56,075 bases of DNA from Geobacteraceae bacterium (GTDB lineage Bacteria; Desulfobacterota; Desulfuromonadia; Desulfuromonadales; BM103). Shown here one piece after another: positions 1 through 56,075 of the stretch. The position numbers and the translations under genes are program-made. Each line of letters opens with the position of its first letter. The stretch's first letter is position 1. Below the pieces are notes generated by a model, which worked only from the letters and a program-made list of their open reading frames with translations, was not told where the DNA came from and searched no databases. Location: contig JAHEDT010000017.1 in NCBI GenBank assembly GCA_024641085.1, positions 1-56,075 of the forward strand, in the 5' to 3' direction.

Positions 1-14
1 CCGTTGAGGAATAA
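1..14 (+). CDS. rpmD: 3' end of rpmD (ribosomal protein L30), partial
   Basis: The first 14 bases read as a coding tail Val-Glu-Glu followed by TAA at 12-14, ending 17 bases before rplO. In the spc operon rpmD directly precedes rplO, so this is most likely the end of L30. The identification rests on position only; three codons cannot prove it. Confidence 0.5.
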
Positions 15-31
15 TCGCAAGGATAACAACC

Positions 32-472
32 ATGGATTTAAGTAATCTGCAACCGTCATACGGTTCGACACATAGCAAAAAGCGCATTGGCCGTGGCCAT
101 GGTTCCGGAACCGGCAAGACTGCCGGCAAAGGGCACAAGGGCCAGAAAGCCCGCTCCGGCGGCAGTGTCAAGCCCGGTTTCGAAGGCGGCCAGATGCCGC
201 TGCAGAGACGTCTGCCCAAACGCGGCTTTACGCCGCTGAGCAGAAAGGTCTATGCCCTGGTCAATCTTCGTGATCTGGAACTGTTCGATACCGGGAGTGT
301 CGTGGATATTGAGGCGCTTGGCAAGGCCGGCCTGATCGGCCAGCTGAAAGACGGCGTCAAGATCCTCGGCGATGGTGAACTGACCAAGACCCTGACGGTT
401 AAAGCCCACAAATTCAGCAAGTCCGCCCAGGCCAAGATCGAGGCTGCCGGCGGCACTGTAGAGGTTATTTAA
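32..472 (+). CDS. rplO: 50S ribosomal protein L15
   Basis: A 146-residue protein with the L15 pattern: a Gly/Lys/Arg-rich N-terminus ([19 protein letters not shown] at about residues 21-39) that threads into 23S rRNA, then the globular part ending in GGTVEVI. It starts at ATG 32 with AAGGA upstream. L15 is a late-assembly protein of the large subunit. It sits in spc operon order ahead of secY, whose GTG begins one base after the rplO stop, suggesting translational coupling. Length is normal for the family. Confidence 0.97.
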
Positions 473-473
473 G

Positions 474-1784
<1,311 letters not shown>

Positions 1785-1797
1785 GCGGGGGCTCTTG

Positions 1798-2445
1798 ATG
1801 AAGCTGATCCTGCTCGGACCTCCAGGCGCCGGTAAGGGAACCCAGGCCAAGATGCTGACGGAAAAGTTTTCGATTCCGCAGATCTCAACAGGCGATATCC
1901 TGAGAGCGGCCGTCAAGGACGGCACCCCGATGGGGCGAAAGGCCAAGGAGTTCATGGATGCCGGGGGGCTGGTCCCCGATGATGTCGTGGTCGGCATCGT
2001 CCGTGACCGACTGCAGGAGGCCGATTGTGACCAAGGTTTTATCCTGGACGGTTTCCCGCGCACGGTTGCCCAGGCGGATGCTCTCCAGACGAGCCTGCAG
2101 GAGATGGGCAAAGAGCTCGACCGGGTCATCTCGCTAGCGGTTGATGCAGAAGCCCTGGTCGAACGCCTGACCGGGCGACGTACCTGCAAGCAGTGTGGCC
2201 GCGGCTACCATGTAAAGTTCGACCCGCCCGGTGAAGCCGGAATTTGCGATGTCTGTGGCGGCGCCCTGTTCCAGCGGGATGATGACCAGGAAGAAACGAT
2301 TCGCAAGCGATTGCAAGTCTATGCAGAGCAGACCGCCCCGTTGATCAGCTACTACCGGCAGGCTGGTGTGCTCATGGAACTGGATGGCATGCAGCCGATA
2401 GTGCAAGTCCAGGAAAAGATGCTGTCGCTGTTGCAGGCCAGTTAG
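1798..2445 (+). CDS. adk: Adenylate kinase with zinc-type lid
   Basis: 215 residues; interconverts ATP+AMP and 2 ADP in the cytosol. The P-loop GPPGAGKG lies at residues 7-14 and the AMP-binding STGD at 30-33. The lid carries four cysteines (C130, C133, C150, C153), so this is the long form with a structural zinc site. An in-frame TTG lies one codon upstream at 1795, but ATG 1798 gives the usual [10 protein letters not shown] start. map begins one base after the stop. Confidence 0.97.
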
Positions 2446-2446
2446 C

Positions 2447-3193
2447 GTGATTGTTTTAAAGAGCCCGGCTGAAATTGAAAAGATGCGGGCGGCAGGCCGC
2501 ATCGTGGCGGAAACGCTGGCCCTGCTGGAAAGCCGGATTAAACCGGGCGTGACAACTATTGAGCTGGATCGTCTGGCCGAGCAGGAATGCCGACGCCAGG
2601 GTGGCCAGCCGGCATTTAAAGGCTACGGTGGTTTTCCATACGCCATCTGTGCCTCGCCGAACGACCGGATTGTGCACGGCTTTCCGGACAACAAGCCCCT
2701 GCAGGAAGGGGACATCCTGAGCATCGACTTCGGCGTCCTCTACAAGGGTTTTTACGGCGACTCCGCGATGACGTTTGCCATTGGCGAGTTGGATGAAGAG
2801 ACCCGGCGCCTGGTTAAGGCAACGCGCGAATCCCTGGCCAGGGCCATCGAAAAATCAGTTCCGGGCGGCAGACTCTCGGATGTTTCATATGCCGTTCAGT
2901 CCTGGGTAGAACCGCTGGGGTTCAGCGTTGTTCGGGAATTTGTTGGACACGGCATCGGGAGCAGCTTGCATGAGGCTCCGCAGATACCGAATTACGGGCC
3001 GGCGGGCCAGGGCCCGCGACTCAAGCCCGGCATGACCCTGGCAATCGAACCGATGATTAATGCCGGTTTGCCCGGTGTTAAAATACTGGAAGACGGGTGG
3101 ACAGCAGTAACGCAGGATGGCAGGCGGTCAGCCCATTTCGAACATACAGTAGCCATCACTGAGGACGGCCCGGAGATCTTAACCCGGGTCTGA
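2447..3193 (+). CDS. map: Methionine aminopeptidase, type I
   Basis: 248 residues; removes the initiator Met from nascent chains. The dinuclear-metal ligands are visible: two Asp in the [17 protein letters not shown] stretch, His in the FVGHGIG motif, Glu in the AIEPM motif and Glu in FEHTVA. GTG start at 2447, one base after the adk stop, so translation is probably coupled. In many genomes infA follows map; here rpmJ follows directly and infA is not in the window. Confidence 0.96.
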
Positions 3194-3248
3194 ACAGTCA
3201 AGGCGAACCCCGTCGGCGAGCCGCCGGCACGGTTTAAAGGAAAGAACC

Positions 3249-3362
3249 ATGAAAGTCCGCGCATCAGTTAAGACAATTTGTGACAAGTGCAAAGTAATCA
3301 AGCGCAAGGGTGTTCTCAGGGTCATCTGTGACAATCCCAAGCATAAACAGAGACAAGGTTAA
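3249..3362 (+). CDS. rpmJ: 50S ribosomal protein L36, zinc-binding form
   Basis: A 37-residue protein starting [14 protein letters not shown]. Four zinc ligands are present (C11, C14, C27, H32), the C+ form of L36. AAAGGAAAG lies just upstream of ATG 3249. It stands between map and rpsM, the normal position at the start of the alpha operon genes. A 55-base gap separates it from map, with no room for infA. Confidence 0.95.
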
Positions 3363-3382
3363 GTATTTAGGAGGATCGGACA

Positions 3383-3751
3383 TTGGCTCGTATTGCTGGT
3401 ATCGATTTACCCAGAAACAAACGGATTGAAATCGCCCTGACCTACATCTATGGCGTCGGGCGCTCTACTTCTCAGGACATCCTGTCCAAGGCCGGCGTTG
3501 ATTTCAATACCCGCTCGGATGATTTGACTGAAGAGGAAGTCGCCAAGATCCGTAAGGTTATTGACAGCGAATGTAAAGTTGAGGGTGACCTGCGTCGTGA
3601 TGTGACCATGAACATCAAACGACTCATGGACCTCGGCTGTTATCGTGGTCTGCGGCATCGTAGAGGATTGCCGGTGCGTGGACAGAAAACCAAGACGAAT
3701 GCCAGAACCCGCAAGGGCCCGCGCAAAACCGTCGCCGGCAAGAAGAAGTAA
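3383..3751 (+). CDS. rpsM: 30S ribosomal protein S13
   Basis: 122 residues beginning [14 protein letters not shown], with the GVGRS helix-turn segment and a basic C-terminal tail ([15 protein letters not shown]) that reaches the P-site tRNA. The start codon is TTG at 3383, chosen because a strong AGGAGGA lies 8 bases upstream and the canonical N-terminus begins there. First gene of the S13-S11-S4-RpoA-L17 run. Confidence 0.97.
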
Positions 3752-3762
3752 CAGGAGGAACC

Positions 3763-4155
3763 ATGGCCAAGCCTGGTAAACGTGTACGCAAAAAAGTGGA
3801 AAAGAAGAACGTCCCGACGGGCATTGCCCATATTCAGGCGACGTTCAACAATACGATCGTGACCATCACAGATGTGGCAGGCAACGTGATTTCCTGGTGC
3901 ACCTCCGGATCGAAGGGCTTCAAGGGGAGTCGTAAGAGCACCCCGTTTGCGGCTCAGATGGCGGCAGAAGACGCCGCGAAGAAAGCCCAAGAGCATGGTC
4001 TGCGCAGCGTGGAGGTATGGGTTAAGGGCCCCGGCTCAGGCCGTGAATCAGCACTGCGCGCCCTGCAGGCAGTCGGCCTGAATATCACCATGATCAAGGA
4101 TGTCACTCCGATACCGCATAACGGGTGCCGTCCACCCAAGCGTAGAAGAGTCTAA
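3763..4155 (+). CDS. rpsK: 30S ribosomal protein S11
   Basis: 130 residues ending in the conserved basic tail [11 protein letters not shown]11 forms part of the platform near the 3' end of 16S rRNA. ATG at 3763 with AGGAGG upstream. Spacing to rpsM is 11 bases and to rpsD 22 bases, all one transcription unit. Confidence 0.97.
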
Positions 4156-4177
4156 CCAGTTATAAGGAGGACGAACG

Positions 4178-4807
4178 TTGGCGAGACACACTGGACCCGT
4201 TTGCCGTATGTGCCGGCGGGAAAATATGAAGCTGTTCCTCAAGGGCGACCGTTGCTACACCGACAAGTGTGCCCTTGAACGTCGCAATTATGCTCCCGGT
4301 CAGCATGGCCAGGGCCGGATCAAGGTCTCCGACTACGGCACTCAGCTGCGTGAAAAGCAGAGAGTCAAGCGGACCTATGGGCTGCTTGAAAAACAGTTCC
4401 GGGACTACTTTGAGCGGGCGGACCGCATGCGTGGTGTGACTGGTGAGAACCTGCTGGTTCTCCTTGAGCGCCGCCTTGACAGCATGGTGTACCGGATGGG
4501 TTTTGCAACTTCGCGCAATGAAGCCCGTCAGCTGGTTCGTCATAATCATTTCAAGATCAACGGCCGCAAAGTTAATATCCCGTCTTACCTTGTGCGCCCC
4601 GGCGATGTCGTGGAACTGCGTGAGAAGAGTCGCAAGATTGACCGCATCAACGAAGCCCTCGATGGTGTGATGCGGCGCGGCGTCCCCTCCTGGGTGGAAC
4701 TGGCTCGCGAAGCTTTCCAGGGAACCGTCAAGACATTGCCGGTCCGTGCCGAGATGACCACGCCAAGCTTCCAGGAACATTTGATCGTCGAGCTTTACTC
4801 GAAGTAA
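4178..4807 (+). CDS. rpsD: 30S ribosomal protein S4, zinc-binding form
   Basis: 209 residues. The N-terminus carries four cysteines (C9, C12, C26, C31), the zinc form of S4; the S4 RNA-binding domain lies around residues 98-160 ([23 protein letters not shown]). S4 nucleates 16S folding and in enteric bacteria represses its own operon by binding the mRNA leader; whether that holds here cannot be seen. TTG start at 4178 behind AAGGAGGA. Confidence 0.96.
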
Positions 4808-4864
4808 ACCCGGCGGATCTGGTAGTTTAAACTTTAAAAAGCAACCTCATAACGGAGGATTCGC

Positions 4865-5884
4865 ATGTATAAAAACTGGAGAGAACTGATCAAACCCAAG
4901 CGTCTCCAGGTTGATGCCGATTCGCTGACTGCCACATACGGCAAGTTTACAGCGGAACCATTTGAACGTGGCTTCGGTACAACCATGGGCAATGCACTGC
5001 GCCGGGTTCTGCTCTCCTCGCTGCAGGGGGCGGCCATCACCTCGATTCGCATCAAGGGTGTTCTGCACGAATTTTCCACTGTGCCCGGTATGACGGAAGA
5101 TGTGACGGACATTATCCTCAACCTTAAAGGGGTCCTGATCAAGCTGCACGGCCATGAATCCCGCAATATCCGTATTGTCAAAAAAGGTGCTGGAGTTATC
5201 AAGGCTGGCGACATCATTACCGATTCCAATGTCGAGATCCTGAACCCGGACCACTATGTTGCGACCTGTGGCAAGGAAGCAGACATCGAAATGGACATGG
5301 TGGTTGCCATGGGCAAGGGCTATGGTCCCGCCGAGCGCAACCGCGATGAAAAGGCCCCGGTCGGCACCGTGCCTATCGATGCGCTGTTCTCGCCGATCAA
5401 AAAAGTCAACTTTACGGTGAGCAACGCTCGTGTCGGCCAGGTTACCGATTACGACAAACTGGTCCTGGAGATTTATACCGATGCCAGTGTCAAACCTGAC
5501 GATGCTCTGGCGTATGCCGCAAAGATCGTCAAGGAGCAGATCCAGCTGTTCATCAACTTCGACGAAGCCCTTGAGCCGGAGGCCAGCGACGAGACTGAAG
5601 GAACCAGGCAGCCTATCAATGAGAACCTCTATCGGCGCGTCGATGAACTCGAGTTGTCGGTGCGCAGTGCAAATTGCCTGAAGAACGCCAATATCCGCCT
5701 GATCGGTGAACTCGTGCAGAAATCCGAGGCGGAAATGTTGAAAACACAGAATTTCGGTCGCAAGTCACTTAACGAAATCAAGGATATTCTTTCTGAAATG
5801 GGGCTGACTCTCGGTTTGTCGATTGACGGCTTCCCGGACTCGGAATATCTGAAGATGATCGAAAAGAGCGAGGAAGAACTCTAG
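4865..5884 (+). CDS. rpoA: RNA polymerase alpha subunit
   Basis: 339 residues. The N-terminal domain (about 1-235) directs dimerisation and core assembly, recognised by [20 protein letters not shown]. The C-terminal domain (about 260-320) contains the [14 protein letters not shown] and [13 protein letters not shown] helices that contact UP elements and activators. ATG 4865 follows CGGAGG. Length is typical. Confidence 0.97.
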
Positions 5885-5931
5885 GGCGCTGCCCCTGCCG
5901 GAATGTTATCTAGAGAAAGGACCTGATATCA

Positions 5932-6462
5932 ATGCGTCATAGAAAATCCGGTAAGCGGCTGGGCCGCAACACCAGTCACCGCAAAGCAATGATGCGCAAT
6001 ATGGTGACCTCATTATTCGATTGTGAAAAAATCACCACCACGGATGCTCGCGCCAAGGAACTGCGAAAGATTGCCGAGAAGCTGATTACCCTGGCAAGCC
6101 GCGGTGATTTGCACTCCCGTCGTCTGGTGCTGGAGGTCGTACGCGACAGGAAAACGGTTGATAAACTGTTTGAAACCATCGCGCCGCGTTACGCCGATCG
6201 TCCCGGTGGTTATACGAGAATCGTCAAGCTGGGTCACCGTGCTGGCGACAACGCTGCCCTCTCCATAATTGAACTGGTTGAAGCGCAGTTTACCGCCAAG
6301 CCGAAGAAGAAAAAGGCCCCGGCCAAAGAGGTGGTGAAGGCCGCTGAGCAAGCACCGGTCGCCGAAGCTCCTGCTGTCGAGGAGGCTGCTGCTGTCGAGG
6401 AGGCTGCTGCTGTCGAGGAGGCTGCTGCTGAGGACGCTCCCGCAGAAGAGAGTAAAGCATAG
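5932..6462 (+). CDS. rplQ: 50S ribosomal protein L17 with Ala/Glu-rich tail
   Basis: 176 residues. Residues 1 to about 120 are ordinary L17 ([20 protein letters not shown] start). The rest is an extension: a Lys-rich linker ([11 protein letters not shown]) followed by an acidic Ala/Glu tail with a tandem AAAVEE unit. L17 is usually 115-130 residues, so the tail is an addition, likely disordered. Last gene of the alpha operon, followed by a terminator at 6495. Confidence 0.95.
6367..6430 (+). repeat. 18-bp in-frame tandem repeat in rplQ tail
   Basis: Two full copies of gctgctgctgtcgaggag at 6385-6402 and 6403-6420 are flanked by partial copies (from 6370 and up to 6430). The unit is a multiple of three and encodes AAAVEE, so copy number could change without breaking the frame. 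The copies are identical at base level, which suggests recent duplication. Confidence 0.9.
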
Positions 6463-6494
6463 CGGACTGTTCATTGGTCAAAGCAAGCATGTCA

Positions 6495-6525
6495 AGAAGG
6501 GCGGGGTGATTCATCCCGCCCTTCT
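6495..6525. terminator. Bidirectional rho-independent terminator
   Basis: A perfect 11-bp stem (6495-6505 with 6515-6525) and 9-base loop lies between the convergent rplQ and the prolyl isomerase gene. It is followed on the plus strand by a modest T-containing stretch (gcgtttgattt). It probably closes both genes. Confidence 0.8.
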
Positions 6526-6546
6526 GCGTTTGATTTGATCTGGCCT

Positions 6547-6990
6547 CTAAGCGGTTTGGGCTTTCTTGACTTCGAGCAGGGTGATATCGAAAGTGAGGTC
6601 TTTGCCGGCCAGGGGGTGGTTGGCATCGAGCGTCACCAGGTCATCGGTAAGCGCCCTGACCATGACGCGGAACGCACTCCCGTCGTGATTGGTGATTTCG
6701 AGCTGCCCGCCGATTTGCAGCTCCACGTCATCGCCGACCAGGCTCCGCTCGATCTGCTCGAGCAGTTCCGGTTGGCTCTTCCCGTAAGCTTGTTCACATG
6801 GGATTGTGACGGTTTTGCTTTCACCCTGGTACATGCCTGTCACGGCCTCGTCAAAGCCGGCAATCACTTCCTGGCGACCGATGATGAAGTGCAGAGGGCG
6901 GTCTTCGGGTGACTGGTCGAAGATGGTGCCGTCATCCAGCCGGCCGGTGTAGTGGACCTTGACGGTGTCCTGTTTCGCTGCGCGGATCAT
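6547..6990 (-). CDS. FKBP-type peptidyl-prolyl isomerase, SlyD/FkpB-like
   Basis: 147 residues. The FKBP fold is split: residues 1-70 (KVHYTGRLDDGTIFDQS, then GFDEAVTGM) and about 120-147 (HPLAGKDLTFDITLLEV), with the insert-in-flap chaperone domain between them, the arrangement of SlyD and FkpB. It lacks the His/Cys-rich metal tail of enterobacterial SlyD. It would catalyse proline cis-trans isomerisation and act as a cytosolic folding helper. ATG at 6990 with AAGGAG upstream. Divergent from trpE. Confidence 0.9.
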   Translation of the reverse strand: MIRAAKQDTVKVHYTGRLDDGTIFDQSPEDRPLHFIIGRQEVIAGFDEAVTGMYQGESKTVTIPCEQAYGKSQPELLEQIERSLVGDDVELQIGGQLEITNHDGSAFRVMVRALTDDLVTLDANHPLAGKDLTFDITLLEVKKAQTA

Positions 6991-7116
6991 GAATTCTCCT
7001 TAGGTTCAGATGAAGGGGCCACGAACGCTCCTGCCGTCACGCCGCCGCCGCAAACATGCTTATCAAGCCAGCGGTTTCAGGTCAACGGTTTATTGGCCAG
7101 AGCCCACCCGGTTCCC

Positions 7117-7145
7117 TTGCCATTTAAGAGGCTTCATGCTAATTT
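7117..7145 (+). promoter_or_regulatory. Candidate sigma-70 promoter for the trp cluster
   Basis: TTGCCA (7117-7122) and TAATTT (7140-7145) are separated by 17 bases, with an extended -10 TG immediately before (TGCTAATTT). This gives a transcription start about 20 bases ahead of trpE. I see no leader peptide with Trp codons and no T-box in 6991-7173. The -10 match is weak. Confidence 0.4.
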
Positions 7146-7173
7146 TGCCGGGTTAATCTCTTAAGGAAACGGC

Positions 7174-8655
7174 ATGTATTCCCCATCTCGTCACGAGTTT
7201 TTAAAACTGGCCCGCCACGGCAATCTGATTCCCGTCTATCGCGAAATACTTGCAGACATGGAGACCCCGGTTTCGGCCTTCTGCAAGATCGATGACCGGA
7301 AAAGCGCATTTCTGCTGGAAAGTATTGCCGGTGGTGAAAAGTGGGCCCGCTATTCATTTCTTGGTGTGGGTTCCGGAAGAGCGTTCCGGTGCCGCGGCAA
7401 TTATTTCGAGATCCTCGAAAACGGTCACCCGGTGGTATCCGGCGACACACTCAATCCTCTGGCCGAGCTGAAGATCTTCCTCTCCCCTTATCAGCCGGTG
7501 TCCCTGCCCGATTTGCCGCGCTTCTTCGGTGGCGCCGTCGGCTACCTCGGCTATGATATGGTCCGCCACATTGAGGACCTTCCCGACCTCAACGATGCTG
7601 AGATCGGCGCCTACGACAGCTGGTTTTTGATTACCGAGACGCTGCTGATCTTCGATAACATGCAGCAGAAGATCAAGGTCCTCAGCAACGTGCATTTGCG
7701 CGACGGCGTCGACCCTGGGGATTCATACGACCAGGCCGTGCAGCGTATTGACGACATGATTGGCCTTTTGCGCAAGCCATTGCCAGGGCGTTCTGAACGG
7801 TCCGGACCCGTTGCAGACAAAGAGTTGCAATCCAATTTCAGCCGCCCGGATTTTGAAACCGCAGTCGATCGCTGCAAGGGTTACGTGCGTTCCGGCGACG
7901 TCATCCAGGTGGTTCTTTCGCAGCGCTTCTCCGGTGATCTCGATGCCGAACCGTTTGATATCTACCGTGCCCTGCGAACCATCAACCCGTCGCCCTACAT
8001 GTTCTATCTGCAGTTCAACGAGACCCGAGTCATAGGCGCTTCTCCGGAAGTCCTGGTGCGCAAGGAGGGCGACCATGTCGAGGTCCGGCCGATTGCCGGG
8101 ACCCGGCCGCGCGGATCGACCTTCGAAGAGGATCAGCGTTTTGAACAGGAACTGCTCGCCGACCCGAAAGAGCGGGCGGAACATATCATGCTGGTCGATC
8201 TTGGCCGCAACGACCTTGGCAGGGTCTGTGCCACGGGTTCCGTTCAGGTCGATGAACTGATGGTGATCGAGCGTTACTCCCATGTCATGCACATCGTTTC
8301 CAACGTCAGTGGCCGGCTCCTGCCCAATTATGACGCCCTGGATGTTTTTGCCGCGACATTTCCCGCCGGGACCCTGAGCGGGGCACCGAAAATCCGTGCC
8401 ATGGAAATTATCGAAGAGCTCGAACCGGTGCGCCGGGAAATTTATGGCGGGGCCGTCGGCTATATCTCTTTCGGTGGCAACATGGACCTCGCCATAGCCA
8501 TCAGGACCCTGGTGGCACACCGGGATCGCATTCATCTGCAGGCCGGCGCCGGTATTGTCGCCGATTCTGATCCGGCGTCCGAATATGATGAGACCATCAA
8601 CAAGGCTAGGGGCGTCAAGCTGGCCATCGAAATGGCGCGCCGGGGGTTGGACTGA
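7174..8655 (+). CDS. trpE: Anthranilate synthase component I
   Basis: 493 residues; converts chorismate to anthranilate with ammonia supplied by TrpG, the first committed step of tryptophan synthesis. The feedback-site LLES motif lies at residues 47-50, so Trp inhibition is likely. The chorismate-binding domain shows [21 protein letters not shown] and [14 protein letters not shown] 7174 with TTAAGGA upstream. trpG starts two bases after the stop. Confidence 0.96.
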
Positions 8656-8656
8656 C

Positions 8657-9238
8657 ATGCTGTTGATGATCGACAACTACGATTCGTTCACTTACAACCT
8701 GGTGCAATACCTGCGCGAGCTGGGTGAAGAGGTGGTCGTTTACCGAAACGACAAGATTACCCTGGCCGAAATCGAAGCGCTTGATCCGGAGCGGCTGGTG
8801 GTCTCGCCGGGGCCATGCACGCCCAACGAGGCCGGCATATCGGTTGCGGCCATCAGGCATTTTGCCGGTCAGCTGCCGATCCTCGGGGTCTGTCTCGGAC
8901 ACCAGGCGATCGGCCAGGCTTACGGCGGCAAAATCGTGCGTGCCGAGCGTTTGATGCACGGCAAGACCAGCCCGATTTACCATGATGGCCACGAACTCTT
9001 TGCCGGGTTGCCGGATCCGTTCGATGCCACCCGTTATCACTCCCTGCTGGTCGAGAGAGCGTCTTTGCCTGAGTGCCTCGAGGTGACGGCGTGGACCGCA
9101 GAAGGTGAGATCATGGGGATGCGCCATCGGCAGCTCCCGGTCTGGGGCGTTCAGTTCCATCCCGAATCGATTTTGACGGTCACCGGCATGGACCTGCTGC
9201 GGAATTTTTTGCAAATGACACAGCAGAAAAGTGCCTGA
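8657..9238 (+). CDS. trpG: Anthranilate synthase component II (glutamine amidotransferase)
   Basis: 193 residues, class I glutamine amidotransferase. The nucleophile Cys lies in [10 protein letters not shown] and the His-Glu pair in [10 protein letters not shown]. It supplies ammonia to TrpE. I place the start at ATG 8657 ([14 protein letters not shown]), two bases after the trpE stop; the frame is open further upstream but that part lies within trpE. Amidotransferases of this type can also serve PabB in folate synthesis. No fusion to trpD, unlike enterics. Confidence 0.95.
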
Positions 9239-9410
9239 GGACCCTCGGGGGAACCGGCAGGTTGTATACAGAGTATCGATATAAGAGACGGGAGAGAGAC
9301 GGGAAATGCCCTGGCGAGGGGCACGGACAGATGGCACGCGGCCTTACCTCCCTTTCGTCTCCTCTTTCCCATCTGTTCTCTCTGCTGTTTTTCCACAACC
9401 AGGAGTCGCC
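9239..9410 (+). other. trpG-trpD intercistronic spacer with imperfect foldback
   Basis: At 172 bases this is the longest gap between the tightly packed trp genes before the helicase. A purine-rich arm (9292-9305) faces a pyrimidine-rich arm (9365-9382), pairing as two 6-bp blocks around an internal loop. No gene is seen in it. A role in mRNA processing or attenuation is possible but unproven. Confidence 0.4.
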
Positions 9411-10460
9411 ATGATCAAGGAATCTATCGGCAAAGTTGTCATGCTGCAAAATCTGTCCGAGATCGAGATGATCGATGTCATGAACCAGATTATGGGCGGT
9501 GAGGCGACCCCGGCCCAGGTTGGCGCCTTTATTACCGCTCTGCGCATGAAGGGTGAAACCATCGAAGAGATTGCCGGTGCCGCCCGGGTCATGCGTGATC
9601 GTGCGACCCCGATCCGGGTCGGCAAGGCGCTCGATATCGATCGTGAAGAGATCAACCTGGATCGGGAAACGATCCTGGATACCTGCGGCACAGGGGGCAG
9701 CGGCACCAAGAGTTTCAATATCTCCACCACGGTTGCATTCGTGGTCTCCGCCTGTGGCGTCAAGGTGGCCAAGCATGGCAATCGCAGTATTTCATCGGCA
9801 TGCGGCAGTGCCGACGTTCTCGAAGCTCTGGGCGTCAATCTCAATGTGATTCCGCAGCAGGTCGAATCGTGCATCAACGACATTGGCATCGGCTTCCTCT
9901 TTGCCCCGGCCATGCACGGTGCCATGAAGCACGCGATCGGTCCTCGCCGGGAAATCGGTATCCGAACGATCTTTAATATCCTCGGCCCATTGACCAACCC
10001 TGCCGGAGCCGATCGGCAGGTACTTGGCGTCTATGCCGAGAACCTGGTCGACATCATGGCCAGGGTCCTGGTGAAACTCGGCTGCCGGCGTGGTTTTGTC
10101 GTGCACGGCCTGGATGGCATGGACGAGGTGACCCTGACTGGTCCAACGCGCATCGGCGAAATCAGCGATGGAGCCGTGACTCTCTCGACGATTGAACCGG
10201 AAGATTTCGGTCTGCGGCGTTGTGCCCTCGCCGACCTCCAGGGTGGAGATGCCGTTGCCAATGCCGCGATTGTCAGGGATGTGCTGGCAGGGCAGCCCGG
10301 CCCGAAACGGGACGTTGTCCTGCTGAACGCTGCCTACGCACTGGTTGCCGCCGGCGTCGCCAGAGATGTCGAAACCGGGCTCGGACGTGGCCTGGCCGCG
10401 ATCGATGATGGCCTGGCCATGGCCAAGCTCGACGCCCTGATTGCCATGACGAATGCCTGA
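9411..10460 (+). CDS. trpD: Anthranilate phosphoribosyltransferase
   Basis: 349 residues; transfers phosphoribose from PRPP to anthranilate. The PRPP-binding [17 protein letters not shown] stretch and [21 protein letters not shown] are intact. The frame is open back to 9306, but ATG 9411 has AGGAG at the right distance and begins the usual N-terminus ([11 protein letters not shown]). Length fits the family. The next gene trpC begins 38 bases downstream. Confidence 0.95.
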
Positions 10461-10498
10461 TCTGCTGCTTGCCTTTGGCATTGAACCGGTCAATAACA

Positions 10499-11293
10499 AT
10501 GATTCTCGATAAGATTGCCGAACATAAACGCTGGGAAGTTGCCCGGGCCAAGAGCCGACGCTCTCTTGCTTCACTGCAGAAGGGCATCGATGAACTCGAA
10601 GACCAGCCCAGGGGTTTTTTAAGAGCCCTGCGCGCGACAGCCGATTCGGGCTGGACGGCGGTGATCGCCGAGGTCAAGAAGGGGTCGCCCAGCAAGGGCG
10701 TGATTCGCGCCGACTTCGATCCCCTCGCCATAGCCGAAACCTACCAGGAGAACGGTGCGGCCTGCCTGTCGGTCCTGACCGACGAACATTTTTTCATGGG
10801 GCACCTGCAATACCTTGGCAAGATCCGTGAAGTCGTCAGTTTGCCTTTGCTGCGCAAGGATTTTATCTGTGATCCCTACCAGATCTACGAAGCGCGGGTT
10901 GCCGGCGCCGACGCCGTGCTGCTGATTGCCGCCATGCTTGATGCCGGGCAGCTGGCAGAGTACAATGCTCTGGCCGCCGCACTGCATCTCGACGTGCTGC
11001 TGGAAGTGCACGACGAGGGCGAACTCGAGATGGCACTCGCCACCGGCTGTGAACTGATCGGTATCAACAATCGTAACCTGCAGACCTTCGCCACCGACCT
11101 GGCGACGACGGAACGCCTGCTGCCATTGATTCCCCGTGGCCATTTCGTCGTGGCCGAGAGCGGCATCGCCTCGCGCAGTGACGTTCTGCGTCTGCAGCGG
11201 GCCGGGGCCAGGGGGTTCCTGGTCGGCGAATCGCTGATGCGCGAAGATGACATCGGTGCCAAACTGCGTGAACTGCAGGGCGAGACGAACTGA
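10499..11293 (+). CDS. trpC: Indole-3-glycerol phosphate synthase
   Basis: 264 residues, a beta/alpha barrel that closes the indole ring. The conserved [24 protein letters not shown] and [13 protein letters not shown] motifs are all present. I use ATG 10499 ([15 protein letters not shown]), the normal N-terminus, although its ribosome site is weak; an in-frame TTG at 10469 is an alternative. Not fused to trpF, which is a separate gene after trpB2. Confidence 0.94.
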
Positions 11294-11339
11294 ATGCACG
11301 TTGTTATATCCAATCGAACGAACATCAAGGAGATGTATC

Positions 11340-12692
11340 ATGCAGACTAAAATACTTCTCAACGAAGACCAGCTTCCCAAGCAGTGGTACAACATCATTC
11401 CCGATATGCCAGGGCAAATGGCCCCGGTCATTCATCCGGGCACCCTGCAGCCGGTGACCCCGGACGATCTCCTGCCGCTCTTCCCGATGGGGCTCATTGA
11501 ACAGGAGGTCTCTCCGCAGCGCTGGATCGATATCCCGCAGGAAGTACTGGAAATCTACAAGCTGTGGAGACCGTCACCGCTGTTCCGGGCGCACCGGCTG
11601 GAAAAAGCTCTTGGCACTCCGGCGAAGATTTACTACAAGTACGAAGGGGTGTCCCCGGCCGGTTCACACAAGCCAAATACCGCGGTGCCCCAGGCCTACT
11701 ACAACAAGATTGCCGGGACCAAGCGGATTGCATCGGAAACCGGTGCCGGACAATGGGGCTCGTCCATCGCCCTTGCCTGCCAGCTCTTTGGCCTGGAATG
11801 TACGGTTTACATGGTCAAGGTCTCTTACGGACAGAAGCCTTACCGCAAAAGCATGATGCAGTTGTGGGGTGCGGAGGTCTTTCCTTCCCCTTCTTCCCAG
11901 ACCAATTCAGGCCGCGCGATTCTCGCCAAGGACCCTGATAACCAGGGTTCTCTGGGGATTGCCATCAGCGAGGCGGTCGAAGATGCGGCAACCCACGAAG
12001 ACACCCGCTACTCCCTTGGCAGCGTTCTGAATCATGTCTGCCTGCACCAGACGGTTATCGGTCTCGAAGCCAAGGAGCAGCTCAAGATTGCCGGTGACTA
12101 CCCCGATGTCGTGATCGGCTGCCACGGCGGCGGCTCCAATTTCGCCGGCATTGCCTTCCCCTTCGTCTCCGACAAGGCGAACGGCAAGAATGTTCGCATC
12201 CAGGCGGTGGAGCCGGCCAGCTGCCCGACCTTGACCAAGGGTGTTTACGCTTTTGATTACGGCGATACCGCCAAGATGGCGCCGATAGCCCGCATGTACA
12301 CCCTCGGCCATGATTTCATGCCGCCGGGGATTCATGCCGGCGGGCTGCGCTACCATGGCGCCGCACCACTGGTCTCGCAACTGGTACATGAAGGGGTGGT
12401 CGAAACCAGGGCCGTCCCGCAGATCGCCTGCTTCGAGGCGGCTGTGTTGTTTGCCCGCACCGAGTCGATCATCCCGGCCCCCGAGTCGTCCCATGCCATT
12501 CGTGGTGCCATCGACGAGGCGCTGCTGGCCAAGGAAGAGGGCAAGGAGAAAGTTATTCTGTTCAACCTGTCCGGGCACGGACATGTTGATATGGCGGCAT
12601 ACGATGCCTACTTCAACAAAGAGTTGCAGGACTACGAATACCCGGAAGCGGCCATCGCGGAATCGCTTTCGCACCTGCCCAAGGTTGGCTGA
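11340..12692 (+). CDS. trpB2: TrpB2-type tryptophan synthase beta chain
   Basis: 450 residues, the long TrpB2 branch of PLP-dependent tryptophan synthase beta chains, distinct from the 398-residue TrpB encoded 0.6 kb downstream. The PLP lysine is K111 in GSHKPNTA and the phosphate-binding loop is [11 protein letters not shown]. Known TrpB2 enzymes use indole and serine and do not depend on TrpA in the same way; a salvage role is inferred. ATG 11340 with AAGGAG. The frame is open further upstream but MQTKILLNE is the family start. Confidence 0.93.
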
Positions 12693-12695
12693 TTA

Positions 12696-13325
12696 ATGGC
12701 AGGCGGCAGTGTGACGCGGGTTAAGATCTGCGGCATCACGAATCTGGAAGATGCACACCATGCCTCGGCATGCGGTGCGGATGCCCTTGGCTTGGTTTTC
12801 TATCCCGGCAGTCCACGGTTCATAGAGCCCGAGCAGGCCCGGCGGATCATTGCGGACTTGCCGCCCCTGGTGACCACGGTCGGGCTGTTCGTCAATGAAT
12901 CGCCGGCTCGCATCCGTGAGGTGGTGGCACACTGCGGACTGGATACGGTACAATTGCATGGAGACGAGGGGCCGGAGCAGTGCAGTTACCCGCCCTGTCG
13001 CGTCATCAAGGCCTTGCGCCTGCATGACCAGATGGGGGACGACGTCTTTGCCACCTTCAGCGTCGCTGCCCTGTTGCTTGACGCTTACGTCCCGCAGCAG
13101 TTCGGTGGCACCGGTCATCGTTGCGACTGGCAGCGTGCTGCGCTTATCGCGGCGCGACACCGGGTCATTCTGGCCGGCGGGTTGAATCCGGAGAATGTCG
13201 CCGAGGCTGTACGCCTGGTGCGCCCCTATGGAGTGGATGTCTCCAGCGGTGTAGAGACCCAACCCGGGAAAAAGGATCCGGAAAAAGTGGCCCGGTTTAT
13301 CCGTTTGGCCAAGGAGGCCGTTTAA
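12696..13325 (+). CDS. trpF: Phosphoribosylanthranilate isomerase
   Basis: 209 residues, beta/alpha barrel. The general-base Cys is C12 in VKICGIT, and the acidic partner lies in LLLDAYVP. It converts phosphoribosylanthranilate to CdRP. It begins three bases after trpB2 and its TAA abuts the GTG of trpB. Confidence 0.95.
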   Translation: MAGGSVTRVKICGITNLEDAHHASACGADALGLVFYPGSPRFIEPEQARRIIADLPPLVTTVGLFVNESPARIREVVAHCGLDTVQLHGDEGPEQCSYPPCRVIKALRLHDQMGDDVFATFSVAALLLDAYVPQQFGGTGHRCDWQRAALIAARHRVILAGGLNPENVAEAVRLVRPYGVDVSSGVETQPGKKDPEKVARFIRLAKEAV

Positions 13326-14522
13326 GTGAATTACCAACAACCTGATTTCCGTGGACATTTCGGCCAGTTCGGCGGGCGTTATGTCGCGGAAACCCTCATG
13401 CCGGCCCTGCTGGAACTCGAAGAAGGATATCGCCAATGCCAGGCGGATCCTTCATTCCAGTCCGAGTTCGATGCCTACCTCAAGAATTATGTCGGCCGCC
13501 CGAGCCCGCTGTATTACGCCCGGAGAATTTCCGAACACTTGGGCGGCGCCAAGATATACCTGAAACGCGAAGATTTAAATCATACCGGGGCCCACAAGGT
13601 CAACAACACGGTCGGCCAGGTTCTGCTCGCCCGCCGCATGGGCAAAAGCAAGGTCATCGCCGAAACCGGGGCGGGGCAGCACGGGGTCGCAACCGCCACA
13701 GTCGCTGCCCTGTTCGGCCTGGAATGTGATGTTTTCATGGGTAAGGAGGACATTCGGCGCCAGTCTCTGAACGTTTTCCGCATGAAATTGCTTGGTGCCC
13801 GTGTGCACGAAGTGACCAGTGGCACAGCGACGCTCAAGGACGCCATGAATGAGGCCCTGCGCTACTGGGTGACTCATGTGCGCGACACCTTCTACGTGAT
13901 CGGCACGGTGGCTGGCCCGCATCCGTATCCGCAGATGGTGCGAGATTTCCAGTCGGTTATCGGCCATGAAGCCAAGGCGCAGATCCTCGAGGCGGAAGGG
14001 CGCCTGCCCGATGTCGCCGTGGCCTGTATCGGCGGCGGCTCAAACGCCATGGGCTTGTTTTACCCCTTCGTCGACGACGCCGCGGTGCGCTTGATCGGCG
14101 TCGAGGCGGCCGGGCTTGGCGTGGCAACCGGCAAGCACGCGGCGAGTATCTCGGCTGGTCGGGTCGGCGTTCTGCATGGCAATAAGACCTATCTGCTGCA
14201 GAATGACGATGGCCAGATCCAGCATGCCCATTCGATTTCAGCCGGTCTCGACTACCCGGGGGTCGGGCCTGAGCACGCCTACCTCAAAGACCTTGGCAGG
14301 GCCGAGTACGTATCGGTCACCGATGATGAAGCCCTGGCCGCTTTCAGGATGTTGACGGAAATGGAAGGCATCATTCCGGCCCTGGAAAGTGCCCACGCCA
14401 TTGCTCACCTTACCCGCCTGGCGCCGGTACTGACCAGGGAGGACGTCATCCTGGTCTGCCTTTCCGGTCGCGGCGACAAGGACATTCACACCGTAGCCGA
14501 TGCAATGGGCTTCGAACTTTAA
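13326..14522 (+). CDS. trpB: Tryptophan synthase beta chain (TrpB1)
   Basis: 398 residues, the standard beta subunit that joins TrpA in an alpha2-beta2 complex. PLP lysine K91 in GAHKVNN; phosphate loop [13 protein letters not shown] start at 13326 immediately follows the trpF stop, so translation is coupled. Its partner trpA is not adjacent: two nucleic-acid enzyme genes lie between. Confidence 0.96.
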
Positions 14523-14605
14523 ACTCAGGAACGCGCAACGCGAGCAGCGGGACGAAAAGGGGATGGGCTCTTTTCCTCCTGTGACCGGCATACGCGCCAT
14601 GGATT

Positions 14606-15868
14606 ATGAAATTTACTGATCTCGATCTCCCCCCGGAAGTCATGCGCGGCATTGCCAAGGTCGGCTTCGTTGACCTGACACCTGTTCAGGAAGAATCCAT
14701 CCCTCTGGCACTGCAGGGCCGTGATGTTGCGGCCCAGGCTCAGACCGGCACCGGTAAAACAGCGGCGTTTCTGATCGCCCTCTTTACCCGCCTGCTGAGA
14801 AACGCCCCACTGTCAAAATCCGGCCCACGTGCTCTGGTTCTGGCCCCGACCCGGGAACTGGTGGTGCAGATCTGTGCCGATGCCAGTGGCCTGGGGGCCT
14901 CCTGTCCGTTCAAGGTACAGCCGATCTTCGGTGGAGTCGACTATGAAAAACAGCGACGTGCTTTGCAGGAAGGCGTCGACGTCATCGTCGCCACCCCTGG
15001 TCGCCTGATCGATTATGCCAAACAGAACGTCTTCAGCCTGAAACATGTCGAGGCACTGGTCATCGACGAAGCCGACCGGATGTTCGATATGGGTTTCATC
15101 AGTGATTTGCGTTACATCCTGCGCAAACTGCCGCCCTTTGAAAAACGCCAGACCATGCTCTTCTCGGCGACTCTCTCGCAACGGGTCATGGAACTGGCCT
15201 ACGAGTTCATGAATCTTGCCGCAAAAGTGCGGATCGAGCCTGAACAGGTGACAGCGGAGCGGGTCGAGCAGATTGTCTACCACGTGGCGCGGCGGGAGAA
15301 GTTCCCCCTGCTGCTCGGGTTGCTCAAGAAGGAACCCGGGGAAGTCAGGGTTCTGGTCTTTGTGAATACCAAGCGGGAAGGGGAGCACCTCTCCGGTCGC
15401 CTCCAGCAGAATGACTTCAAGGTGGCGGTCCTGTCCGGGGATATCCCCCAGAAAAAGCGCTTGCGTATCCTCGAGGAGTTCAAGGCCGGCAAGATCAACT
15501 TCCTGGTGGCCACGGACGTCGCATCGCGCGGCCTGCATATCGATGCTGTGACGCACGTGGTCAATTATGACCTGCCGCAGGATGCCGAGGATTACGTGCA
15601 TCGCATCGGCAGAACGGCCCGGGCCGGGGCGGGCGGCAAGTCGATCAGCTTTGCCGACGAGGACCTTGCCTATTTCCTGCCCGACATCGAAGAATATATC
15701 GGCCAGAAGATTCCGAGCACCGTTCCCCATGAGGAAGACCTCTGCCACGATTACAAACGTGGCATACCGCACAAGAAGTCGCCAGCGCCGGTGCCCGAGA
15801 AAAGAAGTGGCGGAGGAAAATCCCGGCCACCCAGACGTCGACGCCCGTCCGGCAGGCCACGGAGCTAG
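14606..15868 (+). CDS. DEAD-box ATP-dependent RNA helicase
   Basis: 420 residues with the full motif set: Q motif (LTPVQEESIP), I (AQTGTGKT), Ia (PTREL), II (VIDEADRMF), III (SAT), V (ATDVASRGLHID) and VI (HRIGRTARAG). The C-terminal tail is short and very basic (SGGGKSRPPRRRRPSGRPRS), suited to RNA binding, as in RhlB/RhlE-like helicases. It sits inside the trp cluster, 83 bases after trpB. Its substrate cannot be inferred from sequence. Confidence 0.94.
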   Translation: MKFTDLDLPPEVMRGIAKVGFVDLTPVQEESIPLALQGRDVAAQAQTGTGKTAAFLIALFTRLLRNAPLSKSGPRALVLAPTRELVVQICADASGLGASCPFKVQPIFGGVDYEKQRRALQEGVDVIVATPGRLIDYAKQNVFSLKHVEALVIDEADRMFDMGFISDLRYILRKLPPFEKRQTMLFSATLSQRVMELAYEFMNLAAKVRIEPEQVTAERVEQIVYHVARREKFPLLLGLLKKEPGEVRVLVFVNTKREGEHLSGRLQQNDFKVAVLSGDIPQKKRLRILEEFKAGKINFLVATDVASRGLHIDAVTHVVNYDLPQDAEDYVHRIGRTARAGAGGKSISFADEDLAYFLPDIEEYIGQKIPSTVPHEEDLCHDYKRGIPHKKSPAPVPEKRSGGGKSRPPRRRRPSGRPRS

Positions 15869-15881
15869 AAGGGACCCGGCT

Positions 15882-16562
15882 GTGACCAGTCTTCAACTGG
15901 AAGGACTCCACCGTTGCCGAAAATGTATCAGGCTGACGGCCTTTATGGAGCAACTGCCCCCTGGTAAGGGGCGTCTGCGCGCGGACTACCATAATGCACC
16001 GGTCAACGGCTTCGGCGACCTGCGAGCGCGCATCTGCCTGGTGGGGCTTGCGCCTGGCGCTCACGGTGCCAATCGCACTGGTCGGCCCTTCACCGGCGAC
16101 GGTGCCGGAGACTTCATGTACCCGCTGCTTCATCAGCAGGGATTTTCCAATCAGGCGGAGGCCCTGTCCGCCGATGACGGGCTGCAGCTGCAGGACCTCT
16201 ACATCACCAATGCGGTCAAATGTCTGCCGCCGGAGAATCGCCCGAGTACCGAGGAATTTGCCTCCTGTCGACCGTATCTGGCCAGTGAGCTGCAGGCGCT
16301 GCCGTCCCTGCGCGTGATTATTGCCCTCGGCCACGGTGCGCATAGCAGCCTGTTGCGGCTCTTTCAGGCCCAGGGGCTGGTCAGGCGCCTGTCGGATATC
16401 CCTTTCGGTCATGGCCGCAGCGTTCAGCTGTCCAACGGTCTCTGGATGGTCGGCTGCTACCATACCAGCCGTTACAACGTTCAGACCGGACGAATGAACA
16501 GCCAGATGTTTATTAACCTGCTTGGCCAGGCCCGTGCGCTGGTGTCAGGAGAAAACGGTTGA
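15882..16562 (+). CDS. Family 5 (UdgB-type) uracil-DNA glycosylase
   Basis: 226 residues. Four cysteines (C12, C15, C114, C129) fit the [4Fe-4S] cluster of family 4/5 glycosylases. Motif 1 reads GLAPGAHGANRTGRPFTGD, which lacks the catalytic polar residue of family 4 and fits family 5; motif 2 includes HTSRYNVQTGRM. It would excise uracil and related damaged bases in DNA. GTG 15882 is chosen from a GAAGGGA upstream site; the frame is open upstream inside the helicase gene. Confidence 0.88.
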   Translation: MTSLQLEGLHRCRKCIRLTAFMEQLPPGKGRLRADYHNAPVNGFGDLRARICLVGLAPGAHGANRTGRPFTGDGAGDFMYPLLHQQGFSNQAEALSADDGLQLQDLYITNAVKCLPPENRPSTEEFASCRPYLASELQALPSLRVIIALGHGAHSSLLRLFQAQGLVRRLSDIPFGHGRSVQLSNGLWMVGCYHTSRYNVQTGRMNSQMFINLLGQARALVSGENG

Positions 16563-16612
16563 TATCCTTTGGTTTGTTCCGATAAAATTAACATTTTCGG
16601 GAAGTCATATTC

Positions 16613-17404
16613 ATGTCGAACATCAGCGCCACATTGAACGCTCTTAAAGAGCGTGGCAAAAAAGCTCTCGTCACCTTCATTACTGCGGGAGACCCGAACC
16701 TGGCAACCAGTGAGCAGATCGTTCACGCCCTGATCGAAAGCGGCGTCGACCTGATAGAACTGGGCTTCCCTTTTTCTGACCCGATGGCCGACGGCCCGAC
16801 CATCCAGCTTGCCTCGGAAAGGGCCCTCGAATCCGGTACGACACTGCGCGGCGTACTCGATATGGTCGCCAGGATCCGCCAGCACAGCAATGTGCCGATC
16901 CTCCTGATGGGGTATTATAATCCGGTCTTCTGCTACGGCCTCGAGGCATTCGCCCGCGATGCGGCCAGCGCCGGGGTCGACGGACTGCTGCTGGTCGACC
17001 TGCCCCCCGAAGAAGCCGAGGAACTGCATCCCTGGCTCAGGGCGGCCGGTATCGACCTGATAACGCTCCTGGCGCCGACCTCGGATGCGGCCCGCAGCGC
17101 CAGGCTTGCCAGCGCCGGGGAAGGCTTCCTGTACTATGTGTCGATGACCGGGGTGACCGGCAGCAAGCAGGTCGATGCCGGGGCGATTGCTGCCGCGGTG
17201 CATGACCTGAAAGAGCAGAGCCCGGTTCCCGTGGCAGTCGGATTCGGAGTCTCGACGCCGGACGATGCCAGGGCCGTCGCCAGGATTGCCGACGCGGTTG
17301 TGGTCGGCAGTGCCCTGGTCAAATTGATTGCCGAGTTCAGCGGTTCACCGGGGCTGCTTGATGAAGTCCGCGGCTTCGTTCGCCAGCTGAAGGCGGCGAT
17401 TTGA
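16613..17404 (+). CDS. trpA: Tryptophan synthase alpha chain
   Basis: 263 residues; cleaves indole-3-glycerol phosphate to indole. Catalytic E49 (DLIELGFPFSDP) and D60 (PMADGP) fall at the canonical positions. ATG 16613. The gene completes the pathway and pairs with TrpB1, from which it is separated by 2.1 kb carrying the helicase and glycosylase genes. Confidence 0.96.
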   Translation: MSNISATLNALKERGKKALVTFITAGDPNLATSEQIVHALIESGVDLIELGFPFSDPMADGPTIQLASERALESGTTLRGVLDMVARIRQHSNVPILLMGYYNPVFCYGLEAFARDAASAGVDGLLLVDLPPEEAEELHPWLRAAGIDLITLLAPTSDAARSARLASAGEGFLYYVSMTGVTGSKQVDAGAIAAAVHDLKEQSPVPVAVGFGVSTPDDARAVARIADAVVVGSALVKLIAEFSGSPGLLDEVRGFVRQLKAAI

Positions 17405-17624
17405 GGACACTCTGCCGCGATCGGGGCCCGAACCGCGGCTGTCGACGGCCGGGAGAGCCTGTCAGGCTGGACAAACCGGCAGCAGCGGTCAAAATGTTCC
17501 ATAGGCTGCCCAGTATTTTGACGAATCAATGCAGAACTGGTCGTCTGCCAGCAACCCTGGCGGATATTGAACGGTAAGCGGCTCGTTTCTCAAGCCCGGA
17601 ACCGTCGGAACAGCGAGGTAAAAC

Positions 17625-18485
17625 ATGGCCTGGTTTAAAAAATCTAAAGCGCCCATAGCACAGGGATCGACTAAGAAAGTGCAGATGCCCGAAGGGCTCT
17701 GGACAAAATGCAAGAATTGCGAGGAGATCATCTACTCCAAGGAGATCGAACGTAACCTCAATGTCTGTCCCAAATGCGATTACCACTTTCGGATCAGTGC
17801 CCGGGAGCGGATCGCACTCGTTATTGACGACGGTACCTTTGTCGAAACCGATGCCCAGATGACCTCAATCGATTTCCTGAAGTTCAAGGACTCGAAGAAA
17901 TACAGCGAGCGGATCAAGGCGGCGGTCAAGAAGAGTGGCGGGGGCGATGCCATCATCACCGGCTCAGGGCTGATGAATGGCCAAGAGGTGGTTGTCGCCG
18001 TGTTCGATTTCAGTTTCCTCGGCGGCAGCATGGGGTCGGTGGTCGGAGAGAAGGTGACCAGGGCGATTGAACTGGGACTGGACAAACGGGCACCGGTTCT
18101 GGTGTTCTCGTCCTCCGGAGGTGCACGCATGCAGGAAAGCATCATGTCGCTGATGCAGATGGCCAAGAGCAGCGCAGCGCTCGCCAAGCTTAAAAAGGCC
18201 GGAATCCCCTTCATTTCGGTCCTCACCGATCCCACCACCGGTGGCGTGACTGCCAGCTTTGCCATGCTTGGCGATCTCAATATCGCCGAACCGAAAGCAT
18301 TGATCGGTTTTGCCGGCCCCCGGGTGATCGAACAGACCATCCGCCAGAAACTCCCGGAAGGCTTCCAGCGTTCGGAATATCTCCTCGAACACGGTATGGT
18401 CGACATGATCGTTTCCCGCCAGGAAATGAAGGGTAAACTGTCGCAGGTCTTGAGTATCTTTACCCGGCAGGCAACTGCTTCCTAG
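17625..18485 (+). CDS. accD: Acetyl-CoA carboxylase carboxyltransferase beta subunit
   Basis: 286 residues. An N-terminal zinc ribbon (C29, C32, C48, C51) precedes the crotonase-fold carboxyltransferase domain ([34 protein letters not shown]). With AccA it transfers CO2 from biotin to acetyl-CoA, the first step of fatty acid synthesis. ATG 17625. Its TAG overlaps the GTG of folC by one base. Confidence 0.96.
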
Positions 18486-19792
18486 TGCCTCGAACGCTCA
18501 ACCTCACAGGACGCCAGCCGGTGGATTTTCAATCAAGCCTGGACTACCTGTACGGCCTGCAACGCTTCGGCGTCAAACTCGGCCTGGACAATATGCGGAC
18601 GCTCGCTGCCCGTTTGCCACTTCTTCGGGGGGCCTTGCCCTGCATCCACGTCGCCGGGACCAACGGCAAGGGCTCCGTCAGTATCACACTCTCTGAAATT
18701 CTCAGGCAGTCAGGCTTGCGGGTAGGACTATACACCTCACCGCACCTGCATTGCTTCACAGAGCGCATCCAGATCGATGGCGTGCCGATCGACCGTCAAG
18801 ATGTGGCTTCTCTGGCAGCCGCCATTCGCGCGGCGGCCGGGGATATCCCCATGACCTTTTTTGAAGCAACCACGGCGATGGCGCTCCTGGCTTTCAAGAC
18901 CCGCCAGGTCGATATTGCCGTCATAGAGACCGGCTTGGGCGGACGTCTTGACGCGACCAATATCGTCGAGCCGCAGTTATGCCTGATCACACCGGTCAGC
19001 TTCGATCACCAGGAACATCTGGGCGAAACCCTGGTGCAGATCGCCGCTGAGAAGGCCGGCATTATCAAATGCGGCGTCCCGGTGGTCGTGGGCAAACAGA
19101 CGCCTGACGTCGCCGAGGTCCTCCTGGCTGCCGCTGCCGGCAGGGGCGCAGCGGTCCAGCTTGCCGAACGGGATTATTACTGGCGGGGTGATCACGAGAA
19201 CCTGCTTTTCGAGTCAGGACGCGTGCAGATCGAGGGGCTCTGTTGCGCCCTGCCCGGCAAGTATCAGCTTGACAACCTGGCGCAGGCGATTGCCGGTGCA
19301 CTGCAACTGCGTGCGCAGGGTGTCGAAATACCGGATGATGCCATTCGTGCCGCCTGCAGGGAGGTCGCCTGGCCAGGACGCCTGGAATGGCAGGGCCATG
19401 CACGCCAGGTCCTGTTCGACGTGTCGCATAATCAGGCTGGCATCAATTGCCTGGCTGACTACCTTGCCGAGCAGCATCTGTGCGGTATCCACCTGGTGGC
19501 CGGTATGAGCGGCCGCCGTGTGCCTGCTGAAGTCCTGATGCCACTGGTAAAATTTGCCTCTGCGGTATATGCTGTACCGGTTTCCTGCGAAACATCCGTA
19601 CCGACCGCCCAGATCGTTGGCTGGGCCGAGGAGCATGGCTTGCCGGCGCTTGAATATGCCACTGCTGACGGCGGCTTCGCGGCGGCGCTTGAAAATGCCG
19701 GGCATCAAGCCACGGTGGTCGTGTGCGGTTCTCTTTATCTGGTTGCGGAACTGCGGAAGATCTTCAGGGAGGGGCTCTCCCGCAGCGCCTGA
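18485..19792 (+). CDS. folC: Bifunctional folylpolyglutamate/dihydrofolate synthase
   Basis: 435 residues, Mur-ligase-like. The ATP-binding HVAGTNGKGSV lies near residues 56-66, and ETGLGGRLDATN and SFDHQEHLG are conserved family motifs. It adds glutamate to dihydropteroate and folates. GTG start shares a base with the accD stop; accD-folC is a common pairing. Length is normal. Confidence 0.94.
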   Translation: MPRTLNLTGRQPVDFQSSLDYLYGLQRFGVKLGLDNMRTLAARLPLLRGALPCIHVAGTNGKGSVSITLSEILRQSGLRVGLYTSPHLHCFTERIQIDGVPIDRQDVASLAAAIRAAAGDIPMTFFEATTAMALLAFKTRQVDIAVIETGLGGRLDATNIVEPQLCLITPVSFDHQEHLGETLVQIAAEKAGIIKCGVPVVVGKQTPDVAEVLLAAAAGRGAAVQLAERDYYWRGDHENLLFESGRVQIEGLCCALPGKYQLDNLAQAIAGALQLRAQGVEIPDDAIRAACREVAWPGRLEWQGHARQVLFDVSHNQAGINCLADYLAEQHLCGIHLVAGMSGRRVPAEVLMPLVKFASAVYAVPVSCETSVPTAQIVGWAEEHGLPALEYATADGGFAAALENAGHQATVVVCGSLYLVAELRKIFREGLSRSA

Positions 19793-19816
19793 AGCACTGG
19801 ATTCTCTTTGATTTTC

Positions 19817-21979
19817 ATGACGGGCAGGGTGATGCGAAGTTTATCTTTGGGCGCTATCCTTTCAATTGCAGGATGCCTTCTCCTCGGACTGCTGAGTGAG
19901 CCTGCGCTTGGCGCCGAAACGGCCGTAAGCGCAAGTCCGTCCTCTGGCGTTGCAGAAGATGCTCCTGTTCCCCGGGCCTCCAAGGGCGGGCGGGACGCAC
20001 CCATATCCCTGACCTCCGATACCCTCTCTTACAATCCCGAAGAAGACAGCTACGAGGCACACGGCAATGTCGTCCTCAGCCAGGACGGGGTTCAACTGCA
20101 GGCACAGGAAGTGCTCTGGCAGGCCCTTACCCAGGATGCTGCAGCACAGGGCGATGTCCGACTCGATGACGCCGGCACTGAAGTCACCGGTGAACGACTG
20201 CAGTACAATCTGGCGACCGGCCAGGGTCAAGTACACGATGGCCGGGTCTTCATTCGCCAGGGCAACTTTCACCTTGCCGGCGACCAGATCGAGAAGCATG
20301 GCCAGGCGGAGTACTTCGCCAGGAAGGGCAGCTTCACGACCTGTGACGGCGACATCCCTGACTGGAAATTCTCTGCCAGTGAGGTTGATGTCACACTGGG
20401 CGGCTACGCACGGGCCAGGAATGTCTGGTTCCATGTCAGGGATGTCCCGGTCTTGTATACGCCATACCTGATGTTCCCGGTGAAGACGGAGCGGGAGTCC
20501 GGACTCCTGGCGCCCTCTTTCGGTTATTCGAACAACAAGGGGCTCATGGCCTCTTTGGCCTGGTACCAGGTCATTGATCGCAGCATGGATGCAACGCTCT
20601 ACCTCGACGAGTACTCCGACATCGGTCTTGGCAAGGGGCTGGAATACCGCTATGCCCTGGCCGACCAGAATAATGGCAAGGCCCTCTATTATCACGTCAC
20701 GGGGGTCAATGGGACGCCCAACCTCTATTACCTGGAATGGACGCACCGTGGCAACTTGCCCGGGGGCTGGCGCATGAACTCCGATGTCGAATATGTCGAT
20801 GACCAGCTCTTCTTCGATGAGTTCGGCAAGAACGCCGAGGAGTATAACCGTGACAAGACCGTCTCGACGCTGATGCTGCAGCGCAACTGGCAGAAGCTGA
20901 ACCTGGTTGGCCATGTGCGCTACATTAAAGATCTGGAAAACGATAACGATACGACCCTGCAGCGGCTCCCAGAATTAGGGCTCGGGCTGGCCCGCTACCG
21001 CCTTGGCGAGACGCCCTTTTATCTCGGCCTGGAAAGTTACGCGACACGTTTTACGCGTGATCAGGGCGAGGATGGCGAGCGGCTTTACTTGAAGCCGTCG
21101 CTGGCCGCTGTGTTTACGCCGGGTTCCTGGTTGGAAGTGGTCCCGCAAGTCGCGCTTCATGAGCGGCTCTACAATACTGATGCCGAAGATAACGAGCAGT
21201 CAGTCCCCGAATTGTCTCTGGGGCTTGCCACAAGACTGATCAAGGACATTGACGTCGAGCGATGGGGAATTGATCGTATCCAGCACAGTGTCGAACCGCA
21301 GGTGACCTATACCTACGTGCCCGATGAATTCCAGGACGATCTGCCGCTGTTCGATCTCTATGATCGCCAACTGCGTCAGAATAATGTCAACTACGCGGTG
21401 GTCAATCGCCTGACTGCCAGAAGCACCCTTGCCGATGGAGCGCGAGCCTACCGCGAGATCTTCAATGTGCGGCTTTCCCAGACATACGATATCGACGAGG
21501 CGAGGAACAACCGCTCCGGCGACAATCAGCCTTTCTCGGATGTGCGCGTTCAACTGGGTATGCGGCCGACTGCAAAAATTTCCCTCGATGCGGACGGCCG
21601 CATTCCCGTGTATGGAAACCTCCGCTTTAACTCCCTGACCGTCGGCTCGTCGGTCAGGGATGATGTGGGGAACGCTCTCCGCATCGACTATGCTTACATC
21701 GATCAGAATTTTTCGGAAACGGCCACGGACTATATCAATCTCCAATTGGAGACTTCCGTACTCAAACCGGTCTATGCAAAGTTTGAAGAACGCTATGATG
21801 TCCGTGAGAGCCGTGAACTCGAGAAGGTGGTCGGTCTTGAGTACCGCTCAAAATGCTGGAGCCTGTTCCTGACATACCGTAACCGCTATCGCGATAACGG
21901 CAGCGATGACCAGGAAGTCCTGCTGACTTTCGCTCTGGCTGGCCTGGGTTTTAACCAGGGCTTCAGCAGCGGCTTGTAG
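19817..21979 (+). CDS. lptD: LPS-assembly protein LptD
   Basis: About 720 residues. A signal peptide (MRSLSLGAILSIAG..., cleaving near LGA-AE) is followed by an OstA/LptA-like jellyroll domain (LTSDTLSYNPEEDSYEAHGNV, about residues 55-160) and an outer-membrane beta-barrel rich in alternating aromatic strands, ending NQGFSSGL. It inserts LPS into the outer leaflet. The start is uncertain: TTG 19808, ATG 19817 and ATG 19832 are in frame and none has a strong ribosome site. Its presence confirms a Gram-negative, LPS-bearing envelope. Confidence 0.9.
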   Translation: MTGRVMRSLSLGAILSIAGCLLLGLLSEPALGAETAVSASPSSGVAEDAPVPRASKGGRDAPISLTSDTLSYNPEEDSYEAHGNVVLSQDGVQLQAQEVLWQALTQDAAAQGDVRLDDAGTEVTGERLQYNLATGQGQVHDGRVFIRQGNFHLAGDQIEKHGQAEYFARKGSFTTCDGDIPDWKFSASEVDVTLGGYARARNVWFHVRDVPVLYTPYLMFPVKTERESGLLAPSFGYSNNKGLMASLAWYQVIDRSMDATLYLDEYSDIGLGKGLEYRYALADQNNGKALYYHVTGVNGTPNLYYLEWTHRGNLPGGWRMNSDVEYVDDQLFFDEFGKNAEEYNRDKTVSTLMLQRNWQKLNLVGHVRYIKDLENDNDTTLQRLPELGLGLARYRLGETPFYLGLESYATRFTRDQGEDGERLYLKPSLAAVFTPGSWLEVVPQVALHERLYNTDAEDNEQSVPELSLGLATRLIKDIDVERWGIDRIQHSVEPQVTYTYVPDEFQDDLPLFDLYDRQLRQNNVNYAVVNRLTARSTLADGARAYREIFNVRLSQTYDIDEARNNRSGDNQPFSDVRVQLGMRPTAKISLDADGRIPVYGNLRFNSLTVGSSVRDDVGNALRIDYAYIDQNFSETATDYINLQLETSVLKPVYAKFEERYDVRESRELEKVVGLEYRSKCWSLFLTYRNRYRDNGSDDQEVLLTFALAGLGFNQGFSSGL

Positions 21980-22007
21980 GGATGGTCATCAACCGACGCC
22001 TGGGTGG

Positions 22008-22035
22008 TTGACAAAACCGCTAAATCTGATAATTT
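22008..22035 (+). promoter_or_regulatory. Candidate sigma-70 promoter
   Basis: TTGACA (22008-22013) and TAATTT (22030-22035) with 16 bases between. It would give an mRNA leader of about 150 bases before the helix-hairpin-helix gene at 22189. The leader contains a 7-bp inverted pair, 22048-22054 with 22079-22085. I do not recognise a riboswitch class. Confidence 0.4.
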
Positions 22036-22188
22036 CAAACCATCTTGCCAACCATACCGATGGGGCTCATGGGGAGTCTGGTTGGGCGGCGATACTGATC
22101 CGGGAGGGAGGTGTCATTCAGGAGGGGTTGCAGGATGTTATGCCCGCATCGGGTTCTTTGATCATTTATTGTTAAGGAGGGAAATGTC

Positions 22189-22491
22189 ATGAAACACTGT
22201 CTATTGATGATGGTCCTGTTTGTTGTCCTCTCTACGTTCGGCCTGGCGCCGGCGTCCGTTTTTGCGGTAGAAAGCCCCGCCGCGAACCAAGCTGTCGAAA
22301 CCGTTCATCTCAACCAGGCAACAGCCGAGCAGTTGCAGGCTCTGCCAGGAGTGGGCCCGGCTCTGTCCGCGCGCATCTTACAGTATCGTACCGAGCACGG
22401 TCCGTTCCGTACGGTCGACCAGTTGGCCGAAGTTAAAGGGGTCGGCCAGGCTAAATTGGCCAAGTTCAAAAATCAACTGACCGTTGATTAA
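22189..22491 (+). CDS. Secreted ComEA-like helix-hairpin-helix protein
   Basis: 100 residues. Residues 1-26 form a signal peptide (LLMMVLFVVLSTFG..., ending VFA). The rest is a pair of helix-hairpin-helix motifs, LNQATAEQLQALPGVGPALSARI and VDQLAEVKGVGQAKLAKF, the ComEA/T2SK fold that binds DNA backbone without sequence preference. In Gram-negative bacteria such periplasmic proteins can serve DNA uptake, but many are not linked to competence genes; none are nearby. ATG 22189 behind AAGGAGG. A strong terminator follows. Confidence 0.88.
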   Translation: MKHCLLMMVLFVVLSTFGLAPASVFAVESPAANQAVETVHLNQATAEQLQALPGVGPALSARILQYRTEHGPFRTVDQLAEVKGVGQAKLAKFKNQLTVD

Positions 22492-22499
22492 ATCCTCGC

Positions 22500-22527
22500 A
22501 AAAGGCCTGCCATTCGGCAGGCCTTTT
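22500..22527 (+). terminator. Rho-independent terminator
   Basis: A perfect 12-bp stem (22500-22511 with 22516-22527) with a 4-base loop (attc), ending in four T within the stem. It lies 8 bases after the helix-hairpin-helix gene. Confidence 0.85.
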
Positions 22528-22688
22528 CCAATTGCGGCAGGCCGTTGCCGAGTGATTTTTTTCTGTCTGGTCCATCGCCGCGCTGAATATGTTTGCGAAA
22601 AACCTTGATTTCCAATGTGATTTGATGAAACAATCCCGACGTTGAAGAGTTCTTTCCCGGTTGGCTGGTGATCTCAGTAGAGGGTTTT

Positions 22689-23000
22689 ATGGCGGGAAGC
22701 CCAACCCAAGCTTCACGCCCTGATGGGGGGCGATTCAATCTCTGGCCGCTGGCGCTGGTTGCGCTGCTCCTGGGCTTTGCCCTGTTTGGCGACCGGGGGA
22801 TTTTGCACATGTTGAAACTGTCCGGCCAGAAGACCGTCCTGGTTGAGAAAATTGCCGAGTCCGACGCTCAGAACGAAACGTTGCGCGTTGAAATAGCGGC
22901 CTTGCGCAACGATCGCCGCTACATAGAGCGGTTGGCACGTACTGAATTGGGCATGGTGCGTGATGACGAGCTGGTTTTCCAGTTCTCCGGCAGAAAGTAA
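22689..23000 (+). CDS. ftsB: FtsB-like septum formation initiator protein
   Basis: 103 residues: short cytosolic N-terminus, one membrane helix (about residues 19-36, PLALVALLLGFALFG), then a coiled coil (VLVEKIAESDAQNETLRVEIAALRND) and the ERLARTELGMV motif of the DivIC/FtsB family. It would act in the FtsQLB division complex. ATG 22689 is preferred over GTG 22668 because AGAGGG lies just upstream. Confidence 0.8.
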   Translation: MAGSPTQASRPDGGRFNLWPLALVALLLGFALFGDRGILHMLKLSGQKTVLVEKIAESDAQNETLRVEIAALRNDRRYIERLARTELGMVRDDELVFQFSGRK

Positions 23001-23025
23001 TCCTGTATCGATCTGATCCCAATGC

Positions 23026-23055
23026 AGGCCCATTCCGCATCGGCGGGGTGGGCCT
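23026..23055 (+). terminator. Probable rho-independent terminator
   Basis: Seven-base arms AGGCCCA (23026-23032) and TGGGCCT (23049-23055) enclose a loop with further partial pairing, followed by two T. It lies 25 bases after the ftsB-like gene. The T-run is short. Confidence 0.45.
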
Positions 23056-23121
23056 TTGCTTCGCCTGCCTAGGAGCGATCTCAACATAAAAATTCGATCG
23101 CAGGCCCCCCCCTTGCAGAGC

Positions 23122-23150
23122 TTGACACTCTCAATGGGCAGCGCTAACAT
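23122..23150 (+). promoter_or_regulatory. Sigma-70 promoter
   Basis: Consensus TTGACA (23122-23127), 17-base spacer, TAACAT (23145-23150). The predicted start near 23157 is 25 bases ahead of the small Cys protein gene, and would drive it with argS and the SPOR gene. Confidence 0.6.
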
Positions 23151-23181
23151 AAACCACTTTTTGACCTTACGGGCTGCAGAG

Positions 23182-23352
23182 ATGACTGAAGACAGACGAA
23201 AACTTTGCCTGAACTGTGCATGGCGAGCAAATTGTGCCAAAAGGTTCTCCATGGAGGGGGGGGGGACGCTGCACTGTCCTGATTACACGGAAGATGTGAC
23301 CCTGCGCAGATCCGCTAAAGGACTGGACCCCTCTGCGGTAGAGGAAGGTTGA
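23182..23352 (+). CDS. Small four-cysteine protein containing a poly-G tract
   Basis: A 56-residue protein with cysteines C9, C12, C18 and C32, spacing suited to zinc or an iron-sulphur cluster. I do not recognise a named family. ATG 23182 sits 25 bases after a predicted transcription start and the stop lies 7 bases before argS, so it looks like a real leader gene of the argS unit. Codons 26-28 lie in a run of ten G (23256-23265), which could slip. The frame is open upstream to 23056, but that start would precede the promoter. Confidence 0.6.
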   Translation: MTEDRRKLCLNCAWRANCAKRFSMEGGGTLHCPDYTEDVTLRRSAKGLDPSAVEEG

Positions 23353-23359
23353 TTACATC

Positions 23360-25018
23360 ATGAAGGATCGTCTGAGGCAGCAGATCGGCAGCGCTCTGCA
23401 GGCCTGTTTTGATAATAACTCCCTGCGTTCGGGAGTTGTCCCCGACATCCAGATCGAAGTGCCGGGCAATCCCGAACATGGAGACTTTGCCTCCAACCTG
23501 GCCATGACCATGGCCCGTGCCGAGAAGAAAGCTCCCCGCCAAATCGCCGAAGCACTGGTTGCCGCCCTTGGCAGCTGCGATTTCCTGAGCAACGTGGAGG
23601 TCGCCGGGCCGGGATTTATTAATTTCACTTTGACACCGGCTTGCTGGTACGAAGTGCTTGATGAGATTGCCGAAAAGCAGGAGAAGTACGGCCTCGCTGA
23701 TTTCGGCCGTGGACGCAAGGTGCAGGTGGAATTTGTCAGTGCCAATCCCACCGGGCCTCTGCATATCGGCCATGGCCGGGGGGCTGCAGTCGGCGACGCT
23801 GTTGCTGAGATTCTGCAGGCGGCGGGCTTCGACGTACAGCGTGAGTACTATGTCAACGACGCTGGAAACCAGGTGGCGACTCTCGGGCGCTCCATCTGGA
23901 TGCGTCTGCGCGAACTGGCTGGTGAGACACTGGAATTCCCCGAGGACGGCTACCAGGGCGGGTATATCCGCGACCTGGCGGCACAGTTGCGTGAGGAGGG
24001 TCCTGCCGTTGCCGGACTGGCAGAGCAGGAGGCGATCAAGCGTTGTGCGGCCTTCGGCGTAAGCAAAGTACTGACCTGGATTGCCACCGACCTCGCAGCC
24101 TTTGGCATCAAATTCGACAACTGGTTCAGTGAACAGAGCCTGTATGATCGGAACATGGTCGAGATCGAACTCGCCAAGCTGGCCGAAAAGGGGCTTTCCT
24201 TCGAGCAGGATGGAGCGCTCTGGTTGCGCACCACCGACTACGGAGACGATAAGGACCGGGTCCTGATCAAGTCGGATGGCAGCCCGACTTACTTTGCCTC
24301 GGACGTCGCCTATCACATGGAGAAATTCGACCGCGGCTTCGATCGGGTGATCGATGTCTGGGGGGCTGATCATCACGGCTACGTGCCGCGTATGAAGGCG
24401 GTCGTGGCGGGGCTGGGCCATCCCCCCGAGGATCTTGACGTTTTACTGATCCAGATGGTCAACCTGCTGCGCGACGGTCAGCCCTACACCATGGGTAAAC
24501 GATCCGGCAACTTCATTACTCTGCGTGAAGTGGTTGACGAGGTCGGCCGCGATGCCTGCCGCTTCTATTTCCTCATGCGTCGCTCCGACAGTCAACTTGA
24601 TTTCGACCTGGAACTGGCCAAGCGCCAGAGCAGCGACAACCCGGTCTATTACGTGCAGTATGCTCATGCTCGAGTCTGCAGCATCAATCGCAACGCCGCA
24701 GAGCAGGGGGTTCCATTGCCTGTGCGCGGGCGGGTCGATCTCTCGGGGCTGGTTCTGGCCGAGGAGCTTGCTCTGGCCAAGCTGCTGGCGCGTTACCCGG
24801 ATGCGGTTGTGATTGCCGCTCAGAACTGCGAACCGCACCGGATCGTCTATTACATCCAGGATTTGGCCGCACAGTTCCACAGCTACTACAATCGGCAGCG
24901 GGTCCTGGTCGAAGATGCAATCACCACACAGGCGCGGCTCTACCTGGTCAACGGCGTCCGCATCGTCCTGGCCAACGCATTGAGCCTGCTCGGGGTTGAT
25001 GCCCCTGAGCGCATGTGA
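23360..25018 (+). CDS. argS: Arginyl-tRNA synthetase
   Basis: 552 residues, class I synthetase. The HIGH signature reads HIGHGRG, and the KMSKS region is the degenerate MGKRSGNFITL usual for ArgRS. The anticodon-binding DALR domain ends ANALSLLGVDAPERM. ATG 23360. Length is normal. The SPOR gene follows after 22 bases. Confidence 0.96.
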   Translation: MKDRLRQQIGSALQACFDNNSLRSGVVPDIQIEVPGNPEHGDFASNLAMTMARAEKKAPRQIAEALVAALGSCDFLSNVEVAGPGFINFTLTPACWYEVLDEIAEKQEKYGLADFGRGRKVQVEFVSANPTGPLHIGHGRGAAVGDAVAEILQAAGFDVQREYYVNDAGNQVATLGRSIWMRLRELAGETLEFPEDGYQGGYIRDLAAQLREEGPAVAGLAEQEAIKRCAAFGVSKVLTWIATDLAAFGIKFDNWFSEQSLYDRNMVEIELAKLAEKGLSFEQDGALWLRTTDYGDDKDRVLIKSDGSPTYFASDVAYHMEKFDRGFDRVIDVWGADHHGYVPRMKAVVAGLGHPPEDLDVLLIQMVNLLRDGQPYTMGKRSGNFITLREVVDEVGRDACRFYFLMRRSDSQLDFDLELAKRQSSDNPVYYVQYAHARVCSINRNAAEQGVPLPVRGRVDLSGLVLAEELALAKLLARYPDAVVIAAQNCEPHRIVYYIQDLAAQFHSYYNRQRVLVEDAITTQARLYLVNGVRIVLANALSLLGVDAPERM

Positions 25019-25040
25019 ACACCCACTGCGGGGGAAAAGT

Positions 25041-25703
25041 ATGATGGTGCAACCGGTCGTAACTCGCACGCAGCGACGTGTTGAGCGCAAGCAAATCGTC
25101 CTGATTATCATCCTGATACTCGCCGTCGCCGGCGTCAGCTTTGCTCTCGGCGTCATGTTCGGCCAGCGGAGTCGGGCGGGGGCCGATCTGGCTGCGGACA
25201 GTGAAAAACTTAAACTTCCCGTAGTGACCCAGGTCGTAGCGCCACCGCCACCGCCACCGACTGATGCTTCTCCGGACAAACAGGACCAGCTGACTTTTTA
25301 CGACAACCTCCCCAAGGGTAACCAGGCCCCTCTTGGCAGCGGCATCAACCTGCCCCCAGAGGAGCGGAAACCCGCGAGCGAAACAAAATCGAGTGAGCCC
25401 GCCAAGCCCGCTGCGGCACCCCCAGCAATTTCATCGAAGCCGGCTGCCTTGCCGGCGGCTTCAGCCAGCGGTGCCTTCGTGGTACAGATCGCATCTTTCC
25501 GTACCGGCGCGGATGCCGACAAGTTGGTCCAGCGGCTCAAAAGCTACAAGCTCAAGACCTCAGTAGAGAAAGTGGACCTCGGTGCAAAAGGTGTCTGGCA
25601 CCGGGTTTTGGCCGGGCCCTATCCAAGCCGGGAGAGTGCCGACCAGGTCGCCGGTCTGCTGCGCGAGAAAGAACGCATGTCCGCGCTGGTCAGGCAGCGT
25701 TGA
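25041..25703 (+). CDS. SPOR-domain inner-membrane protein
   Basis: 220 residues. One membrane helix (about residues 19-40, IVLIIILILAVAGVSFALGV) is followed by a Pro/Ala-rich periplasmic linker and a C-terminal SPOR domain (about 145-218, GAFVVQIASFRTGADADKLV... WHRVLAGPYPSRESAD). SPOR domains bind denuded peptidoglycan at division sites. ATG 25041 or 25044. It resembles FtsN/DedD-type proteins in layout only. Confidence 0.85.
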   Translation: MMVQPVVTRTQRRVERKQIVLIIILILAVAGVSFALGVMFGQRSRAGADLAADSEKLKLPVVTQVVAPPPPPPTDASPDKQDQLTFYDNLPKGNQAPLGSGINLPPEERKPASETKSSEPAKPAAAPPAISSKPAALPAASASGAFVVQIASFRTGADADKLVQRLKSYKLKTSVEKVDLGAKGVWHRVLAGPYPSRESADQVAGLLREKERMSALVRQR

Positions 25704-25718
25704 ACCGGTAAATTTTAC

Positions 25719-25747
25719 TTGACATACTCAAGGGGTACGGGTAAATT
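25719..25747 (+). promoter_or_regulatory. Strong sigma-70 promoter of the tRNA genes
   Basis: Consensus TTGACA (25719-25724), 17-base spacer, TAAATT (25742-25747). The predicted start near 25754 lies 7 bases before the initiator tRNA. A GC-rich stretch lies between -10 and the start region. Confidence 0.7.
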
Positions 25748-25760
25748 CCAAAATCCCTGA

Positions 25761-25837
<77 letters not shown>

Positions 25838-25848
25838 AAATATATAAA

Positions 25849-25870
25849 CGGCCGCCTCATTCGGCGGCCG
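25849..25870 (+). terminator. Hairpin between the two tRNA genes
   Basis: An 8-bp GC stem (25849-25856 with 25863-25870) and 6-base loop, followed a few bases on by gctggtttt. It may be a terminator for the initiator tRNA or a processing signal. Confidence 0.5.
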
Positions 25871-25880
25871 GCTGGTTTTC

Positions 25881-25957
25881 GGCGGTGTAGCTCAGTTGGT
25901 TAGAGCATGCGGCTCATATCCGCAGTGTCCGGAGTTCGAATCTCTGCACCGCCACCA
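25881..25957 (+). tRNA. tRNA with CAU anticodon, probably elongator tRNA-Met
   Basis: A 77-base cloverleaf with fully paired acceptor (GGCGGTG/CACCGCC) and encoded CCA; anticodon loop CTCATAT. The acceptor stem resembles elongator tRNA-Met of other bacteria, which I take as the likely identity. A CAU tRNA can also be tRNA-Ile2, whose C34 is converted to lysidine by TilS, and tilS is the next gene, so this alternative should be kept in mind. Confidence 0.85.
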
Positions 25958-25963
25958 CACTGA

Positions 25964-25997
25964 CAGAACCCCCTTCCAGCATCGGAAGGGGGTTCTG
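25964..25997 (+). terminator. Rho-independent terminator after the tRNA genes
   Basis: A perfect 14-bp stem (25964-25977 with 25984-25997), loop agcatc, then CGTTTTT. It ends the tRNA transcript 19 bases before the tilS start, so tilS needs read-through or another promoter. Confidence 0.9.
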
Positions 25998-26015
25998 CGT
26001 TTTTGGACCCTGCCC

Positions 26016-27374
26016 ATGTTCATGCCGGAACGGTTTCATACGTCGCTGGTGCAATCCGGAGCCATTCCGCCAGGCAGCCACGTGCTCGTCGCGGTCTCAG
26101 GAGGTGCCGACTCCGTTGCCCTGCTGATGCTGCTGCACCATGTTGCCGCACGTCTGGAATTGCACCTGGAAGCCGCTCATCTCGACCATGCCCTGCGTGC
26201 GTCAAGCGGTGAGGATGCCCGCTTCGTCATGCAGCTCTGTGCCGGGCTGGGAATCCCCCTGGCTCTGGAACGTCGAGATGTGGCAGAAATCACCAGGCAG
26301 CGCAAGGCCAACCTCGAAGAGGTCGCCAGGGAGGAGCGCCGGGATTTCCTTGTGTCGACAGCACAAGCCCGCGCATGCACGCTGATCGCTCTCGGTCATC
26401 ATGCCGACGACCAGGCCGAGACCTTCCTGATGCGCTTGCTGCGTGGCAGCGGAGTGTCCGGTTTGGCAGGCATGCGCATGGTCAACCTGCCCTTTGTCCG
26501 ACCTCTGCTGCCGTTTCGCCGCGCTGAACTCCTGCTTTACCTTGAGCAGAGCCAGGCCGCCTGGCGAGAGGATGCAAGCAATCGAAACACGGCTTTCACG
26601 CGCAATCGTATCCGCCATGATCTCTTGCCGCTGCTGGAAACGTTCAACCCGAACATCGGTTGCCAACTCGCCGGCCTCTGTGATCAACTGCAACAAGACA
26701 ATGCGTTCTGGTCCAGCCTGGTTACTGCAGAGCTGGCTCGCTGTGGCCGGTGGCGGGGTGAGGCCTTTACCCTGGACTGCCAAGAATTGCTCGCGTTGGC
26801 GCCGGCTCTGGCTGGACGGATGGTCAGGGCCGCTCTCCAGCAGGTCCGGGGCGATCTGCGCGGCTTGACGGCAGGCCATGTCGCCGATGTCCTCAAATTG
26901 GTCAGCGCAGGGCCGCCCCAGGGGGCGCTCGACTTGCCCGGGGCGTGGGTCGCCCGCCGCTACGACCGGCTCCTGTTCTGTAAGGAAAAGCCTGAAGACG
27001 CTGTCCCCTTCGAGTTGCTGCTGGACGGACCCGGCACTTACCGCCTGCCTGATGGCCGAGTTCTGAAGCTTGTGCTCATAGGGCAGGCCCTGGGAGAGAG
27101 CGCCGGCGCGGTTGAATTTTCCGCGGCGTCCGTTCCCTTCCCGTTGCAGTTGCGGAGCTGGCGGCCCGGGGATCGACTTCGCCCGTCGGGCATGACCGGC
27201 ACAAAAAAACTGCAGGACCTGTTCGTCGACCTCAAGCTGAACCGGGAGGATCGACAAGCGGCTCTGCTGCTCCTCAAGGGCGATGAAACCCTCTGGGTCG
27301 TGGGCTTGCGGCGCGCGGCAGGGCGTCGTCCCAAGACCGGAGAGCTCGTGCTGCGAATCGTTGTCGAAGCTTAA
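26016..27374 (+). CDS. tilS: tRNA(Ile)-lysidine synthetase
   Basis: 452 residues. The N-terminal PP-loop ATPase motif SGGADS lies at residues 28-33, with GHHADDQAETFLMRLLRGSG downstream; the substrate-binding and C-terminal domains follow (SWRPGDRLRPSGM). It joins lysine to C34 of tRNA-Ile2, switching its reading from AUG to AUA. ATG 26016 is chosen because the open frame further upstream runs through the tRNA gene; ATG 26022 is the alternative. Confidence 0.93.
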   Translation: MFMPERFHTSLVQSGAIPPGSHVLVAVSGGADSVALLMLLHHVAARLELHLEAAHLDHALRASSGEDARFVMQLCAGLGIPLALERRDVAEITRQRKANLEEVAREERRDFLVSTAQARACTLIALGHHADDQAETFLMRLLRGSGVSGLAGMRMVNLPFVRPLLPFRRAELLLYLEQSQAAWREDASNRNTAFTRNRIRHDLLPLLETFNPNIGCQLAGLCDQLQQDNAFWSSLVTAELARCGRWRGEAFTLDCQELLALAPALAGRMVRAALQQVRGDLRGLTAGHVADVLKLVSAGPPQGALDLPGAWVARRYDRLLFCKEKPEDAVPFELLLDGPGTYRLPDGRVLKLVLIGQALGESAGAVEFSAASVPFPLQLRSWRPGDRLRPSGMTGTKKLQDLFVDLKLNREDRQAALLLLKGDETLWVVGLRRAAGRRPKTGELVLRIVVEA

Positions 27375-27484
27375 TAGAGAGTCATAATCGGCTTGTGATA
27401 GCAAGGCCGATATGGTAAGGTTTTCAATGCATTTTTAACGCCAAACACCGTATTTTTCTGGTGTTTTCAGTATTAGGGGGTCAT

Positions 27485-29359
27485 GTGAATCAGTTTTATA
27501 AAAATCTGGCACTCTGGTTGGTCATCTCGCTGGTGATGATCATGCTGTTCAATATGATGACCCAGCAGGGTCGTGAACTCAAACCGGTGCCTTACACGAC
27601 GTTTTTGGCCGCTCTTGACGAAGGGACGATTCTCGACGTTACGATCCAGGGTCGCAACATCGAAGGGAAATATGCTGACGGCTCGAGCTTCAAGACCTAT
27701 GCCCCGGACGATCCGGACCTGATCCGCCTGCTGCGTGAGAAAGGGGTCGCAATCGACGCCAAGCCCGACGAGAGCAACAGCTTCTGGATGTCGATCCTGG
27801 TTTCATGGGGGCCGATCCTGCTGCTGATTGCCGTCTGGATCTTCTTCATGCGTCAGATGCAGTCCGGCGGCGGCAAGGCGATGAGCTTCGGCAAGAGTCG
27901 GGCCAAGTTGCTCAACGAGTCCCAGACCAAGATCACCTTCAACGATGTGGCCGGGATCGACGAGGCCAAGGATGAGCTGGAAGAAGTTGTCTCCTTCCTG
28001 AAGGACCCGAAAAAGTTCTCGCGACTCGGCGGTCGCATCCCGAAGGGCGTGCTCCTGGTCGGTTCACCGGGGACCGGGAAAACCCTCCTCGCCAGGGCCA
28101 TTGCCGGTGAGGCCGGAGTACCGTTTTTCTCCATATCGGGTTCCGATTTCGTCGAAATGTTCGTCGGCGTCGGTGCCAGCCGCGTGCGTGATCTGTTCGT
28201 GCAGGGAAAGAAGAATGCCCCCTGCATCATCTTTATCGATGAGATCGACGCTGTCGGCCGCCACCGTGGTGCCGGCATGGGCGGCGGTCACGACGAGCGG
28301 GAGCAGACCCTCAATCAATTGCTGGTCGAGATGGATGGCTTCGAGTCGAACGAGGGGGTCATCCTGATTGCCGCCACTAACCGCCCGGATGTCCTTGACC
28401 CGGCGCTGCTGCGTCCAGGGCGCTTCGACCGCCAGGTGGTCGTGCCGCGTCCCGATGTGCGCGGCCGGCTCAAAATTCTCCAGGTGCACGCCCGCAAGGT
28501 GCCCCTGGGCAAGGATGTCGACCTCGAGGTGGTTGCCAAGGGCACTCCCGGGTTCTCGGGTGCCGACCTGGAAAACCTGGTCAATGAAGCGGCCCTGCTG
28601 GCGGCGCGTTCCAACAAGAACGAAGTCAACCGGCAGGATCTCGACAGCGCCAAGGACAAGGTCATGATGGGCGCGGAACGGCGCTCCATGGTGATTACCG
28701 AGGAAGAAAAGAAGGTGACCGCCTATCACGAGGCGGGCCATGCCCTGGTGGCGATGTTCATCCCCGGTGCCGATCCGGTCCACAAGGTTTCGATTATCCC
28801 GCGGGGCCGGGCCATGGGCGTGACCATGTACCTGCCGGCAGAGGAGAAATACAATGAAACCAAGGCCGGTCTGAATGTCAAAATATGCACCCTCCTGGGC
28901 GGCCGGGTGGCCGAGGAACTGATCTTCGACAGTGTCACCAGCGGCGCCTCGAACGACCTGGAGAGGGCAACGGCCATCGCCCGCAAGATGGTGTGTGAAT
29001 GGGGGATGAGCGATCGTCTCGGGCCACTGGCGTTTGGCGAAAAAGAAGGCGAAGTGTTCCTCGGCCGTGACTACGGTCATATCAAGAATTACAGTGAATC
29101 GACCGCGATCGTCATTGATGAGGAAATCCGGCGGATTGTTGAAGAAAGCTATGCGCGTACCCGCGACATTCTTTCCCAGCACCGGGACGACCTGATCACC
29201 GTCTCCGAAGCCTTGCTCGAACGTGAGAATATGGATGGCAGCGAAATCCGAGCGATGATTTTCAGCACTGAGGATACCGAAACCGCCGCACAAGAGGAGT
29301 CGAAGGTGCTTGAGAAGGCTGTCGCCCCCGGTGAAGGCCCCTGTATCGAAGAGGCCTGA
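27485..29359 (+). CDS. ftsH: ATP-dependent zinc metalloprotease FtsH
   Basis: 624 residues. Two membrane helices (about 8-25 and 105-122) bracket a periplasmic domain; then an AAA+ module with Walker A GSPGTGKT (193-200) and Walker [12 protein letters not shown], the second region of homology, and the zinc site HEAGH near residue 415. A hexameric membrane protease that degrades membrane and regulatory proteins, including LpxC in many Gram-negatives. GTG 27485 is preferred (AGGGGG upstream); an in-frame GTG at 27461 lacks support. Confidence 0.96.
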
Positions 29360-30246
29360 TGCCCGGCCTGATCAGTTGCCATGGGTCCGGAGGCCTGATC
29401 CTCGCGGGCCGCAGCTGTCTGCTGGCCCTCGACCGGCCGCATGTCGTAGGCATCCTCAATGTGACCCCGGATTCTTTCTCTGATGGCGGCCGTTTCTGTG
29501 ACGTGGAGCAAGCTCTCGAACAGGGCCTGCGGATGGCTGCCGATGGGGCCGACCTGATCGATGTCGGCGGTGAAAGTACGCGGCCGGGAGCCGCCTATGT
29601 CTCGGAGCAGGAGGAGTTGGATCGGGTGATGCCGGTGATCGAAACGCTCCGCCGGGAACTCGATCTGCCCCTCTCGATTGATACTACGAAGGGTGTCGTT
29701 GCCCGGGAAGCCGTCGCAGCAGGGGCAGATTTCGTCAATGACATCAGTGGCTTGAGATTTGACCCGCAGATGGCGGGGATCGTCGCTGATTCAGGTGCCG
29801 GGCTGTTTGTCATGCACACCAGCGGCCGACCGGATGTGATGCAGCGCAATACCCGCTATGCTGACGTCGTCACGGACGTGATTGCTGAACTGCGCAGGAG
29901 CATGGAGGTCGCCGAGACCGCCGGTGTTGCCCGTGACAAGATAGCTGTCGATCCGGGCATAGGTTTTGGCAAGGATCTCGCCGGCAACCTGGAACTTTTG
30001 CGCCGGACCGCCGACCTGACCGGGTTGGGCCGACCGATTATGCTCGGCACCTCGCGCAAGAGTTTCATCGGCAGGGTCCTGGCCCAGGACGATCCGGCTG
30101 AACGGCTTGCCGGGACCCTGGCTACGATTGCCCTCGGCTACGCCGGGGGCGCCCGGCTCTTCCGCGTTCATGATGTCGCTGCCGCCCGCCAGGCCGCACT
30201 GATGGCCCAGGCGATCTGCCTGGGGGCTGAATGGCCGACCGACTGA
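29359..30246 (+). CDS. folP: Dihydropteroate synthase
   Basis: 295 residues, beta/alpha barrel. The pterin-binding signature GILNVTPDSFSDGGRF and DVGGESTRPGA are intact. It condenses p-aminobenzoate with dihydropterin pyrophosphate, the sulfonamide target. ATG overlaps the last base of the ftsH stop, so the two are coupled. It feeds the FolC step encoded at 18485. Confidence 0.96.
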   Translation: MPGLISCHGSGGLILAGRSCLLALDRPHVVGILNVTPDSFSDGGRFCDVEQALEQGLRMAADGADLIDVGGESTRPGAAYVSEQEELDRVMPVIETLRRELDLPLSIDTTKGVVAREAVAAGADFVNDISGLRFDPQMAGIVADSGAGLFVMHTSGRPDVMQRNTRYADVVTDVIAELRRSMEVAETAGVARDKIAVDPGIGFGKDLAGNLELLRRTADLTGLGRPIMLGTSRKSFIGRVLAQDDPAERLAGTLATIALGYAGGARLFRVHDVAAARQAALMAQAICLGAEWPTD

Positions 30247-30278
30247 CCTGACTCTTCAACGTGCAGGGGATATGCTGG

Positions 30279-31058
30279 ATGCTCGAGATGCTGACAAATT
30301 TCCGGTGGTTTCTGGATCTGCTCGACATCCTGCTGGTCGCCTTCGTCATTTACCGGATCCTGCTGCTCATCAAGGGGACCCGGGCCGTACAGATGCTGGT
30401 CGGCCTGGCTGTCATTCTGATTATCTACGTCGCCTCCCAGATTGGCGGACTCTATACCCTCAACTGGATTCTCAACAATTTCCTGTCCTCGATCATCCTG
30501 GTGATCGTCGTGCTTTTCCAGCATGATATTCGCCGGGCCCTGATCCATGTTGGACGAAACCCTTTCTTCGCCGACCTCTCTTTTCGAGAAGAGACCCGTG
30601 TGATCGACGAGCTGTGCAAAGGCTGCTCCGCCCTCTCACAGAAGAACCTGGGCGCCCTGATTGTGATCGAGCGGGAAACCGGCCTCAACGACTTCCTCGA
30701 AGTCGGCGTCGAGCTGGATGCTAAGCCCTCCAGCGACCTGATCCAGGCAGTTTTTCATCATTCTTCTCCTATTCACGACGGCGCAGTCATCATCCAGCGC
30801 GGCCGGGTGACCCGGGCCGGATGCTTCCTGCCGTTGACCCAGAATCCTGACATCAGCCCGCGCTATGGCACGCGTCACCGTGCGGCAATCGGCCTGACCG
30901 AGCTGGTCGATGCCGTCGTGATCGTGGTGTCCGAAGAGACCGGCCGGGTCTCCGTGGTCATCGGCGGCAAGATCACCCGCGATCTCGAAGTGGCCACACT
31001 GAAAAAAGTTCTCAACCGCCTGCTTGAACCGCGCCGCTTGCGTGGCAAGAAGAGCTGA
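30279..31058 (+). CDS. cdaA: Diadenylate cyclase CdaA (DisA_N domain)
   Basis: 259 residues. Three membrane helices occupy residues 10-85, and the cytosolic diadenylate cyclase domain carries the catalytic DGA (167-169) and RHR (199-201) motifs. It makes c-di-AMP from two ATP. I choose ATG 30279, 9 bases after a CAGGGGA; GTG 30261 is also in frame. It precedes cdaR and glmM, the same order as in Firmicutes, where CdaR and GlmM modulate the cyclase. Confidence 0.93.
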   Translation: MLEMLTNFRWFLDLLDILLVAFVIYRILLLIKGTRAVQMLVGLAVILIIYVASQIGGLYTLNWILNNFLSSIILVIVVLFQHDIRRALIHVGRNPFFADLSFREETRVIDELCKGCSALSQKNLGALIVIERETGLNDFLEVGVELDAKPSSDLIQAVFHHSSPIHDGAVIIQRGRVTRAGCFLPLTQNPDISPRYGTRHRAAIGLTELVDAVVIVVSEETGRVSVVIGGKITRDLEVATLKKVLNRLLEPRRLRGKKS

Positions 31059-31060
31059 AC

Positions 31061-31789
31061 ATGATCGAAAAGATTTTCGAAAACTGGCTGCTCAAATTTA
31101 TCTCTCTGGCCTTTGCCGTGGTGCTCTGGTTCTTTGTCATGGGCGAAAGCCGCATGGAAGTCAACCATATCGTAGCGCTGGAATATCAAAACCTGCCGCA
31201 AGGTCTGATGATCGCCAATGAAATTCCGACTTCCGTGGCGATCAGGATCAGCGGCCCGCGCGCCATGCAGATGAACCTCAATCCCGGCGACATCCGGCTG
31301 GCGGTTGATCTCAAGGGCCTCTCGCCCGGGTTGACCTCGTTCAGACGGCTCGAGGAAAGTCTCAACCTGCCGAGTGGTCTGAAAATTACCCGGATTTCGC
31401 CGTCCTATGTCGATGTCAAGCTGGAACGTGTGCGCGAGCGGCAGGTCCCGGTCCGTGTCATCCTGACCGGTGAGCCGGCCCCCGGCTTCATCGTCAAGTC
31501 GTCCAAGGCAACGCCTGCCAAGGTGACGGTCAGCGGGGCCGAGAGCGAACTCAAGCTGGTTTCCGAGGTTGTGACCGAAGGGATCGACCTGACCCACGTT
31601 CAGGAGAGCTTCTCCCAGACTGTCGCGATCAGTTATATCGGCAACTATACCGATCTGAAGGATACGAAAACCGTCGAAGTCCAGGTCGTGTTGCAACCTG
31701 ACCCGAACTATGTTGCGCCACGACCGCCAGAACCGGCGGTGCCGGCAGCAGCAGAAATCAATGCAGAGGGGAAAAAGACCCAACAATGA
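31061..31789 (+). CDS. cdaR: YbbR-domain protein CdaR
   Basis: 242 residues. One N-terminal membrane helix (about residues 10-27) is followed by a periplasmic part with YbbR repeats (for example the segments around [17 protein letters not shown] and [17 protein letters not shown]). In other bacteria CdaR regulates the neighbouring diadenylate cyclase. Two bases after cdaA; its end overlaps glmM by 4 bases. The C-terminus is Pro/Ala rich. Confidence 0.88.
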
Positions 31790-33156
31790 CCAAGCGACTC
31801 TTTGGTACTGACGGAGTGCGCGGCATCGCCAACATGCACCCGATGACAACGGAAGTGGCCATGCAGCTGGGCCGCGCCGCGGCCTATGTCTTCAAGCATG
31901 ATGACCGGCGCAGCCGGATCGTGATCGGTAAGGATACCCGCCTCTCCGGCTACATGATCGAAAACGCCCTGGCGGCCGGAATCTGTTCCATGGGTGTCGA
32001 TGTCCTGCTGGTGGGTCCTTTGCCCACGCCTGGCATTGCCTTCCTGACGGCGTCGATGCGCGCGGATGCTGGCGTGGTAATCTCTGCTTCCCATAACCCC
32101 TACCAGGACAACGGCATCAAGTTTTTTGCCCGCGACGGCTTCAAGCTGCCCGATGAGGTGGAACTGCAGATCGAGGACCTGATCTTTTCGGACCGCATCG
32201 ATTCCCTGCGGCCGACGGCCGACGCCGTCGGCAAGGCCTCCCGGGTTGACGACGCCATCGGGCGCTACATCGTGTTCGTCAAGAACACCTTCCCGAAAGA
32301 GCTCGATCTGACCGGTCTCAGGATCGTCCTCGACTGTGCCCACGGCGCCGCCTACCGTGTCGCCCCGGCCGTTCTCGAGGAGTTGGGCGCCGAGGTGTTT
32401 GCTTACGGTATCAAGCCGAACGGGACCAATATCAATGCCGGCTGCGGTTCCACGCATCCCGAAGTGATTGCCGCGGCGGTTCACGAGCATGGTGCCGACC
32501 TCGGTATTGCCCTTGACGGTGATGCCGATCGCTGCATCTTTGTCGACGAGCGCGGCCGCGAGGTTGATGGCGACCATATCATGGCCATCTGCGGGATCGA
32601 GATGCTCAAGCGTGATGCCCTGCCGCAGCGCACCCTGGTCGCGACGGTGATGTCGAACATGGGCCTCGATATCGCCCTGCGCAAGGCCGGCGGCCGGGTG
32701 GTCAAAACCGATGTCGGCGATCGCTACGTGGTAGAAGAAATGCGCCGCGGCGGCTACGGGTTTGGCGGTGAACAGTCTGGGCACATGGTCTTCCTCGAAC
32801 ACAACTCGACTGGTGACGGCATTATCTCGGCGCTGCAGGTCCTGGCCATTCTGCAGAAAACCGGCAAGCCTCTCTCAGAACTCGCCTCGGTGATGACCGC
32901 ACTCCCTCAGGTCCTGGTGAATGTGCGGGTGCGCGAACGACGCAGGATCGAGGACCTCCCCGAGGTGGCCGAGATGATTGCCGAGGTCGAGGATCGCCTC
33001 GGCGATGCCGGCCGGGTGCTGATCCGTTATTCGGGCACCGAGCCGCTGTTGAGAATCATGCTCGAAGGACGGGACCAGGGTGAGATTACCGGTATGGCCA
33101 ACAACATTGCCCGGCTCGTGACAAGCTTGATCGGCGAAGGGACGACAGGAGAGTAA
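31786..33156 (+). CDS. glmM: Phosphoglucosamine mutase
   Basis: 456 residues. Active-site phosphoserine S102 in SASHNP, metal loop DGDADRC, sugar-binding [10 protein letters not shown] and phosphate-binding [12 protein letters not shown]. It converts glucosamine-6-phosphate to the 1-phosphate on the way to UDP-GlcNAc, peptidoglycan and LPS. Overlap with cdaR (ATGA) indicates coupling. Confidence 0.96.
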
Positions 33157-33158
33157 CC

Positions 33159-33875
33159 ATGGCCAAGTTGGGCGTCAATGTCGACCACGTTGCAACTCTC
33201 CGCCAGGCGCGGGGCAGCAGTGAGCCGGATCCGGTGACCGCCGCGGCAATGGCCGAACTGGCCGGTGCTGATGGCATCACCGTCCATCTGCGCGAAGACC
33301 GCAGGCACATCCAGGATCGTGATGTCATGCTCCTGCGGCGCACGGTCCAGACCCATCTAAACCTGGAAATGGCCGCTACCGATGACATGGTGGCCATTGC
33401 CATGAAGGTGGTTCCGGATTACGTGACCCTGGTTCCCGAAAAGCGCCAGGAATTGACGACCGAGGGCGGACTCGATGTCGTCAAGCATGCCCAGAAGCTG
33501 GACCGACAGATCGAACTTCTGCACCAGGCCGGCATCACGGTGAGCCTCTTTGTCGACCCTGACCTGGCGCAGCTGAAGGCCTGTGCAAGGGTCAAGGCCG
33601 ATTATATCGAGATTCACACCGGGACCTATTGCAATGCCAGGGGGAAATCACGGGACGTTGAGCTGGCAAAGATTGAAGAAGCCGTCAAGTCCGGCAAAAG
33701 GCTCGGCCTGGGCGTGAACGCCGGGCACGGCCTCAACTATCAGAACATCCGGCCGTTGCTCGCGCTCGGAGGTATTGAAGAATATAACATCGGTCACAGT
33801 ATCCTTGCGCGTGCTGTTCTGGTCGGTCTTGACCGGGCCGTTCGGGACATGGCTGCGCTGGTCCACGGGAGCTGA
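33159..33875 (+). CDS. pdxJ: Pyridoxine 5'-phosphate synthase
   Basis: 238 residues, beta/alpha barrel; joins 1-deoxyxylulose-5-phosphate and aminoacetone phosphate to form vitamin B6 phosphate. Conserved [36 protein letters not shown] and VNAGHGLNY are all visible. Two bases after glmM. Its product supports the PLP enzymes TrpB and TrpB2 made in this region. Confidence 0.95.
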
Positions 33876-33877
33876 AA

Positions 33878-34261
33878 ATGCCGATTGTCGGCCTCGGAAC
33901 CGATCTGGCGCGGGTCGAGCGTTTTCGGACCTTTGTCACAAATAATAAAGCCGCCCTGCTGGGGCGGCTTTTTACCCATGGCGAATGTGCATACGCTTTC
34001 GCGAAGAAGGATCCAGCCCCCCACCTGGCAGCTCGCTTTGCGGCCAAGGAAGCATTTCTCAAAGCCTTGGGCCTGGGCTTGCGGGAGGGCCTCAGCTGGC
34101 ATGACATGGAGGTTGTCCCCGATGAACTGGGCCGTCCTGATCTGCAGCTTTCCGGGCGTGCCGCCGAGATTGTCTCCGCGAGGCAGGTTGAAGTGGTACA
34201 CTTGTCCTATAGCCACGACGGCGACTATGCCGTAGCCACCGTGATCCTGGAACGCCTATGA
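33878..34261 (+). CDS. acpS: Holo-[acyl-carrier-protein] synthase
   Basis: 127 residues, the small trimeric phosphopantetheinyl transferase. Magnesium-binding GLGTDLARVERF and ARFAAKEAFLKALG are present. It activates ACP for fatty acid synthesis. pdxJ-acpS adjacency is common in proteobacteria. It overlaps the next gene by 4 bases. Confidence 0.95.
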   Translation: MPIVGLGTDLARVERFRTFVTNNKAALLGRLFTHGECAYAFAKKDPAPHLAARFAAKEAFLKALGLGLREGLSWHDMEVVPDELGRPDLQLSGRAAEIVSARQVEVVHLSYSHDGDYAVATVILERL

Positions 34262-35814
34262 AAATTCTTACGGCTGAGCAAATGCAGGCGGTTGACCGCC
34301 GGACCATCGAAGGGATCGGTATCCCCGGAACGGTGCTGATGGAGAATGCCGGGCGGGGAGTTGCAGAAGAAATCATGCGGCGATTCGCCGCGGAGCGTTC
34401 ACCCCGGGCGCTGATCCTGTCCGGGAAAGGTAATAACGGCGGCGACGGGTACGTGGTGGCAAGGCACCTGATGAACAAAGGCTGGGCGGTACAGACTCTG
34501 ATCCTGGCAGAGCGTACGGCCATCACGGGTGATGCCGCGGTGAACCTAGGTGCACTGGAGATGTGCGGCGGCGAGGTCGCCTGCGCCAGCGATGCTGACA
34601 CTCTGGGGAGACTGCTTGCGACGGCCGGTGATTTCACGGTGCTGGTCGACGCCCTCTTCGGTACCGGGCTCGCCAAGCCGGTTGAGGGGCTTTATCTGCA
34701 GGCCATCACGTGGCTCAATCAACAGGCCCGGCCGGTGGTTGCCGTCGATATCCCCTCCGGTGTCGATGCCTCGACCGGACGGATTTTCGGTGCTGCCGTC
34801 AGGGCCGCATTGACTGTTTCGTTTGCTTTTGCCAAGGTCGGCCAGGCCAGTTATCCGGGGGCGGGCATGGTCGGTGAACTGGTCACCGTTGATATCGGCA
34901 TTCCGACCGCAGTCGCAGGGGAGGTCCCGGCTGAACACCGGTTGATCGATGCTGACGAGGGCCGCCGTCTGTTGCCGGTGCGCTGCCGCGACGGACATAA
35001 GGGGATTTTCGGCCACCTGCTGGTCGTGGCCGGTTCGACCGGGAAATGCGGTGCCGCGGTCATGGCTGCCGAGTCTGGCTTGCGGGGTGGGGCCGGGCTG
35101 GTCACGTTGGCCTGCCCGCAAAGCGTCCAACCGACCATCGCCTCCTGTCTCACTGAAGTCATGACCGCCCCTCTGGCGGAGTCCAATGGTGAGCTCTGCC
35201 TGCAGGCCCTCGATGCTCTGCTGGCCCTGGCCGTGGGCAAACAGGCTCTGGCCGTGGGCCCGGGGTTGGGGCTCGGAGATGAGACCGGCGTCCTGATCCG
35301 CCGGCTGGTGCAGGAGACCTCCCTGCCGGTCGTGGTGGATGCCGATGGCTTGAACGCTCTATGCGGCCATATGCAGATCCTCGAAGGCCATGTTGACCGG
35401 CCGATAGTGCTGACTCCTCATCCCGGTGAAATGTCCCGCCTGACGGGGTTGTCAACGGACGAAATCCAGGCCGATCGTTTTCATGTTGCGCGCGACTTTG
35501 CGGTACGTCACCGCGTGGTGCTGGTGCTCAAGGGCGCCCGGACCCTGACGGCGTCCCCTGATGGGCGGGTCAATGTCAACCACAGCGGCCACCCGGGCCT
35601 GGCCAGCGGTGGCATGGGGGATGTGCTGACCGGGTTGATCGGCAGCTTGCTGGCCCAGGGTCTCGCCGCGCACGATGCGGCAACCCTAGGCGTTTACCTG
35701 CATGGCCTGGCCGCGGACCGCCTGCTGAGTTCGTTCGGCGACGCCGGCTTGCTGGCCACTGACGTTATGTACGAACTGCCTGCCGCGAGGCGGGCTTTGG
35801 TGAGGGAGGTATAA
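34258..35814 (+). CDS. nnr: Bifunctional NAD(P)H-hydrate epimerase/dehydratase
   Basis: 518 residues, two fused repair enzymes for hydrated NAD(P)H. The N-terminal epimerase (about 1-215) shows ENAGRGVAEEI and SGKGNNGGDGYVVARHL; the C-terminal ADP-dependent dehydratase (about 230-510) shows HKGIFGHLLVVAGS, LTPHPGEMSRL and SGGMGDVLTGLIGSLLAQG. ATG overlaps acpS by 4 bases; the CBS gene begins directly after the stop. Confidence 0.94.
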   Translation: MKILTAEQMQAVDRRTIEGIGIPGTVLMENAGRGVAEEIMRRFAAERSPRALILSGKGNNGGDGYVVARHLMNKGWAVQTLILAERTAITGDAAVNLGALEMCGGEVACASDADTLGRLLATAGDFTVLVDALFGTGLAKPVEGLYLQAITWLNQQARPVVAVDIPSGVDASTGRIFGAAVRAALTVSFAFAKVGQASYPGAGMVGELVTVDIGIPTAVAGEVPAEHRLIDADEGRRLLPVRCRDGHKGIFGHLLVVAGSTGKCGAAVMAAESGLRGGAGLVTLACPQSVQPTIASCLTEVMTAPLAESNGELCLQALDALLALAVGKQALAVGPGLGLGDETGVLIRRLVQETSLPVVVDADGLNALCGHMQILEGHVDRPIVLTPHPGEMSRLTGLSTDEIQADRFHVARDFAVRHRVVLVLKGARTLTASPDGRVNVNHSGHPGLASGGMGDVLTGLIGSLLAQGLAAHDAATLGVYLHGLAADRLLSSFGDAGLLATDVMYELPAARRALVREV

Positions 35815-36264
35815 ATGCGCACAGCTGGCGATATCATGACGACGCAAATCCATACAGTCCATCGGGATACCGAGATCAAGACCCTGGCGAAACTGTTTAT
35901 CGACCACAATGTCAACGCCATGCCGGTGGTGGATGACGACGGTGGCCTGGTCGGCATTGTCAGCCAGACGGACCTCGTGGAACAGGATAAACCCCTGCAT
36001 ATCCCCACCGTGATTTCTCTGTTTGACTGGGTCCTTTACCTGGAGAGCCCTAAGAAATTCATCGAGGAAGTACGCAAGGTCACGGCCCGCAGAGTCGGTG
36101 AGATCTGCTCCCAGGATGTGGTCACCTGTTCACCGGACACCCCGGTCTCCTCAGTCGCCAGCCTGATGGTCGACAACAAGGCCCATCTCGTGCCGGTCCT
36201 TGACGGGGGAAGGATGGTCGGTGTCGTTGCCCGCCTCGACATCATCCGCAGCATGGGTGAATAA
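35815..36264 (+). CDS. CBS-domain pair protein
   Basis: 149 residues forming one CBS pair: first unit about 3-60 (AGDIMTTQIHTV, MPVVDDDGGLVGIVS), second about 93-148 (VGEICSQDVVTCS, VPVLDGGRMVGVVARLDII). CBS pairs usually sense adenine nucleotides; in c-di-AMP-producing bacteria some bind that dinucleotide, so a link to cdaA upstream is possible but speculative. No partner domain is attached. ATG 35815 abuts the nnr stop. Confidence 0.88.
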   Translation: MRTAGDIMTTQIHTVHRDTEIKTLAKLFIDHNVNAMPVVDDDGGLVGIVSQTDLVEQDKPLHIPTVISLFDWVLYLESPKKFIEEVRKVTARRVGEICSQDVVTCSPDTPVSSVASLMVDNKAHLVPVLDGGRMVGVVARLDIIRSMGE

Positions 36265-36266
36265 GC

Positions 36267-36782
36267 TTGATCAGCTGGCAAACGCAAACCGGGAGCCCGG
36301 AGGAGACGCGCTGTCTGGGAGAGCTGTTCGGGGGGCTCGCCGAAGCCGGACTGGTTGTGCTCCTGAGTGGTGACCTGGGGGCAGGGAAAACCTGTTTCGC
36401 CCAGGGCGTTGCCCGCGGCCTCGGAGTCCCATCAGGGTCGCCGGTCACCAGCCCGAGCTACAGTTTGATGCATATTCACCAGGGGCGCGTCCCCTTTTAT
36501 CACTTCGACCTGTATCGTCTCTCGCGGGTCGATGACCTGACGGACCTCGGTTACGATGAGTTTGCCGAAGGTGACGGGTTGACCCTGGTCGAATGGGCTG
36601 ACCGCATGACGGATGGGCTGGCCGCCTCGATCACGGTTTGTATCGACCCCCTGGCCGGACAGCAGCGCAGGTTCCGTTTTGAAGCACGTGACAATCGTGG
36701 CCGTGCCCTCCTCGAACAGCTCGATGTGCGGTGGACGGCATCACAAGGACCCTCCCGCACAAAATCCCGTGAAAACCTTTGA
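36267..36782 (+). CDS. tsaE: tRNA t6A37 threonylcarbamoyladenosine biosynthesis ATPase TsaE
   Basis: 171 residues. The P-loop SGDLGAGKTCFAQG lies near residues 34-47, followed by the family SPSYSLMHIH and YHFDLYRL motifs and LVEWADR. With TsaB and TsaD it makes t6A in ANN-reading tRNAs. TTG start at 36267, two bases after the CBS gene. The C-terminus is a little longer than usual (about 150 residues). Confidence 0.92.
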   Translation: MISWQTQTGSPEETRCLGELFGGLAEAGLVVLLSGDLGAGKTCFAQGVARGLGVPSGSPVTSPSYSLMHIHQGRVPFYHFDLYRLSRVDDLTDLGYDEFAEGDGLTLVEWADRMTDGLAASITVCIDPLAGQQRRFRFEARDNRGRALLEQLDVRWTASQGPSRTKSRENL

Positions 36783-36887
36783 CGGCCGGCAGGAATACTG
36801 TTATTAAAGGCACTTGACTCCTTAAGGGGCATATCTCAATTAAGTGGTGCGCCTTGCAGAAGGTTCACCAGGAAGGATCAACCACAG

Positions 36888-38123
36888 ATGGCACTCGTGG
36901 TTCAAAAGTATGGCGGTACCTCGGTAGGGACCATCGAGAAGATACAGAATGTCGCCCGTCGGGTTGCACGGACTTACGACGAAGGCAATGACATGGTTGT
37001 GGTCGTCTCGGCGATGGCCGGGGAGACGAACAAACTGGTTGCCCTGGCCGAGGCGATGTGCGAGTTCCCGAGTGAACGCGAGTACGATGTCCTGGTCGCC
37101 GCCGGGGAGCAGGTCTCGATTGCGCTGCTGTCGATGGCCCTGCAGTCGATGGGCTACAAGGCCAAGAGCTATCTCGGCTGGCAGATCCCCATCTACACGG
37201 ACAACGCCTTTTCGAAAGCGCGTATCGAGGAGATTCAGGATTCCAACATCCGCGAAGACCTGCATAATGGCACGATCGTCGTCGTGGCCGGGTTCCAGGG
37301 TATTGATCATGACAACAATATCACCACCCTGGGCCGTGGCGGTTCCGATACGTCGGCGGTCGCCGTAGCCGCCGCCTTGAAAGCGGACGTCTGTGAAATC
37401 CTGACCGATGTTGACGGTGTCTATACCACGGACCCGCGGATTGTCCCCGAGGCCTCCAAGATGGAAAAGGTCTCCTACGATGAAATGCTGGAGATGGCAT
37501 CGCTCGGTTCCAAGGTGCTGCAACTCCGGTCCGTCGAATTTGCCAAAAAATACAACGTCGTGGTTCACGTACGTTCCAGCCTAAATGACAATCCAGGGAC
37601 CCTGGTGATGAAGGAGGATGCAGATATGGAAACGGTCCTGGTTTCAGGAGTCACTTACAACAAGGATGAAGCAAAAATCTCCGTGATGCGCGTCCCCGAC
37701 AAGCCTGGGATCGCTGCGCAGCTTTTCACGCCGCTGTCCGCGGCGAACATCATGGTCGATATGATCATCCAGAATATCTCCCATGAAGGGCTGACCGATA
37801 TGACCTTCACGGTGCCCCGGGCCGACTTTAAAAAGGCCCTCAAGATCGTCGAAGAGACGGCGGCCAAGATCGGCGCTGCCGGTGTTCAAAGCAACCAGTC
37901 GATCGCCAAGATTTCGATTGTCGGCGTTGGTATGCGCTCGCATTCGGGGATTGCCAGCAAGATGTTCGAAACGCTTTCTGCCGAGGGCGTCAATATCCAG
38001 ATGATTTCCACCAGCGAGATCAAGGTCTCCTGTGTGATCGACGACAAGTACACCGAACTGGCCGTGCGTGTTCTGCATGAGGCCTTCGGTCTGGACAAGC
38101 AGCAGGTTGCCCAGGAGAAGTGA
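36888..38123 (+). CDS. lysC: Aspartate kinase
   Basis: 411 residues. The kinase domain starts KYGGTSVG (7-14) and contains [24 protein letters not shown]; two ACT domains follow from about residue 265, implying feedback regulation by lysine and/or threonine. First step of the aspartate family. ATG 36888 with AGGAAGG upstream. A weak TTGACT at 36814 may belong to a promoter, but no convincing -10 was seen. Confidence 0.95.
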
Positions 38124-38160
38124 GGGGTTGCCTCCTGAACTATGTAATCGGGAGAGTGTG

Positions 38161-39732
38161 ATGAGCAGAGTTTACCTGTACGATACGACCTTGCGTGATG
38201 GAACGCAGGCCGAGGATGTGTCCTTCCTGGTCGCTGACAAGATCCGCATTGCCCAGAAGCTTGATGCCCTTGGCATAGATTACATCGAGGGTGGCTGGCC
38301 CGGTTCCAATCCAAAGGACATCGCCTTTTTCAAGGACGTCAAGAAGGTCACGCTTAATCATGCCAAAATCGCTGCGTTTGGTTCGACACGCCGTGCCAAG
38401 ACGACTCCGGCTAAAGATAACAATATCCAGACCCTGGTCCAGGCCGATCCGGATACGGTCACGATTTTCGGCAAAACCTGGGATTTCCACGTGCGCGAGG
38501 CGTTGCGTATCAGCCTGCAAGAAAACTGCGAGCTGATTTATGATTCGCTGGCCTACCTGAAGGACAATGTCCCGGAGGTCATTTACGACGCCGAACATTT
38601 CTTCGATGGCTTCAAGGCGGATCCAGAATATGCCATCCAGACCCTCGAGGCGGCACAGAAGGCCGGTGTCGACTGTATCGTGCTCTGCGATACCAATGGC
38701 GGCACCTTGCCCTACGAGGTCGCGGGAATCATCAAGAAGGTCAAAAAAAGCATCAAGACGCCTCTTGGCATTCATGCCCATAATGACAGTGAATGTGCCG
38801 TGGCCAACACCCTGGTGGCCGTCGAGCAGGGGGCTGTGCACGTCCAGGGTACGATCAACGGCTTCGGCGAGCGTTGCGGCAATGCCAACCTGTGCTCGAT
38901 CATCCCTGCCCTCAAACTGAAAATGGCACGCGAATGCGTGTCCGATGAACAACTTCGTGACCTGCGGGTTGCGTCACGCTACATCTATGAACTCGCCAAT
39001 CTGGTACCCAACAAGCACCAGGCCTATGTCGGGAATTCGGCGTTTGCTCACAAGGGCGGGGTCCACGTGTCGGCCATCCAGCGTCATCCCGAGACCTATG
39101 AGCATATTCGACCGGAAAAAGTCGGCAACCTCACCCGGGTGCTGGTTTCTGATCTGTCCGGGCGGTCCAATATCCTGGTCAAGGCCGAGCAGTTCAATAT
39201 CAACCTGGACAGCAAAGACCCCGTTACCCTGGAAATCCTCGAGGAGATCAAGACTCTCGAGAATCAGGGTTTCCAATTCGAAGGTGCGGAAGCCTCCTTT
39301 GAACTGCTCATGCGACGGGCCCTTGGTGAACTGCGTAATTTCTTCTCGGTCATTGGCTTCCGCGTCATCGATACCAAACGGCATGAAGATGACATGCCGA
39401 CCTCCGAGGCGACCATCCAGATCAAGGTTGGCGGCCACATTGAACATACGGCCGCCGAAGGCAATGGCCCGGTCAATGCGCTGGATCATGCCTTGCGCAA
39501 GGCTCTCGAACAGTTTTATCCCCAGTTGAAAGAGATGAAGCTTTATGACTACAAGGTCCGCGTGCTGCCGGCAGGCAAGGGGACGGCTTCGGTGACCCGG
39601 GTTCTGATCGAGTCCGGAGACAAGACCGGCCGCTGGGGGACGGTTGGTGTGAGTGACAACATCATCGACGCGTCCTATCATGCCCTGGTTGACGCAGTGC
39701 AATACAAGCTGATGCGCGATCATGCGCGGTAA
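38161..39732 (+). CDS. cimA: (R)-citramalate synthase
   Basis: 523 residues. An N-terminal HMGL-like TIM barrel ([30 protein letters not shown] metal site) is followed by a LeuA allosteric domain. The DTTLRDGTQ form and length match citramalate synthase rather than 2-isopropylmalate synthase. It condenses pyruvate with acetyl-CoA for threonine-independent isoleucine synthesis, a route well known in Geobacter. ATG 38161 after GGGAGAG; the frame is open upstream into lysC. Paired with lysC. Confidence 0.93.
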
Positions 39733-40282
39733 ACTCTTCTTGCCGCCACCCACACTCGGGGTCCTGGCGGTGCTGATCTTTCTGGGTATGCTTTTGGGCC
39801 GGGAGGCTTCCACGACGGAAGATCTCCCGGTTTTTTCACTTGAAGAGCGAAAATTTATGCATATCGAGCTGTCCGGGGGGGGCTTGACTTCAGGAGTGTA
39901 TCAATTTAATGACGGTTTAACCCCCCGCGACGTCATAAAATTGACGGAGGCGTGGAGCGCCGACAATTTTACTGCTGACTCGGCGTGGTCCAGACCTCTG
40001 TCTGATGGTGAAAGTCTCAGGATCGTCAAAAAAGATCGCGAAATTGAATTACTCCACCGCGGGTGGATGACCGCGAGCCAGCGGATCGCCATGGGCATCC
40101 CCCTGCACCCTGACCGTATGAATTGCGCCGATTGGACCGCCTTGCCCGGTATCGGGCCTGAACTGGCGCAACGGATCGAAATGGACCGTCAAAAAAATGG
40201 CGATTTTGGCCGACTTGATGCCCTGAACAGGGTTCCGGGAATCGGGAAAAAGCGGCTGGGTCAATGGCGGCCGCTTTTCTGA
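39722..40282 (+). CDS. Membrane-anchored helix-hairpin-helix protein
   Basis: 186 residues. One N-terminal membrane helix (about residues 11-26) precedes a region that may be SLBB/grasp-like (about 45-105), and the C-terminal 60 residues hold two helix-hairpin-helix motifs ([30 protein letters not shown]), as in ComEA. It overlaps cimA by 11 bases, so it is probably co-translated with it, an odd partner. Second ComEA-like protein in the window. Role unknown. Confidence 0.82.
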
Positions 40283-40446
40283 GATCAGTAAATATCTGAT
40301 TTTGTTGTACAAAGATTGAATTGGACGAGGGGGTGATGCTGGCGGCGCAGGATTAATGAAGACTTGGCATATCTTGTGTAATAACTCCTGACAGGTAGCA
40401 AGCACATCACAACATATGGTGATTATGTCAGTAAGGAGGTAGCACA

Positions 40447-40602
40447 ATGAGATGCCCCAAGTGTAAAGGCCGCATGTACGCTGAGAAATATTATGATTTT
40501 GTTCGTGCTTTTGATGCATGGAAGTGTTGCTCGTGTGGCGAAGTGATCGATCCGACAATTCTGGCCAACCGTGCCCGTAATCATAACGTCTTCCTCGGCT
40601 GA
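40447..40602 (+). CDS. Small zinc-ribbon protein
   Basis: 51 residues, start MRCPKCKGRMYAEKYYD. Cysteines C3-x2-C6 and C27-x2-C30 form a zinc ribbon (an extra Cys at 28). ATG 40447 follows AAGGAGG at ideal spacing and a terminator follows, so the gene is well supported although short. I do not recognise a named family; no RNA- or DNA-binding partner can be inferred. Confidence 0.8.
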   Translation: MRCPKCKGRMYAEKYYDFVRAFDAWKCCSCGEVIDPTILANRARNHNVFLG

Positions 40603-40624
40603 GTAGAGGACACATACCAGTTAC

Positions 40625-40654
40625 AAAAGCCCGGAACTCATGTTCCGGGCTTTT
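40625..40654 (+). terminator. Rho-independent terminator
   Basis: A perfect 13-bp stem (40625-40637 with 40642-40654), loop tcat, then CTTTTT. It follows the zinc-ribbon gene by 22 bases. Confidence 0.92.
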
Positions 40655-40673
40655 CTTTTTGGATCTCATCGTT

Positions 40674-40981
40674 CTATGCGGATTCGTTCGTATCCCAAAA
40701 AACGGCGGCCCCGGTGATATCGTTGCGGGTGTTGAAGCTCACACTCTTTAAATCACCAAAGCCCGGTCTAGAGACAGGAGCCTGAATACTTCCCCATGTC
40801 AGGACCTTCGGCAATGAGACAAATCCGGCGATGGATTGACGGCTAGATCTCCCTTCGGTGCCAGGTTGCCGCGCGACACATGAAGGCTGAAGGATGAATG
40901 GCCGCCGAACTTTACCCGGAAACGCACAACAGGTCCCGTGACCCCTGCCAGGCAGCATTCAGAAGATTCACCGGGATGCAT
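40674..40981 (-). pseudogene. Possible frameshifted small gene
   Basis: Two overlapping minus frames both look protein-like: one from ATG 40981 (with RFRVKFGGHSSFSLHVSRG) and another ending at 40674 (with GDLKSVSFNTRNDITGAAVFWD). Joined by a single frameshift around 40800-40880 they would give about 100 residues. The ATG lies two bases after the DUF1846 stop and has no ribosome site. No family recognised; it may be chance. Confidence 0.25.
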
Positions 40982-40983
40982 AA

Positions 40984-42498
40984 CTAGGTTACGTACAGCG
41001 CTCGCGACGGGAAGTTCGGATCGCTGGTCAGGTTGACGCCAAGCCTCCGTAAGCCCGTTTCATCACCAGGTGTCGGGATATGGGTCAGGTGCACCTCGCA
41101 GTTTTTCAATTGCTTCAACTTGGTCATGGCCATCTGACTTGTCGGGTTGGTTGTTGTGCTGACACTCAATGCTATTAAGGTCTCTTCAAGATCAAGACTG
41201 ATGGCCTTGCTATTGAGAATATCCTTTTTCAAACCAGCTATCGATGCAATGATCCCGGGTGCCAGCAAATGAATATCGTCCGGAATCCCGGCAAGGGTTT
41301 TGATGGCGTTAAGCACCAGGCTGGAGGCGGCATGCATCAATGGAGAATTTTTGCCAGTGACAATCGTTCCGTCATGAAGCTCAATCGCCGCCCCGCAGTA
41401 GATTCCGTCATTCCCCTTGCCCTCCTTTGCGCCATTCTCAATACATCCCCTGGCCGACTCGACTATCCTGCGATCTTCGGGTTTCAAGTCGAGTTCCTTC
41501 ATGATCAACTCCGCCCTCTGGACGGTTGCCATATCGACATAGCCCAGAGCATACTCACAACGATAACGGAAGAACCTGCGGATAATCTCCTGTTTGGCAG
41601 CTTCGCTGACCAGGTCGTCATCGACAATCCCGAAGCCAGCCATGTTGACACCCATGTCAGTCGGAGAGTTATAGACCTCGTGCCCCATGATCTTCTTCAA
41701 GATGCGTTTGAGGACCGGGAAGACCTCAACATCGCGATTATAATTTATGGCGGGTTGATTGTATTCCTCGAGGTGATAAGGGTCGATCAGGTTAAAATCC
41801 CCTATGTCAGCCGTTGCCGATTCATAGGCCACATTCACCGGATGTTTCAGCGGAATACTCCAGATGGGAAAGGTTTCGAATTTTGCGTACCCTGAGTTTA
41901 TGCCCTGTTTGTGCTCATGATACATCTGAGACAGGCAGGTCGCGAGTTTGCCGCTGCCCGGACCGGGACCGGTGACAATAACCAGGGGATTTGTTGTTTT
42001 AATGTACTCGTTGGCACCGTACCCTGCATCGCTGACGATCATATCGACGTCCGTAGGATACCCCTTGGTGTAACGGTGAGTGTAGACCTTGATATTGCGT
42101 CGTTCCAGTTTGTTCCTGAATATGTTGACCGCTGGCTGGTCTTCAAAGCGAGTGATAACCACAGCAGTGACATCGATCCCCCAACTGCGCAGGTCATCGA
42201 TCTGTCTCATGACATCAACGTCATAGGTGATCCCGAAGTCTGCCCTCATTTTCCGACGTTCGATGTCACCTGCATAGATACACAAGATGATATCGGCGTT
42301 CGCCTTAAGCTTTTGCAGCAGCCTCATCTTGACATTGGGGGAGAACCCGGGCAGGACCCTGGCAGCGTGGTAATCGAACATGATCTTTCCACCGAACTCC
42401 AGGTAAAGCTTGTTATCAAACTTCTGAACGCGCTCCAGGATCTTTTCGTGTTGTTCTTGGAGATACTTTTCGTTGTCAAAGCCAGCAGTCTTTGTCAT
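40984..42498 (-). CDS. DUF1846 (UPF0371) family protein
   Basis: 504 residues. The sequence is the conserved DUF1846 type ([15 protein letters not shown] start; [24 protein letters not shown]-like ending region), with a glycine-rich nucleotide-binding loop GPGPGSGK at residues 177-184. The function of the family is not established; structures exist for members. Its ATG is at 42498 and it is transcribed away from nrfH. Scattered presence among bacteria suggests an accessory gene. Confidence 0.9.
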
Positions 42499-42641
42499 AG
42501 AGAACGACCCTCTGTTGTCGCATCAATTTATAAGGGGGGATGTCTGCGACCGGCCCGCACCGGTGGAACCTTAAGCTTGTCCCCTGTCGACGACCCGCCC
42601 CAACGTCTCCCATTCGTCTCTTCTACATCATGCCCATAACC

Positions 42642-42671
42642 ATGTCAAACAACGATCTTGTTGCTTGACAT
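42642..42671. repeat. 30-bp near-perfect inverted repeat
   Basis: Arms ATGTCAA-a-CAAC and GTTG-c-TTGACAT pair as 7 bp, one mismatch, 4 bp around a 6-base loop (gatctt). On the plus strand it is followed by CTTTT, so it could be a weak terminator, but no plus-strand gene precedes it; an operator is the other possibility. Confidence 0.6.
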
Positions 42672-42956
42672 CTTTTGAAGTGCCCCCCGAATGAATCACA
42701 TGGCGGCCGGTATTGCCAGAGCGTTTCAGAGACTGCTGCCGTCGTCAATGGTTGCTAAAAATAAGGAGCTGTAGGTCTCCCGTTTCAGCCCAAATCCTGT
42801 TTGCCAGGCAAGGTAAGCATGATGCAAACCTGTCTATCCGGGCATCCCAAACCAATCCGGTATGAGGGATAAAAAGTCATACTCAATTACTAAAAAGCGT
42901 GGCTCCATTCATATTTGCCAGTCAACTCAACCACGTCAAAAAAAATCGCTGGGGCC

Positions 42957-42983
42957 TTGACTACCAATCTAGCGAAGGTAGTC
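42957..42983. promoter_or_regulatory. Inverted repeat upstream of nrfHA, candidate operator
   Basis: GACTACC (42959-42965) and GGTAGTC (42977-42983) are a perfect 7-bp inverted repeat with 18 bases centre to centre, overlapping a TTGACT that could be a -35. It lies 75 bases before the nrfH start. It does not match the FNR, CRP/HcpR or NsrR consensus. Confidence 0.4.
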
Positions 42984-43057
42984 TTCATAAATACTAATTA
43001 TAAAGACCTAATATTGTCTGCATAGAGGTCGTTGCGCCGCCAACTTGGTAAGACGTT

Positions 43058-43576
43058 ATGAAAAAATTCAAAGTCATGAATGTCGTCGCCTTCTGTTCCA
43101 TAATAGCGGCAATAGGATTGTTCGCCTATGTTGCCAAGCAGTCCAAAATTGTTTCGTATCTCTCAAGTGATCCAAAAGTCTGCGTAAACTGCCACACAAT
43201 GAATACGCATTACGCAACATGGCAGCATAGTTCCCACCGTGAATTCGCCGGTTGTGCAGATTGTCATCTGCCAAGTGATTCATTTGTCAATAAATGGCTT
43301 GCCAAGGCGCGTGACGGATTCAATCATTCGGTGGCCATGACCCTTGGCGACTACGGCAACAACCTGATGATCACCGATGATGCCGAAGGCCGCATTCAAG
43401 CCAACTGTGTTAAATGTCATGCCGAGATGGTATCGCAAATCATGGCGAATCAAGCACTCTACAACGCCAATCGTGAAAAGGACCGATTTTGCTGGGACTG
43501 TCATCGGTCTGTTCCTCACGGCACTCTGAATGCCTTGACAGCTGCTGACTTCAATCTCGGCGTCAAAGATCTTTAG
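43058..43576 (+). CDS. nrfH: Cytochrome c nitrite reductase membrane subunit NrfH
   Basis: 172 residues. One N-terminal membrane anchor (about residues 10-26), then four CXXCH haem c motifs at 42-46, 66-70, 117-121 and 145-149. The first is followed by T-M (M48), the Met that serves as haem ligand in NapC/NrfH quinol oxidases. It passes electrons from menaquinol to NrfA at the outer face of the inner membrane. Next gene nrfA starts 23 bases on. Start ATG 43058 has a weak ribosome site. Confidence 0.95.
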   Translation: MKKFKVMNVVAFCSIIAAIGLFAYVAKQSKIVSYLSSDPKVCVNCHTMNTHYATWQHSSHREFAGCADCHLPSDSFVNKWLAKARDGFNHSVAMTLGDYGNNLMITDDAEGRIQANCVKCHAEMVSQIMANQALYNANREKDRFCWDCHRSVPHGTLNALTAADFNLGVKDL

Positions 43577-43599
43577 ATTCCCTTGCATGGAGAAACCCG

Positions 43600-45102
43600 A
43601 TGAAAAAGTCGACCACCCTGATCATTGTTTCAGTCGTTTTCATGATTCCTCTGTTTCTGCTGGGCATCTCTATCAATCAAAATCTTGCCGCACAGGAAGC
43701 GATCAATGCCGTGCCGAAGATTGCCAAGTTTGAATCACGCAGCGCTGAATGGGGGAAAAACTTTCCGCGTGAATACGACAGTTACCGGGAAACGAAGAAA
43801 AGCGACCAGATCACTGACGTCCTGAAGAAAGAACCGGCTTTAGTCGTTATATGGGCCGGTTACGGCTTTTCAAAGGATTACAATGCACCGAGGGGGCATG
43901 CCTACGCCCTCGAAGACAACATCAATTCCTTGCGGACCGGAGCGCCTGTGGACGAGAAGAGCGGGCCTATGCCGACAGCCTGCTGGACCTGCAAGTCGCC
44001 AGATGTGCCTCGATTGATCGACCAGAAGGGTGAACTCGACTATTTCACTGGCAAGTGGGCTCGTTTAGGCAATGAAATTGTCAACCCGATAGGTTGTGCT
44101 GACTGCCACGACAACCAGACCATGAAGCTGACAGTGACCAGGGATTATCTGAAGCGGGCGCTCGATAGCGAAGGAAGTCTCAAGTACGCTGCTGCCAGTC
44201 ATCAGGAAATGCGCAGCCTGGTCTGTGCACAGTGCCATGCCGAGTACTACTTCAAAAAGACCGAGTGGACTGACCCGAACGGGGTAAAAAAGACGGCTGC
44301 TGTGGTCACCTTTCCCTGGGGCAACGGGTTTTCTGCTGAAGCAATGGAATCTTATTACGATCAGATCGATTTCGCCGACTGGACCCACCAGTTGAGTAAA
44401 GCTCCGATGCTCAAGGCGCAGCACCCCGGGTATGAGACGTTTATTACTGGCATTCATGGCCAGAATGGCCTGGCTTGCGCCGATTGCCACATGCCATATG
44501 TCCGTGAAGGCGGCGTCAAGTACTCTTCGCACAATGTCCGCAGTCCTTTAGAAGACATTCAAAACACTTGCCTTAACTGTCACGGCAAGAGTGAAAAAGA
44601 GTTCAAGTCGATTGTCCAGCGAAAACTGGATCGGAAGAACGAACTGTCTCGTACGGCTATGAGCATCTTGGCCCAGGCCCATCTGGAAGCAGCCAAAGCC
44701 TGGGAACTGGGGGCGAATGAGGCAGAGATGGGCCCGGCCCTTCAGGATATCAGGCACGGCCAGTGGCGCTGGGATTTTTCCATTGCGGCCCATGGTTCAT
44801 TCTTCCACGCTCCAGAGGAGACCCTGAGGGTGTTGGGGAGCGCAATCAACAAGGCGCAGGAGGCCCGTATCAAGTTACGATTGATCCTGGCAAAATACAA
44901 AGCTGCTGATTACCTTGTCCCGGATTTTTCCAGTAAGGAAAAAGCCCAGGCCGTCATCGGCCTGCCCTATGACAAACTTGTTGAAGAGAAGTTGCTGTTT
45001 CTCAATGGGCTGCGCAAGGATTGGGTAAAGCAGGCAGCAGGAAAAGGGCTGTTCGACCCGAAAACGACGGAGGGTGTAGTCTTCAAGGTTTCTTACCAGT
45101 AA
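43600..45102 (+). CDS. nrfA: Cytochrome c nitrite reductase catalytic subunit NrfA
   Basis: 500 residues, pentahaem ammonia-forming nitrite reductase. A signal/anchor segment spans residues 6-25. The catalytic haem site is CWTCK at 128-132 (lysine-ligated), and four CXXCH motifs follow at 166-170, 209-213, 293-297 and 324-328. The fold sequence KAQHPGYETFITGIHG is typical. It reduces nitrite to ammonium with six electrons in the periplasm. No dedicated haem-lyase genes for CXXCK lie in the window. A terminator follows. Confidence 0.96.
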   Translation: MKKSTTLIIVSVVFMIPLFLLGISINQNLAAQEAINAVPKIAKFESRSAEWGKNFPREYDSYRETKKSDQITDVLKKEPALVVIWAGYGFSKDYNAPRGHAYALEDNINSLRTGAPVDEKSGPMPTACWTCKSPDVPRLIDQKGELDYFTGKWARLGNEIVNPIGCADCHDNQTMKLTVTRDYLKRALDSEGSLKYAAASHQEMRSLVCAQCHAEYYFKKTEWTDPNGVKKTAAVVTFPWGNGFSAEAMESYYDQIDFADWTHQLSKAPMLKAQHPGYETFITGIHGQNGLACADCHMPYVREGGVKYSSHNVRSPLEDIQNTCLNCHGKSEKEFKSIVQRKLDRKNELSRTAMSILAQAHLEAAKAWELGANEAEMGPALQDIRHGQWRWDFSIAAHGSFFHAPEETLRVLGSAINKAQEARIKLRLILAKYKAADYLVPDFSSKEKAQAVIGLPYDKLVEEKLLFLNGLRKDWVKQAAGKGLFDPKTTEGVVFKVSYQ

Positions 45103-45124
45103 TATCATCAAAAGAAACTTGGTG

Positions 45125-45160
45125 TATCGCCCCTGATTAACATTTTTATCAGGGGCGATA
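45125..45160 (+). terminator. Rho-independent terminator of nrfHA
   Basis: A perfect 13-bp stem (45125-45137 with 45148-45160) with a 10-base loop, followed by TTTATTTC, 22 bases after the nrfA stop. Confidence 0.85.
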
Positions 45161-45596
45161 TTTATTTCTGGAAACCCATTATGATCTGGATTTCTTAAAT
45201 ATCACGTCACGATAGCCGAGACAAAAAAGTCTCAGCCTAATGTCTTTGGCAGGAATTTTCTTATATGAATGTCTGCAAGCCATTCGTTCTTGGAAGTTCT
45301 GGAAATATTTGAGACACATTTTCATCACAGGACGCGAACAGGATCTTCTTCTGCCGTTGATTCGTCCTGCCCGTTCCACAGGCCTGGCCCCCGGGATTTG
45401 TGTCGCTGGCGGTTGGTTACAAACGGAACCCACGAGGCAGGGCGGTGGCCGGAATTCAAAGCTTCCTCCTTTACAATTGCCAATCGTTTCAATCATACTG
45501 AAATCCCGGCCTTGGCGACGCACACCTGCTTGACTGACCGAGCGGGTCAGCCGGGCGGTTCCCTGCAATACGTAAAGCTTTGAAAGGATTCCTGAC
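45161..45596. other. Intergenic region without recognised gene
   Basis: 436 bases between the nrfA terminator and the acyltransferase gene. Frames are open on both strands (plus from 45240 and 45269; minus through the whole stretch), but none has a convincing start or family character. In particular I see no lipoyl domain that would complete the downstream acyltransferase. Confidence 0.5.
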
Positions 45597-46322
45597 GTGC
45601 CTGAAAGAGAGAAGCCCTCCCATCCCCTGGCGAATAGTGGCGCTGGTGACCCGAAGGCCGTGCGTATCCGGCGCCTGGTCGAGCGCAAAATGGTTGACAG
45701 CTGGCAGCATAAACCACACTTTTTTGTGACCGTTGCTGTCGACATGACCGACATCATCCGCTTTCGCAAGGATCTCGGTGTCACGATCAACGATTTCATC
45801 ATGGCCGCAACAGCCGCTGCGCTCAAGGAGCACCCCTGGGTCAACAGCCACTGGGTTGACGGTGAAGCGGTTGAACAGCATGAGCTCAACCTGGCCATGG
45901 CCGTTGCCACAGAAAGCGGGCTGTACTATCCGGTCATCAAGCAGGTCGAGGGGCTGTCATTGAAACAGCTCAGTCAGGCGTGCAACGCGGTCGCGGAGAA
46001 GGCGCATCTCGGGCAGCTGACTGATGACGATCAGGAGGGTGGAACCTTCACGGTCACCAACATGGGGATGCTCGGTGTGGAGTCCTTTGCTGCCATCATT
46101 ACGCCGCCCCAGGCAGCGGTCCTGGCCGTTGGCACGGTCAAGGGGGAAGTGGTGGTCGACGAACACGAAGAACTGGTCGTCGCGCCAATGGTGCGCCTGA
46201 CGCTCTCTGTTGACCACAGGATACTCGATGGAGCCGATGCCGCCGAGTTCCTGGATTCTCTGAAAAGTTACCTAGAAGCGCCGGTGACCCTGATTGCCGG
46301 GACCTGCTTTGACGAAGCCTGA
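45597..46322 (+). CDS. Stand-alone 2-oxoacid dehydrogenase E2 catalytic domain
   Basis: 241 residues consisting only of the acyltransferase catalytic domain of dihydrolipoamide acyltransferases. The catalytic His is H207 in SVDHRILDG, and GGTFTVTNMGMLG is the conserved core. The lipoyl domain and the peripheral subunit-binding domain are missing, and no E1 or E3 genes are near. It could serve a chloramphenicol-acetyltransferase-like or regulatory acyl transfer, or be a remnant kept in frame. GTG 45597 after AAAGGA. Confidence 0.85.
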   Translation: MPEREKPSHPLANSGAGDPKAVRIRRLVERKMVDSWQHKPHFFVTVAVDMTDIIRFRKDLGVTINDFIMAATAAALKEHPWVNSHWVDGEAVEQHELNLAMAVATESGLYYPVIKQVEGLSLKQLSQACNAVAEKAHLGQLTDDDQEGGTFTVTNMGMLGVESFAAIITPPQAAVLAVGTVKGEVVVDEHEELVVAPMVRLTLSVDHRILDGADAAEFLDSLKSYLEAPVTLIAGTCFDEA

Positions 46323-46381
46323 TGCGCTGGATGACTTCCGACTTTTTTCGGGGTGTGTACCGCATGGAACTGAATTGACCG

Positions 46382-46753
46382 ATGAATGAGGCGCTTGATC
46401 GCAAAGGGCTGGTTCTGTTGGCCGTACTTTTATTCAGCCTGGCTGGCTGTCTCCCGGCAGCAAACGAGGAGGCGTCATTTCTGCTGGGACAGGACTACCT
46501 CAGGATGACTGATGCGCAGCTGGTGGTTTATGAACAGGAGTTGACTGACCAGTTGGTCAGCTCCAGCCGGTCCGGCAGCGGCGACGTCAGTGTCGGTTTC
46601 GGCGTCGGCACCTGGAGCGGGAACACGGGTTTCGGTGTCCATGCAGATCAATGGCTGGGCGGGGGAGGCGGCAGCAGTGATCTCCTGGCGATGAAAGACC
46701 GGCGTGAGGAAGTGCGCACCGAAATGCGCCGGCGCGGGCTGTTGCCGCAATAA
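46382..46753 (+). CDS. Putative lipoprotein
   Basis: 123 residues. A signal sequence ends in lipobox LAGC with C23 as lipidation site. The mature part starts LPAANEEASFLLGQDYLRM, has a Ser/Gly-rich centre (SSRSGSGDVSVGFGVGTWSG) and an Arg-rich helix near the end. I recognise no family. It is 59 bases after the acyltransferase gene and may share its transcript; a strong terminator follows. ATG 46382 has a weak ribosome site. Confidence 0.75.
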   Translation: MNEALDRKGLVLLAVLLFSLAGCLPAANEEASFLLGQDYLRMTDAQLVVYEQELTDQLVSSSRSGSGDVSVGFGVGTWSGNTGFGVHADQWLGGGGGSSDLLAMKDRREEVRTEMRRRGLLPQ

Positions 46754-46782
46754 GGCCGCAAGGTACACAAGATAATCAACCA

Positions 46783-46810
46783 AAAGGCGGAGCCGCCCGG
46801 CTCCGCCTTT
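46783..46810 (+). terminator. Rho-independent terminator
   Basis: A perfect 12-bp stem (46783-46794 with 46799-46810), loop gccc, inside a run of seven T. It closes the lipoprotein transcript. Confidence 0.93.
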
Positions 46811-46837
46811 TTTTATGTGTGACCGACGAGAGGGTTG

Positions 46838-47003
46838 ATTCCCCGCAGCTTGCTGCGCCATGCCCTGATTGCCGCTTGGTTTGCACCTGATTGAGGGAAT
46901 CCAGTACCCAGAATCCGGAATCAGTCCCGACAGACAGTCAGGGCCGTGAACGTCCTCTGTCTACCGGATTCTGAATTCTGGATACCCCGCGGCTTGCCGC
47001 AGG
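46838..47003. repeat. REP-like palindromes flanking a foldback
   Basis: Two related palindromic units of the form CCCCGC-R-GCTTGC-Y-GC lie at about 46841-46857 and 46985-47002. Between them is a larger foldback: CAGAATCCGG (46909-46918) pairs with CCGGATTCTG (46964-46973), and inside it AGACAG (46932-46937) pairs with CTGTCT (46957-46962). The set looks like a repetitive extragenic element or a small non-autonomous mobile remnant. No transposase is present here. The rest of 46811-47168 shows no gene. Confidence 0.6.
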
Positions 47004-47168
47004 CCAGTTCATTCGTTACGGGGTGGTTTTTACTAACTTGTCTGAAGCCTGTAAATTCCGGCAAGGCTGCCACCCCAAGCCGTCGATATTGCCACTCTCA
47101 TTGCTCACACCCGACCCGGTGGCCTGCGTCCATGATCACCAGGTCACGGGTAGGTCGCGCCGGCCCCT

Positions 47169-49571
47169 TTATGCGACCGGGGCGATCATTGTGCCATGCT
47201 CCTTCTTGTTCTTTGCAATCTGCATGGAAATAACCAGGCCGACCAGGGCGATGCCGACGGCGTCCGTCAACAAGGTCGGCCAGTAGAGGAAGCAGGTGCC
47301 GACGGCAAGAATCAGCCACTCGAGAAAGGTGGTTCGCCGGAACCAGAAGAACATGGTGGTGGCCGAAAAAGCGATGGTGCCGAGGACCGCCGAGAAGAAG
47401 GACGAGGCTGTTTGAAGGCCGGTGGCCGGGTCGGACGCTTCGATGATCGTTTCTCCGGGGTAGACCATGCCGCCGGCCAGGGATTTGACTTCGCTGACAT
47501 CACCATTCCTGTCCGCCTGGATGTCGGTAATCTCGTCGCCGACCATGATTTTGGCGACCACGTCGCCTTTGGTAAAATGCTGCCCTTCCTTGATATCAAC
47601 AGAGAGAACCGTGGCAAAGGGGATATCGTCATCAAGCTCCGGCACCATGACATTTGCCGTGTGCGGCTGAAACAGGATGGCCGGGGTGAACGCAAAGAGC
47701 AGAGGGCAGACATAGAGCAGCTTGGCAAATTTGAAACTGGTCCAACCGGTTTTCCAGGGGTCCGATCCGGCAATCGCGGCTCCGGCATAGGCTGCCACGC
47801 AGACCGGCGGGGTAATGTTCGAGTCCTGGCTGAACCAGTAGACGATCATGTGGGCACAGAGGATCGGTACGCCCATTTCCATGAGCGGCGGAACCGCCAG
47901 CACGGCGGTAATCAGGTAGGCTGCGGTCACCGGGACCCCCATGCCGAGCACCAGTGACGCCAGGGCGACGAGGAAAATGGCCGCGAGCAGGTTGCCGCTG
48001 GCCAGAGAAATGATAATGTCGGAAAACTTCAGGCCGATCCCGGTCAGCGAGATGGTGCCGACGATGATACCGATCACCCCGAGGGTCGCGCCAATGATCA
48101 GGGTGTTGTTGGCCCCGGTCAGGATGGCCTCCCAGATTTCCCTGGGTCCCATGCGGGTTTCCTTCTTGATCCAGCTGACTCCGATGCAGGACAGCGTGGC
48201 CCAGAAAGCGGCAAACCCGGGGGATCTGCCCATGATCATCAGGACGGTGATGACCGCCAGCGGCAGGGCAAAGTACCACTGTTTTTTCAGGACCTCCTTC
48301 CAGTGCGGAAACTCCTCGTCGTCGATCCCTTTCAGACCCAGCTTTTTGGCCTCGAAATGAATCATGCAGAACACTGAGAAGAAGTAGAGCAGGGCCGGAA
48401 ACACGGCGATCATCATGATGTAGGCGTACGAAGTCTCGGTCAACTCGGCCATCAGGAACCCGCCGGCACCCATGACCGGCGGCAGGAACATGCCGCCGAT
48501 TGACGCGGCAGGCTCGATGGCTCCTGCGACGTGGGGTTTGAACCCCGCCCGCTTCATGAGCGGGATGGTGAAGGCTCCGGTGGATACGGTGTTGGCGATA
48601 GCGCTGCCCGAAACCGAACCGAAGAAGGCCGAGGCGATCACGGCGACCTTGGCCGGACCTCCGGTGCTGCGACCGGCCAGGGCCAGGGGGAAGTCGATGA
48701 AGAACTTGCCGGCCCCTGACTTGTGCAGGAAGGCTCCGAAGAAGATAAACAGGATGACGTAGGTCGCCAGCACATTGGCCATGACCCCGAAAACTCCGTT
48801 GGTGGTCAGGTACAGGGCGGTACAGAGGCGTTCGATGCCGAAACCGCGATGGGCAATGATGTCCGGGAAGAGCGGTCCGAGATGGCCGTACAGAAACATG
48901 GCGACGCCGATAAAGGTCATTGACCAGCCGAGGACCCGGCGACAGACTTCAAGGGAGAGAATGACGCCGACGATGCTGACCATGGCGTCGAGGTTGGTTT
49001 CGGCTCCCGCCCGGTAATTCAGGACCTCGAATTCGTGAATCCAGTAATAAACGACCGCGGCGGATGCCAGGGCGTAGAGGAGATCGGAAAGGGTCGGGTT
49101 TTCCGGCCATTTTCTCATCATGACGTTGTCGATCGAAACTGCCGCGACGCCGATGATGCCTCCCACCAGCAGGATGGCACTGATCAACCCCTTGTTTCCC
49201 CCCGTCAGTGCAGCGTGAAATGCGTCGGTCGATTCAAAGAAGATGAGTCCTGCCATGGTGCAGGAGAAGATACCGCCGATGATCAGCGAAAGCGGTACCC
49301 GTATCCGGGACTTGCCGGCAGGGTAGAGCAGGAAGACCAGCACGTAGGTGACAAAAACATAGACTCCGCGATGATACTGGGTCGCCACGGCGGCCAGGCC
49401 GGCGGTGTAGAAATAGAACACCACCATGCAGGCCCCGAGCATTGCGACCAACCACTTGAAAAACCCGAACGGTGAACGGTAGGACTTGGCGTCCTTCTCG
49501 ATCAATTTTTTAAGTTTTTCCTGCTCCTCGAAAGAGAGGCTCTGGAGTTCTTCCTGGGCGTCTTGGGTCAT
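47169..49571 (-). CDS. TAXI-type TRAP transporter fused permease with lipoyl-like insert
   Basis: 800 residues. The small (DctQ-like) and large (DctM-like) TRAP membrane subunits are fused, as is usual for TAXI systems. Core motifs include GGPAKVAVIASAFFGSVSGSAIANTVSTG and LGMGVPVTAAYL. After the core, residues about 654-712 form a soluble beta-rich segment like a biotinyl/lipoyl domain (VDIKEGQHFTKGDVVAKI, IQADRNGDVSEV, GGMVYPGETI) with MVGD where the modified lysine would be; two more hydrophobic helices follow. ATG 49571 is preferred over 49622 because it gives the natural start MTQDAQEE. It works with the binding protein encoded just upstream. Confidence 0.92.
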   Translation of the reverse strand: MTQDAQEELQSLSFEEQEKLKKLIEKDAKSYRSPFGFFKWLVAMLGACMVVFYFYTAGLAAVATQYHRGVYVFVTYVLVFLLYPAGKSRIRVPLSLIIGGIFSCTMAGLIFFESTDAFHAALTGGNKGLISAILLVGGIIGVAAVSIDNVMMRKWPENPTLSDLLYALASAAVVYYWIHEFEVLNYRAGAETNLDAMVSIVGVILSLEVCRRVLGWSMTFIGVAMFLYGHLGPLFPDIIAHRGFGIERLCTALYLTTNGVFGVMANVLATYVILFIFFGAFLHKSGAGKFFIDFPLALAGRSTGGPAKVAVIASAFFGSVSGSAIANTVSTGAFTIPLMKRAGFKPHVAGAIEPAASIGGMFLPPVMGAGGFLMAELTETSYAYIMMIAVFPALLYFFSVFCMIHFEAKKLGLKGIDDEEFPHWKEVLKKQWYFALPLAVITVLMIMGRSPGFAAFWATLSCIGVSWIKKETRMGPREIWEAILTGANNTLIIGATLGVIGIIVGTISLTGIGLKFSDIIISLASGNLLAAIFLVALASLVLGMGVPVTAAYLITAVLAVPPLMEMGVPILCAHMIVYWFSQDSNITPPVCVAAYAGAAIAGSDPWKTGWTSFKFAKLLYVCPLLFAFTPAILFQPHTANVMVPELDDDIPFATVLSVDIKEGQHFTKGDVVAKIMVGDEITDIQADRNGDVSEVKSLAGGMVYPGETIIEASDPATGLQTASSFFSAVLGTIAFSATTMFFWFRRTTFLEWLILAVGTCFLYWPTLLTDAVGIALVGLVISMQIAKNKKEHGTMIAPVA

Positions 49572-49638
49572 ACGGACTACCTGTCTGCCTTGGAGTGTGG
49601 GACGTGTCGTCCATTTGATCACAGCTGCTGAAGTGCAG

Positions 49639-49666
49639 AGAAGCGGGGCCGCAAGGCCCCGCTTCT
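49639..49666 (-). promoter_or_regulatory. Intercistronic hairpin between TAXI binding protein and permease
   Basis: A perfect 12-bp stem (49639-49650 with 49655-49666) with loop gcaa on the plus strand. On the minus strand no T-run follows, so it is less likely a terminator than an mRNA-stabilising or processing hairpin that raises expression of the binding protein over the permease. Confidence 0.65.
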
Positions 49667-49691
49667 GAAATAACCTGACAATGGTGCGGAC

Positions 49692-50687
49692 TTATTCTCC
49701 CATCTGAGCCGGGGTCAGCGAGAGCCCCTGTTCTTTCCAGAATTTCTGGGCGCCGGGGTGAACCGGTGTCACGATGCCGGTCAGGGCGCTTTTCACCGAC
49801 ATGGATTTTGCGGTGCTCTTGACCTTGACCATGTAGGAGAGGCCTTGCTTAGTATAGATGTTGGCCAGTGCGTTGTAGACATGTTCGGGAGCAACGTCCT
49901 TGCCGGCGACCCACAGGGCGGAGTCCTGGAACGACTGGACATCGTAATTAACGCCGCTGTAAGTCCCGGCCGGGATGGTGAGCGGGGCATAGAACGGGTA
50001 CTGTTTGAAGGCCCCACCCTTGTCACCTGCGTCCCAGGTGGAGAGAATCTTGATCTTGTTGCTGGCGGCCGCCTGGATCACCGAACTGTTGGGGTAGCCG
50101 GCAAACACCCACATGGCATCGATCAGTTTGTCTCCGATCGCCGCGGCCGCCTTGCTGTAGCCGATGAATTCAATATTCATCTTGTCCCATAAGCCAAGAG
50201 CGGTGAAATAACGCTGGGCGGAGGCTGCCGCACCGGAGCCGGCACCGCCGACCGCAACGCGCTTGCCAACGAGATCGGCGACCTGGTTGATGCCACTGCC
50301 CTCTAGTACGACCAGGTGGGCCGGCGCGCCGTAGAGGAAGGCCATGGCATATACGTTGGGATACTTGTTGGTGTCGTTGGTCAGGCGGCCGTTGCGCGCC
50401 AGGTAGGTGTCGCCGGAATAGGAGATGCCGAAATCGATTTCACCGGAGTTGACGCGACGCAGGTTTTCGACGGAACCGGCCGAAGCCATGTTGGAGACTT
50501 CGACATTCTTGAGCATCTTGGAAAGACGGGAAGCAATGCCGTTGGAGAAGTACTGGAAGGTTCCGCCTTCCGGCCCTCCACCGAAGCCAAGGCGGGTTTT
50601 CTCTGCCAGAACGGTGCCGGGCATGGCGAAGGCGGCGACCAGGGCGAAAGCGCTGAGCAGAGACAGGAAACGAGTGGTCTTCTTCAT
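49692..50687 (-). CDS. TAXI-family TRAP solute-binding protein
   Basis: 331 residues. Signal peptide of about 24 residues (FLSLLSAFALVAAFAMPGTVLA), then the TAXI fold starting TRLGFGGGPEGGTFQYFSNGIA and containing GSVENLRRVNSGEIDFGISYSG. Periplasmic ligand receptor; substrates of this class include glutamate and other carboxylates, but the ligand cannot be read from sequence. ATG 50687 with AGGAGGAAAA; the frame is open 15 codons upstream. It pairs with the fused permease. Confidence 0.94.
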   Translation of the reverse strand: MKKTTRFLSLLSAFALVAAFAMPGTVLAEKTRLGFGGGPEGGTFQYFSNGIASRLSKMLKNVEVSNMASAGSVENLRRVNSGEIDFGISYSGDTYLARNGRLTNDTNKYPNVYAMAFLYGAPAHLVVLEGSGINQVADLVGKRVAVGGAGSGAAASAQRYFTALGLWDKMNIEFIGYSKAAAAIGDKLIDAMWVFAGYPNSSVIQAAASNKIKILSTWDAGDKGGAFKQYPFYAPLTIPAGTYSGVNYDVQSFQDSALWVAGKDVAPEHVYNALANIYTKQGLSYMVKVKSTAKSMSVKSALTGIVTPVHPGAQKFWKEQGLSLTPAQMGE

Positions 50688-50801
50688 GGCTTTTCCTCCT
50701 TTGGTTGTTCCTCTCGGTGCATTCGGTTGCACCAGTAATCAAGGTATATTGACCGTTTCCCAACGAAAGCCCCTAAGTGAACATTAAGAATAATAGATTT
50801 A

Positions 50802-50830
50802 GATTTAAACACAATGCTCTGTTTTTGCAA
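50802..50830 (-). promoter_or_regulatory. Weak candidate promoter of the TAXI operon
   Basis: On the minus strand TTGCAA (50830 to 50825), 17 bases, TAAATC (50807 to 50802), in an AT-rich stretch 115 bases before the binding-protein gene. A better -10-like TATTAT follows 7 bases later without a good -35. The remainder of 50688-50987 holds no gene. Confidence 0.3.
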
Positions 50831-50939
50831 GAGTTAATGCCCTGGCTACCTCGAGCCTTTAGCCGATGGTGCCAGGCTGAAGGCGAGGAATCACGCACGT
50901 CCTGAGGAGGGCTTTGCCGGGGAGGAGGGGGGTATGAAA

Positions 50940-50962
50940 ACGGGCCGCGTGAGACGGCCCGT
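50940..50962 (-). terminator. Terminator of the uspA gene
   Basis: An 8-bp GC stem (50940-50947 with 50955-50962) with a 7-base loop, followed on the minus strand by TTTTC. It lies 25 bases after the uspA stop. Confidence 0.7.
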
Positions 50963-50987
50963 GGAGAATGATTGGTTTTGGGATTCT

Positions 50988-51476
50988 TCAGTCCGGAATG
51001 GGGATAACAAAGACCGGCCTTTTCGAGCGGCGTAAAACTTTCTCCGCCACGCTGCCGAGGAAGCTGTGCGCGATCGCACCCTTGCCGTGCGAACCGAGCA
51101 CGATCACCTCGGCTTGATGGCGATCCGCGGCCTCAAGTATCTGGGTCACTGCGTGTCCATGGACGACCTCGATCCCGGCAATGTTTTTCAGGTCCTCGGG
51201 GCGGTCGGCCAGTTCGTCGTGAGTGAACTGCTCCAGCCTGGCCGTCAGGTCTTTGCGCGCCTCCTCCTCGTGCTTTGCTTCGAAAGATTCCAGCACCCCC
51301 TGACCCATGACCGAGGAGACATAGGTACGAAATCCGGCATCGATTTCAGGGACGACGTGCAGCAAGTGGATTTTTGCCTGAGAGGTCCTGGCCAGCAGGA
51401 CTGCGTGCTTGAATGCGTATTGTGAATTTGGTGTCAGGTCGGTCGCGTACAGGATGTTCCGGTAGTTGGGCAGCAT
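50988..51476 (-). CDS. Universal stress protein, UspA family
   Basis: 162 residues, single Usp domain. The ATP-binding pattern G-x2-G-x9-G-S is intact in GSHGKGAIAHSFLGS near the C-terminus, so it is probably a nucleotide-binding Usp. ATG 51476 has AGGAGGA upstream; the frame is open 12 codons further. Usp genes often end TRAP operons (for example teaD with teaABC), and this one lies downstream of dctPQM on the same strand. Confidence 0.93.
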   Translation of the reverse strand: MLPNYRNILYATDLTPNSQYAFKHAVLLARTSQAKIHLLHVVPEIDAGFRTYVSSVMGQGVLESFEAKHEEEARKDLTARLEQFTHDELADRPEDLKNIAGIEVVHGHAVTQILEAADRHQAEVIVLGSHGKGAIAHSFLGSVAEKVLRRSKRPVFVIPIPD

Positions 51477-51618
51477 GGCTCTCCTCCTGGTAGGGAACCC
51501 GGCGGCCAGCATCCGACTCGGGGTCCTGTCAATAGGCTACTGCAAGTTGGAGCGTGCTGGCTGGTGCCGCGCGGAGCAGGGTAACCCTGCGCGACACCGG
51601 GACAGAGGCTCAATACCC

Positions 51619-51690
51619 CTAGAGGTGGTCGATGTAATTCGGCTGCCACAGGGATATCTGCGGGATATAGGTGATTAAGAGCAGGAAAAT
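51619..51690 (-). pseudogene. Remnant of a TRAP large permease (dctM) C-terminus
   Basis: On the minus strand 23 codons read IFLLLITYIPQISLWQPNYI followed by DHL and TAG. This is the characteristic end of DctM proteins and differs from the intact dctM end 220 bases upstream (ILVTYIPWLSTSLPYAI), so it comes from a second permease. The frame is closed by a stop 11 codons upstream. The rest of 51477-51910 shows no recognisable coding. Confidence 0.7.
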
Positions 51691-51910
51691 TTTCTGGGAC
51701 AGACCTGATCCAAATCATTTGATCGCAAGCAGCAGAGACTTGCACATGACACTCCCTGATCCGCAGGCTGGAAGGCACGGTTACGACCACCCAATGAGTT
51801 TATGATATCGATGACGGGATGTTTACAACCCCATCCGGCGAAGTCATGACTTTAAATGGTCTGAGTTTCTGCTTTATCAGACTCCTCCCTGATGCCGGCA
51901 GCCATGCTGG

Positions 51911-53527
51911 TTATTTCGTTATGATCTCCGGCCCCATAATGGCGTAAGGCAAGGAGGTTGAGAGCCATGGTATGTATGTGACTAAAATCAAAAAGAGCAT
52001 TAAAACCAGCACAAACGGCATGGCCGCCCGTACCACCCGAGCCAGACTCATCCCCGTAATGCCCGAAGTGACAAAGAGGTTGAGGCCGATGGGCGGGGTA
52101 ATCATGCCAATCTCCATATTGACGACCATGATGATACCGAGGTGAATCGGGTCGACCCCCAGCTCCATGGCGATGGGGAAAACCACCGGGGCGACGATGA
52201 TCAACAGACCGGAAGGTTCCATGAACTGGCCGCCGATAAGCAGCAGGATGTTGACGGCGATGAGGAAAGTGAACCAATTGAAGCCAACCCCCATCATCCA
52301 TTCGGTTACCATCTGCGGAATCCGCTCTGCCGAGAGGGTATGGGCAAACAGCAGGGCGTTGGCGATGATGAACATCAGCATAATGGTGGTTTTGGTTCCA
52401 TCCAAAAATGTCCGACGGGTATCGCCGCCAAACAGGGCCGGGAAAAATTTGCGTATCAGCAGCGACAAATTCCTGCCCCAGATTTTCATGCCGCCCGCGA
52501 AGCAGGCGCTGATTGAAAACCCAGCTTTTTTCGACTGAGTCGAGATATAAGCAACTGCCATCACGACAGCAATCACCAGGCCGGCGAGGTTGCGCTCGGA
52601 GGCCCCGATGGCTTCCGAATTGGCGGTGGCAAAAAAGGCGAGCATCATCCAGAAAATAAAGAACGACGCCGCATAGGCCGTGCCGTTGAAGCCGATTTTG
52701 CCTTCCGCGGAATCGTCCTGGAAAACCCAGGGGGTCTCTTTCAGGGGGCCCATGTCCCGATAGATGTAAAGGGCCACAAAGATCGAATAAACCGCAGCGA
52801 CGACAGCAGCTTCGGTGGGTGTGAACACCCCGCCGTAGATACCACCCATAATGATGGCGATGAGGAACAAGCCCCAGCTGGCCTCTTTGGCGCCATCAAA
52901 AACCGCGCCGAATCCCTGCCAGTTCTCAGACGGCAGGTTTTTAATCTTGGCAACGATATAGATGGTCAGCATCAGCATGCCACCTGCGAGAAAGCCGGGT
53001 ATCACACCGGCGAGAAACATCCGCCCGACCGATACATCGGTCGCAGCAGCGTAGACGACCATAACGATGGATGGCGGGATAAGGATGCCGAGTGTCCCCG
53101 CATTGGCAATAATGCCGGCGGCAAATTCCTTGGAGTAGCCTACCTGACGCATGCCGGCGATGGCGATGGTGCCGATGGCGACCACCGTGGCCGGAGATGA
53201 GCCTGACAGGGCGGCAAACATCATGCACGACATGACCGAGGCAATAGCCAGGCCACCCTGAAAATGGCCGACACTGGCGATGGCAAAGCGGATCAGCCGT
53301 TTAGCGACCCCGCCCGTAGACATGAAACAGGAGGCCAAAATGAAGAATGGAATGGCCAGAAGCGTATAATGTTCTCCTGCTCCGAACAGCGAAATCGCCA
53401 CCGAAGTGAGTGAATCGGGGGAAAAGAAGGTGATGAACAAGATCGACGACAAGCCCAGCGAAATGCCGACAGGAATACCGATCGCCAGCAGACCGAGTAC
53501 CAGAGCAAATAAGATTACCGATTCCAT
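51911..53527 (-). CDS. dctM: TRAP transporter large permease subunit DctM
   Basis: 538 residues, about 100 longer than usual. The transport core is clear: ALSGSSPATVVAIGTIAI, NAGTLGILIPPSIVMVVYA and GMITPPIGLNLFVTSGI. The extra length is an insertion at about residues 258-372, between the conserved TPTEAA region and TTIMLMFIIANA, with two further hydrophobic segments. It should form the ion-coupled channel with DctQ, driven by sodium. ATG 53527, 17 bases after dctQ, with AGAGAGGA upstream. Confidence 0.94.
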   Translation of the reverse strand: MESVILFALVLGLLAIGIPVGISLGLSSILFITFFSPDSLTSVAISLFGAGEHYTLLAIPFFILASCFMSTGGVAKRLIRFAIASVGHFQGGLAIASVMSCMMFAALSGSSPATVVAIGTIAIAGMRQVGYSKEFAAGIIANAGTLGILIPPSIVMVVYAAATDVSVGRMFLAGVIPGFLAGGMLMLTIYIVAKIKNLPSENWQGFGAVFDGAKEASWGLFLIAIIMGGIYGGVFTPTEAAVVAAVYSIFVALYIYRDMGPLKETPWVFQDDSAEGKIGFNGTAYAASFFIFWMMLAFFATANSEAIGASERNLAGLVIAVVMAVAYISTQSKKAGFSISACFAGGMKIWGRNLSLLIRKFFPALFGGDTRRTFLDGTKTTIMLMFIIANALLFAHTLSAERIPQMVTEWMMGVGFNWFTFLIAVNILLLIGGQFMEPSGLLIIVAPVVFPIAMELGVDPIHLGIIMVVNMEIGMITPPIGLNLFVTSGITGMSLARVVRAAMPFVLVLMLFLILVTYIPWLSTSLPYAIMGPEIITK

Positions 53528-53544
53528 AGTGTCCTCTCTGTTCC

Positions 53545-54228
53545 TCAGTCTTTGAGTGCGTCTTTATGCTCAGCGACCAACTCTTCGGCTTCATGACCAC
53601 TGATCAGCATCGCCCGTTTATTCGTCAGGATATCCCAGAAGGCCTGCAGGGAGCGGAACGCCAGCATTGCCAGACCAACCGGCAGCACCAGCAGCAGCAC
53701 CCAGCGATGGACGCGGGGCTGCATACCGAAGACCTGCTGGAGGTATTCTGGATAGCGCAGCTCTTCCGCGCCGATGTGGACTTTGTACATCTTCAGCCAG
53801 TAGGCGATTGCTCCCCCCTTGGCATTCAACCCCAAACCCAGCCAGCCCAGCCAGACGGAGTCGATCAGGATCAAACCGTAGAACATGGCGGCCAGCGCAC
53901 CGACCAGGCTCAGAATCTTGGAGACCTTATTCGGTACGGCGTTGAGCAGGATATCGACCCCGAGATGCAACCCGATTTTAATGCCATAGCCCATGCCCAG
54001 CAGAATCAGCCAGCTGAAGGCCACCATGTTAAATTCCAGCGCAGCGCTCCAACCAGTATTAAAGCCGTATCTGGCTATGACCTGGCCAAAGGAAACCAGC
54101 ATGATTGCCGTCAAGATAAGAACAAGCAGATTTTCTTCCGCCCGCTCCATAAAACGGGGGAAGAGTTTTTCCAAGCCCCAGATTATCAGGACGAAAACCA
54201 ACAGATAGAGATGTGGCCAGTACACCAT
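53545..54228 (-). CDS. dctQ: TRAP transporter small permease subunit DctQ
   Basis: 227 residues with four membrane helices (for example LYLLVFVLIIWGLEKL and LLVLILTAIMLVSFGQVIARYGF) and the family segment FSWLILLGMGYGIKIGLHLGVDIL. A loop of about 60 residues lies between helices 3 and 4 (WLKMYKVHIGAEELRYPEYL), longer than in many DctQ. ATG 54228 with AAGGAGG; the frame is open 17 codons upstream. Middle gene of dctP-dctQ-dctM. Confidence 0.9.
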   Translation of the reverse strand: MVYWPHLYLLVFVLIIWGLEKLFPRFMERAEENLLVLILTAIMLVSFGQVIARYGFNTGWSAALEFNMVAFSWLILLGMGYGIKIGLHLGVDILLNAVPNKVSKILSLVGALAAMFYGLILIDSVWLGWLGLGLNAKGGAIAYWLKMYKVHIGAEELRYPEYLQQVFGMQPRVHRWVLLLVLPVGLAMLAFRSLQAFWDILTNKRAMLISGHEAEELVAEHKDALKD

Positions 54229-54268
54229 CGCTTGGCCTCCTTCGGTCGTGAGAAAAGCGCTTAAAAAG

Positions 54269-54295
54269 AGGGCCGACACAATTTATGCCGGCCCT
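54269..54295 (-). terminator. Partial terminator between dctP and dctQ
   Basis: A 7-bp GC stem (54269-54275 with 54289-54295) followed on the minus strand by CTTTTTAAG. It lies 24 bases after the dctP stop and 40 before dctQ, and would let the binding protein be made in excess of the permease. Confidence 0.65.
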
Positions 54296-54318
54296 GTTTG
54301 GCATCCTGATATTACAAT

Positions 54319-55329
54319 TTATGAGCCGGCTGCCGTGTTAATCAGGTCAGCGCCGATCTCTCCTTCAAACTGCTTCCACACCGGCTTCATGGCATCAACC
54401 CACTTCTGCCGCTGTTCCGGAGTCAGGACGTTGATCTTGCCGCCGGCATCAAGGATGTTCTGACGGTTCTTGGCTTCTGCCGCCTTGACTTCTTCGTTGG
54501 CCTGTTGGGTCACTTCGTCGGCGATCTTCATGAGCTGGTCCCGGACTTCCGGCTTGAGGCTGTTGAGGAAATCGCTGGAGGTCATGAACAGGTAGGCCAG
54601 CAGCTGATGGCTTGTCTCAGTGGTGGAATCCTGCACCTCGAAGAATTTCTTGGTGTAGATGTTGGACCAAGTGTTCTCCTGACCATCGACAACACCGGTC
54701 TGCAGGGCGCCGTAGACCTCGGCAAAGGCCATCGGCTGCGGCGAAGCGCCCATGGCTGCAATCATCGCCTTGGCGACATCGGAAGTCTGGACGCGGAATT
54801 TCAGGCCGTTGGCGTCACTCGGAACGAGCAACGGTTTGTTGGCGGAGAAATACTTCATACCGGACATCCAGTAGCCCATACCGACGAAACCGACATCATT
54901 CATTTCGTTGAGCAGCCCTTTTCCTGCCGCACCATTGGTGAATCGGATGGCGGCATCCATATCCTTGAAAATAAACGGCAGATCGAACACGCCGAATTTC
55001 GGGGTATAGGAACCGAATTTTGACAGGGACGGGGCCAGGAACTGGACGTTGCCGGTCAGCAGGGCTTCAAGTTCCTTGCTGTCGCCGAACAGGGTGGAGT
55101 TGGGATAAACCTCAACACACATCACGCCGTCCATCTCCTTGTTGACCCTGGCGGCAAAATTGTTGGCGGCAACGACCTTCGGATGGGTGGTGCCACCCGT
55201 TACATGACTGAACTTTGTGACGCGTTCACCAGGGTCGCATCCTTCAGATGAGAATGCCATTCCGGCGGAAAAGGTTAAAAAGAAAACAGTTGTGGCCAAA
55301 ATACTCATGTGGAAAAACAATTTTTTCAT
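54319..55329 (-). CDS. dctP: TRAP transporter solute-binding protein DctP
   Basis: 336 residues. Signal peptide of about 26 residues (ILATTVFFLTFSAGMAFS), then the DctP fold: TKFSHVTGGTTHPK, the conserved LKFRVQTSDVAKAMIAAMGASPQPMAFAEVYGALQTGVVDGQENTW stretch (shown here in part as GVVDGQENTW) with the Arg of FRVQ expected to bind the ligand carboxylate. It binds a dicarboxylate or similar acid in the periplasm and delivers it to DctQM. ATG 55329 with AAGGGAG. Confidence 0.94.
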   Translation of the reverse strand: MKKLFFHMSILATTVFFLTFSAGMAFSSEGCDPGERVTKFSHVTGGTTHPKVVAANNFAARVNKEMDGVMCVEVYPNSTLFGDSKELEALLTGNVQFLAPSLSKFGSYTPKFGVFDLPFIFKDMDAAIRFTNGAAGKGLLNEMNDVGFVGMGYWMSGMKYFSANKPLLVPSDANGLKFRVQTSDVAKAMIAAMGASPQPMAFAEVYGALQTGVVDGQENTWSNIYTKKFFEVQDSTTETSHQLLAYLFMTSSDFLNSLKPEVRDQLMKIADEVTQQANEEVKAAEAKNRQNILDAGGKINVLTPEQRQKWVDAMKPVWKQFEGEIGADLINTAAGS

Positions 55330-56009
55330 TTGTGCAGTCTCCCTTTCATCTTGTGGAATTTGGTTTTGTTCTCACCCTGAAAACAAAACAACTTTTACAG
55401 CTCAATTGGTTCGAACGGCGCGATTTGATGGGTCTGTTCCGGCCGCCTCGCACGAGATATAAACTCGAAGTCAGTCAGCTAGCTCTTCTGTAAAGCTTAG
55501 TGAGACAGCTAGTGAGGGTTTGCATCAAGTGGTTGCCACCACGGCAACATGTCAGGGGTTTTCGGTCTGCCGACCTGAGAAAACATGAAGCTCCAGTCCG
55601 AATGACGGCAGAACTGCCTGCCCGCTGCCACCCATACCAAGCATAAGCAAATTAAATACCATATGTTTAGCGGATTTAAAACATGATTTTGAAAAATCCT
55701 GACTTTAGACAGGTATTTTCCGGAAAGTCGGGGGGTTGCAGGATCGGCGAGGAGGCGATTTATTTTTCGCCGCTGATCACGCCTGAGGCCGGAAACCAGG
55801 GCGGCGGGGCCGGCAGCGAGCGGGGGCGCCGGGCACAGCTGCCTCACTCAAAGGGCCTGGAAACCGATACCTTCAGGAAAAGATTCAATGATTTCAAACC
55901 GCTTCGTTGGACGAAGATGGCCGCCGGACGGTCTGACAGGTCGTGGAACGTATAAAGCCATTTTATTGAAGGACCGGTTGCAGGCCGGAGCGGGCTGAAC
56001 AGCCCCGTT
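55330..56009. other. Intergenic region upstream of dctP
   Basis: 680 bases without a supported gene. A 17-bp palindrome GTTGCC-N5-GGCAAC lies at 55532-55548 and may be an operator. Open frames at 55683-55955 (plus) and 55844-56047 (minus) lack ribosome sites and family character. No clear -24/-12 promoter was found for dctP. Confidence 0.5.
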
Positions 56010-56075
56010 TGTCTGACAAAGTGGTCGATTTCGGCCACTTTGGGCACGAAGTGGCCGAAATCCGCCTGGTGGGCC
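56010..56075. mobile_element. Probable terminus of an IS21-type insertion sequence, partial
   Basis: From TGTCTGAC at 56010 the sequence holds repeated AAGTGG-type blocks, including a perfect 14-bp inverted repeat (56027-56040 with 56049-56062) separated by 8 bases. IS21-family ends start with TGT and carry multiple short repeats of this kind ahead of istA. The transposase lies outside the window, so the assignment is inferred. Confidence 0.45.

Follow-up and report, generated by a model that had tools for sequence, protein, structure and literature searches.

What is the short DctM-like reading frame that lies between an intact dctM and uspA in this Geobacteraceae contig, and how did it come to stand beside a complete TRAP transporter operon? 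In the window (the whole stretch of 56,075 nucleotides that we analysed), the minus-strand codons 51690-51619 translate to IFLLLITYIPQISLWQPNYIDHL-stop. A preliminary description had taken them for the end of a DctM protein different from the intact one and proposed a deleted second TRAP operon. We compared this locus with those of same-family genomes and of named genomes from other lineages (features in Table 1).

Table 1 Features of the dctPQM–uspA locus in the window
Feature	Position	Strand	Basis
Fused TRAP permease, native flank	47169..49622	-	TIGR02123; order in G019, G001
TAXI-family TRAP solute-binding protein, native flank	49692..50732	-	TIGR02122; order in G019, G001
Native uspA, start ATG 51476 by alignment with native starts	50988..51476	-	Identity, PF00582
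Decayed native dctM 3′ end (relic)	51610..51687	-	DNA identity, codon comparison, distance to uspA
223-bp spacer, foreign dctM to relic	51688..51910	.	No match beyond chance
Foreign dctM, 538 aa, open frame	51911..53527	-	Similarity, tree, TIGR00786, PF06808
Foreign dctQ	53545..54279	-	Similarity, PF04290
Foreign dctP, solute-binding protein	54319..55329	-	Similarity, TIGR00787
Leader of about 200 bases, absent from native loci; left junction at or near 55531	55330..55531	-	Alignment of four upstream regions
Inverted-repeat element TGTTGCC-N5-GGCAAC	55532..55549	-	Aligned with similar element in G009, G015, G019
Native promoter block	55643..55697	-	82% to G009 over 55 bases, E 6.5e-7
Sigma-54-like GG-N10-GC site	55646-55661	-	Within promoter block; site scores
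AT-rich element	55674-55694	-	Within promoter block; single in own genome

A decayed dctM 3′ end precedes uspA

Both its translation and DNA matches to native dctM 3′ ends identify the segment as a DctM end, and the adjoining intact dctM, which ends TYIPWLSTSLPYAIMGPEIITK, is unlike it. The relic extends nine bases past the end noted earlier: the codons following the TAG read Gly-Tyr-stop, which is the native DctM end and thus sets the bounds at 51610-51687. The minus-strand reading over this interval is FLLLITYIPQISLWQPNYIDHL-stop-GY-stop, that is, the last 25 codons and the native stop of a native dctM, interrupted by an in-frame stop at 51619-51621.

When the uspA–dctM interval (51513-51910) was searched as DNA against 58 genomes (own plus 57 relatives; E ≤ 0.01), three non-self matches were returned. 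These were the dctM 3′ end of G015 (80% over 81 bases, E 3.5e-14, from 51687 downward), that of G009 (76% over 76 bases, E 8.2e-9, likewise starting at 51687), and G001, which covers the uspA leader only; relic-like DNA of G019 did not pass the E 0.01 cut-off in this search. Judged by these alignments, the similarity of the relic to dctM exceeds chance, and it breaks off at 51687. The relic ends 133 bp from uspA, as compared to 133 (G009), 145 (G015), and 132 bp (G019) for the native dctM genes. Over the 25 codons, four are altered relative to each native gene, one of them being the stop, as against one, two, and two among the native genes themselves; 21 of 25 keep the native residue vis-à-vis any one native gene. 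With its truncation at 51687, its in-frame stop, and a frame devoid of ATG, GTG, or TTG all the way from the previous in-frame stop to the TAG, the segment has the makeup of a dctM pseudogene remnant that is presumably silent.

The window genome encodes about 20 DctM-type permeases (21 DctM profile matches, two of which are pieces of the window dctM and one of which is weak). Having read all 21 matches as possible sources of the relic, we rejected them, for none fits as well as the native gene of G009. The nearest own-genome end (L001, VLLLITFVPQFSMWLPTLIYR) agrees in 11 of 21 letters, compared with 19 of 22 for G009, and is unmatched at the DNA level. When the genome's own DNA was searched for another copy of the relic or the spacer, only the query itself was found (next best E 1.21).

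Relatives carry a native dctPQM–uspA operon at the same place

Three same-family genomes (G009, G015, and G019) carry dctP-dctQ-dctM-uspA at the matching place. Their DctM proteins end LITYIPQISLWLPEYIDHL[K/R]GY, 132-145 bp before uspA (C-termini LITYIPQISLWLPEYIDHLKGY in G009 and G015, DHLRGY in G019), and in both G009 and G015 the relic aligns with the end of a dctM frame that lies immediately before uspA; the order in G019 is identical. A dctM ending in ITYIPQISLW upstream of uspA, which the preliminary description had named as supporting evidence in related genomes, is therefore present, and its proposal that a since-lost dctM used to run up to uspA, with the relic as its end, agrees with this native order. 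The native proteins are well conserved among themselves (89/68/86% identity between G009 and G019 for DctP/DctQ/DctM), and native DctP and DctM match TIGR00787 and TIGR00786, respectively. In G015, the native dctM (L033, G015:C50, about 6994-8393) is split over two reading frames, with residues 1-75 and 61-466 of the G009 protein matching in different frames, owing either to a real frameshift or to an assembly error.

The native resident is found at this place in 3 of the 22 family genomes, namely those that pair dctPQM with a close UspA. In the remaining ones besides G001, UspA is more distant (46-53%) or absent at E 1e-30, and DctM is absent at E 1e-60, bar partial matches of 50-52% in G007 and G013. 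G001, the sole same-genus genome (87% complete), has a contig that starts just 42 bases ahead of the first uspA ATG, and its sequence yielded neither type of dctM; hence, G001 neither supports nor contradicts a swap. Because of this contig break, a second view of the scar is lacking, which weighs against the displacement reading developed below.

The more general statement that uspA often follows dctM did not extend to named genomes. None of 80 named loci with a related dctM (the best 80 of 582) showed a relative of the two UspA queries, as against 3 of 3 family loci, by tblastn at E up to 1 with positive controls, a search that could miss distant Usp proteins; 75 of the 78 loci measured span at least 1000 bases after dctM. 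PMC8330102 describes a Halomonas ectoine TRAP cluster that includes a UspA gene, which resembles our locus in that a Usp-type gene adjoins TRAP genes.

The intact operon is of foreign affinity

By family models (TIGR00787, PF04290, and TIGR00786), the intact operon is a complete tripartite TRAP set of the DctPQM kind. Its DctP/DctQ/DctM proteins are 79/73/80% identical to those of Desulfofustis (L052), compared to 46-50/28-31/41-44% for their native counterparts in the three family genomes. A search of named genomes with the window DctM placed Desulfofustis first among the best 80 of 582 loci, followed mostly by gamma-, beta-, and alphaproteobacteria as judged by title. We built a DctM tree of 47 rows, in which 40 of those 80 loci were joined by the window, the three natives, and three own-genome outgroups; its loci were picked by likeness to the window DctM, with L111 left out, and the very long branches of the three outgroup rows leave it unrooted. 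In this tree, the window DctM pairs with Desulfofustis (support 100/99) deep inside a clade that unites Desulfofustis with gamma- and betaproteobacteria, and the natives form a separate clade (100/100) with Shewanella, Marinobacterium, Neptuniibacter, and the deltaproteobacterial MAG L126.

The two types also differ in their C-terminus, MGPE in the foreign and LPEYID in the native DctM, and in length, the foreign protein carrying an insertion (538 vs 465-466 aa). Among the 41 of these 80 named loci whose C-termini were read, 31 have the MGPE motif of the window dctM, seven the relic type, and three neither (L111, read in the wrong frame, L115, and L123). The foreign DctM (51911-53527) is 72 residues longer than the native one, and its match to the DctM profile falls into two pieces.

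At E 1e-80, the foreign dctM type occurs in 1 of 22 family genomes, that of the window alone; additional matches at this threshold in G009 and G019 are the native dctM. Searched with the DNA of the entire operon, G001 showed just three short matches (best E 3.3e-8), arguing that a close copy of the foreign operon is absent from the available G001 sequence. The G+C content of the operon is 54.5%, compared with 58.6-59.2% for the uspA, TAXI, and permease genes. The GC3 of the foreign genes (0.70) lies close to that of their neighbours (0.73-0.78), which weighs against the displacement reading.

Native sequence borders the foreign operon on both sides

To the right, the window UspA is 94% identical to that of G001, 77% to that of G019, and 68-69% to those of G009 and G015. 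In G019, uspA, the TAXI protein gene, and the fused permease gene are ordered as in the window, and G001 has all three as well, its DNA being 87% identical to the window over 4.4 kb.

To the left, an alignment of the upstream regions revealed the AT-rich element, the GG-N10-GC site, and a TGTTGC...GGCAAC-like element in identical order in the window and the three native loci. The similarity of the promoter block to G019 covers 21 bases only (E 0.005), and that to G015 is under the cut-off; the inverted-repeat element is short and weaker evidence than the block. The AT-rich element occurs once in its own genome at up to 3 mismatches. A looser pattern hit 13 places in 9 genomes when the 22 family genomes were searched (reversed-pattern control, 5); all four places with 0-1 mismatch are upstream of dctP at this locus, and the other nine have 2 mismatches.

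Beyond the promoter, ispE (TIGR00154) is found in G009, G015, G019, and the named MAG L126. In the window genome, ispE starts 129 bases inside contig C62 and is oriented as the loci of G009, G015, and G019 would predict; colinearity with G009 extends over the first 4 kb of C62. The window contig likely adjoins C62, but the longest exact overlap between their ends is no more than 8 bases, so that this join is likely but short of shown, a point that counts against the displacement reading. Near the contig end, 13 bases short of it, positions 56027-56062 form a perfect inverted repeat with 14-bp arms around an 8-base loop. Allowing up to 3 mismatches, the genome has no other copy of this repeat, and no plasmid matched the sequence around it.

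The 223-bp spacer at the right junction is unmatched in its own genome, in the 57 relatives at E 0.01, and in 83 loci (best E 0.18). We considered it as a mobile-element trace and as a decayed native dctM or dctP leader and rejected both, as plasmids and phages gave no match at E 0.01 and neither native sequence matched it. The interval 51480-51960 contains no direct or inverted repeat of at least 12 bases, and no sigma-70-like site was found in 51450-51960. A terminator-like site is located at 51894-51911 on the plus strand (one observed vs a shuffle mean of 0.3).

Probable displacement in place and competing explanations

Replacement in place explains the native remnants on both sides of the foreign operon, and since the relic is the tail of a native dctM, the native type came first in the lineage, which gives the direction of the swap. 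On the strength of these comparisons, we consider it very probable that a foreign dctPQM operon displaced the native TRAP operon in situ. The ancestor would have carried the native dctP-dctQ-dctM behind a sigma-54-like promoter, followed by uspA and the TAXI TRAP transporter, as in the family relatives. A related but foreign dctPQM would then have taken the place of the native three genes, with the right breakpoint falling inside the native dctM, so that its last 25 codons and stop were left upstream of uspA, and the left breakpoint between the native promoter block and dctP. In keeping with this, DctP, DctQ, and DctM are nearer to Desulfofustis (the tree covers DctM only) while UspA is 68-77% identical to family genomes; a native-type resident occupies the same place and order in relatives (3 of 22 genomes); and native flanks lie on both sides, with the relic and uspA to the right, the promoter block to the left, and ispE by contig position only. 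The spacer and the leader of about 200 bp are left without explanation in the displacement account and weigh against it.

The exchange may have taken one step or passed through a short-lived tandem stage. One path, compatible with displacement, is that the foreign operon was inserted between the native promoter and dctP and that a deletion then took the native dctPQM except for its last codons. This course, which we hold possible rather than likely, yields the identical final arrangement, and under it the spacer could come from the 3′ side of the foreign DNA or from sequence that the deletion brought together; however, it requires two events, the two types occur together in none of the 22 family genomes at the cut-offs used, and the spacer contains no recognisable native sequence. 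The same observations bear on the earlier proposal of two tandem TRAP operons, the second of which was deleted down to its last codons and its uspA. A native dctM tail and uspA do remain, and insertion beside a native operon with subsequent deletion could have produced them. The tandem starting state itself found no support: none of the 22 genomes carries both types at the cut-offs used, the spacer has no DNA match to the native operon, the intact operon is foreign in affinity and the lost one native, and a native block survives beyond the foreign operon.

If, instead, both operon types were present in the family ancestor and were differentially lost, the distribution of the types would reflect vertical paralogues. 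Marinobacterium has both, in different species, so that both are widely spread; yet the foreign type was not found in 21 of 22 family genomes at E 1e-80 and the window DctM sits deep in the clade of Desulfofustis and gamma- and betaproteobacteria, rendering such a history improbable. We likewise regard it as very improbable that a metagenome-style assembly chimera fused foreign DNA to the family locus. Although the genome is in 151 contigs and the G+C of the operon is slightly lower, the remnants on both sides demand two false joins, each within matching operons, and the codon-altering decay of the relic is unexpected of a fresh chimera. Finally, the native residues retained in 21 of 25 codons and the preserved distance to uspA might be taken to indicate a short functional peptide or a uspA leader rather than decay. 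This is scarcely credible in view of the stop within the native frame, the absence of a usual start codon, the excess of altered codons over that seen between native genes, and the fact that the identical letters form a dctM end in relatives.

Displacement in place has a close counterpart in the literature. A passage of PMC1274311, which cites Omelchenko et al. 2003 on mosaic operons, describes xenologous displacement in situ as the replacement of resident genes, in their original position and unchanged order, by relatives acquired horizontally, and replacement at the same place with the order kept is what likens our locus to it. Here, by contrast, a three-gene transporter operon was replaced, a piece of the old gene can still be read, and direction and place are visible in the sequence, beyond trees alone. 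The locus is a clear but ordinary, well-marked new example of this established process. Its interest lies in the fact that in-place operon swaps are often inferred from conflicting trees, whereas the stub and the old promoter show place and direction.

A possible resident promoter for the foreign genes

Expression of the foreign genes may now be driven by the native promoter. Sigma-54-like sites were scored against the 12 consensus letters. On this scale, the GG-N10-GC site scores 9/12 in the window and 11/12 in the three natives, and it lies 332 bases from the ATG, as compared to 186-205 bases in the natives. Sites of 9/12 are frequent (26 in the window, counting both strands), which weighs against the displacement reading; closer to dctP, the window offers only 8/12 and 7/12 sites. 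Among named loci that fall outside the native clade and have 250 or more bases ahead of dctP (drawn from the best 80 of 582; L075 was left out because its dctP runs off the contig), 33 of 70 have a site of at least 10/12 within 250 bases, against 0.6% of shuffles. In the Desulfofustis upstream region, the best site is just 8/12.

The lack of a sigma-54-like site between dctP and the native one, though such sites are often near dctP in the incoming type, suggests that the operon perhaps lost its own. Tentatively, and with a little less than even confidence, we propose from these site patterns that the incoming operon lost its site and was placed under the resident sigma-54 promoter and leader element. 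If true, such promoter capture would wire a transporter of another lineage, perhaps with another substrate range, into host control in one exchange, and the locus offers a testable case of whether or not a foreign transporter is run by a resident promoter.

The downstream TRAP neighbourhood

The genes that follow uspA differ among the family relatives. In G009 (L034, G009:C7), unrelated genes come after uspA, and in G015 (L033, G015:C50) there is an oppositely oriented TAXI/fused-permease set. It follows that the TAXI gene is part of an order common to G019 and G001 only, and that the downstream TRAP neighbour is itself variable within the family. No Rfam family reached its gathering score in 50700-52000. 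Residues 667-727 of the fused permease in the window weakly match the biotin/lipoyl model PF00364 (20.9 bits, just below the cut-off of 22.1), and the fused permease of G019 shows a weak match to a biotin/lipoyl carrier model.
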